Source: Brachionus manjavacas (lineage: Eukaryota > Rotifera > Eurotatoria > Ploima > Brachionidae). Taken from it: 64,000 nucleotides of DNA. Numbering within the stretch: position 1 is the first letter of the stretch; every line of letters begins with the position of its first letter. The position numbers and the translations under genes are program-made. The notes under the pieces were generated by a model. It saw only the letters and a program-made list of their open reading frames with translations. It was not told the origin of the DNA and did not search any database. The stretch is taken from contig JAHQIY010000004.1 of NCBI GenBank assembly GCA_019054805.1, positions 7,076,501 through 7,140,500 on the forward strand, written 5' to 3'. Shown here in pieces: positions 1 to 64,000 of this stretch.

Positions 1-838
<838 letters not shown>

Positions 839-2762
839 AAACACATTTCAACATTTCAAATTATTAAGATTTTAAAAATTATTTTAAGCAATAAATTTTT
901 TAAAAAATCATTGTTTTTGTTGCTGTCTTGGAAAAAAGTGTGTGTCGTAGATGTTTAATTTTAATTTTTTTTATTTAAAGCTTTAATAATCTTTTTAAGC
1001 CATACATTTTTGTAGGAGATGATTTAATTTCATTAATTATTTCTAAAAAATTTATTTGATAAAAATTGAATTTCGTCATTAATAAGATATTTAAATGGGA
1101 AATATTTCGGAAATTTTAGGAAAAAAACTGACAATTTGTAAAATAAGTTAAATGACCAGATGAAATAATATATATTGCAATTTTCTCTCAAAATTTTCAC
1201 CGTTTGTTCAAGAAGCAATTTTTCTTAATTAGGCTTTTGATTAATAGAAATATTTATTAAAAAAACATGATTAGTGTATCAACACCTTAATACTCAAAAA
1301 ACGACATGGATATTAATTACAATTTGATTAATATTTGCATATTAATCTTTTATCTATGACTTGAGTATTCAATGCAGTTATCATGCGTACCTTAAAGTAT
1401 TTTGATGCCAGACATTTCAACCAAAATTTCTTGATTTATCATTAATAACTTAAAAAATATCGATCATAATTTTCTCTTGAAATTTAGATCGTAGCAATAT
1501 TGAATCAAATTTAAATTTGTCTAAGAAATTAATTTGAAGTAAAGTATGCTGATTTATGATTACTTTTGAATAAAATTAATTTAATGATTGCTAAAAAGTT
1601 GCTTCATTTAGTTTAGTTTAACTCAATTGAGATTACGAAATTTTTAAATCGATGTATCTTTTGTCTTAAGACATGGTCTAGCTAAAAATTATTTAAAATT
1701 TTTTACTTGGATTTTTTATGGTTAAAGTTTTATTTCATCAACTCAAGCAATTTTATAAAATCAGGAATCAAAACTAAAATAAATTTAGATTTTGTTAGAA
1801 ATCAACAGCGGAATTCAGTTGAATATAATTTTAGTTTATACTTTTGTATTTTTTTCAATTGAATAAAGAAAACTCTATATTTATAATGTAAATTATCCGT
1901 AAGCGTATTTTTTAACTTTCAGAACCACTAGAACTTTTGATAAGTATTGTTTCCGGTTTTTATCTTGAATTCACGAATTTACAGCTCTCAAGGTGTCTAA
2001 AATAATATAAAAAGCCATTTGTAATAACAAATGTAAAACCAGAATCATCGGTGATCGGTCTGAAAATTTAATAATGTTTTTGAAAGATTCATTAAAGAAA
2101 CTAATGGTTCCGGTACTTTATTAACCATTCTTGTAAAAACATGTTCAATTTTGCTGCATTTTCGGCTAATGAAATTCAATAACTCTAAAGATCTACTGAT
2201 GAATTAAATTAAAAATGCAGTTCTTTAGAGTTAGGTGATGCTTTATCTCGACAAATTGATAACCAAAAAAATAAAAGCTTCACACAGAGAAAAAAGGAAA
2301 TAATTCCAAATCAAATTTCTTCTTTAAATTCTCAAGTATTTATCAATGTTTAATTCAATAAAAGTAAAATTATTAAGTTCATTACGTAAATTAAGCTTTT
2401 GTATTGGCGTAGTTTTTCGTTAGTCGATGAATTTTTTTTTAGGAGATAATTTAATCTAAAATAGTAGATAAAATAAAAAGTAGATAAATAATTTTTTTAA
2501 TAAGATAAAAATAGTATTCAAGAGATATTTTTATTCAAATGTAGATAATTGTTTTCTGAAGTAGATATTTGTCATAAAAGTCCTAATTTTTTGTTTTTTG
2601 ACACTTACACTTCAAAAAATGACCAGTTTTAATTAAATTAATATCTTAATTGCGCAATATATTAAGCTAAACATATTTGATATACCTAGAAATTCATTAA
2701 TAGAAATTATAGAACTTTTTAATTTAATTAAAACAAAAATAAAATTATTAAAATAATTTTAC
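839..2762. other. AT-rich spacer within the duplicated block
   Basis: No gene is supported here. The sequence is the spacer between tubulin and the LINE fragment and is repeated almost exactly at 11849-13772, differing mainly by 1-2 bases in A or T runs. Open frames are short and low-complexity. Confidence 0.7.
890..930 (+). terminator. Polyadenylation signal of the first alpha-tubulin copy
   Basis: AATAAA at 890-895, 52 bp after the stop codon, is followed at about 911-930 by a GT-rich stretch, the usual downstream cleavage element. The same arrangement is repeated at 11900 in the second copy. Confidence 0.6.
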
Positions 2763-3997
2763 TCTTCGTGAAGGTAGAGTCCCTAAAGCATGGAAAACAT
2801 CGAACATTACTATGATTAAAAAAAGCCTCTTCTTTACAAGATCCTTTAAATTATAGACCAATTAGTATAACGAGTTGTTTAGGAAAGCTCCTGGAACGCA
2901 TAGTATTTTCAAGATTATACAATTATTTGGAACAAAATTCACTCCTTATCCAGGAGCAGTCTGGATTTAGAAAACACCGGCGAACATCAGATAATCTTTT
3001 CTTTTTAATTCAAAAAATTGTGGAATCATTTAATAGAAAAAAAAGAGTTTGTGGCCTGTTTTTTGATATTTCTAAAGCCTTTGATAGGGTTTGGCATGAA
3101 GGTCTACTTTTTAAATTGATTAAAATGAATCCACCTCATTACTTGACTAACTGGATTAGATCCTTTTTAGATAGAAGGACATTTAAGGTAAATGTGAATG
3201 ACCAATTGAGCGACGAATATCAAATAACTGCAGGTGTTCCTCAAGGCTCAGTAATTAGTCCTCTTTTATTTAGTATATATATTAATGACATCCTAAAAAG
3301 GAATAAAACAAATAATGAATACTCTCTGCTTTTCTCAGATGATCTAGTTACATTCTTCATTTATAACAAGAAAGGGAACCTAGAAAATAAGATTAATAAA
3401 TACACCAACGAACTAGAACAATGGCTTATTAAATGGAAAATGAAGATATCAGTTGAAAAGTCGTGTTCAGTAGTCTTTTCTAGTTACAAAAAAGAGAGTG
3501 ATAATCTAAACTTAAAAATCTATGGAAACAGAATAGTGAGCCAAAAAGAAATCAAGTTTCTTGGTATTAAATTTGATTCTAAGTTAAACTTTAATATACT
3601 AGTAGACGAAATTAAAGAACGCTGCAACAAAAGGCTAAATATTATTAAGATATTGTCAAACAAAAAATGGGGTCTCAATCAAAACACACTAGGAAATTTA
3701 TATAAATCTTTAGTATACCCAACTCCATTGTGTAATTGCTACCTTACTATTGCTTCTTTTTTTCCTGGAACTTGAACTATTTAAACATGTGCCACATGAA
3801 ACAATCTTTTCCAATTTATGTCTTTTCAACTTTAATTTTTATTAGCTTATTTACTCTATTTTGATTCTTTTTTTTTATCTAATTTTATTAACTTTAATAT
3901 TATTTTAATTTTATTTTTTATTTTATTTTTAACTTATTCTGAAGGAGCTCTTGCTCGGTACAGAAAACAAATAAATAAAAATAAATAAATAAAATAT
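2763..3997 (+). mobile_element. 5'-truncated non-LTR retrotransposon (LINE-1a), reverse transcriptase part
   Basis: The best open frame, 2927-3775, encodes a reverse transcriptase fragment: a QSGFR motif, the finger/palm AFDRVWHEGL stretch, AGVPQGSVISPLLF, and the catalytic box as FSDDL (both aspartates kept, the usual FADD or YADD alanine changed to serine). A related frame begins near 2763 with a NYRPIS-type motif, so the copy lacks ORF1, the endonuclease and the start of RT. The 3' end has a short hairpin (3937-3965) followed by an A-rich AAAT-repeat tail to about 3996. This is a dead-on-arrival copy of a Jockey/CR1-like LINE. Clade assignment is an inference. Confidence 0.9.
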
Positions 3998-4057
3998 ACT
4001 TTTCATTGAATTATACTTCGAAAAAAAAATAAACTAAAACTTGCCTGAACTAAAAAA

Positions 4058-4181
4058 TGTCTGAAGTTTCCTCAACTTCTGTACTCTTATCAGTCAATAA
4101 TCAGGAAAATCAACTTGATAATACTGATAATGATGTTGAAGACATAGAAGAAATTCAAACTAAGCGCGGAACTTACACTGT
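4058..4181 (+). pseudogene. 5' end of a MULE-like transposase gene, cut at the duplication edge
   Basis: Codes for about 41 residues (Asp/Glu-rich) identical to the start of the frame at 15094. Homology to copy B stops at the base after ACTTACACTGT. In this copy the following bases give GTAAGT, a textbook splice donor, but the second exon expected from copy B (beginning TTTACGACG) is not found downstream, so the gene is truncated here. Confidence 0.7.
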
Positions 4182-5159
4182 AAGTTGATTAAATTTTTTC
4201 TTGAGATTTTGACAGCGAGTTTTTTGAAAGTTTCTTCTTACTTTAAAATCTCGCTGAATAATTGCCAGTTTGAATCTTCAAATGTTATCGAATCATTTCA
4301 GGACGAAAATATATCAAATCAACAAGCTTTAAAACTAATTGGTCAACTAAGAAAACATCTTTCAAAATCTACACACAATTTTGAATCGTCTTTTGAAAAT
4401 TTGGAAAGCATTGAAACCGAAATTTTATGCTTAATCGTCAAACAAAAAAAAATATTGGACTATTTTAAAAAATTATTTTTTTGTTTTCTGATTAAAGAAT
4501 TTTTATTTATTGTACTAGATTATGCTTTTTAAATTAATAAAAACTTTAAAAATAACATTATTTTCTCTTATTTAGATATAACGAAATTCGTTTATTACGA
4601 ACTGCTTTTGGACTCCCCCAGTGACTTCGTTATAACCGTACTTAACTGTATTAGAAAATATGATTTTGGATAAGAAAATTGAATAAATTTATTTTCAATT
4701 AAATATAAACCACGTATCACACATAAGTCAGATAAAGAAATATTTTTTTCGATTAAAATTTTGAACTCGTGCTTAACTATGAATAACAAACAGTTTTTGA
4801 TAAAAGTGATATTCAAAATACACAATTCAACGTTTATGTGAGCTAAAAGATTTAGATTTTGCGTTGAATAACTACTTAAAATTTTCAGAATTTACCGAGC
4901 TCAAAAAAGTAAATGAAGTCGATTCTATGTGTGATTTGCAATATTTTATGGATTATTATTTTTTGGGTATTTATATTTATTATTTGGGTGTAAAAATAAA
5001 TATTTTTTGGGTATTTATTTTTTGTAAAAATTATTAAAAAAGAAATAAAAACTGGGTACATGAAAATCATTGTCGAGTATTATAAAAATTATTATTGAAT
5101 ATTATAAAATATAAAAAAAAAAAATTATTTTCTAATAAATGCTTTTTTTGCTAGAGTAG
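4182..5159. other. Unique AT-rich spacer with a possible DNA-transposon remnant
   Basis: A 115-codon frame at 4185-4532 (+) contains an acidic helical stretch (ISNQQALKLIGQLRKHL) that could be the C-terminal tail of a transposase, but I could not assign a family. At 4576-4636 the motif TATAACGAA and its reverse complement flank about 40 bp, like a small hairpin or terminal repeat. Around 4965-5030 a TTTGGGTATTTAT motif recurs three times. No host gene is supported. Confidence 0.35.
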
Positions 5160-5838
5160 GTCTGCCTCCCTTTTTTTTTTGTCCGATAGGTACTGATTTT
5201 GCGATTAATGAAAGACTGACTTCTTTTAATATAATAGCCATACCAACAATATCGGAAACAAGAGCACTTAGCTAAGAAAATAAAAATTCAAAATCTTCCG
5301 TTGTTTAATTATAACTTACCGCTAATCCAAAAGAATGAAAAACTCCATCTTTATCAGGAGTTCCTATAATAAGTATCGGAAAACCTCGCCAAACTAATTT
5401 GTAAGTAGCACCAGCATGAAAATGGTCAAAAATCAAACTAAATTTTAATTATCTTATTGATGAGAGAAAAAAAGAAAATTTAGCCGCGTTAACAGTGTCT
5501 TCATCATCACTTATCTCTTCGTCATCACAAATCTTATAGTTAATTACAAAAACTTTATTTTCATTTTCGGGAATTTTAGAATGCTTTTTTCACCAATCTT
5601 TAAGTTCACCTAGACTTAAACTATAACCACCATACGTCACCCTCTGGTTATGGCAATGATAAAGAAGACACATCTTTGCACTACATTGTTTATCTAGTTT
5701 TTTTGTCCGATAGCATCGATAAGGTACTTTTAAGCCTTCAGCTATATCATAATTGGTGCATTTTGACCATTCCTTTCCAATACTTTTTTCTGCGTCATCG
5801 GCGCTGTCAAATGTTTGAATTAATTCCCAAATCGGCAT
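5160..5838 (-). pseudogene. MULE (Mutator-like) transposase fragment
   Basis: Read on the minus strand, the region 5838-5590 codes for an 82-residue FLYWCH-like segment with spaced Cys/His residues (CYRTKK, CSAKMC, YHCHNQ). Further on, at about 5440-5322, it encodes a stretch containing ATYKLVW, GFPILIIGT, DKDG and HSFGLA, the signature of the MULE catalytic domain (commonly DATYKL...GFP.L..GT.D...FHP.GLA). The first Asp of DATYKL is replaced by Gly here. A stop and a probable splice junction or break separate the parts. It is therefore a degraded or interrupted Mutator-like transposase, opposite in orientation to the LINE that follows. Confidence 0.65.
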
Positions 5839-5939
5839 TTTTTTGTATTCTTTTGAGATACATGAACTGTTTTCTCAAAAGTTGTCTCAACATCGGTTTC
5901 CTCCTGGCTGCTGTTAAATTCTGGTGCAATGATTTTATA

Positions 5940-8282
5940 AAATTTGGAATGACGTAATTGTTAAAGAAGCATATACCGATACGCTTAGACTTAAAATCTT
6001 AAATAAAAATATATTATTAAAATTGAACGAAACAAATAGTGATAATTCGAAACGAAATTTAACTGAGATAATTAACGAATTAGGGAGTACAATGCGCGAA
6101 GCAATAGATGAAATAACCTCATTAAAAAGTAAGACTAAATCTATTAATAATAGACATGTAAGGAAAAATAAATGGTGGGACGAGGAAATGAAAGGCCTGA
6201 AAGACAAAGTGAACAAAGCGTATCTACAATGGAAAACCTCCGATTTTACTTCAGAAGAACTCGAAAAGCAACTAAAATTGAAGAAAAATAAATTTAGAAA
6301 GAAACAAAGAGAAAAAGTAAAAATAATCGAAGACATAAACGTAAAAAGAATTGACACTCTCTTTCATGTACATAGAGATAGATTTTGGAAAGAAATGAAA
6401 AGGTTAAGAAAACAGGAAGAAAGTGTAAATGTACCGATGGACGAATTAAAGATGAACTTGGAAAGACTTTTCAACGAAAGAAACTATACTACAAATGAGA
6501 TTAACTTTACTACTGCTCAAGATGTTTTTAAAAAATACGAGAAAGAAATTAAAGAAACCCTGGACATTAGCAATATTAAGGTTGAACAAAATACGATAAA
6601 GGAAATTATAAAAGAGCTTCCAAATGGAAAATCTGTTGGATTTGGAGATGTCAGCAATGAAATGGTTAAATATGGATGTTTGGAAGTAATGTCCGAAATT
6701 ATAGCAAAGATAATAGAACAAATGATAAAATTCAACCAGATGCCATATTTTTTTAATGTAGGTAAAATACTTCCTATATTAAAGAATCAAGATGGATTAA
6801 ATGATGACATAAACAACATTCGTCCAATAACAATATCAGATACTATTACCAATGTGTTTGAAAAGTATATATTGAGTAGAATCAGCTAGAAACATGAAGA
6901 TCCTCAAACACAATTTGGATTCAAAAAAAAAAGTTCCACTAATCATGGTATCCATTGTGTGACTGAAACAATTCAACATTATAAAATGAGAAAGAAGAAA
7001 CTGTTTATTTGCGCGATCGATGCAAGTAAAGCATTTGATAAGGTAATTAGAGAAATTATGCTGAAAAATTTGATAGGAAAGTTGGAACCAGAAATATGGA
7101 GAATTTTAAAAAGCTATTACAATGACTCTTTATCAACTGTCCAAAACAAAAATGAAATCTCATCAATTTTCAATATGACAGTTGGAGTAAAGCAAGGAGG
7201 TCCGCTATCACCAAAATTGTTCTCAATCTATGTTGAAGATCTGATAAAGGAAATAATGCAAACTGACTTAATAACTGATATTAATGGAATTAAAACAGGC
7301 ATACTAATGTATGCTGATGACCTGTTAATAATGACAGAGTCCATAAAAAAAATGGAAAAAGTCCTTAAAATCTGTGAGAACTTTGGACTGCGAACTGGAA
7401 TAAAATTTAACCCGTCTAAGACACAGATTATGCGAATTAACGGATCTAAAAAGGAAAATGCTAGACTTGAACTCTGTGGAGAGGAAATTGAATGGGTCGA
7501 GAAAATCAAATACTTAGGAGTATGGGTTGATGGAAAATGCTACAGTAAGGAACATTTGAGAAAGAGAAGATTTAGTACATGGAGAGCTTTCTATCTGCTA
7601 AAACAAAACCTAGACCTCAATAGTAGTAAAATGAGTCCACAGCTAAAATCCCACTTATTTAAAACATACGTAAGACCAATCACTTACTATGGACTAGAGA
7701 ATTGCGTAATAAGTAAAAGCGAAAAAAGTAAGATCCAAACAATGGAATGTCTAATGATTAAACAGATGCTTGGTCTCGACAAAAGATCGCGTACGACCAA
7801 TCTGTTATATGCACTAAATATTGAACCAGTATGCTCGAAAATAAAAAAATTAAAACTTAACTTCGCATCTAGAATAATTGGCAATGAGTACACCTCAAAA
7901 ATATTTAGATCTAAAGAAGTTAATGTAATTTACATTAATAAATTTATTCAGGAGTTGAGAGAGAATCTTGGGTCGAATGAGATCATAACTCAAGATATCT
8001 TAATGCAAAAAGTAAGACAAATCGAAGAAGAAGAAAAGATGAATGGTAAAAACTGAATAAGCGAAACGATTAAATTCTGTCTTGGAGATATAGAAGAAAG
8101 AAAAGAACAGTTAAAATTAATACTTAAAGCTTACTTACCTAAAACTAGACCTAGAACAGTAGAGTCTATTGAAACTCAATGAAGTTTGACGTATGGTTGG
8201 TTATTGTTACTTGGTTTTGATGTATTCTTGGTTGATGCTACTTGTATATATAATTGCTCAACCTTAACTCAAAGGAATGTAC

Positions 8283-8315
<33 letters not shown>

Positions 8316-8559
8316 TACTTATGACTTTTTTAAAGGTTTTATCTTTTTTTGTGTATTTCAATATTTGAATATTTAATTTAAAATTAAACTTTTGTTGTAT
8401 TTATGAAGGCATTTATTTTAATATTTTAATATCTTAAACATAATTGTAAATTAAAAATAGGAAAACTAACAGTACAAAAATCCATGTATTTAATTTTATT
8501 TTATTTTTAACATCGCCAAGTTTGGCGTAATTTTATGAATAAATAATAATAATAATAAC
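5940..8559 (+). mobile_element. Non-LTR retrotransposon LINE-2, RT ORF with two in-frame stops
   Basis: One frame runs from about 5942 to 8182 and is interrupted only by TAG at 6887-6889 and TGA at 8054-8056. The first part (6023-6889) holds a basic, coiled region followed by an RT start (NIRPITISDTI). The second (6959-8056) holds FICAIDASKAFD, GVKQGGPLSPKLFSIYVEDL, the catalytic YADDL and a thumb-like C-terminus. The endonuclease and any ORF1 are missing, so the copy is 5' truncated. The 3' part has an A-run at 8289-8314, a perfect CGCCAA/TTGGCG hairpin at 8514-8527 and an AAT-repeat tail to 8559. With only two nonsense changes over more than 2 kb it is younger than LINE-3. Confidence 0.9.
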
Positions 8560-10269
8560 ATACTTTTTAAAAGAATTCTTGACGTAACTAAGATTAGTAA
8601 ACGCACAATAAAATAATAATACATGTTATTTTAAAAAGAACACAATATTTAATATTTATGCGTATAAGATCTAACATTTTTTTAATTATTTAATTAACGT
8701 CTTGTTACTCGCTATATAGCCCTGCTCTTTTATCTTACATTCTAATACTTATTTATCTAAATATTTAAAACCGAAATGTGTGAAAAAAAGTAAAATTTTC
8801 ATGCATATACTTACGATAACTAACTTTAATATTTGAAAATAGTGCTTTTATAATTGTCTTAATCCATTTTTTTAGATTACATATTATAGATTAATTTTTT
8901 TACAACTTAAAAATAAATTTTGGTCAAAAAATTAAGAATAGAAAAAAACATTCAAATTTATTGAAATTCATTCATTCAAGTTTTTCTTACAAGAAATGTT
9001 GTTTGTACAGTATGTCACAAAAAGCTAGAATCAAGTTGAAAAAAATAACCCATTAAATATTTTAAGCACTCAAATTATTTATCTAATATCATAATTGATT
9101 TTTAACTAAATACCAATTAAAAGTTAAGAATTTTTATGCATATTAAGTCGTTTAGCTGAATTACGATTTCGAATTTTATGCAACTACCAACTTCAACAGA
9201 TTCAATGGTTGATTAGCGATAAATCGAACCCAAGTAATAAAAATTGTAAAAATAAAAAAGTATTTGTTGACAGGTCAAATGTTTTCATTTGAAAAATTTA
9301 AAATATTTTATTTTTTTAAAAAAGGGTTTTTATGATAGTCAAGGGATTTTAAAAATTGGTTTTCAAACAAATTCTGATGCTAATAAACAGTTCTGCCAGA
9401 TGAGGGTATATGAAAATAATTTATCTAATCGAATTTTTTATGTCAATAAATGTGGACTCATTAAATTAGTATTTGTACTATTATTTAATTACATAGTATT
9501 CAAAAATAATGCTAATTTTCTATTTTCTTTTTGAAGTATTAAATTAAATTTGAAAGATAGATAACAATAAAAAGCTATAATGAAACAAGATTTAAAATTT
9601 ATATCTTTATCTTACAAAGATAATACTTCAGAAAATTGAGAAAATTGAAAATTAACATTTTTTTAATACTACGTAATTAAATAATATTATTTACTTTGAA
9701 AGATATAGAAAATTATGAAAAGCAATTATCTAAACAAGATTTCAAAGATTACAATGACTATACCCCAGTTATTCTTGGTAAATGGAAAACAACTCTTGAC
9801 AGCACAAGCAATATTTTGTTTCTTTTAAATAACTGATTAAAAGATACAAAATGAGCGTGTGTTACCTTATAAAACATAATAAATGCCAACACATGATCGG
9901 AATTGCTGCTTGTCTCAAAATTTGTAATTTAAGTAGGTATGGAAACAAAAACTGTTTCATTTGGTCATAAACTCGAGAGAGAAAGGTCAGCTAAAACAAA
10001 GCACGCACTGTAACCAATAGACACAATTACAATCATAGCATCAGATGATTCATCTGATGATGACGGCTCAAATGATGATAAACCAATTTTATCACAGTCA
10101 TTCAGCAAGAAATCAAAACCAACAGTAGAATAAAAAAAATTGGTTAGGGATGTACCTTAAAAAAATAGGTAGACCACCTCAAGAACAAGTCGCACAACAA
10201 CTCATTAAAAATTATTTGATATGTAACTTGAATTTAATGAAAAATTGAATTTTTAATAATTAAAGCATA
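8560..10269. other. AT-rich spacer upstream of alpha-tubulin copy 2
   Basis: No gene is supported. An 81-codon frame at 9289-9534 has no recognisable domain. At about 10026-10215 there is a decayed coding-like stretch rich in Ser/Asp codons, followed by a KKIGRPPQEQVAQQ-like segment interrupted by stops. It looks like a remnant of a mobile-element protein. A 9-bp inverted repeat (CATCAGATG/CATCTGATG) lies at 10038-10058. Confidence 0.4.
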
Positions 10270-10384
10270 TCTACAATTTATTTATCTGATACCTGGGTTA
10301 TCAAAATTTTATCGTTCTAAGTAACTATAGGAAACTCAAAAGTAATCATATAATTTAACCAATTAAAATAAATCAAGTTTCGAA

Positions 10385-10392
10385 TATAAATA
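10385..10392 (+). promoter_or_regulatory. TATA box of alpha-tubulin copy 2
   Basis: TATAAATA lies 107 bp upstream of the ATG, and the same element and surroundings are kept in the inverted third copy (26524-26531). Transcription would start about 30 bp downstream, leaving a 5' leader of roughly 75-80 bases. Confidence 0.6.
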
Positions 10393-10471
10393 GACTAGTT
10401 GGTCTTTTTAAAAATCATTAATTAAAATTTTATCTGAGAATCGAACCTTCTCTTAAAGCAATTTTTTGTAA

Positions 10472-11848
<1,377 letters not shown>

Positions 11849-13772
11849 AAACACATTTCAACATTTCAAATTATTAAGATTTTAAAAATTATTTTAAGCA
11901 ATAAATTTTTTAAAAAATCATTGTTTTTGTTGCTGTCTTGGAAAAAAGTGTGTGTCGTAGATGTTTAATTTTAATTTTTTTTATTTAAAGCTTTAATAAT
12001 CTTTTTAAGCCATACATTTTTGTAGGAGATGATTTAATTTCATTAATTATTTCTAAAAAATTTATTTGATAAAAATTGAATTTCGTCATTAATAAGATAT
12101 TTAAATGGGAAATATTTCGGAAATTTTAGGAAAAAAAAACTGACAATTTGTAAAATAAGTTAAATGACCAGATGAAATAATATATATTGCAATTTTCTCT
12201 CAAAATTTTCACCGTTTGTTCAAGAAGCAATTTTTTCTTAATTAGGCTTTTGATTAATAGAAATATTTATTAAAAAAACATGATTAGTGTATCAACACCT
12301 TAATACTCAAAAAACGACATGGATATTAATTACAATTTGATTAATATTTGCATATTAATCTTTTATCTATGACTTGAGTATTCAATGCAGTTATCATGCG
12401 TACCTTAAAGTATTTTGATGCCAGACATTTCAACCAAAATTTCTTGATTTATCATTAATAACTTAAAAAATATCGATCATAATTTTCTCTTGAAATTTAG
12501 ATCGTAGCAATATTGAATCAAATTTAAATTTGTCTAAGAAATTAATTTGAAGTAAAGTATGCTGATTTATGATTACTTTTGAATAAAATTAATTTAATGA
12601 TTGCTAAAAAGTTGCTTCATTTAGTTTAGTTTAACTCAATTGAGATTACGAAATTTTTAAATCGATGTATCTTTTGTCTTAAGACATGGTCTAGCTAAAA
12701 ATTATTTAAAATTTTTTACTTGGATTTTTTATGGTTAAAGTTTTATTTCATCAACTCAAGCAATTTTATAAAATCAGGAATCAAAACTAAAATAAATTTA
12801 GATTTTGTTAGAAATCAACAGCGGAATTCAGTTGAATATAATTTTAGTTTATACTTTTGTATTTTTTTTTCAATTGAATAAAGAAAACTCTATATTTATA
12901 ATGTAAATTATCCGTAAGCGTATTTTTTAACTTTCAGAACCACTAGAACTTTTGATAAGTATTGTTTCCGGTTTTTATCTTGAATTCACGAATTTACAGC
13001 TCTCAAGGTGTCTAAAATAATATAAAAAGCCATTTGTAATAACAAATGTAAAACCAGAATCATCGGTGATCGGTCTGAAAATTTAATAATGTTTTTGAAA
13101 GATTCATTAAAGAAACTAATGGTTCCGGTACTTTATTAACCATTCTTGTAAAAACATGTTCAATTTTGCTGCATTTTCGGCTAATGAAATTCAATAACTC
13201 TAAAGATCTACTGATGAATTAAATTAAAAATGCAGTTCTTTAGAGTTAGGTGATGCTTTATCTCGACAAATTGATAACCAAAAAATAAAAGCTTCACACA
13301 GAGAAAAAAGGAAATAATTCCAAATCAAATTTCTTCTTTAAATTCTCAAGTATTTATCAATGTTTAATTCAATAAAAGTAAAATTATTAAGTTCATTACG
13401 TAAATTAAGCTTTTGTATTGGCGTAGTTTTTCGTTAGTCGATGAATTTTTTTTTAGGAGATAATTTAATCTAAAATAGTAGATAAAATAAAAAGTAGATA
13501 AATAATTTTTTTAATAAGATAAAAATAGTATTCAAGAGATATTTTTATTCAAATGTAGATAATTGTTTTCTGAAGTAGATATTTGTCATAAAAGTCCTAA
13601 TTTTTTGTTTTTTGACACTTACACTTCAAAAAATGACCAGTTTTAATTAAATTAATATCTTAATTGCGCAATATATTAAGCTAAACATATTTGATATACC
13701 TAGAAATTCATTAATAGAAATTATAGAACTTTTTAATTTAATTAAAACAAAAATAAAATTATTAAAATAATT
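11849..13772. other. Duplicated AT-rich spacer
   Basis: Copy of 839-2762 with small homopolymer indels. I see no gene. Confidence 0.7.
11900..11940 (+). terminator. Polyadenylation signal of alpha-tubulin copy 2
   Basis: AATAAA at 11900-11905 followed by a GT-rich stretch, identical to the signal at 890 in copy A. Confidence 0.6.
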
Positions 13773-15031
13773 TTACTCTTCGTGAAGGTAGAGTCCCTAA
13801 AGCATGGAAAACATCGAACATTACTATGATTAAAAAAAAGCCTCTTCTTTACAAGATCCTTTAAATTATAGACCAATTAGTATAACGAGTTGTTTAGGAA
13901 AGCTCCTGGAACGCATAGTATTTTCAAGATTATACAATTATTTGGAACAAAATTCACTCCTTATCCAGGAGCAGTCTGGATTTAGAAAACACCGGCGAAC
14001 ATCAGATAATCTTTTCTTTTTAATTCAAAAAATTGTGGAATCATTTAATAGAAAAAAGAGTTTGTGGCCTGTTTTTTGATATTTCTAAAGCCTTTGATAG
14101 GGTTTGGCATGAAGGTCTACTTTTTAAATTGATTAAAATGAATCCACCTCATTACTTGACTAACTGGATTAGATCCTTTTTAGATAGAAGGACATTTAAG
14201 GTAAATGTGAATGACCAATTGAGCGACGAATATCAAATAACTGCAGGTGTTCCTCAAGGCTCAGTAATTAGTCCTCTTTTATTTAGTATATATATTAATG
14301 ACATCCTAAAAAGGAATAAAACAAATAATGAATACTCTCTGCTTTTCTCAGATGATCTAGTTACATTCTTCATTTATAACAAGAAAGGGAACCTAGAAAA
14401 TAAGATTAATAAATACACCAACGAACTAGAACAATGGCTTATTAAATGGAAAATGAAGATATCAGTTGAAAAGTCGTGTTCAGTAGTCTTTTCTAGTTAA
14501 AAAAAGAGAGTGATAATCTAAACTTAAAAATCTATGGAAACAGAATAGTGAGCCAAAAAGAAATCAAGTTTCTTGGTATTAAATTTGATTCTAAGTTAAA
14601 CTTTAATATACTAGTAGACGAAATTAAAGAACGCTGCAACAAAAGGCTAAATATTATTAAGATATTGTCAAACAAAAAATGGGGTCTCAATCAAAACACA
14701 CTAGGAAATTTATATAAATCTTTAGTATACCCAACTCCATTGTGTAATTGCTACCTTACTATTGCTTCTTTTTTTCCTGGAACTTGAACTTTTTAAACAT
14801 GTGCCACATGAAACAATCTTTTCCAATTTATGTCTTTTCAACTTTAATTTTTATTAGCTTATTTACTCTATTTTGATTCTTTTTTTTTTTATCTAATTTT
14901 ATTAACTTTAATTTTATTTTAATTTTATTTTAATTTTATTTTTAATTTTATTTTTTATTTTATTTTTAACTTATTCTGAAGGAGCTCTTGCTCGGTACAG
15001 AAAACAAATAAATAAAAATAAATAAATAAAA
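13773..15031 (+). mobile_element. 5'-truncated LINE-1b, duplicate copy with added lesions
   Basis: Duplicate of the element at 2763-3997. Relative to copy A it has lost two A residues near 14053, which breaks the frame. It also carries a base change near 14500 that turns a tyrosine codon after a Ser-Ser stretch into TAA. RT motifs (AFDRVWHEGL, AGVPQGSV, FSDDL) are otherwise the same. The hairpin and AAAT-repeat tail are retained (about 14970-15031). Confidence 0.9.
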
Positions 15032-15093
15032 TATACTATTCATTGAATTATACTTCGAAAAAAAAATAAACTAAAACTTGCCTGAACTAAAAA

Positions 15094-15824
15094 ATGTCTG
15101 AAGTTTCCTCAACTTCTGTACTCTTATCAGTCAATAATCAGGAAAATCAACTTGATAATACTGATAATGATGTTGAAGACATAGAAGAAATTCAAACTAA
15201 GCGCGGAACTTACACTGTTTACGACGAATACGCAACTTATGCTCACATTGCCGAATTTGTAGAGTCTCTTGAGCAAGGCCAGATAGACGGAAATAAGTGT
15301 TCAAAAAAGGAAAAAAGAGTTACAAAACTTGGCGAAAAGCAATTTTACAAGTGTAGCTCTTGCTCAAAAAAACGTTTTCGCTAAAGCTTCGAACAAGTCT
15401 AGAAGTTCAAGTATGTATCGAAGATGGTCTCCACCAGCACAGAAACGCTAATTCAAAAGAAGCATGGGAAAAAAGCAAAAATCGGGTGTTGGAAATGTAC
15501 CAGAAAGAGGGTAAAAAACCGAAAGCAATTTCAAGATGGCTTCGTCTTCATTTATTAGAAGGTTATGTAGAAATTTCGCAAACACAAATTTCAAACCTCA
15601 TACAAAGACTTAAAAAACAAGATGAACCGACAATGACAGTTGAGATGCTCAAAAACTGGTGTGATTCACATACTACCATTCCTGACGATTTTGACAAATT
15701 TTTTGCTGTTTCCGACTTTAAAGTTACACCTGACGAGCTGAGTTTCAAGATATTTTTAACAACAAAACGATTAATTTCGTTTACCACAAAGTGCAAGCAT
15801 CTTTCAAATATGAAAGAAGAATAA
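15094..15824 (+). pseudogene. MULE-like transposase N-terminal part, one frameshift
   Basis: Two overlapping frames (15094-15384 and 15360-15824) join into one sensible protein if a single frameshift near 15370 is allowed. The first part is acidic, then has a FLYWCH-like zinc-binding segment (YKCSSCSKK). After the shift come a His-x-His end (GLHQHRN), a helical KAISRWLRL region and the stretch DELSFKIFLTTKRL. This last stretch is typical of the region just before the MULE DDE catalytic core. The core itself is absent after 15824. It is therefore a broken Mutator-like element, truncated at the 3' side. The related minus-strand fragment at 5160-5838 holds part of the missing core. Confidence 0.6.
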
Positions 15825-16796
15825 GTTAACTTGTGTAAATTTTTTTGTACTTTGATAATTATTTAAATTAGTTTTTAATAGAATATCTTTAAATCCTAAA
15901 CATTTTAGATATTAGATTAAATATATCAGGCCATTTTTTTTAATTTTGACATAATTTAAGTCAAATTTTAATTTATTTTAAAATTATTTTAGTTTCTAGA
16001 GCAGTTTTTAGTCGCTTTTTTTTTCAATTATTGCACTAATTTAAAAAGCATTAAACTTGGCAAAATTTTCATCATTTATAGTTAATGTAAAATAAAATTT
16101 AAATTTAATATGATGATATAAATTAAAGGAATAGATCAGAAATAAACTATCGTATGCTAATCTTATGGCTTAGAGTGTGAAAGCTTTTAAGCGCTGATAA
16201 ATTTATGAAAAAACTTGCTGAAGCTCATTTATGAGTTCAAACCACCTCACTGCATTTCTTAACAAAAACCAAAATGTAATATTATAAAAAAGGATAGAAA
16301 ATTTAAAAATACAATTAAATATGGTTTAATTTTTTATGTTTGAATTACAAAATGTATCAAATGTTGAAATAAAATTGAAATTGTGCGATGTTTCAAATAT
16401 TCTTTTTGTTTTAAAAAAAAAATAATCTTAAGTTAATATTGCAAACATGAAAAACTTCTTTTTTTTTTTTATAAATTTTGACTTTGTGTTTGTGGCATGA
16501 TGTTCCTTAAAGATAATGTTTGTAGTTTGAAAAACTATCTTCGCCCTGTTTTTCATATTTCATTAATTAAGTATTTGTTAAAATGCACTTAACGAAAGTA
16601 ATTTATCACTAGAGACGAAATTTTATAAGAGGAAAACAAAGGTTTTCCGGTCTAGTCGATTAGGAAATTATTTAATTATGTTATTTTTTTATGCTGATAG
16701 GCAAAGATTTAAGTTGAGAGCGCATTTGGGTATTAGAGATTGTTGAAAGGATAATATCAAATATTATCCTTAACCAAGTCAAACAGATTAGAGCAA
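15825..16796. other. AT-rich spacer with a dispersed repeat and a hairpin
   Basis: No gene is supported. It holds a dispersed repeat (16319-16450, related to 45027-45158) and, at 16748-16770, a perfect 10-bp inverted repeat (AGGATAATAT / ATATTATCCT) with a 3-base loop just before LINE-3. Confidence 0.6.
16319..16450 (+). repeat. Dispersed repeat, copy 1 of 2
   Basis: Clearly related to 45027-45158 in the same orientation: shared segments include TGTTTGAATTACAAAATGTA, CAATGTTGAAAT-like and ATGTTTCAAATATT motifs in the same order, ending in GAGTTAATATTGC or AAGTTAATATTGC. Coding potential is not visible. It is probably a piece of a non-autonomous mobile element. Confidence 0.75.
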
Positions 16797-19700
16797 ATGC
16801 AATTTCTAAAGCTTAAAAAAGAAACGAAGAATAAAATAAAATTTAATAAAAAATATAATAAATTTTCAAAATTGCTGAGTCAGAGCACATTCGTCCAGCT
16901 ATCTGACACTGCCAAAATGGTCTATGAGGCAAATCACATTCTGAACGACCAACAAACTTATCCCAACAATGTATACCCAATTAGAAACCAATCATCAAAC
17001 GCTTCCTAAGTGAAATAAGCACCATACAAAACCCCTTCCAGATCAAACAACAATCTTCTAAATCATCAACCCAATCACAACAAGTTAAACTTCCACTTTC
17101 CGAATCTAAATGACTACTGTCATCAACACCCATATTTCCTTAACGTTCATTCCCAACCAAACAATCTTATCCAAATAAAAATGACGAACTTCTTAAAATT
17201 TAAAATTAAATGTTAAAATTAAATCTACTGAGTCAAGTAGATGACCTGAAAACATGGCCAGAATTGGCATTCGAATTTGGAATTACAGAAATTACGAAAC
17301 AAAACAAGCACTATTTTGACATTAGCTCACAGAGATCAAAAAGCTATTCGAAAGAAAACTACGATATCGACGATACACTCAGAATGGCCCAAAAATCAAT
17401 TGGTCTAAAACTAAAGCTAGTCAAAGCAGTAATTTCCAATACTAAAAAATTCAATCCAATAATCAAAGATAGACATATAAAAATTGGATACTCTGGAATC
17501 AGAGTAACGGCATGGAGATTCAACACAATGCTAGATCAGTGCTTCTAATGTCAAAAGTTGGGTCATGCAGCAGCGAAATTCTCGGAGAAACAGTACACTT
17601 GCTTAAGATGCTCAGGAGACCCTAGCTATAAAGATTATTTAATCAAAGATCCAAAATTTTTCAAATGTAAATAAACTGCGATGGAAACCATGCAGCTTGC
17701 TCAAAAATTGCTCAGTCCTAATTAAAGCAGTGGAAACCAAAACCAAAAAACTAGAGGAAAAATCTAAAAAAATTAATAAAGATAAAACCACACAAAAAAT
17801 TGAATCAGCATTCAATAAAGATGCTCAATCGCAAACCCAGATTAACAATATTCTAAAACTAGTTATTGAACTTTTCAAAAATGTCAGGACTGTAAGTTCA
17901 TGAAAACCAAGCTCCTATTCTAAAAATCATAACAGATAATCTTGGTATAAAATAGGCAATCAAATTGAGCATTTCCTTTTGTCTAACCAAAATGAACAGG
18001 ACCCAATCATGCTCTCTAATCAGAAAGATAATCAATTTGAATAATCATAAAAACTCAAATTTCTACACATTAACTGCCAATCGATTAAAAGTTCTTCAAA
18101 AAAAATCCAAATCCAAAATTTGATCAACAAATTCAATGTGAGCTTTATTAGCCTCAACAAGACTTTCTTTAAAGAATCAAGCAATTTTCAAATTGATAAC
18201 TTTGGTATTATCAGATCAGATCGGCTTAATAAAAAAGGAGGAGGTACTGCTCTAGGCATAAATAAAAATGTAATTGGAGAAGAGAAACAACTCGATGAAT
18301 TTGAGGAAACAGTTGGTTTCAAAATAAAAATCAAACAGAAAGACGAGGCCGCCTTCTTTTCAATCTAATCAAGTACCTCTAAAAAACTGAATGGAAAACT
18401 CTTTGAGTATGTATCAAAAACATTCAAATAATTTCTAATTTTAGGAGAGTTAAATGCTAAAAGTTTTTAATGGCACTGTACAACAGAAAACACAAAAGGA
18501 TCTGTTCTTAAGGCTATGATTGAACGACACAACCTTGTTATCTTAAATGACAGCACACCAACTTTCAAGCGAAGCAAAAATATCCTAGATCTATCTTTTT
18601 GCTCTAATCAATTATTTGAGCACTATGATAGTATCCAAGTCCTACCCGATGTGATCAGTGACCACCAGCCTACAATTAAATGTCTATCTCACCTAGATGT
18701 AGAACAACGTGAATTCAAAATAATTGACTGGGAAAATTTAAAGAGATTTTAATCAAAAAATCGCAGGATGGAATCAAGCAAAGTGATCTAAGCAATCAAA
18801 CAAATCTTGTTCACGAAGTTGCTTCAGTAACTCATAATATTAAGTCAGCTCTTACTGAAGCAACTATAAAATTCAAAAAAAAAATTCCCAAAAACAAATG
18901 GTTCAAATTCCAATTGAAATTTTAAATCAGATCAAACAAAAAAGAAAGCTTAGAAATCTTTGTAAAAAATCGAACAATCCTGATCACAAAAATTTTTCAA
19001 TTTGATTTAGCGGAAACTAAAGAAAGAAATAAAAGACTTTAAATCAACCAAACTCGAAGCCAACTAACTAAGCTAAAACACTTCAGCCAGTCGCAGAAAA
19101 AGCACTGGAAACTATTAAATACTAATAGCAGTACAAATGATCAAATTTTTGGGAAAAAAATTAAAAATCCGAGGTCAAGAATGACTGACAAGCAATTTTA
19201 AATCTATTCGCAGATAATTTAGTCAGTATCTTCACCGAAAACTCTCCAAAGTTGGACAATATCAATGGCATTGAAAACACAGCCACATATCTAAATGAAG
19301 ACAGCTTTGCATTGAATATTTCACCAAAAGAAATGACTGACTCGTTAACGGGCACTAAAACAGAAGCGTCACCTGGCTATGATGACATCTCTAATAAAGT
19401 TCTTAAAAATCTACCCTTAAATACATTAAGCTCGATCCACGCAATTTTCAGCACCTCTCTCAGTCTCGGATACTTACCATAAATTTGGAAAAAATCAAAA
19501 AAAGTCATGATGTTGAAAAAGAATAAGCCACATGACAATTTAACATCATACAGACCTATTTCGCTCTTAAACTGCCTAGTGAAATGACTCGAAAAAATAA
19601 TCAATACTAAAATACAAACTTGGACAGAAAGTGAAAAGATTCTTTCGCCAAGACAATCCGGATTCAGGAGAAACAAAAATACCCAAGACAACATTCTCAG

Positions 19701-20824
19701 AATAATCAATCGATTGTTGATGGCTTCAATCGAAATGAACTAACCGGAGCTATTTTTTTCGACCTTGAGAAGGCCTTTGATAAGACATCTCATCGTGGCA
19801 TGATAGCCAAATTAAAAGACCTAAATATCCACAATTCATTGTTAAACTGGATTAGAAACTTCCTGAATGACCGATCATTCCAAGTTTGACACAATCAAAC
19901 CTTATTATCTAAGAAGTCAAAAACTTGTGGGGTCCCTCAAGGTAGTTGTCTCTCTGTTTATTCTTTTCTTTAGTGATATTGCCTACAGTCTGCCAAAAGA
20001 ATTAAAAATTGCACTGTTTGCGGATGATCTTTGCATATGGATTACAAGAACCTCCTAAAAAGAAATTGAGCGTCTCCTTCAAGATGCGATAGAGAAAATC
20101 GTAGAGTTTTGCAAAAAATGGGGCTTTAAAATCAATAAAACAAAAACATGCCACACTCCTTTCACAAGAGCTAGTACTAGAAGCAATTAAGAAAGAAAAT
20201 ACAAGCTAAATATCAAAATTGAGCAAGAATAGTTACCTTTAGAGAGAAATTCAACCTTATTAGGGTTCAAACTGGATCCAAAACTTGCCTACACAGCACA
20301 TCTGCAAGACGTCAATAAGAAACAAGCGTCAAAAATGAATCTAATTCGTAAAATTAAAAGCTTTAAATGGAGTTCATCCCTAAGAATTAATTTAAACCTC
20401 TATAAAACTCTAATCCGCTCGTTATTCGACTTTTGCTTCATTAAATTCGGGTACAGAAAAAATAAAGCTTAAATCACAAAAAATGCAGAACAGGATTCTG
20501 AGAATTATAAAATTTTTCCTCTCAAAACAAGAATTGATACTATGCATAGAGTACTTAAAATCGAAAAAATTGAAGATGAACAAACCAACTTTTCATTAAA
20601 TTTATGAAAACGAGAGCCCAATATGAACTAATCGCAAAAGAAATCCAAGATTACCTCTCTAAAAGACCCAATGAACCAGAAAAAAAATTCAGAACAGTTT
20701 TTGATAAGCTACGTTGATAAATTCCAAAAATATTCCTAACAGGCTGGCTGAAAAGAAGGCACTACGCCGTTCGGAGCTGTCAAGAGGAACTGTTTCCTCT
20801 AAATTATATTTTAAATAAATAAAT
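16797..20824 (+). mobile_element. Degenerate non-LTR retrotransposon LINE-3 (ORF1, endonuclease and RT remnants)
   Basis: About 4 kb of decayed LINE in natural order. First an ORF1 relic (about 17210-17900) with Cys/His knuckle remnants (CQKLGHAAAKF, CLRCSGD, CDGNHAACSKNC), several cysteines replaced or turned to stops. Then an APE-type endonuclease (from about 18060) with INCQS and, where a catalytic Glu is expected (NET), NKT. The GD(L/F)NA motif appears as GELNA, and SDHQP is kept (about 18660). Then RT (about 19250-20060) with YRPISLLNCL, QSGFR, DLEKAFD, CGVPQGS and FADDL. Many frames are broken by TAA, TGA and indels. The 3' end has a 7-bp hairpin (20783-20800) and an AAAT-type tail to 20824. 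Jockey/I-like architecture; inactive. Confidence 0.85.
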
Positions 20825-21965
20825 ATTTCTAAAGCTCCTTCAATTTAAAAAAAAACAAAAAGATTAATTACTAATTTTATATCAGTTTCTAGAATTAAGA
20901 ATTCTATTAAATAGCTTTATTCAATTTGTTCACTTAATTCTATTTTGGTTCACCCTAATTCTATTTTGAACAAAAAAATTGGGTGAACCAAAATTTCACA
21001 AAACCTAATAACAAGAAATTTCCGGATAATAAGTGAACTATGTAATTAACGTATAAAAAACTAGGCTGTATGAGGCCTCGCTTCGGAACAATCTCGAGAG
21101 ATCATCTCTCTAAAAATATCTATCTATCTATTAACATAAAAAAAATCCGGCTTTTGAGTGTTAACCATTCTTTTGTAAGCATTCAAATCATCTGTTAAAT
21201 GTGGATTGTATTTAATGGCAAAATCATTGGTAAGATGTATCCTTCAATAAAAATCTTCCTCAGTTGCATTTCAAAAGTGTCAATTTAATAAGGAGCTCTT
21301 ATTTTTAAATTTAGATAGAATTTATAGAAAAAAATAAAGTCTTTTTTGAGACGAAAATACATTGTTCAGTTCTGGATATTTAAAATTTTGTGCTTTTTCT
21401 CCACGTTTATATTCAAGATAAATATGTTAATTTTTTTTCTAATAATAAAATTGTTTCTTTTTTTTTCTTTTACCCATAAAAATTGTCTAAAAACTCAAAA
21501 TTACGGATAAAAGCTTATTTGTAACATTTAATCCGTAGTCATTTTTTGGGTTCCGAGTTTTGCAGATAAAAAAGCTTAGACTTTACTTAAAAAAAAAACG
21601 GTCACAGTTTCTATCAAATTAAAATAAAGAGTAAAGAAAAAGAGAGATTGAAGAAAGCTGCTTGGATGTTTCCAAGATCTTTGGTTTTTTTAAAAAATCA
21701 TGCGATACAATTCTCGAACTGGAATAAATGCACTCATTTGCTCACACAAATTAAGTGATCACACTAACTGATCCTTTCTTTTCTTCTTATACAATTAACC
21801 ATTTTCATATTTATTTTTTCTTACTTGTCCTTTTTAAGACTAGAAATATTTTTTAAAAAAATTGTGTAATTTACACTTATCTGTTACGAGTTAATTTAAA
21901 AAAATAAAATCGAAATCTAGAATTGGGTGATTTTTCGGACCAAAAGGGTTAAATTTATTTTAAGA
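20825..21965. other. Spacer with an orphan LINE 3' end
   Basis: Apart from the LINE-type terminus at 21060-21134, no feature is supported. Short inverted matches around 20950-21000 (TTGGTTCACCC and GGGTGAACCAA) suggest another decayed small element. Confidence 0.4.
21060..21134 (+). mobile_element. Orphan LINE-like 3' terminus
   Basis: A GC-richer patch contains a perfect hairpin GAGAGAT-C-ATCTCTC (21096-21110) followed by a TATC-repeat tail (about 21117-21131). The layout matches the 3' ends of the other LINEs in the window, but no RT frame precedes it, so this would be a very short 5'-truncated insertion. Confidence 0.45.
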
Positions 21966-22262
21966 TGAAGCCCAAATGGTTTGCGTGTTAGTCATGCAAG
22001 CAAAGGATCGAGGGTTCAAAACCCGCTGAGGGTAAAAAATCTTCAAAATATCTCTGCAATACGGGGCGAATGTTTAAACATCTTTCATCATAAAAATAGG
22101 GGGACCAGTTTCGACTGGGTAATAATTGCAGTGTAGATGATCAACTCGATGCAGAAGCCTCTGTTTCAGATCGGATCCGTTGCTCAAAAAGGTACTTGAC
22201 AAGTAGATTAGCGCCTCCCCATTATCCACTAAGATAGAATAGGGACAATTATTATTATTATT
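21966..22262 (+). mobile_element. tRNA-derived SINE
   Basis: The head looks like a tRNA: a box A-like TGGTTTGCGTG at 21977-21987 and a box B GGTTCAAAACC at 22013-22023, 25 bp apart, with flanking AGGG...CCCG able to form a T-arm. The body of about 200 bp is GC-richer than its surroundings and ends in an imperfect CCCC/AGGG hairpin followed by an ATT-repeat tail (about 22246-22262). These are the three parts of a pol III SINE (tRNA head, body, LINE-like tail). No second copy is seen in this window. Confidence 0.75.
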
Positions 22263-22569
22263 AAGTATTACCTAGAACCTTAAAACACTCTTTTCCCGAT
22301 TTACTAAATCGAGATTCTTTCACCTTATTAGGCGTAGTCGAACTTTAATAGAAAAAATAGCATGTTACGATTTTTTTTTAAATAACACAAATCATTCGAT
22401 TCCTCTCCTCGAGTTCTACATATTAAGATATTTTTTAAGGAAGTAGCTTTAAAAATGGAGAAGATAAAGAGTGTTTTCAAATTCGGCCACACTATTAACC
22501 CATAACCCCTTTAGACTAGATCACCATATAATTGTAAAAATATGACTAGAAATTATGGAGAATTTTTTG

Positions 22570-22783
22570 GTTAATCTTGAATTTTAAAAAAAGTTAATAA
22601 AAATTGTCATAAAGTCAAATTTATGACTTGACTTAAATTTTTTTTTTTTAGTGGAGTTTAGTCAAGTCAACTAATATTATGATTTTAAAACTAAAAAATA
22701 AATATGATTCTTCGATTTGACTTAAAAAAGTCATTGACTTGACTTGACTTAAGACTTTTGACTTAAAAACAACTCTGGTATTA
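22570..22783. mobile_element. hAT-like MITE end (copy 1)
   Basis: The right end reads, on the minus strand, CAGAGTTGTTTTTAAGTC, fitting the CAGRG-type terminus of hAT elements. The interior is a run of AAGTCAAGTCAA repeats. The left end cannot be placed with certainty. Confidence 0.4.
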
Positions 22784-23580
22784 TCTACACCTAGTTTTCG
22801 GTATCATTGGCAGAAATGAATTGTGGAAAGATGCATTTAATGCTTTCAGAATAAAAAAAAATTAGTAGAAAAATGGTTATTTTGTGATTCAGTAGCAGAA
22901 AATAAACCATGAATATACTAATGGAAAATTTTAATTATTCAAAATGGGTTCAATATCGGTTTGATTAAACTTCACTATATTTTATATTTCTTTGTTTGTC
23001 AAAGACTCGCTAGTAGAATTGTTTTGCTTCATTTCAATAAAATCATTTTATTAACATTTTATTATAAAAAAGCTACTTTTAAGTTTTTCTAAAAGGACTT
23101 TAAGACTCTCAACTATTTTTCTTGATTTTTTTCTGTTCTTTTTTTGCTCTTTAATGACTAAAATTAACCATTTTTTCCAGCAATTATCAAAAACAAAAAA
23201 GCAAGTAAGTTCGTGTTGTTCAGTGACTTTTTCTAATTTTTTTTTGAATTGCTTCAGGGTTTTGAAAGCCTCATCTCGCCCATTTTTCTCAGGATCAACT
23301 GTCAGACAACAAATGGAAGGCAAAACTTTGGTCGATATATCACTTTGAGAAAAGCGGACAACAAAATTCTCTGCCTAAGTTGGGTTTTTGTTCGAATCAT
23401 TCCTTGGTCAATTTTAAGTGAAAATATTATTTGAAAATTTACCTTTCAATAGAGTCTTGATCACGGCCACATAAATTTTTACCATTCCAGGTATTAATTG
23501 TTGCGGCCTAGATAAGCTTCAAGTCACTAAAATTAAAATCAAAGTCCAGGCTTTAAATTAAAAGTAAAAAAATTAAGGTC

Positions 23581-23628
23581 TTAAACTTGACTTAAGACTT
23601 GTGGCTGAAAAACAACTCTGATTCAAAG
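23581..23628. mobile_element. hAT-like MITE end (copy 2)
   Basis: Carries the same terminal sequence as 22731-22783 (CTTGACTTAAGACTT, AAAAACAACTCTG) in the same orientation. Only the terminus is clear. Confidence 0.4.
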
Positions 23629-24370
23629 TTATCAATTTAGTTAATTTTATTTTATTTATCTTGTTTATTTAAAATATTCTAACTTTAAATAATAACTTTT
23701 AATAATACACAGAAAAAAAACAAGAAAAAAAATTAATAGTCTATGGTGTGTACATTTAAAAATGAAGAAGCATAATTATCAATTTTGTGAAAAAGAGGCA
23801 TATTATTTTGTAACGGTAACATCCAATAAAGAAGATCAACTAAATCAATTACGTCGGTAGAAATAAACTAAAAGAATTAAAAGTCTACTATAGCGGGATT
23901 ACGTTAGTCGTTTTGCTTTGTTAATTTAGTTAAACTAAATTGACCGTAGAATATAAACTTTTATTATTATTATTGAAAATTAAAATCATTTATCTAATTT
24001 AAATGATAATTAAAATTTATTATTATTAAAATTAATTTAAATAATAATTATTTATCTAGTTTAAATCCATCGATTTAAAAAAGTTAAGCTACGCGAAGCG
24101 TTGCGAAATACTGGATCTAACCTCGCTTAAATTTAATCACAGTTTTGGAAAAAAGTTAAAAAAATGAATAATTGCAATAAGAAATGATTTAGTCATACAT
24201 ATATGAGTATGTTTAGAGATATTAAATTAACAGTTAACAATAAATTTTCGGCTGATAAATAAATGAGTTTTTTGCTAAATTGTATGAAGTTAATTTTATT
24301 TCGAAAAAGAGGAGCTGGGCAACCACCAAATTTCTATTAAATTTTAAACAGGAATCAAAAAATTTTAAGT

Positions 24371-24490
24371 AACGTAATTGCTCGATTTTAACGACATGTC
24401 ATTATACCTGGGTATAAGCGACAGAATCTTATAACATTAAAAAGATTATTTAACGAAATGACGTTATGTATATATTCGAGCAAATACGTT
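24371..24490. mobile_element. Small inverted-repeat element (MITE candidate)
   Basis: About 120 bp with near-perfect 15-bp terminal inverted repeats (AACGTAATTGCTCGA at the left; TCGAGCAAATACGTT at the right), a further GTCATT/AATGAC match inside, and no coding capacity. No convincing target-site duplication is seen. Confidence 0.5.
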
Positions 24491-25061
24491 AATATAATTT
24501 ATGAAAAATATATGAATCGACAACGTGTTAAAGTGCTGTCACAAATTCATTAAGATTAAGAATTTTAAATCGTATTGATACAAAAATCGTATTCAAAAAT
24601 TTGTTTATAAATACTTTTTCTACATTTTACATGAAATTGATAACATAAGATTATAAAGAAGTTATTTTACTTTAAAACTAATAATTTTAAACCAAATAAT
24701 ATTAGAGTCATTATTATTGTTGAGATAACATAATCTGTTAAAGCCACTAAGATAACAAAAATATTATACAGAATAAACCATGTCCAATTTTGTTTTGAAT
24801 TAACAATTTTTAAACAAAATGAATATTTTTTGAGCTCAAAAGCACACTTTTTGTGTGCGTTATCCAGATACGGTTTTTATCAAAATTTAAGTGTGTGTTG
24901 GTAAGACTCGAGCGAATTATAAAATAATATTTCATTAATTTTTAAATTGATTTTAGATAAATTAATTTTTTTTATAAAATTTATTGCTTAAATTTATGAA
25001 ACATTTTTTAAAATGTAAATCTTAATTTTGAATTGAAGGCTATTTAAATTTTGAAATTTGT
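24491..25061. other. 3' flank of the inverted tubulin gene
   Basis: AT-rich, no gene. A polyadenylation signal for the minus-strand tubulin lies at 24980-24985 (TTTATT, read as AATAAA). Confidence 0.6.
24980..24985 (-). terminator. Polyadenylation signal of the inverted alpha-tubulin gene
   Basis: AATAAA on the minus strand about 80 bp after the stop codon, in an AAGCAATAAATTTT context shared with the other copies although the rest of the 3' UTR has diverged. Confidence 0.55.
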
Positions 25062-26640
<1,579 letters not shown>

Positions 26641-27416
26641 TGTTGCGTAGCAACATAAGCTTTTAATTAAAAGCTAAATAATTCAAAAGACAAATAAAAG
26701 AATAGTTTCTTTTATAATTTGATAATAACCATAGTAATTCATAGATTTAGGTGAGTTTGAACAAAAAAGATTTTTAAAGGCTTTAAGAATAAATATGTGG
26801 GCCGTTTATAGAAATTTATGGTTGCCAGTTCTAAAACCTATAGAATATTTTTTGGAAAAAAATTTAAAAAAATTAAAATTTTTAGATATTTAACTACCGA
26901 ATTTCGGCTTTTTGTTAAGCATCAAAAATTTGAAGTAATTATATTGTTAATTTTTCAATGTAAATTCCAACTGTTTAAAAAAAATTAATTTATAAAAATT
27001 GAAATTATTAAATCAAATGAAAAAATTTATTTTGGATCTCGGTCAATTTGATTTATAAATTTAAAAAATGAAACAATTTCAAAAATTAGAAAAAAATTTT
27101 TAATTTAATTTTATTAAGACACGTCAAACATTTGATAATTATCTCAAACGTTTAATTTCTAGTTGACAGGAGTTTTACAAACATCCTCTGGTCGTTTTTT
27201 AATAAAATTTTTATATAATTTTAATAATCATTTATAATTTCAGATATTATATAAATTTAAGGAACATACCTTTTAAATGCTTTATAAATTTAAGCTTAAA
27301 AGAAAAGAAAATAGAACAATTTTGTGTTAAATTATTTTAAAATAATTTATAAAAAATATTCTATGAAATACTCTAATATTTGATAAAATAAATTAACTCA
27401 GTTATTCAAATTAAAA
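26641..27416. other. AT-rich spacer
   Basis: I see nothing coding or structured between the tubulin promoter and the next gene. Confidence 0.5.
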
Positions 27417-28136
27417 CTAAGCTAATGCAAGGTATGCATCTCTTAGATTTTTCGATTTTGTACAATCGTCAGTTTCGTTATCGGGAAAAAATAGACTTTT
27501 GTAAAACGGATCTTTAAAATTAAGTATTACACTATTCATAAAATCTTTTTTGTTCATTATATGTTTTTTAGAATAATCTTTTGGGCATCTTATTTCTTCT
27601 TGACTCTCAAGATTTTCCATACTTTTATAACTTGTAGTTTTTTTTTTATTTCTTTCGGTTTCTTCATGATAAACTTTCGATTCGGATTTAAAATGATTTA
27701 GATAAATCACTTTTCTGTCATAGTTTTCTTCTGATTTGTCGCATTTTACTTCGATAATTGTTGGTGTTTTGTTTTTATTTTCTGTTCTTGAACTTTCCAA
27801 GTTATTTGAGTCACTTGAGTCTTTTCTTGTTTTCATTTTATCATCACATAAAACTTTATTTTCATTCAAAAAAAAGTCTCTGTTTTCCGATGAATTTTTA
27901 TTTTGCTTTTGAAAAATGGAATCGCTCAACTCGATCCGTTTGATGTCAATTGTTAGCTTGCTGACCACGTCTCTCTGTGTGAGTTTTACTTTAGCCTTTT
28001 GATTATATAACTTTTTGTGAGCCAGAATTGATATTTTCTTCTTTGCTATTGATTTAACATATCTTTTTTTAATCGGCTTTGATACAACTGAAGAAATTGA
28101 TATTGTTAAATTAGAGTTGGTAAAATTTTCATGCAT
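27417..28136 (-). CDS. Lys/Ser-rich hypothetical protein
   Basis: A single-exon frame of 239 aa. The product is hydrophilic and strongly charged (a Lys-rich N-terminal third with KKRYVKSIAKKK and several acidic Ser-rich stretches), with no signal peptide, membrane segment or recognisable domain. Composition suggests a disordered, possibly nuclear protein. It could be one exon of a larger gene, but no clear flanking splice partner was found. The frame is much longer than chance frames nearby, which is the main support for it being real. Confidence 0.5.
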   Translation of the reverse strand: MHENFTNSNLTISISSVVSKPIKKRYVKSIAKKKISILAHKKLYNQKAKVKLTQRDVVSKLTIDIKRIELSDSIFQKQNKNSSENRDFFLNENKVLCDDKMKTRKDSSDSNNLESSRTENKNKTPTIIEVKCDKSEENYDRKVIYLNHFKSESKVYHEETERNKKKTTSYKSMENLESQEEIRCPKDYSKKHIMNKKDFMNSVILNFKDPFYKSLFFPDNETDDCTKSKNLRDAYLALA

Positions 28137-29229
28137 ATTAAAAAAGTGAAATTGTGTTAAGGAAAAATTTCCCTAATATAAAAAGGCCTGATTTCATGCT
28201 AGTTAGTCTTCTAATTAAAGAATTACCTTGTAATTGTTCATTTTTAATTCTAGTATTTTGAAAATTCAATTAGTTTTAAATTGGCACAAGTTTTTTTTAA
28301 TCAAAAATTATTGATCCAAAAAATGAGTGTTTGTATATTTTTTTCTAATTTTTGGTGTTTTTTTTTATTTTCCCAAAGACGCTTGTTAATTGATCGGTGT
28401 TAAACAAAACTTAGTATTACATATTTGACGTAAAAATTTCAATTTTACTATCTATTTAATTGTCAAACTAGAATTTGATATTTTTTTATCAATAATTTGA
28501 CATGTTAATTAAAATAGTTTCTCTAGATTTTATATTTGCACCTGATTGAAACCAAATTTTTAATTTTTATCAAAAAAATATCCAAATTAAAATCAAAATA
28601 CTAGCATTGGTCTCAAATATTAATAGAGTAAAACATTAAAACTTGACTTTACTTTAAATTTTAAAAAATTTATGTCCAAGCAAACTAAATGAATAAATAA
28701 GCTTTAAAGTTTAAATACTAAAATGGTGTTGCTTTATTTAATTATATAAATTCTTTTTTTTTTTTAAATATTAAAATTGAAAATAGGAATTATTGAGATG
28801 AATAGTCAAATTATTAAATAAATCAAAAATAAAATACTTTGTTAAAAAAGATCACTCAAAGATTCTGGTAGAATTTTTATTTCTCTATTAGATTTCACAG
28901 TTAAATTTTAGAAATTTTAGATTTTATTTAGCTAGAATTAAAAAAGGGAATAAAATTTTTCAAAAAACTTCAAAATAACAAACTATTATTTACTATCTGT
29001 TAGCATAAATCGAAAAAATGAATTTTTAAAATACAATCTAAAAAATTATTTGAACTTTATTTGGTGTTTGTCTAAAAATATAACTTTGACTTTAATTTTT
29101 TATTTAATAAGTAAAATTTTAATTTAAATTTTTTTTTTATATTTTATTTAATATAATGTAAAAAATTAGTTTTTATCAATATTTACTGATGGTTTATTTG
29201 AAATACATTATAACGGAATTTTGTTAGAT
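28137..29229. other. AT-rich spacer
   Basis: No feature supported. Low-complexity A/T tracts only. Confidence 0.5.
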
Positions 29230-30620
29230 TTAAAAAAAATTTGCTTGGAGAACATTTTTTAGCTCAACTCCGTCGATAAGACCATTTTGATACACATTTA
29301 GACTATTAAGAAAACGCTTTAAATCATTTTCATTTATATTTTTACCCAAACGACTATTTATTCTTAAAAATATTCTTTCTGCTTCTAGGATCGTCAATTT
29401 TCCGTTTTTATCCATGTCACTAGTGGCAAACAATTCGTCAATTAAATATTTAGCCTCAATATTTTTTAATGATTCTTGCTTATTATCAGTAAATGAAGAA
29501 TCATCATTTATTCTTTGCATCAAATTTTTGTATTCACTTAAACCTTCACGATCTAAATCTATTAGACTTAAAGCTTGAATATCCCCTTCTAATTCATAAA
29601 CCGGACTATTTGAAGTTTCAGAAGCTAAAACAACACCAGCTGGTGGTTTTATTTCCAAAACAAATGGAGGTAATTCTCTAGCAGATTTTAGTGTGGTTCC
29701 ATATCTAGAGACATATTCTTTCGGATTAGCTCTTATTACGCCCAAATCTTTAAATTCTTTTTTAACTTGAATTTGAGGAGCATCCCATTGAATTATTACA
29801 TTCTTTGGCTTGACAATAACAGGATCTTTTTCGTTTGATCGTTGAAATATAACTCTGCGTTTAACTTGGTTATAGGGCAACCATCGTTCTATAATAACCG
29901 ATTGAGGTTTAGATGGCAATGGTGCCAATCTCTCTATTATTACTTTTCTTGGAGGTGGTGGGATTTTTTTCCCAGATATTGTAATTACTTTTCCTTTAAA
30001 TTAAATTAAGAATACTTAATACTAAGATTTTTTTGGTTTAAATTTAGATACTGAAAATAAAAATGTTTAAAAAAATTACTTCCAACTTGGGGAGGAGGTG
30101 GTGGAGGTGCTTCACGAATGACTAATGGTTGAGGTGTTGTTGGTCTTGCAGGTTGCTGTCTGATAATTAGTGGTGGGGCTGGTGGTGTAATAGTGTTGAC
30201 TTCTTGTTGAATTAAAATCTCTCCAGGAGGGGGAGGAGTTGGCGGTCTCAAATACCGAATAGCAACTTCTTGATTGTAAACAAGTTGCTGCATAGTTTTT
30301 TTGTTTATAACTTCAGGATTAGGATCTTCATTTATTGAATATTCATTTAAAGGAATTTCGCCTTTCCAGTTAGTCACCTCAGATTTATTCAGCCATATTC
30401 CTCGGTGTTCGTTCCATTGAATTTCCTCTGTTTCATTTACATCAATTGGTACTGTGCTTCTTAAAATGGCCGCTTCAAGGGGACTTAAATTGTTTGCTCC
30501 TTGGTTCAAAGAAAATCCCATATCTCCTTGCAACTGGTTAAATGAATTAATATCATAAGAACCAGCATTCAAATTATAGAATGGATCATGGACATAATTA
30601 AACCCAGAGCCGTCAGACAT
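29230..30620 (-). CDS. Proline-rich repeat protein with C-terminal EF-hand
   Basis: Two exons, 30620-30080 and 29993-29230, joined by an 86-bp GT-AG intron, give 434 aa. The N-terminal 120 residues are polar. Residues about 125-200 are proline-rich with repeated PPTPPPPGEILI, PPLIIRQ, PLVIREAP and KVIIERLAP/SVIIERWLP modules, the last resembling structural proteins with repeated VIIERWLPY-type motifs. The C-terminus has one canonical EF-hand calcium loop (residues 373-384, DMDKNGKLTILE, all ligand positions good) and a second degenerate loop (413-424, NVYQNGLIDGVE, lacking acidic residues at positions 1 and 3). There is no signal peptide. A calcium-responsive cytoskeletal or scaffold role is an inference; I do not recognise the orthologue. 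Confidence 0.8.
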
Positions 30621-33206
30621 ATCTTTCTAAGATTAAATTTTGAGAAAAAGCTTTCAAACTAAAAATTTCAATTAATTTTGTTATTATTTTATACCTAATT
30701 CATCGGTAAAAAAATCAAACTTTTTGAAAACAATTAAATCAAGCAATCAAATATGAAAATAGACAATTTATTTCATTTAACTGACCAAATTAGTTTGGAG
30801 AGGAAAATTTTTGACTGAAAAATTGATAGATTTGTTTAAATTTTAATTGTTACGAAAAAAAAGATGACAACAAAATTTAAAATTAATGGTTGAGTTGTTA
30901 GGAAAAGGAAGAATAAAGACAACAAAATTATATATTTGAAGTTTTACTTTTAAAATTAATTAAGTTGTAGTCCTAAAAATATTTTGTCCTAAGCAGTTGG
31001 TCTTTGGACGAGTGCACAGACTTCATGCAATTACGAGTCGATAAAATTAAACAATCTATGGATCATTTAATTTCCAAAATTAAAGACTAAATGATGTCTA
31101 TGTAAATTTTTATTTCATTAAAAATTTTGTAATATGAAAGTTCCTTTGATTTGTTGTCAATTTTGAAATTAATTAATACGGCAATGCGAAATATAGATAT
31201 ATTAAATTTTTTTAAACAAAAATACTTTTATAATTGTGACAAAAGAAATTATAAAATCAAAATTTCAATTTCAGTAAAAAGAAATTTATTTTAAAATTTA
31301 TCTAATTATTATTCGTATCATTATAAAATATAAACGATGAATAAGCTTGATTGTCGTTCTAAAAGATGAATAATCAAGATATTTAAAGTTAATTTTTTTT
31401 AAAGAAAATGTCCAGTGAAAACAGATAACAGATATTTTAAAAAAATTTGAAAAAAACAGATAGCTTTTTTATTTTTATTTTCAAATTAAACATAAAATGT
31501 TTGATATTAAAATTGTTTCCTATTCATTCTTCTAAAATATTTATATAAACGATAGATTTAAAATGCACAATGAGGTATCCAAATTATGACTTTAAATGAT
31601 ATCTTAATATTAATAAAAATATATCAGCAAAACAAAATTAAAATTTGTACCGCAAAATTTGAAAAAATTCATTAGGATTTGAATTTTAATTTAGATAATA
31701 ATTTTCTTCTTAATTAAAGATTAAACAAATCATAAAGTTTAATCATCTATTATTTAAAATTTGATTAATATACCTTTAAATTTAAATCTAAAACTAAAAA
31801 TTTAAATTTAAATTTACGTTTAATCGTTAACTTCTGTTTGCCTCAGTTATCTGCAAAATCTTTGCAGTGACTAACATTCAACTGGTTTTGAGTATTGCAA
31901 AATTATCTCGAAATGATGGATTTTCATATAAGTGAAGCATGCATTCAATTTTTAATTATTTTCCCTCAAATTTTCCAATCTAAATTAACAACTTTATTTT
32001 TTTGATTTTTTGATTTTTAAATTTTTTTGAAATAAACTCTTTTTGGACCAATTTTATGGAATTTTAAATAAAAAGAGGTGTTAAAAGTAAGCTCAACTAC
32101 TGTTTTCAAGAAACTGTATGAAAAAAAGCAAGAAGATCAACTAAAATCTGACGATTAAAAATCAATTCCGAATGTAATGAAATTTTTTATTGAATAAGTT
32201 TTTATTTTTTGTAATTAAAGAATAAGCTAAATTACATCTTTGCATTTTTAAAGAATTTGAATTTAAAAAATAATTTATTGGTTTGTCCAAAACATTTTAA
32301 ATTTGATTTAAATTTAATAATGAAAATGATGAAAATTTTGTCCCATATATTCAGAATTTTAAAAGTAATCTATTAGCTAAATTTACGTAATATTATCAAA
32401 TATTTAAAATTTTGATTTTTAAATTAATGATAAATATTTTATTTATCATAATTAATAACGTCCATAAATAAGGACAAACAAAATACCTCTAAATAAATTG
32501 TATTCGATTTGATATTCAAAGTTTAAGTGAAATTTTTTAAAAAACATTTAGAATTTCCTATTGATAAAGATTAATTTAGTGCAATAGGTAATTATAATAT
32601 GAGTCTGTTTTTTTTCTTAAAAAAATGGAAATGAAAAAATAAGAATTACGTGTTTCACAACCTTTTACATGCAAAATATTAAAACTTAATAAATCCCAAT
32701 GTATCTAATAACAGAACAAATAAAATTTAATCGAAAATAAATCTATCAAGAAAAAGTTTAATAAAAAGGAGGATCTTTGAATTCTTTAAATTTTAAAAAA
32801 TTTGATATCCAAAAAGAGAATTTAAATATTGAAACATGAAAAATTAATGAAGTTTAAGCAAAATTTAATAATCAAATCTTCAATAAAAAAATTTGAAACT
32901 AAAATTATCAAAAATATCATTTTAAAAAGATAAATAAAGTAATTTATGTAAATATCGTCAAACAAAAAAAAACGGAAAAAAAAGTAACAAAAATATTGAT
33001 TATTAAAATTAAAGTTGAAAAAGTCAAATATTTACAATTAAAATTTATTAAGAGACTAAAGAAGTATGATTTCAAAAGAGAAAATACGAAGAAAAGAAAT
33101 TTATGTTTATAAAGAACAAATACATGGCAGAATAATTAATATTTAAAAAAAAACGTTTAGAAAATATCAAATAAATGAAAAAACAAAAATTGAATTAAAA
33201 TAGAAG
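30621..33206. other. Long AT-rich intergenic region
   Basis: 2.6 kb between two divergently transcribed genes. No frame or repeat is convincing. It should contain both promoters, but no clear TATA box could be chosen in such AT-rich sequence. Confidence 0.5.
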
Positions 33207-36200
33207 ATGTCCAAAAATAGAAATATATGGAGGATTGATGGAAAATTTGTAACAGGAATTGATAAAACAAAAATTCGAGATAATTCATATAATCTGAATA
33301 AAACTGAAAGAAAACCAATAAACCCTCAATATATATATCCTTTAAAAAAGTTAAATTCACAAAGCAGAAGCGTGACCATAAATTTAAATGAAGCAAGCGA
33401 TGATGAAAATAGAACAAATGAAAAGGAATCAGAAGATATTAAAAAAGAATTAACAGAAAATGAAAAGAATAATAAGAATAGAAATATTTTAAGATTAAAA
33501 TTGCCCATTTGGGTTGTATTAATAATTTTGGGAATAATAATATTGATTGCTTTATTATCACTTTTAGCGATTTATTTAGGAATAAAAGAAAAAAATGAAA
33601 AAAAAGGAGAAGAAGATGTAAATGAAGCATTTTATACGAATGAAGAAGAAAATTCAATTGCAGCCGATTTTGAAAAGATGACAGTTTTAATAAAACAAAC
33701 TTCAAGTTATTTAAACATTAAGAAAGAAAACAAAACAAACTATCTTACATTTGGGCACACTATCAGCACACAAAACAAACTATCTTATTCTCAGAGGCCA
33801 GTGATTTACGAAGAACAAACTAGTAGTGATAAAGCGTTAAAATCGACGGATTCACAAAGTGATGTCGTCTTGCAATCTACTTTGATGAAAAATACAGTTA
33901 ATACTGTGCCTGAGACTAGTCAAGAAAGTTTTTCGCACATTCAAACTTCATTGAGTTATCAAGATGCTTCATCAACGCAAACTGGTCTTTTCTCCGATAC
34001 AAAAGCTCCTTTTTTCGATATAACTGAAGATCAGTCAGCTTCGAATTCATATACACAGATTTCAAAAATAATTGGCCAGACAGCTGAAGCCTCCTCTATC
34101 ACAAACCAACAAGAAAATTATTCTCGAATTAAAGAAACTACACCTTATCATCATTCATATGAATTCACTACAAATGAGAAGGCTCATACAACGACTCAAG
34201 ATAAATTGGTTTCAAACTCTGATTCATTTGAGAATACTGTTCAATCAAATATGGGCAAAATTACATCAGAGCAAAGATCAGTTAGTGATTATGCTGAAAC
34301 CCATTATACTGACAATATTCAAGGATCACAACATTCATTGAGCTCACAATCAACAATGGCTGCACAAATAGAATCAAAAACAACAACTGATTCGGAAAGA
34401 TTGTTTTCAAATACAAAAAAGACACTCAAGTTGATTCAACGCAATATCTAGCTTATACGATATCAAGTAAGCGAAATTCAGAAAAAACAATGGCAACCAA
34501 TCTGGAAGAATCGGCACACTCAAATTCTTTTTCTCAGACGCCAGTGATTTACGAAGAACAAACTAGTAGTGATAAAGCGTTAAAATCGACGGATTCACAA
34601 AGTGATGTCGTCTTGCAATCTACTTTGATGAAAAATACAGTTAATACTGTGCCTGAGACTAGTCAAGAAAGTTTTTCGCACATTCAAACTTCATTGAGTT
34701 ATCAAGATGCTTCATCAACGCAAACTGGTCTTTTCTCCGATACAAAAGCTCCTTTTTTCGATATAACTGAAGATCAGTCAGCTTCGAATTCATATACACA
34801 GATTTCAAAAATAATTGGCCAGACAGCTGAAGCCTCCTCTATCACAAACCAACAAGAAAATTATTCTCGAATTAAAGAAACTACACCTTATCATCATTCA
34901 TATGAATTCACTACAAATGAGAAGGCTCATACAACGACTCAAGATAAATTGGTTTCAAACTCTGATTCATTTGAGAATACTGTTCAATCAAATATGGACA
35001 AAATTACATCAGAGCAAAGATCAGTTAGTGATTATGCTGAAACCCATTATACTGACAATATTCAAGGATCACAACATTCATTGAGCTCACAATCAACAAT
35101 GGCTGCACAAATAGAATCAAAAACAACAACTGATTCGGAAAGATTGTTTTCAAATACAAAAAAAGACACTCAAGTTGATTCAACGCAATATCTAGCTTAT
35201 ACGATATCAAGTAAGCGAAATTCAGAAAAAACAATGGCAACCAATCTGGAAGAATCGGCACACTCAAATTCTTTTTCTCAGACGCCAGTGATTTACGAAG
35301 AACAAACTAGTAGTGATAAAGCGTTAAAATCGACGGATTCACAAAGTGATGTCGTCTTGCAATCTACTTTGATGAAAAATACAGTTAATACTGTGCCTGA
35401 GACTAGTCAAGAAAGTTTTTCGCACATTCAAACTTCATTGAGTTATCAAGATGCTTCATCAACGCAAACTGGTCTTTTCTCCGATACAAAAGCTCCTTTT
35501 TTCGATATAACTGAAGATCAGTCAGCTTCGAATTCATATACACAGATTTCAAAAATAATTGGCCAGACAGCTGAAGCCTCCTCTATCACAAACCAACAAG
35601 AAAATTATTCTCGAATTAAAGAAACTACACCTTATCATCATTCATATGAATTCACTACAAATGAGAAGGCTCATACAACGACTCAAGATAAATTGGTTTC
35701 AAACTCTGATTCATTTGAGAATACTGTTCAATCAAATATGGGCAAAATTACATCAGAGCAAAGATCAGTTAGTGATTATGCTGAAACCCATTATACTGAC
35801 AATATTCAAGGATCACAACATTCATTGAGCTCACAATCAACAATGGCTGCACAAATAGAATCAAAAACAACAACTGATTCGGAAAGATTGTTTTCAAATA
35901 CAAAAAAAGACACTCAAGTTGATTCAACGCAATATCTAGCTTATACGATATCAAGTAAGCGAAATTCAGAAAAAACAATGGCAACCAATCTGGAAGAATC
36001 GGCACACTCAAATTCTTTTTCTCAGACGCCAGTGATTTACGAAGAACAAACTAGTAGTGATAAAGCGTTAAAATCGACGGATTCACAAAGTGATGTCGTC
36101 TTGCAATCTACTTTGATGAAAAATACAGTTAATACTGTGCCTGAGACTAGTCAAGAAAGTTTTTCGCACATTCAAACTTCATTGAGTTATCAAGATGCTT

Positions 36201-38236
36201 CATCAACGCAAACTGGTCTTTTCTCCGATACAAAAGCTCCTTTTTTCGATATAACTGAAGATCAGTCAGCTTCGAATTCATATACACAGATTTCAAAAAT
36301 AATTGGCCAGACAGCTGAAGCCTCCTCTATCACAAACCAACAAGAAAATTATTCTCGAATTAAAGAAACTACACCTTATCATCATTCATATGAATTCACT
36401 ACAAATGAGAAGGCTCATACAACGACTCAAGATAAATTGGTTTCAAACTCTGATTCATTTGAGAATACTGTTCAATCAAATATGGACAAAATTACATCAG
36501 AGCAAAGATCAGTTAGTGATTATGCTGAAACCCATTATACTGACAATATTCAAGGATCACAACATTCATTGAGCTCACAATCAACAATGGCTGCACAAAT
36601 AGAATCAAAAACAACAACTGATTCGGAAAGATTGTTTTCAAATACAAAAAAAGACACTCAAGTTGATTCAACGCAATATCTAGCTTATACGATATCAAGT
36701 AAGCGAAATTCAGAAAAAACAATGGCAACCAATCTGGAAGAATCGGCACACTCAAATTCTTTTTCTCAGACGCCAGTGATTTACGAAGAACAAACTAGTA
36801 GTGATAAAGCGTTAAAATCGACGGATTCACAAAGTGATGTCGTCTTGCAATCTACTTTGATGAAAAATACAGTTAATACTGTGCCTGAGACTAGTCAAGA
36901 AAGTTTTTCGCACATTCAAACTTCATTGAGTTATCAAGATGCTTCATCAACGCAAACTGGTCTTTTCTCCGATACAAAAGCTCCTTTTTTCGATATAACT
37001 GAAGATCAGTCAGCTTCGAATTCATATACACAGATTTCAAAAATAATTGGCCAGACAGCTGAAGCCTCCTCTATCACAAACCAACAAGAAAATTATTCTC
37101 GAATTAAAGAAACTACACCTTATCATCATTCATATGAATTCACTACAAATGAGAAGGCTCATACAACGACTCAAGATAAATTGGTTTCAAACTCTGATTC
37201 ATTTGAGAATACTGTTCAATCAAATATGGACAAAATTACATCAGAGCAAAGATCAGTTAGTGATTATGCTGAAACCCATTATACTGACAATATTCAAGGA
37301 TCACAACATTCATTGAGCTCACAATCAACAATGGCTGCACAAATAGAATCAAAAACAACAACTGATTCGGAAAGATTGTTTTCAAATACAAAAAAAGACA
37401 CTCAAGTTGATTCAACGCAATATCTAGCTTATACGATATCAAGTAAGCGAAATTCAGAAAAAACAATGGCAACCAATCTGGAAGAATCGGCACACTCAAA
37501 TTCTTTTTCTCAGACGCCAGTGATTTACGAAGAACAAACTAGTAGTGATAAAGCGTTAAAATCGACGGATTCACAAAGTGATGTCGTCTTGCAATCTACT
37601 TTGATGAAAAATACAGTTAATACTGTGCCTGAGACTAGTCAAGAAAGTTTTTCGCACATTCAAACTTCATTGAGTTATCAAGATGCTTCATCAACGCAAA
37701 CTGGTCTTTTCTCCGATACAAAAGCTCCTTTTTTCGATATAACTGAAGATCAGTCAGCTTCGAATTCATATACACAGATTTCAAAAATAATTGGCCAGAC
37801 AGCTGAAGCCTCCTCTATCACAAACCAACAAGAAAATTATTCTCGAATTAAAGAAACTACACCTTATCATCATTCATATGAATTCACTACAAATGAGAAG
37901 GCTCATACAACGACTCAAGATAAATTGGTTTCAAACTCTGATTCATTTGAGAATACTGTTCAATCAAATATGGACAAAATTACATCAGAGCAAAGATCAG
38001 TTAGTGATTATGCTGAAACCCATTATACTGACAATATTCAAGGATCACAACATTCATTGAGCTCACAATCAACAATGGCTGCACAAATAGAATCAAAAAC
38101 AACAACTGATTCGGAAAGATTGTTTTCAAATACAAAAAAAGACACTCAAGTTGATTCAACGCAATATCTAGCTTATACGATATCAAGTAAGCGAAATTCA
38201 GAAAAAATACAAGTTTTTTCAAAGTATGATTGGTAA
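33207..38236 (+). CDS. Membrane-anchored Ser/Thr-rich tandem-repeat protein, frame broken once
   Basis: Two same-strand frames, 33207-34451 (414 aa) and 34490-38236 (1248 aa), appear to be one gene. The N-terminal 98 residues are polar and charged, followed by one strong membrane segment (about residues 100-126, LPIWVVLIILGIIILIALL...) and an acidic linker. Then come six copies of a 248-residue (744-bp) repeat rich in Ser, Thr and Gln. Repeats 2-6 begin at 34490, 35234, 35978, 36722 and 37466. They are nearly identical in DNA, differing notably at a Gly/Asp site (NMGKITS or NMDKITS; order G-D-G-D-D-D). Repeat 1 has six A where the others have seven (about 34414-34420), shifting the frame to a stop at 34451. 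The composition suggests a mucin-like, O-glycosylated ectodomain. Family unknown. Confidence 0.8.
33798..38208 (+). repeat. Coding macrosatellite, six units of 744 bp
   Basis: The core CAGTGATTTACGAAGAACAA recurs at 33800, 34543, 35287, 36031, 36775 and 37519, i.e. spacings of 743, 744, 744, 744 and 744 bp. The single 743-bp step is the one-base loss in the A-run. Unit 1 joins the unique N-terminal region through a diverged junction; the last unit ends with a short unique tail. Confidence 0.97.
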
Positions 38237-38372
38237 CTTTAATGGAAATATCGATTTTGTTTTTCAAATAACACTTACCATTAATTTTTTTTTTTTTTAT
38301 TCTTTATTTATATTTCCATTTTTAAATTCTCTCGGTGAATTATAATTTATTCAAATATTCTAAAAAATTTAT

Positions 38373-39414
38373 TTATATATTAATATTTTTATTTAAATTA
38401 AAATTTTTTAATTTCATATCTTCACTTTCTTTTTCGTCATTTTCTTTTTTGTTCCAATCCATAACCCATTTTATTTTTTGAATTTTCTTTGTTATATTCA
38501 TAAATAATTTGCATTTATTAAATATTATACATCTACACGACAAATATCTATTAATTTTATTGAATTCTTTATTTTTTAATTCGATTCTTGCATAATCTAT
38601 TTTAGATGAAAATATTTTTGCGCTTTTTGGAAATTCTTCGTTGTAACAATGCAGTAAAGTGTTATTTATAAATATGCAGTTTACTGCACCGTCGTCAGGT
38701 ATCGAAATTATCTGATACTTTTTGTATTCTGCGAGATCTTTCATTTGTTTTATAATATATTTAGCCATATCTGATGTCCCAACTGCTAAAATGTCAGGAC
38801 CTGCAATCGATACGTAAGATTTCAGTTGATTACTTCCTTTTTTTAACTTTATTAATGCTACTGGATATTCTGGAAATGCAGACGCAACTGCTTTTGCCCC
38901 TAATATATTTGTTCTTTTTGACAAACCCACAAAGAATTCTCTTCCAGTAAAGAATACGTCTGACCCATCTAGAGTTGCCATTGAATCGTTTATTTCAATT
39001 ATATTTAACAATTCTTTTTTCAAGACTGATTTGACGATGTCAACTTCTTTTTTACGTGATATTAAATGAGGCTTTGCAATAAGAGCTGTTCCATTACAAA
39101 TTACAGAAACACAATCAATAAATGTACTATCAGGAAGAGTATCATCTGATTGAAGTTCAATTACATCCAGACCCATTTTTCTAAAATACCCAATATAATT
39201 ATAAAATTTAAATATTTTTTTTTAAAAATTGCCTTAATGTTAAAATATATTCACAATGATCATCTTTTGCTTTTTCGATATCAATTTGTTCTATTTTTGC
39301 GATACCTTTTTGACGAAATGTCGCTTCCCTTAGACTGTTAGGAACACGACAAACAATTGCATGTGTATATTTAAAATCAAATGGATTTTGCATTATTTTT
39401 ATTAAATTCTGCAA
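38373..39414 (-). CDS. DDAH-like protein (dimethylarginine dimethylaminohydrolase), catalytic residues altered
   Basis: Exons 39414-39233 and 39180-38373 give 329 aa (family about 285, with a Lys-rich extension of about 45 residues here). DDAH hydrolyses asymmetric dimethylarginine, an inhibitor of nitric oxide synthase, to citrulline. Similarity to animal DDAH runs end to end: LPDSTFIDCV, SRKKEVDIV, ATLDGSDVFFTGREFFVGLS, LKSYVSIAGP, PKSAKIF and YLSCRC. Compared with human DDAH1 (numbering from memory), the nucleophile Cys274 is kept (Cys276 here), as are Asp127 (Asp132), Arg98 and Arg145. His173 is Gln179, Glu78 is Asp83 and Asp79 is Cys84. Such changes should abolish or strongly alter hydrolase activity, so this is probably a pseudoenzyme. 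The 52-bp intron is read as GC-AG, because no GT donor keeps both frame and homology. Confidence 0.9.
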
Positions 39415-39862
39415 TTAATTTGTTTTTATGTAAATGCCTGATTTATAATATAGCTATTTAAAATAAAAAATCATTTCCGTTGATTAAAAATTAAATTTAT
39501 TTAAAAAATCTATGAAAAAAAAATTTATTTTTATTCTAAAATGTTTCATAATTTATTTAGAATATTTGTTAATTTTCTTTAAATTAATATTGTTATTCAT
39601 TTAATAAATATTTTTTAATAAATTTTTTTTATTAAGTAACTCGGTGATATTTTAAAAGGGATTTTAAGCCCTTTGTGAATTTTAAAACTAAATTTTCATT
39701 TACAGATTACTATTTTTTATTTTCTTAATCCAAAATTTATATTAAAATATTTAATTTTTGAAAAATTTTGTTATTATCTAATTTTCGAATTTTATTTATC
39801 AGGAAATTAAAAAAAGTTTAAAACAATAATTATGATTTCTCGACAATTAAAAAGAAGATCAC
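39415..39862. other. Short intergenic region
   Basis: AT-rich gap between the DDAH-like and SDF2 genes, both on the minus strand. No feature seen. Confidence 0.5.
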
Positions 39863-41932
39863 TCATAATTCAGTATGGCCATTATCATTTGAGTCATTTT
39901 CCTCATTTGGTTTGATATAAACACCTTCATTTACACGCCAAAGATTATATTGATTGGCATTATGATAGCAAGAGACTTCTAATTGGCCATGAATTGGACG
40001 ACCAAAAGTGTCGCCATTTATGTGGAGATATTTATTTGTGTCTAAGTGTTTAAGTCTAATCGGTTCGTCTCTTTTCCAATATTCATCGTCGCATTCAATA
40101 ATCCAATTATCTCCAGTATCTCCATCTCCATTTTCACCAAATGCGCTAACTTCCTGATTGTTAGACAATGGCGATTGAAACAAATGACTGTGCAAATTTC
40201 GTTTGGTCGATAAATGATTCAACCTAATGATATCACCGCAGCGAACCGGCTGCCTAAAATCAATAAAATTTTACTTTATATTTATTTTCTAATTTAAAAA
40301 TCGATTTATATTTGTTGGTTAAATCCAAAGGAGAATCGTAGCTAAGCAAACAAGTTAGGAAATCAACAATCATTAACAATTCACTAGGAAATAGTTTTAT
40401 AGCTGATTTTTAAATATATTGCTCTTAAGCTGAATAAAAAATTAATATCATAAATGATACCAAAGTTTTATTGTTTTATTTGTTTTAAGTAAATTCTTAT
40501 TTTATCAATTGTATTTAATGATTTTATTTTTTGTTAATAAATGTTAAACAATCTTATTAAATTGAATAATTTTGATTAGTAACAAATTTTCAGATTTAGC
40601 TTAGTTTTCTTAATATCATTTAAATCGAACAAAAAACAGGTAAATTATTTTGTATTGCATCTATTTTAAACACTTAATATCGATGGTAGTTAAGTTAGTC
40701 CTCTATGCGGTCCATTTTGGATCAATTTCATCTTGGAAAAAAATGTTTTTCAAATTTCCACACAATTGTTTTTTTTTTATTTGCTTCTTGACTCATTTTC
40801 AGAGAATTGATACAAAAAAACAGAAAAATTTTGATTTCTAGAAAAATATCTTTAATTTCAATAATTTTTCGTTCAAAATCAAGAAAAATAAATAGGGAAT
40901 TGAGAGTTTATCATGCAACAGAAAAGTAAAAATAAATAAAATTTTTTAGGAAAATTAAGAAAAAAAATCTGTATTTTAGTGGTGTGATCATAAATTTAAA
41001 TAAAAAAGTAATTCTAAATAATTTTTTTATAAATCAAGACTTAATTATATATTTAACTTCTAAATGATTTTATTTTTGCGATTTTTTTAAAAAATTTAAC
41101 TTTTAATATCAATCAAAAAATGAATTATTAATTTCTGATGCTTTTTAATCTTTTTTAATAATATTTTGAGAAAATTAATCTAACTTGGTTGCCTTATGTT
41201 CTACTTAGTACACAATAAATTCAAGAATTAATAGCAAATTTAGAAATTACCCTCTATCGATTGATTTGGTCTCTCCATGTTTTGATATTATTTGCCAGTA
41301 GCTATTGTGGTCATCAGCATTTCGAACCGCCGTTACAGACTTCAAATAAAAATAAATCAAAGCACAATTAATAAATTTAACAGATTCAAGTTTACCTGTT
41401 GTCCTGATCCGGAGCCATATTTGACATCATGAGAGTGTAAGCGAGCATTAGAATTTAAATTCAACAACTTGATTGTTGATGTAAATGTAACGTAATCATA
41501 TTCTGAAAATAAAAGTTGGATTAATTAATTAAATCTCGAAAATAGAGAAAAAAAACACAAAATGAAAAAAAAGCTAAATATGTTTTATGTTGTGTGGAAT
41601 AAATTATTACAAAATGGATTATTTTTTCTAATAAATATTTTAATTGGCATGATTATGTGTTCATATTTTGTTTTCTGTATTAGCTGAATGAAAATTAGAT
41701 TTAAATGAGAATCTCTGAAAAAAGGAAAAATATTTGCCATAAAATTAAAAGCAAATAAGACTCACAAACGCTCCGAAAATTACGCAATAAAATTGGATTT
41801 GGCAGAAATTTTTGAGAAAAATAAATTAGATTATTACTTACTCATTGATTGTATTTGGTTCAAAAATGATAGAACTATTAGAATACCATACAAAATATTT
41901 GCATAATTTGAATTCTTTTTCCAATAATCCAT
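39863..41932 (-). CDS. SDF2: SDF2 family ER protein (three MIR domains)
   Basis: Four exons, 41932-41842, 41502-41396, 41339-41251 and 40253-39863, give 225 aa, the usual size. The first exon carries a hydrophobic signal peptide (GILIVLSFLNQIQS). The rest is the MIR beta-trefoil: IKLLNLNSNARLHSHDVKYGSGSGQQSVT, DDHNSYWQI, GDIIRLNHLSTKRNLHSH, SPLSNNQEVSAFG, FGRPIHGQLEVSC. The protein ends HTEL, a KDEL-type ER-retrieval signal like the HAEL of vertebrate SDF2. Known family role: a partner of ER DnaJ (DNAJB11) and BiP in chaperoning and O-mannosylation quality control. Introns are 339, 56 and 997 bp. SDF2 and SDF2L1 cannot be separated here. Confidence 0.93.
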
Positions 41933-43001
41933 GGCTAATTCAATTCGTTCTGTTAATGATCTGTAAGTTAAAAAATTAAAAAATTTAATAAATAATAATC
42001 AATACTTTTTTGTTTAATCTTCTAATCTACACTTAAAAAGTTGAATTTATGACTTTGGAGTTGAAATTTTTTTATAAAATAAATTATGATTTTGAAAGCT
42101 TTATTTTGAGTTCTCAAATTCAAAGATGAATTTCAAGAAAAACATATCAAATATACGTAAGAGGACGAAAATATGCTTTGAAATTTTGACACGTGTTATT
42201 CAGGGAATAGAAATTAAAATTATTTAAACTTTTTAGCCAATCTGATACCATTCGTATGCTCAACATTTTTGAGTAATTATTAAATTTTTTTTTTAATGAA
42301 GAATTTGAAGAAATTGTTGGATTTAATTTAATTATTGATTAAAAAATAAATATAAAATAAAATAACTAAAATTGAAATATATGATAAAATTGAATGTCTC
42401 TTTTCGATAAATAAACAGAAATATACTCGGAGATTCTTACAAAGACTTATTAAACGATTTTTAATTATATGAATGTAAAAATATTTAACAATGATAACAA
42501 TTGTTATTGAATGATTGCTAATGTTGAATACATAATTAACTACATAATGAAAAATCTTTTAATAATTTCGAAAAGACATTAAGATAATATTTAATAAATC
42601 ATTTTTTAAAGCGCAGTCGCAGTCGGTTCCGGATCTTAACAAAGATGAGAGAAACCATTTTAGTTTTAATTAAGGAATCGCTCACTTGAATCACATGCAT
42701 TTTTTATGATTTTTTGTTTGTTAAGCTAGTTCCTTTATTTATTATAAAAAAAATTTTCATCATATATTCAGTTAGTTATTTCTTATTAAAAATAATAAAT
42801 CGATTTAAATTTTAAATAGATCCATAAATGAATGATATTGAATTTTCTATTAATCTCACCATCAAATTTGGTCTTTTAATCGATAATTTTGATTTTAAAA
42901 ATCATAAAAAATATAATCAAAAAATTTTTAATTTTAAAAAGCTTTTTATTTACAAATTTTATTAATAAATGTATTCTAAAAAATAAAAAAAATTAAACAT
43001 C
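41933..43001. other. AT-rich spacer
   Basis: No feature supported upstream of SDF2. It should hold the SDF2 promoter. Confidence 0.5.
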
Positions 43002-44633
43002 TTAATCTATCACTAATCCAACAACTTGGTTATCTTTTGTGATACAAAAATTACTATAGAAATTAGTTCCTTCAACTCTTGAATAATAGAAAAATGTTTT
43101 CATCAATATTTTTTCATTGTGAGCATCATAGACATAAAATTTTCCATCATTGAAAAATATAATTTTACCTTCGACAAGTTCAGCAGAATTTTTAAGAAAC
43201 TTTTGGTCAAAATCAGTTACATAAAAATGTAAAAAATTGTATGGTAAATTAACACTTTTGAGAAAACTTCCATCTATGGCATTGATTATATTAATTTGAG
43301 AACCATATAAGCTTTTTTGTTTTACATAAATTTTGTTACTTTTTGTATAAATTTTTAAAAAATCCTTTGTATTTGAACTTAAAAGACCATTTGAATTAAG
43401 TTCAAATGAATTTAAAAGATCCATATTTAAATTAAACACATACACAATTAAATATTTGAATTCTTTATCAGTTATTAAAATGAAGATTTTACTGTTTTCA
43501 ATACAAATATCAACAATCATCATTTCCGAAAAATTAATAAAATTTATGTCTCTGCTTTCAAGAATGCTCAACTCAGCATCGAAAATAGACATTTTGACCA
43601 AGCACTCACAACTTTCTTGTTCTATTGAATTTTCATGACATACAAAAATACCCGACCCGTTAGTGTTGACTGAAAAAATTTTGTAATCAAGTTTTATTTC
43701 TTTGCATAATTCGCCAAGCTTATTAAAAATTTTAATAAAAGAGGAATTTCTCTGAATTGAATGCAAAACAAACAATTCTACGTTTAAGTATTCTATTGTA
43801 AAAATTGATTTTATTATATTCTTATTTAACTTTTTAATATTGAGAATTGAATCCATTGAAAATATTGATTCAAAATTTTTTCTTTCATTTTGTAAATTTA
43901 TCTCCGAATTTTCCTCATTTAAAGGTTTGATTTCTAATTTTCCAAAAGAATCACTTTCTGATCTAGAACATTTGGAAATAAAATTCTTTAGACTCACAAA
44001 TTTCCAAGAATTCATTTCAATTAAATAATTATTTATTTGACTCTCTATGGAATTCTTGTATATCTCATAATCGAAAGTCTCCTTAAGTTTCATCGTCTCT
44101 GTATTCAAATAATTACTCCATGCAGTATTTTTTTCAACAAACATATCGATTGATTTTCTAATATTTTGTCGATTGGCCTTTAAATTTTCCAGAATATCGC
44201 TCTCCATTAAGTTAATCCGATTCAAAAGATTTTGCTTTTCTTTTTCAATCATTCCTTGGATATTTTTGTAGTTCCAGTCGAGTTCAAATCTCAAAATGCC
44301 AAGTTTTGAATTGATTCTATATTCGAAATTATTAATACAATCTTTAAAGTCTTGCACACGATTTTTTATTCTGTATAATTTGGCTCCAATGTTGTTGGAA
44401 CTTTTGGAATTTATTATACGTAATTTTCCGTAATGTTTGTCAATTTTATCCATAAAAATTCCGACAGCGTTTATTTTTTCAAGATCTTCATTTGGTTCAT
44501 CATCTCCTTTGAATTCGTTCAAACATTTGTACTCAATACAAATGTCACATATTAATCGATTGAAAGGAAGTTGAGTCAAATCATGGTTCAATTTCTTACA
44601 AAAATGACACTTAAAAGATTTTTCTACATTCAT
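43002..44633 (-). CDS. Cysteine-motif / coiled-coil protein, TRIM-like layout
   Basis: Single-exon frame of 543 aa. The N-terminus has paired cysteines spaced C9-x2-C12-x16-C29-x2-C32-x4-C37, which could bind zinc but are too few for a full RING. Residues about 85-220 are helical and charged with long heptad-like stretches (NNFEYRINSKLG, MIEKEKQNLLNRI), a probable coiled coil. The C-terminal half (about 260-543) is beta-rich with recurring hydrophobic-Asp/Asn turns (FNLNMDLLNS, NIINAIDGSF, KFYVYDAHN), compatible with a beta-propeller such as NHL/WD-type. The order zinc motif, coiled coil, propeller recalls TRIM-NHL proteins, but no domain is strong enough to name the family. Absence of introns contrasts with its neighbours. 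Confidence 0.7.
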   Translation of the reverse strand: MNVEKSFKCHFCKKLNHDLTQLPFNRLICDICIEYKCLNEFKGDDEPNEDLEKINAVGIFMDKIDKHYGKLRIINSKSSNNIGAKLYRIKNRVQDFKDCINNFEYRINSKLGILRFELDWNYKNIQGMIEKEKQNLLNRINLMESDILENLKANRQNIRKSIDMFVEKNTAWSNYLNTETMKLKETFDYEIYKNSIESQINNYLIEMNSWKFVSLKNFISKCSRSESDSFGKLEIKPLNEENSEINLQNERKNFESIFSMDSILNIKKLNKNIIKSIFTIEYLNVELFVLHSIQRNSSFIKIFNKLGELCKEIKLDYKIFSVNTNGSGIFVCHENSIEQESCECLVKMSIFDAELSILESRDINFINFSEMMIVDICIENSKIFILITDKEFKYLIVYVFNLNMDLLNSFELNSNGLLSSNTKDFLKIYTKSNKIYVKQKSLYGSQINIINAIDGSFLKSVNLPYNFLHFYVTDFDQKFLKNSAELVEGKIIFFNDGKFYVYDAHNEKILMKTFFYYSRVEGTNFYSNFCITKDNQVVGLVID

Positions 44634-45385
44634 TCTTAATTTGAGTTAGTAAGAAAATTCATTACAAATTTATATTCGTTTAAACTGAACTATTAAAGTC
44701 CTGAAATTAATGATTGATCTGAATAAAAGACAAAAAAGTTAATCTTTTTCAACCATTTGCACATCGGTCAAAAACTGGGTTATCAGTACATTTTTTTAGG
44801 GTACTTTATCAATTTAGTTTTCAATAAAATTCCTTGATTCTTATTAATAAATTTTAATTAAATAAAATGTAAAAAGCTGTCTTATAGAAAAAAATTTAGA
44901 ATTTACAAAATTATGGACTTAAAAGGATCATTAGTCATAAGTACCTCCAGGTACATAAATTATAAATGATATTCTATTGATTTCGAGATACTTTTAAATG
45001 TAAAAACAATTTTTACTTCATGATCAATATGGTCTAATTTTTTGTGTTTGAATTACAAAATGTATTCAATGTTGAAATTATATTGAAAAAGTGCAATGTT
45101 TCAAATATTTTTTTCAGTCTCAAATAAAAAAAATAATTTTGAGTTAATATTGCTTGCATTTTCATATTTGATATTAAACTCTTTAGTGAAATATTAAAGA
45201 GTTTGTTTATCTGAACCGAGCCAATGCTCCTTCAGAATATAAAAAATTGAAATTATAGTTAAATTTAGATGAAATAAAATAAAAAAAGAAAAAGAAAAAA
45301 AAGAAAAATTTATTTTCAAAAGGACAGAAACTGGTTTGATCCTCTCATCTGGTTGATCTGGACCCTTTCAAAAATCACAAATAGC
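44634..45385. other. Spacer with dispersed repeat
   Basis: Apart from the dispersed repeat at 45027-45158 no feature is supported. Confidence 0.5.
45027..45158 (+). repeat. Dispersed repeat, copy 2 of 2
   Basis: Partner of 16319-16450, same orientation, about 80 percent similar by eye with small indels. Confidence 0.75.
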
Positions 45386-46059
45386 CCCAGATCATTTTTC
45401 AATGACTTTTGGATCAAAAGTTATCTTAAAAAAGACACTGAAATTTGCCTTTTTTAATTTCTTCAAAAATATTAGGTATCCATACACTTTTTGTTATATC
45501 TAGCGAACCGAAAGCCCAAATGTTTTGAAGTTTTTAACAAATTCTAACGAAATTGAGGAAGCTGTAAAAAGCTTTTGCTCTCGAGTTAGAAAAATTGAAA
45601 AAGCAAGAGGTCATTATATTTTTAAATAATAAAACTTAACAAAAAAATAAATATGCAAAAATTAATTTTAATTTTATTTAAATATTAAAGCTTAAACTAG
45701 CATATTTCATTTATTTTCTTAAAGCATACTTTAAAAGGTTTTAATTGATATATTTTATTGTCATAATGGGGTTCTTTTTTGTTCATTTAATCTATTCATA
45801 AGTGAATATTGCTTTTTTGAAGTTTTTTTTAATAATAGTGATAAAATTAATCAAAAATTATATTATATTCATACTTACTCTAAAGCTTATTCTTACCTTA
45901 ATATTTGTTAAAAATTTCAAAACATTTGGGCTTTCGGTTCGCTAGATATAACAAATAGTGTATGAATACCTAATATTTTTGAAGAAATTAAAAAAGGCAA
46001 ATTTCAGTGTCTTTTTCCAGATAACTTTTGATACAAAAGTCATTGAAAAATGATCAGGG
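45386..46059. mobile_element. Foldback / long-TIR non-autonomous DNA element
   Basis: Terminal inverted repeats of about 155 bp (45386-45542 and 45903-46059) match at roughly 95 percent. Both contain AGCGAACCGAAAGCCCAAAT or its complement, and both end in CCC(A/T)GATCATTTTTC. The 360-bp centre is AT-rich and non-coding. No clear target-site duplication is visible. The long, very similar arms could form a hairpin transcript. Superfamily not assigned. Confidence 0.8.
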
Positions 46060-47183
46060 TTCATTTTAATCAGTCTTCTTTGCTCTATAAAATAAACAAC
46101 TAAACATATATATTAACTTTCAAAACACTAGAGGACAATTGTCATTTTTAGGTAAAGGTGTTCCAGGTGGCCTATTTCGGTTAATTAACATAGTAAAAAC
46201 TTTTAATTTAATTTTTTTAAATATTAGATGATATTAAATAGCTACTGGAACATATTTTTTTTAACATGTCAAACTTTTGAACATTCTTTTTTGAACACCC
46301 GTTATATTAGAGACAATCCAAACTTAAAATTGTCCTGCAGTTAGAACATTTTTTTTATACAGAATTAATTTTACGGTTAATTTAAATTTTGTTCTTTTGC
46401 CTTCTTTTTATAATCTTTGTAATTAATCTCTCTATTTTAGGCTTTTATGATTTTCCAATTTAAATAAAAAATCTTTTTTTAAATTCTTGACTCGGATTTG
46501 ATTTTTTGACAAAAACTGCCCTTATTTTCATTTTTTTTATTCTATTTATTAATTTAATACATTTTTTTATTTGAGATTTTGTTCTTTGAACTTTAATTGA
46601 ATTCAAGCTTATTTACTATTGCATCTATTGACAACTAGAATAAAAAACTGTTATTGTTCTTTTAGATCTTTTTAAACAAAATTATGATTTAAATGGAATA
46701 ATAAATGTTCATTCTGTTCTTTTTAGAGGCTTATTCAATTCTTCCTAACGAAAAGACATCGTTTATGTACTTATTGCCTTCTTTTCATTTAAAAAAATGG
46801 CAAGTTTTTTTTCTATTTTACATTTCTAAAAATAATTATATTTAAAATTTAAAAAGGCTCAAGTATTGAGTTTAAATGAAACAACGTAATTTCAAAATTT
46901 CAAAAAAGTTAAATAGAAAAATAAATTTGCCAAAAGTTCTTTTTGTTCTTTTTAGAAAATATTTCAGATCTAAGGTTAGAACAGACGTCCTTTCTACCCT
47001 TTTTGTATTTTTGTTGTTAAAAAGAAAGTTGTTAAGAATAAATGATGTTGATGACTCAATACTTTTTTAGCTGAATTAAAAATTTATTTTTTTTTGTAAA
47101 ATAATTATTCAAATAAAAAAAAATTAGAAAACATATTTGATTTAATTAGGGAAAAAATAAAAATAGACTCAGCTTAAAACTAT
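46060..47183. other. AT-rich spacer downstream of SLC25A46
   Basis: A 64-codon frame at 46876-47070 has no domain and is likely chance. GTTCTTTTTAGA-like motifs recur at about 46655, 46720 and 46940, perhaps a decayed element. Confidence 0.35.
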
Positions 47184-48781
47184 TTAATTGATTGAATTTT
47201 TCATTAAATTTTTCACGTTATTCATATCACTTCTAGTGGTCCATTCCGAATCGAATATACGCAAAGCAACTGTTTTTCCGAAATTTAGAATTGCATAAGC
47301 AATTAGCGATTCTACAATCAGAGTTCCCGCACCCTTATAAAATCCCAGAAAACCTTCTGTTTCATGAATTGATCTTGCGCAATCAAAAAATCCATCATAT
47401 CGAGTGTTTATCGGAATAACTCCATAACCATTATCAGTGTTGTCAATAATGGTTCTAGTTCCTTGTACCATTAGTCGATTCAAAATAGTCTCTATAGGAT
47501 AAAGAGTCAACGTAGCACTAAAATAACTGAATAACTCTGACAAAGCTTTGTCGAATGGCTGATCAACAACCTCTGCTTCAACTTCATCAACATTACAAAT
47601 TCTTCTCTAATAATATAAAAAATAAAAAATGATATAAAAAGTCCATTGCTAAATACTTTATCATTAAAAATTTTTTTAGATAAATTAACCAGTTTCAAGA
47701 AGATTTTTTCAAATCCAACAGACAAAAAATGAAAACTAAGAAAATAAAGAGAATTGGGAATAATTAACGACCATAAAGATATCATTCGTGTTCTATAATT
47801 ATATCTATAACCAGTTATACGGTTATATGTCTCTCTTGCCAAATCAACCAAACCGAAATTTTCGTTAGAAATTCCACTCTTAAATCCAACATTATTTTAG
47901 TTACGTTAAAAATTAATCAAAAAAAACTAAATACCTGAACACTTTCATAAATAACAGCTGTTAAAATTGGAGTTGTCCATGCACTAGAGAGCCTAATAGA
48001 ATAAAAATAAAATTTTGAATAAAATATTTGAAAATTAGGATACATTTTAAGACTTATGTGGCCATACAGTTTTTCCGTTTTTTTTACATCTTCTATGTTC
48101 CTTAAATTTTAACAAAATTAGACAAATCAATCATTAAGAATAACTATCTTTACTTTTCCCAAGTTGTCAACTCAGCCAACACGGACTCTAAAATAGTTTT
48201 TGTTCCATTGTAAGCTGCCATGCTAAAGCATCCTTTCCATAATGTATAAAAACCCTTTAAAAGAATAATTATTAGAATAAAAGAATAATGTTTTTTTTAA
48301 TTATTTACATAAAAATTAAGATTGTAAAAAACGGGCATTAGTGTGAAAGGAGTTGTATGATATTTGTAGCTTTCTGAATGAATCTATTAAAAAAAATAAT
48401 TGACGATATTAATATGCTTATTTTAAATTACTTGACATTGCCATCTTAATGCTTTAAAAGGATATAAAGCAAATTGATTGAAAATTCTTCAAAATTAATT
48501 TTTCTAATTTTTTTTGAATTTTTATTTAATTTTTTAAGCTACCTAGAAGCTTTGAATAATAGTTCATTGTTACTTTTTAACTGCTTAATAAAATTTTTAT
48601 CTTCTATGCTTTGTTTTCTTTCGATTTCGTTTAAATTTTGGTTATCCATAATATGTTGATTAAATCTGCTATCCGGACTATAAAATGGCGTTGATTTACC
48701 AGGAGAAAAAACTTTGCTAAAGGTATCTGATTCATAGGATTCCTTTAAAGGAACATTTTGATTCTTAAAAAGATCTGCCAT
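47184..48781 (-). CDS. SLC25A46: SLC25A46-type mitochondrial outer-membrane carrier-like protein
   Basis: Eight exons (48781-48543, 48486-48432, 48383-48309, 48254-48154, 48100-48068, 47992-47935, 47878-47657, 47606-47184) give 401 aa. Introns are about 50-60 bp where short. The C-terminal repeat is diagnostic: LYPIETILNRLMVQGTRTII, DNTDNGYGVIPINTRYDGF and GFLGFYKGAGTLIVES match animal SLC25A46 closely. The N-terminal repeat has FKALRWQCQ and YHTTPFTL. The N-terminal 80 residues are polar, as in the family. SLC25A46 is a degenerate solute carrier (related to yeast Ugo1) in the mitochondrial outer membrane that works with mitofusin, OPA1 and MICOS in fusion and lipid exchange. It is divergently arranged with SMG6, whose ATG lies 321 bp from the ATG of this gene. 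Confidence 0.93.
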
Positions 48782-49101
48782 CCTAAGAACGAAAAAGAAT
48801 AAAATTCTTGAATTTTTTTTTTCAAAAATTATTTTTCAAAACTTGAAATAATTATTCAATCAGATACATTCACAAGCTTCAAAAATAGCATAAATTGTTA
48901 ATTTAAAAATGAACTAAAATAAGATTCGTTTAAAAGCGTTTCAGAAATTTCAAATGCTAATTTTGTACTTGATCTTTTCAAAATAAGTACTTATCTTCTA
49001 TTCTAATAATTTTAAATTTTGTCAATAATTTATTCACGACAGAAAAATCGATTTTTACAATTAAAACAAGCTAGATTTGTAATTTGGAACTTTGAAATTA
49101 G
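48782..49101. promoter_or_regulatory. Divergent promoter region of SLC25A46 and SMG6
   Basis: The 320 bp between two start codons must contain both promoters unless leaders are longer or spliced. It is AT-rich and no TATA box can be singled out. Confidence 0.4.
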
Positions 49102-52100
49102 ATGAATGTGGAAAAAGGAAAATTTGAAAAAAAAAAATCCAACCAAGAAATGACAGGAAATAATGGAACAAAAAAGAACCGTCACCCCGAATTAGCTCGA
49201 TATCAACCGCCTAGTTCAAGAAATGCAAATAATCAAAATCAAACACTACAAAATTTGAATAAAGATTTACAAAATTTAAAATTATCTCAAGAAAAAATTA
49301 CAGAAGTAAGTAAACCAGCAGAAAAGAGTTCAAACCATCCAAGTGGAGGCCTGATTAAATTAGACCGGAAGGCTATTGATAAAATAATCAGTAAGAGTGA
49401 TCCTAGAATTTCAAATGATAGATATGAAGCCTTGAATAGTGATGAAAATACTGATTCAGAAAGACATTTGGTGATAAAATCTGATCGATTACAAAAAAAC
49501 GAATCACGTACTTTATTCAACCCTGATAATCCAAATAAGCCAATTCATGTTGACTTAAAGTCGAGGCAAGCACCCAGCCTAAAACCAGAGCTTAAAAAAT
49601 CAAAAATTACAGATAATAAAAAGTATTTTTTGTATTGATTGAGTTTTTGCATAAAAAAATTTTGTTCTAGAAATTTGCTCGATAATTCAAAAAAAAAGGA
49701 ACCAGAGAAAAAAATCGACCCAAGAAATGAAGAATTAATCAATCGTGTAGACCATTTGATAAAGCATATCCAGCCATTAGAAGAAAAATTAAAAAATATG
49801 CTCGAATCTTTTCAGTTCAACCAATTTTTTGATCAATTTCTGGATAATATCAACCAAATCAGGTAGCATTCAATAAATTTAGCAGATAAGAAAATTTTTA
49901 ATTAAGTTAGAATATTTTTGTCTCTTTTTTGAAATTAACACTTAAAAATTGTTGAGGATCCTAATAAATATCATATATTTTAAAACTAAAGAAATTCTAA
50001 ATTTGAGAAAATAAGAAAAAATGGATGCTAAGATTTATATATTTTTTATTTAGAATATATAAATCTTTATATTTCTCTATATAAATATATAAATCTTTAT
50101 ATTTGAGAAATATTTTATTTTTCTCAATTAAAAATAAAATAAATAGTTTAATTACTTAATAGATGTGTAAATTTTTGAATTTTTTATGTTAAATTTTAGG
50201 TCTAATTATTTATTTTTTTGAGGAAAACCTTAACTGACTTGTTTTAAATGTAAACAAAGATTCAAAGAACTTTTGAGTACTTTTTTAGTTTACGGTGGAA
50301 AAATCTGTGCAGACTCCTGATACCTCGATATTTTTTCTTTTCCATTAACACAAAGGATATATTCTTTTATTTAAATGTCGTCTAAATTTTTGTTTTTCTT
50401 ATTTAAATTGAAGAATTTGAATTTAAAATTTTTTTAAAATAGAGTCCAAAATTTATAACATTCTATCTATCGACTACTTATCTTCAAAAATTTAAGAATC
50501 AAAATTTTTTAAATATTCTTCATTTATCCATTTCTTTTGCATCCTATAAAAATTCAAAAACATTTGTATTTTTTTATCACTTTTAGCCAGAGATGTTGTG
50601 TTTTGAAAACTAACTAACATAAATATTTAAGTATTTGTCTGATTTTGACACAAGCTTAGAACTCATTCAAATATAGAAAATTTAACATTATGTTTTATTA
50701 TATTGATATTAAATTGTTAAAAAAAAATTAAATTTAAGCAAATAAAATTTAAATACAGTTAGCCTTTGTAAGTCTGACGCGATCGGGAAAAAATCTTGCT
50801 TGATCTTGCTTGATAAAAATGCCGGAAGACACGACTGCCAAATTATATTTTAATTTCCCGTACCCTATTAAATCTTTTTTTATTATTTACATTTTTCCTT
50901 TCGGATCGCGCTGGACTAACGACTGTGCAACATTTAAATAAAATTTTACAGTGTTTAAGCAATGAAAAAAAAATTCTTTTCGAATTATTCTATAAAACAA
51001 AGTTTTTGATTCCTAGTGGAAATACGCAAAATATATTAATATTTTACTTTTTTTACTTACCTTTTTTTAAAATCTTTATTAAATAAATATATTGTTCTCT
51101 TTTAGCAATATGTATTCTGTTAAAGGCAAAGTGATCATGGTTTAATAAATCTAAATTGTATTAGAAAAATACGACATTTTGATGAATGAATGATTTTTAT
51201 TTCTATGTATTGGGCGTGTTTCTAAAATACTAAATAAATGCTAGAGCAGAGTTTTTTTTAAGTCACAAATCATAAGTCAAGTCAAGTCAATGACTTAAAT
51301 TTTTTTTTTTTCAAGTCAAGTTGGTGATTTTTTTTGTAGACGAGCTTTAAATTTTTTATTTATTTTATCGAACTCCAGTTTAACTTAATTTTAAATGAAT
51401 AAATAAATAAAAAAAATTAAAATCAAAGTCTTTAAAAAAAAAAATTTAGCTTAATTCACAACTTTGATTTAAAAAATTTTTTTTTAACTTCAGTCACAAC
51501 TTTGACTTAAATTTTTGTGAATTTAACTTAAAACTGTGAGTTAAAAACAAGTATATGCTGGAGATGCAGAAACTCAATATTAATGTTGTGAAAATACAAC
51601 TAATATATCTAGCTAATAGTGTAGGATATAAAAATTGTAAAAATTCTGATCGAGTTGGTCAATTTTGGGATTCATAAAAAATCAATAAAAAACGCTGAGT
51701 AAAACAATAATTTTATCAGAAAATTGACTCATCATAGTAATGAAATAAGATGATCATTTGTTGGCCAAATTTAAGCGTAAATTATATAACCTTTGGGTCA
51801 TTAACAAATTTTTATATCTATGAGTTTTTCTAAAAGACATCATGTTCAACAACATAAAAATTCCTTAAACCTAATTAAATAAATAGAATCAAAAAAATTG
51901 ATTTTGGGAAAAAACAAGGGATCCTCCAAACGGCAACAGTCTTCGTTTCAACTCTCATGTTTGCATTTCAAAGATTTTTGTTGGTTTTTTCAATTAAAAA
52001 ATAATAATTAAATTTCATCACTCCAGTTTAATTTAGTCTTATGACCATGAATATGCAATAAATTAAAAGCTGATTTTCAATTTCAAGTTTTATTCATATT

Positions 52101-54828
52101 TGAAATTTATTTTAAACTAAATTCATATTGGACTACTTTTTTAAAAATATACTAGCTAGTCATTGTTTTGTGGTCAACATTTTATAATAGTGTTATCATT
52201 TTTTTAAATTTTAGAGAACACTTGAACAAAGCATGTAGTGAGGCCTTGTTTGTTCATTTAGAAACGGCCACGAATTCTAATACAGATCTGAACCATTGGC
52301 GTTGTTGCTACCATTTGTTAATTGAAGCATTACGCAAGGAACTCAATAGCAACAAATCGCTGAAACCCCCCCAGCAAAATTATTTAAGCAAATGTATCAA
52401 AGATTACATTGACCAAGGTATAGCATTTTATTCAAATTTGATGTCAAATTTGGAAAAAAAATATTTTAGCTTTGAATCGAGTTTATTTGTTGATCTAAAT
52501 TATTATGATAGAACATTAAAAGTGATTGATAAAACAAAAAATTTAAATACACAAATTCGAAGCAAGGATGCAAAATATTGTCTGATGGCTTTCAATCGGA
52601 TATTCATCTATTTGGGTGATTTGGAGCGATATCGAGAAATGATATTTCCATCTCAACCGAACCAGAGAGATTATTCTTTGGCTAGACACTATTATTTAAA
52701 AGCAATTCCATTTGCGCCTAAAGTGTCTCGGGCCTATCACCAACTGGCTATTTTAGCTGTCTATACTAAACGAAGACTTGACTCTTGTTACTACTACTTT
52801 CGGTGCTTACAAGTACCAGTGCCGTTGACAAGTGTTCGGCAATCACTGAATTCAATTTTTGAAGAAGTCAGACAAAAATCAGACATGATTCAAAAAACTA
52901 TTAATCAGGCTAAATTGAATAAAGAAAAAAATAAAATAAATACACAGCACAAATTTAAAAACAGGGTGGAAATTTGGTACAAACCATCTCAATTAAGCAA
53001 AACAGCTTTTCAGAGTGATTCATCTGATTCAGAAGAACTCAATTCTGAGTCTGACAATGAAATTGACGGCAAGTATGCACCAGATGAAAAAGACTTGAGC
53101 ATCAGCGAAGTTAACAAGAGATTTATGCTGAATTATCTCAATTTAATTGGCAAATTGTTCACCAAAGTTGGCATGGAAACATATGATGAAATTTGCTCAA
53201 ATATGCTTCATCAATTCAGCGAGCTACTTAAGCGCAGTTCAAACTCTGTGGGGAAAAACCGTCTTTTACAAATGACAGTAATCAATGTATCTTTGATAGA
53301 AATTATTTACAGAACAATTCACTCCGATATTTCCCAGACAAGAACTCAACTGTCAGAATGTGCTCTTCAATTAAGTCTGGATATGTTCGGCTTGATTGTC
53401 AATCGATTTAATTATTTAATAAAAAAGCATCCTCACAACAACTTGGATACATGGAATCAGCTATTTCCATCTATTAAAGTATTTTTGGATTGGATGCTTT
53501 GTAGCATTAAAATTTGGCATCCTTTTCCAGATCAATTGCGACCTGATTTAGGACCTAACTTTAATAGATGGTCTATTTTGGTCGAATTTTTCAACATCGT
53601 TAACAAAAATGTGAGCTCATTCGAAAATGAGAAAATTGACAATGACTTGTACAAAATAAAACTTGAAGAAGACTTGGAGCTGGCTGGTTTTGTTCCTCTG
53701 CTGTCTTTGCCAAGAGAGGATTATGATTTTCAAAATGATGCCAAAATAAACATTGAATATGTAAAAAATTTTCTGACACAAGAGCTTGTTGAAAAAGAAA
53801 AAGTTAAGAAAAGAATGCGCAAATGTTTAATATTTGCCGAATATTTATGTGGCTTGGAAAAGCCAATAATGAAATTTGATGTTGTAAATAATTGCTACAG
53901 TTTGATCGAAGTAAAAGCTGAGCCCAGACTTGAGGCTAAACGAACAATCAGCACATGCTCAAGTTCGAGTTTTAAGTCAAACACAAATGCTGACGAAATA
54001 GAAGAATCGAACGAAACTAGCACCGAAATATCTGGTGATGAATTGAACAGTTTGAGAGAAAAGCATAGATTTCTGAAAAGTAAAGTGCAAGAACAACAAA
54101 AGCAAGAAAAACAAATCCAATCTTTGGTAGAGGCAAATTTGCAGAGACAAATCGAATTGGAGATTAGACCAAAATTCATAGTTGCCGACACCAATTGCTA
54201 TATAGATTATTTAAATCTAATCGATCTCATTTTAAAATCAAATTATTACATTCTGATACTTCCATTACTGGTTTTAAGCGAACTTGAAAAGTTGGCCAAA
54301 TCAATTTCTAATCTTTTTGATGATTCCCAAGAGCATGCGGAATACTTGCAAAAAAATGCCAAGAGAGCTATTGAATTTTTAAATTCAAAATTTGAGAAGC
54401 GAGAACGAAATATTAAGGCAATGACATCACAAGGATCTATTTTAGAAACCATTCAATTTAGAACTGAAGAAGTAGTAAAACCGGTAAGCGATTTTTAATC
54501 AAATTTTTAAAAAAGTAAAAAAATTTATTAGGGCACAAATGATGAACTTATTTTGGGATGTTGTCTTCATTATTGTAGAGACAATGCAAGAGACTACATG
54601 CCTAATAATAAAAGTAATATTCGAATAATGGAAAAAAATTAATCAACTTCAAATTTAATTTTTAAAGACGATGCTATTCATTTGTTTAGAGATGTCGTTC
54701 TTCTTACAGAGGACAGGCATTTGAGAATGAAGGCGCATACAAGAAATGTACCAGTTAAGAATATAAAACAGTTTTGTAAATGGTCCGGATTATTAGTCTC
54801 TTCAAATGTACTTAGTTGCAGAAAGTAG
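49102..54828 (+). CDS. SMG6: SMG6, nonsense-mediated decay endonuclease
   Basis: Five exons (49102-49622, 49671-49862, 52215-54483, 54532-54613, 54668-54828) give 1074 aa; junction phases agree throughout. SMG6 cleaves mRNAs near premature stop codons after recruitment by phosphorylated UPF1 and the exon junction complex. Residues 27-40 (RHPELARYQP) match the EJC-binding motif (RPDLxxYxP). TLFNPDNPNKP follows further on. Exon 3 holds the 14-3-3-like/TPR domain (ARHYYLKAIPFAPKVSRAYH, AILAVYTKRRLDS, FEEVRQKSDMIQKTINQ). The C-terminal PIN domain has Asp896 (VADTN), Asp998 (GTNDE) and Asp1037 (TEDRH), spaced 102 and 39 residues exactly as the human catalytic triad (1251, 1353, 1392, from memory). 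That separates it from inactive SMG5. Intron 2 is 2352 bp and carries a MITE. Human SMG6 is longer (about 1419 aa) with two EJC motifs; only one is visible here. Confidence 0.95.
49863..52214 (+). other. Large intron 2 of SMG6
   Basis: 2352 bp, against about 50 bp for the gene's other introns. It starts GTAGCA and ends AAATTTTAG. It contains a hAT-like MITE (51247-51555), a 30-bp period duplication of ATATATAAATCTTTATATTT near 50054-50105 and a GC-richer patch around 50765-50945 whose origin is unclear. Confidence 0.8.
51247..51555. mobile_element. hAT-like MITE with 8-bp target-site duplication
   Basis: The left end starts CAGAGTTTTTTTTAAGTCAC; the right end is a diverged inverted copy (CTGTGAGTTAAAAACAAGTATA). 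Flanks TGCTAGAG (51239-51246) and TGCTGGAG (51556-51563) form an 8-bp target-site duplication with one mismatch, as expected for hAT. The interior has AAGTCAAGTCAA-type subrepeats also seen at 22640-22783 and 23581-23628. Confidence 0.75.
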
Positions 54829-55393
54829 CTCGAAATTTTTAATTTTTAATTTATTAGTTTTATTTAATTTGAAAACTAATTATTGATTTTGTGTGATTTT
54901 TTAAGCTTTCTAAATTAAAAAATAAAATTTTTAAAAACTCAAAATTTTCTTTCTAATGGCTTCGGTTTACTAATTAAAATGAAAATGATTCATAACTTTA
55001 AACAATTAGTGAAATTCGAATAAAAGCTAAACAAAAAATTTTTCAACAAGAATCTTAATTCACTATTAATTAAAAAATAGTGACGAGAAAAAATTTATGC
55101 TAATGAAACAAAAATTGGGCATGCTATTCAATTACTAATTTCAAATTTTACTTAATTTTTCAATTCTTACTTTAGTTTAAAAATGTTTATTACACCTTTA
55201 TAAGTTAAAAGAATATAATTATTTCGTTTTTCAAATCCAAACATATAAAATAAAGTTTCAAGATCACATTTTTAGAAAAAATTACTAACCAAAGTTTCAA
55301 ACATAAAATTAAGTCTATTTGATTTGGTGGAAAAAATTAGGTTTTCAAATTTTAAATTATGCCTCTAAATTTTATTTAAGCATATAGATAAAA
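54829..55393. other. Intergenic region between SMG6 and the formin
   Basis: 565 bp, AT-rich. It must hold the SMG6 3' end and possibly the formin promoter (or the two genes are co-transcribed). An ATTAAA/AATAAA-type motif near 54919 could be the SMG6 polyadenylation signal. Confidence 0.4.
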
Positions 55394-59076
<3,683 letters not shown>

Positions 59077-60060
59077 AATTTTATTTTTACAAAATCAATT
59101 TTGAACACTTTTGTAACTTTTCTTTATTATCGAATGAATTCTTATCAATTCTTTTATAAAATTAGTAAAATATTCAAAATAAATAATTAAATTTTTACCA
59201 ATAAAATTCAAATCTTAATATTTGAAATCACTATCTTTATTTTTAGTATAGTATATGTTCAGTTTTCTTTTGAAAATTACATAAAATAATATAACATCAA
59301 TTAATACATCTCTTTAAAAATTAGTGAAATTTTTCTAAAACAAATGAATATTCTACTATTTTTTTCGAGATGCCTGAAGTCTGGCACAACGGAATCATTC
59401 TTAAAATTAAAATCTAAGTATCTCTTCATTGCAGTACGGGTCAAAAAAAAGATTTATTAATCATAAATTTTTTGCCAGGCTTAATAGTATTGAATTGGAT
59501 AGAAGCGAAGAAGTACTACAGAATACAGTTTTTGGCCTCATATTTTTCACCATATTTTTAATGATATCCCTAAGGAAAACTAAATAAATTAATTTTATAT
59601 AAAATGATACTTCATCCATGGAGAATCGTACCCTAGTATTCGTAAATAGTTTATAAATCCGAAAAATCTCTAGCATAGTACGTGCAGATAAATAAACAAA
59701 TAAAGTATAAAATATTTTAATAATAAATAATAATAAATTTAATTGATAATTTTTTTATTAAATATAATTATTGCTTAAAATTTTGTTTACAATTAAAAAA
59801 ACATAATAATTATTTTAAAAAATTTAATTTAATTTAAAAAAAAACGATTTACAAATTTTTTTACCCTTTTCCAAAAAAATTTTTATGAAGAGATATTTTT
59901 GATTGACTCATCAAGGCCACTCATAATTAAGCTTTATTTTATACCGGTATAAACAAAAAGTGGAATTAAAAGTATTAGTTTAAGGCAACGAGCTCGAATT
60001 TCACTAACTTTGAGATTATATTCATTGAATAAGAGAGAAAAAAAAACAGTAAATTTTTCC
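59077..60060. other. Intergenic region with LINE relic
   Basis: Apart from the LINE relic at 59376-59701 there is AT-rich sequence with no supported gene. Confidence 0.5.
59376..59701 (+). mobile_element. Short, decayed LINE fragment
   Basis: In broken plus-strand frames it encodes VWHNG..LK (compare the WH+GLL+KL block of RT) and, about 100 bp later, VFGLIFFTIF (compare VLGPILFTIF). It ends in a weak GCA/TGC stem and an AAAT/AAAC-type tail (about 59685-59701). It has internal deletions and stops. Assignment rests on the order of motifs and tail type. Confidence 0.4.
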
Positions 60061-62811
60061 TTAATGTTCGATTAGATTGATATGCTCGTCTGGGTTCTTT
60101 TCATTTAGATCAACGTAGCTAATTTTTTTGTTATTCTTTGGTTCAATTAGCTCATAATTTTTTTCTTTATGACTAGAATTTGGATGGCTCAAAATTTCCG
60201 AATCTTCTCCCAAATTATTAAAATTATTGGTATCAATGGAATCGAATCTGATTGTACCTTTAGAACCTTTCGATGAAGGTAAACTACTAGTAATTGTCGA
60301 GTTAGACTCTTTCTTGCGTCTGTAAAAAATACTTGATCTATGCTTTTTGTTTGTATCACTATCTAAGTTTAGCACGACTTTTTTACGATTGGTTTCGGAT
60401 TTGTTTTTATCGTCTCTTGTCGTACAAATATCGTTATTGTTGTGGTCATTTTTATCATCTTCTTTCACAGAGTAGGTTTTAGCAATTTTTCGTATTTTGG
60501 ATTCCTTGAATTTATGACTTGCTCGAAATCGATCATTTCCTAGTGACGCACATGAATTTCTGTCTCTAGCTAGCATTGTGCTAAGACGCCTCATATTTGG
60601 ATACCTTAGGAGCAATTTTCGCTCGATTTGACTAATAACCTCATTTCTTACCTCTGAATTAAAGAAACCGTATATTAAAGATATTGCAAGACCCTTCAGA
60701 AAAAAGTTTAATTTTATTTAATTTCAGATATTTTAATTAATTCTAATTACTTGAAATGAGCTGCAAATAATTTCAAAATAAAGACGAATTAACTCAAGTT
60801 CTACAGGTAGTTTTCTTCTCACAAATGGCTGCCAGATACTGAATGCTATATAATAGATACTAAACAAGGGTAAAAGAATGAGGGTAGACTTAGCCAATTT
60901 TCTAAAATTAAAATTTTGCTTATTAAAATAATCTTTAAACAAAAAAATCTTATTTACTTAAATCGATAGTGCTTTGACTCAGTAAGTCGGTTTTTTCTCA
61001 ATTTATTTCTTAGTATTCGTACAATGTTAATGAATAAACCAAAATTTAACTTAAAATAATTGAAAAAAATAATTATCAACGTACATTCTTAGTTTTTAAA
61101 ATTTTACGAAAATTAATAAAACTTGTGGAACGACGTATAAGTACGAAAAAGAGGTTTCAGTATTCCAACATCTAAAAAATTTTAAACTCAATTTAGTTAT
61201 GGATTTAAAATTTTAAATTTTAAATGATCTTTTTGAGTATTATTTGATAAATATTTTTTATCTGTTTTAAAAGTCATAGAATATTGCCATTTTCAAAATT
61301 CAATTGTTTAATTAGTCGGATTATGACGAATATAGTAAATTAATTTCAAATGTCAAATTTAATCAGTATTTCCGAAAGACTAATATTAAGAACCAGGCAA
61401 CATTATTATGACTAAACAATGCTTAAACAATTTAAAATAAAGATTATTTTTTAAATTTATAATTGATACTAAAAAAAAAATGACTTACGAATTTTTTTCT
61501 CCAAAAATGCTCATCAATGTAACAAATGGTATTATCCATAACAATGGTCCAACTATAATATTTATAAGAAAAATATTTAGTCAATTATACAATGTTCAGG
61601 AAGAGTGTCTGATCAATTTCTCATTAAAGTCATGATTAAAATTAAATTTAATTGAATTTAAATTAATACACTTCCGTTATTTAAAAAAAAAATATTTAGT
61701 ATTAATTCTTCATACCCCATCCAAGCGTAATATACAATTTAAAATGATTAGTTTCGCTGAAAGTGGATACCGACACCAATGTATTTAAATATAGTGCTTC
61801 GGCAAATATCATAACATGATTCGATGATTCAGCATATCGAAAAAAACCCATTAAAGTTTTGCATTCCCAATGCTAAAAATTAATATGAGTTTTTATTTTT
61901 TAATTTTCTATTTTAAATTACTGTGACATTCGGATTAAAAGCTAATTTAAAATTTTTCTGAATGATAACATCTTAAAGTTTAGAAACAAATTTAAAATAC
62001 AAATTTAATAGTTTGTTTTTTTATTAACCTTTTGGAAATCCGACTGAATTTACCCAAAAAGTCTCTTTGATTAAATGAGTTATTGAAAAAAGCAAAAATG
62101 AGCCGAACAGATTACAATGCAATATATTTCTGGCACAATGAAGACGTCTAAATAATTTCTTTAGTAAAACTTTTATTGTTAAATAAAGAAAATAGTTTAC
62201 TTAAAACTTATTAACAAAATCATTGCTATAACCAAAGACGCCAACGAAATAATACTTCCAATTTTAGCTATTAATTTTAATCTTTTTAAATGGGACTAGG
62301 AAAAAAAATTGAAAAATACCAAAATATTAATTTAGAAAAAAATACAGTTAAAAGTTTTGCGGATAAGTCTTCCTCAATGCATGCAGTATAGTCTGTGTAG
62401 GATATGTTTCTGCGCATAATCCATGTTCCATCTGGTTGGCAAAATCGTCGGGCAAATTTTTTTGAATTTTCAAATCCAATAAACCATACCGGACATTGCT
62501 GAACAGCCCATTGATTAGCTGGCGTTTCGTCCCAGCATAATATTAAATCAAATGTTTTGGGACATTTTTTGATCTGTTCAGTTGAGTTAACATATTGGTT
62601 CATCTCGTCCAATAAGCATTTTAATCGATTCTCTTCAATTTTGCTTCTTTGAATTACTTCTTTTGATATTTCATTCTCAGACTATCAAGTTTTATGATTT
62701 TTCTTCTTTTTTTAATATTAGAAAACTAAAACTCACTTCAACAGATGACGAGCTCAAGAGACTGCAACTAAAAACGAACAGAAAATACATAAAATACAAT
62801 TTGACTACCAT
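60061..62811 (-). CDS. Class B (secretin family) neuropeptide GPCR
   Basis: Ten exons (62811-62737, 62681-62346, 62295-62201, 62147-62054, 61872-61716, 61552-61489, 61171-61108, 61049-60958, 60901-60751, 60693-60061) give 586 aa, all in phase. In order: signal peptide (LYFMYFLFVFSCS); hormone-receptor domain (residues about 50-125) with its conserved Cys/Trp pattern (CPKTFDLILCWDETPAN, QQCPVWF, RRFCQPDGTW, YTACIE); TM1; TM2 start RLHCARNILHCNLF; TM3 with EALYLNTL; LGWG before TM4; ECL2 SCWN; TM5-ICL3 NFGLFINIVRILRNKL; TM6 KLAKSTLILLPLF; TM7 GLAISLIYGFFNSEV. The TM6 motif favours the PDF/PTH/secretin side over CRF- or calcitonin-type receptors, but the ligand cannot be named. The cytoplasmic tail (about 180 aa) is long, Ser/Asn/Lys-rich and probably regulatory. 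Confidence 0.93.
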
Positions 62812-64000
62812 TTTTGCCAATTGATAACTTACAACACTTTGTTTAGCATTTTTTTAAATAAGATTTCAAAAACCTAAAAAAATTATTGAAGAAATATAAA
62901 TATTTAAACAAAAATGTTAAGCAAATAAAGATTTCAAGAAGCGTGGAAATTGTTTGAAAAAAAATGAATCTCAATCAGAATAAATTTGTCACTAGATTTT
63001 GGTAAATTAATTTAATACCAAATAATAAAAATTATGTAAGCAACTAATAATAAAACTAAGGTATGATAAGAGACACTGAGAATTTTTCAAGATAAAAATT
63101 AAAAATTGTTTTTTTTTCTTCAATTTCACTAATCTGAGTTTTAGCTAAATTATATTTGGTAACTACCTAAAGAAACCAATTAATTCGTTTTGTTTAATTA
63201 AATTTTTGAAATGTACGGAAAAAGATTTCAAGATTTACGTATTTAAAAAAAAGATTTTTGGTTGAATCCGGATTATAATTAAATTTGAGAAAAAAAATTG
63301 TATCTTCAACTTCCTTGATGTTTTTAGCTTGATTACATAAATCAAAGTCCCAATTAAATACCTATTGTCATTTATTTTAAGCTGTTTATTTTTACTCGCA
63401 AAAAACTAGCTTGCTTTGAATTATAAATATGAGTTGATAACAAAGATCTTATCTTTTTTAACATAAGATTCGATTTTGCTCAGAATTTCGAAGCAGTTGC
63501 TACAACACTAGAGTATTCATAAATTTATAAACATAACAAAAATTGAAACTGAAATAGAGATTAAATATTTGGATAATGGTAAAGAAAATTTCTAAAATTA
63601 TGGCAATTTTGACTCTTAATAGTTTAATGCAGTAAATACTGAAATAGATAAAAATAAATATTGATCCTATCTGTTTCTGATTTCTAAATGTTAAACTAAT
63701 TTATTCATTTCTATTTTGATGTAAATTTCTTGATTTCACTAATTTTCCATAGGTTAAAGCAATAGATTTTGTTTGAAAACTTACTATTTTTGAATAAAAT
63801 AGAAAAAAATTGATAGTTATTTTTAGTTTTAATTTATTCCTTATCGCATCACGTAATCAGCAGGGATACTTAATTGTTTACCTTAGCCTTATCATCTAAA
63901 CACTTCGTTCTAATATTTGAGTTTTAGAAATGTAAATTATTAAATTCATTTTTGAATTAGCATGAACATTTAATCTGACATGTGATAATCTTTTAAATAT
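62812..64000. other. AT-rich region upstream of the GPCR
   Basis: No gene supported up to the window end. It should hold the GPCR promoter. Confidence 0.5.

Follow-up and report, generated by a model that had tools for sequence, protein, structure and literature searches.

A candidate membrane-anchored tandem-repeat protein of the rotifer Brachionus manjavacas, with near-identical units and a one-base frameshift in the first copy

A tandem array of six 744-bp coding units occupies positions 33797-38207 on the plus strand of the window analysed here, a stretch of 64,000 nucleotides from contig JAHQIY010000004.1 of Brachionus manjavacas (positions 7,076,501-7,140,500). With a probability of about 0.6, the array and the sequence upstream of it form a single-copy gene for a type II membrane protein whose long, homogenised repeat ectodomain is probably unfolded. 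As far as its sequence allows us to judge, the gene would be that of an orphan, membrane-anchored rotifer tandem-repeat protein whose copies look homogenised, a kind of gene already known from the mate recognition (MMR) genes. The twist is that a homopolymer present in all the units has, in one copy, a frameshift, which invites comparison with human MUC1.

Six near-identical units

The copies are anchored at 33797, 34540, 35284, 36028, 36772, and 37516, with spacings of 743, 744, 744, 744, and 744 bp, and Tandem Repeats Finder, set to accept long periods, reports an array at 33783-38207 (period 744, 5.9 copies, 99% matches); both bear out the original prediction of six near-identical tandem repeats of 248 residues. 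When the array is matched to itself at a shift of one unit, the match is unbroken save for one Gly/Asp base and one indel. Copy 1 (33797-34539) is 743 bp long, one A short, and has the Gly variant (GGC at 34254-34256); copy 2 (34540-35283) has Asp, copy 3 (35284-36027) Gly, and copies 4 (36028-36771), 5 (36772-37515), and 6 (37516-38207) Asp, the last of these with 52 bp missing at its end and followed by a non-repeat end of about nine codons and a stop (38208-38236), all on the plus strand. Comparison copy by copy thus gives the variant order that had been claimed, G-D-G-D-D-D. Two further kinds of repeat structure were rejected: an additional, diverged copy just 5' of the array (stalk against unit end) is not supported, since 366 of 1000 shuffles scored as well, and no sub-repeats were found within the 744-bp unit, where 178 of 200 shuffles did as well. 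In 20 random 10-kb stretches (200 kb), we found no array with a period of at least 300 and one with a period of 70.

The sole substitution among the six copies is the GGC/GAC (Gly/Asp) change. Across the 720 nt of each copy that were compared, copies 2-6 vary at 1 of 240 codons (GAC/GGC) and have no synonymous differences, as had been predicted, for a mean difference of 0.056% per site; among all six copies the Gly/Asp site differs in 8 of 15 pairs, or 0.072% per site with the indel excluded. For two mmr-b genes of this genome, the repeats within a gene differ by 3.0% and 1.9%, a comparison that supports the proposal of very recent expansion or ongoing homogenisation. Average heterozygosity at hsp82 in rotifers of the Brachionus plicatilis complex is given as 0.0016 (PMC3495898), so the array copies are more alike than two average hsp82 alleles. 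The array may have been homogenised through unequal crossing-over or gene conversion.

The unit behaves as coding sequence. It has 0, 10, and 23 stops in its forward frames and 25, 19, and 12 in its reverse frames, and among 5000 dinucleotide-preserving shuffles not one was open in any of the six frames; the same count, 0 of 5000 dinucleotide shuffles, was obtained for the N-terminal part. A codon preference trained on eight ORFs from the window favours the coding frame of the repeat (0.12 versus -0.15 or lower in the other frames) and is ambiguous for the N-terminal part, where 0.06 for the coding frame compares with 0.15 and 0.069 for two reverse frames.

A frameshift in copy 1

The base missing from copy 1 lies in a homopolymer, which is A6 at 34415-34420 (plus strand) and A7 in copies 2-6 (for example, at 35158-35164). 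Because of this difference, the ORF that opens with the ATG at 33207 stops at 34451 and copies 2-6 fall in another frame. ORF A (414 aa, 33207-34451, plus strand) covers the N-terminal domain, the membrane helix, the stalk, and most of copy 1, and ends with 9-10 out-of-frame residues before the TAG stop at 34449-34451. ORF B (1248 aa, 34490-38236, plus strand) contains copies 2-6 in a frame other than that of ORF A, and this frame stays open over 1281 codons, as far as the stop at 38236. The original prediction of one large protein across 33207-38236 had overlooked the frameshift: as assembled, the two frames rule out a single ORF, and a wrong or slipped base would be needed for one protein to span the interval. 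An intron that restores the frame was considered and rejected; there are 34 formal GT-AG pairs (donor at 34000-34451, length 20-400 nt), and none of the six inspected by eye was convincing. Elsewhere in the window, a formin gene has a likely 51-nt GT-AG intron at 57521-57571, recognised by eye.

We infer that the gene normally has its six units in frame, and that the A6 tract is either an error in the consensus or an allele of recent origin. There is about an even chance that the tract is a base-calling or polishing error in the consensus, at a homopolymer within near-identical copies, in which case the true gene would have one frame of about 1676 codons; such an error concerns the frame only and is compatible with the type II membrane protein that we favour. 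The tract is A7 in five of the six copies, copies 2-6 are all open, and restoring the register produces one frame with no internal stop, all of which speak for an error. Frames elsewhere in the assembly speak against it: nine of 26 HSP70 matches cover 596 or more of 599 positions without a stop (a stop is present in five of the 26, all partial), and none of the seven MMR genes whose start is matched by a primer is interrupted within the match, although these controls hardly probe homopolymers, the two mmr-b ORFs that were examined having none of six or more bases in their coding part.

Tentatively, the frameshift may instead be real, so that the only product of this allele is the 414-residue protein, whose one unit is incomplete, while copies 2-6 stay untranslated, as in a young loss-of-function or length allele. 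This matches the sequence as assembled, and stops are present in 3 of 12 MMR-like matches in the same genome, none of them among the seven genes with a primer-matched start. There is also a published precedent, a stop-bearing copy in the mmr-b sets of 2 of 27 isolates (PMC3495898). The frame downstream, however, has no second lesion over about 3.7 kb, an argument that loses force because the copies are young and near-identical.

Predicted topology and composition

The N-terminal domain, approximately residues 1-99 (33207-33503, plus strand), has a start that by hydropathy and charge alone is neither hydrophobic nor signal-peptide-like; the best 12-residue hydropathy mean in the first 40 residues is 0.52 (hydropathy only). 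It is followed by the single hydrophobic helix of the protein, approximately residues 100-123 (33504-33575, plus strand), a putative signal anchor of type II that has high pLDDT in the AlphaFold model, and by a unique stalk (33576-33796, plus strand) that joins the membrane helix to copy 1 and has no significant similarity to the unit end. A hydropathy scan of copies 2-6 found no hydrophobic segment.

Each unit consists of 18.1% serine, 14.5% threonine, and 8.9% glutamine. Serine and threonine together make up 32.7%, so the description of the protein as Ser/Thr-rich holds. The unit has no cysteine, 4 prolines in 248 residues, one N-glycosylation sequon, a net charge of -15, and, summed from its composition, about 25% non-polar residues. 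Its charge-hydropathy value falls on the disordered side of the line, and AlphaFold run without an alignment, which counts as weak evidence, gave mean pLDDT values of 47.9 (ORF A) and 38.3 (two units). One weak helix per unit is predicted, at 144-192 in the first unit and at the matching place in the second, and it spans the Gly/Asp site.

The positive-inside rule is used to orient a membrane helix, and here it would put the repeats outside, though not strongly: net charge is +4 in the 15 residues before the helix and -1 in the 15 after it, with 5 and 4 lysines plus arginines, respectively. The single-pass, surface-type layout originally proposed fits this charge difference and the one hydrophobic helix. 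The protein may thus be of type II, N-in and C-out. Its basic N-terminal domain, about 99 residues long, would be followed by a single signal-anchor helix and a stalk, and its ectodomain would consist of six hydrophilic units of 248 residues each, rich in Ser, Thr, and Gln and probably unfolded. Its likely role would be that of a long surface protein or glycoprotein, with reach or multivalency set by the number of units.

Orientation, disorder, and surface role are the interpretive parts of this picture, and we consider it improbable that the protein lies away from the surface, either N-out and C-in or in an inner membrane. The lysine plus arginine counts, nearly equal before and after the helix, would suit such a location, as would the presence of only one N-glycosylation sequon per unit. 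Against it are the net charge on the N side and the C side of the helix and the opposite charges of the N-terminal domain (+7) and the unit. The single sequon per unit and the low number of prolines also weigh against the reading that we favour, as do the interrupted frame of copy 1 in the assembly and the ambiguous codon preference of the N-terminal part.

Searches for relatives

No family scored above the cut-off for either the N-terminal part or the unit in Pfam and NCBIfam, and a PDB search with ORF A returned three weak matches, the best with an E-value of 0.11; in these three databases, the statement that no family is recognised stands. As searched, the 114-Mb genome (61 contigs) has a single locus for the repeat and a single one for the N-terminal part. 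As candidate paralogues in this genome, we rejected the only two repeat matches beyond the array (E-values of 2.8 and 4.5) and nine other matches to the N-terminal part (E-values of 0.02-4.65), these nine being taken as chance. The open frames at the latter include a transposase-like ORF, an Ig-type membrane protein, and a receptor-like ORF, labels assigned by eye. The N-terminal part, which had been proposed as the way to homologues, led to none that could be confirmed in the animal's own genome or in viral contigs; the viral contigs, searched also with the repeat, and prokaryote genomes, searched with the repeat only, yielded no confirmed relative. A literature search found no publication on the repeat-array gene.

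Could the homopolymer be a switch?

A third reading of the frameshift, programmed -1 frameshifting at A AAA AAG (34415-34421) that links the two frames and so yields a short and a long protein, strikes us as very unlikely. The heptamer has the correct phase, and a -1 slip would yield the unit's own sequence. However, removing one A from A7-G produces A AAA AAG automatically, ORF A contains nine heptamers of this type, the downstream RNA of copy 1 is identical in copy 2, and the fold of this RNA is unexceptional (z of -1.49 for 100 nt, with 15 of 200 shuffles as good, and 0.28 for 70 nt).

More speculatively still in its scope, and with little expectation that it is correct, one can imagine that an animal surface coat is switched on and off, and set in length, through the A7 present in each unit. 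A mutation or a ribosomal slip that adds or removes an A would toggle the protein between a short form with one unit and a long form with six, and crossing-over between copies would spread or remove the change. Clonal lines could in this way acquire different surfaces with no need of a gene family.

Comparison with known repeat proteins

If the protein is expressed at the surface, the genome encodes, besides mmr-b, an unrelated repeat protein that is anchored in the membrane and far more homogeneous. Published work treats mmr-b as a lead for the possibility that concerted evolution of repeats within a gene drives reproductive isolation in rotifers (PMC3495898). Given surface expression, the array gene would provide an independent test of clone-to-clone array variation and of recognition versus coat function. 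Copy 1 is also an example of how a large gene can escape annotation when a single base differs within an array of this sort.

The host genome carries MMR genes. The forward primer for mmr-b has three genome sites (0, 1, and 1 mismatches; none for the reversed control), the forward primer for mmr-a has four exact sites (none for the control), and all three mmr-b loci have 261-bp repeats; going by these sequences, the genome is within the Brachionus plicatilis complex. The mmr-b open frames are 296, 459, and 728 codons long, which is one gene too many to match the two lengths listed for B. manjavacas, of 3 and 5 repeats (PMC3495898). A B. manjavacas primer for GDP-mannose dehydratase had one site in the genome, with 3 mismatches, whereas its control had 2 sites, a result that lends that species no support. 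As described, MMR genes have a signal peptide, gapless near-identical repeats of 87-92 codons, a last repeat that is cut short, nothing to indicate introns, and concerted evolution, and RNAi against mmr-b lowers circling by 17%, evidence for a function in mate recognition (PMC2746195, PMC3495898). The MMR motif is 55-60% non-polar, helical, and globular (PMC2746195).

The array gene resembles mmr-a and mmr-b in several respects: it belongs to the same rotifer group and genome, its coding repeats are arranged head to tail and are near-identical even at synonymous sites, its last repeat is truncated, and it is an orphan sequence for a surface-type protein. MMR repeats are held to evolve in concert (PMC3495898), which is a precedent for near-identical coding repeats in the array gene. 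The differences are also clear. The unit is 248 codons long rather than 87 (mmr-b) or 92 (mmr-a), the gene has an internal membrane helix and one locus whereas the MMR proteins have a signal peptide, are secreted, and are multi-copy, the composition is Ser/Thr/Gln-rich rather than mostly non-polar and helical, and divergence between copies is far below that of mmr-b. That the array gene is a divergent member of the MMR family, as the shared genome, repeat style, and truncated last repeat might suggest, can be dismissed almost entirely on unit length (248 residues versus 87 or 92), similarity (no BLASTP alignment between the unit and MMR-B at E-values up to 100, an alignment score equalled by 144 of 200 shuffles, and a search of the animal's own genome with MMR-B that does not list the array), leader (a start that by hydropathy only is not signal-peptide-like, with the helix at 100-123), and composition (about 25% versus 55-60% non-polar residues, with one weak predicted helix per unit).

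A mucin Pro/Thr/Ser domain has at least 40% serine plus threonine and at least 5% proline per 100 residues. The array protein has the membrane helix and long tandem-repeat ectodomain of a transmembrane mucin, with the side of the membrane assigned from charge, and differs in having no such Pro/Thr/Ser domain: 0 of 1445 windows of 100 residues reach the threshold, the maxima being 36 for serine plus threonine and 3 for proline. The suggestion of a mucin-like coat is weak on this count, and that of a role in antigen variation found no support.

Abalone VERL, the egg vitelline envelope receptor for lysin, has a ZP domain. Pfam scans of the array protein at E-values up to 1 contained, remote folds aside, no ZP family, which marks the difference between the two proteins; the likeness is that tandem units are homogenised within a gene. 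VERL has 22 repeats of about 153 residues each that are at least 95% identical (PMC2704960).

The closest parallel to the frameshift is the MUC1 VNTR frameshift of ADTKD-MUC1, in which each repeat has a 7-base homopolymer and one copy is altered by one base (PMC5843638). That case is a human disease allele in a sequence unrelated to the rotifer array, and it differs in having 60-bp units, a membrane helix after the repeats, and an inserted C rather than a lost A. Both, however, involve a membrane-spanning protein whose near-identical coding repeats all contain a homopolymer of 7 bases, and in both a one-base change in one copy costs the frame.

Other duplications and repeats in the window

Within the window that holds the 744-bp array, a further coding repeat lies in the formin-like gene, where a 39-bp unit present in 8.2 copies (97% matches; window 56812-57130) encodes the proline-rich FH1 part of the product. 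A segment of about 4.2 kb also occurs twice in the window in direct orientation, the second copy at an offset of about 11.0 kb from the first (window 1-4181 and 11011-15218), and contains the end of an alpha-tubulin gene together with reverse-transcriptase fragments; a third alpha-tubulin gene (window 25062-26417) lies on the minus strand, opposite to the other two.

Genomic arrangement of the mate-recognition repeat genes

All seven MMR start sites found in the assembly (G000) by primer matches are carried by one contig, C7. The three mmr-b sites (L047, L048, and L049) fall inside about 106 kb (G000:C7:5017935-5124139) and are separated by about 1.3 Mb from the four mmr-a sites, which fall inside about 49 kb (G000:C7:3669222-3718155). 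PMC3495898 did not settle if the mmr-b copies are on the same chromosome. Apart from these clusters, searching the genome with MMR-B recovered a distant MMR-like stretch on the minus strand of another contig (G000:C11:1942271-1942657; 38% identity to MMR-B, E 1.6e-17). It is interrupted by a single TGA and may represent a third MMR type or a relic.
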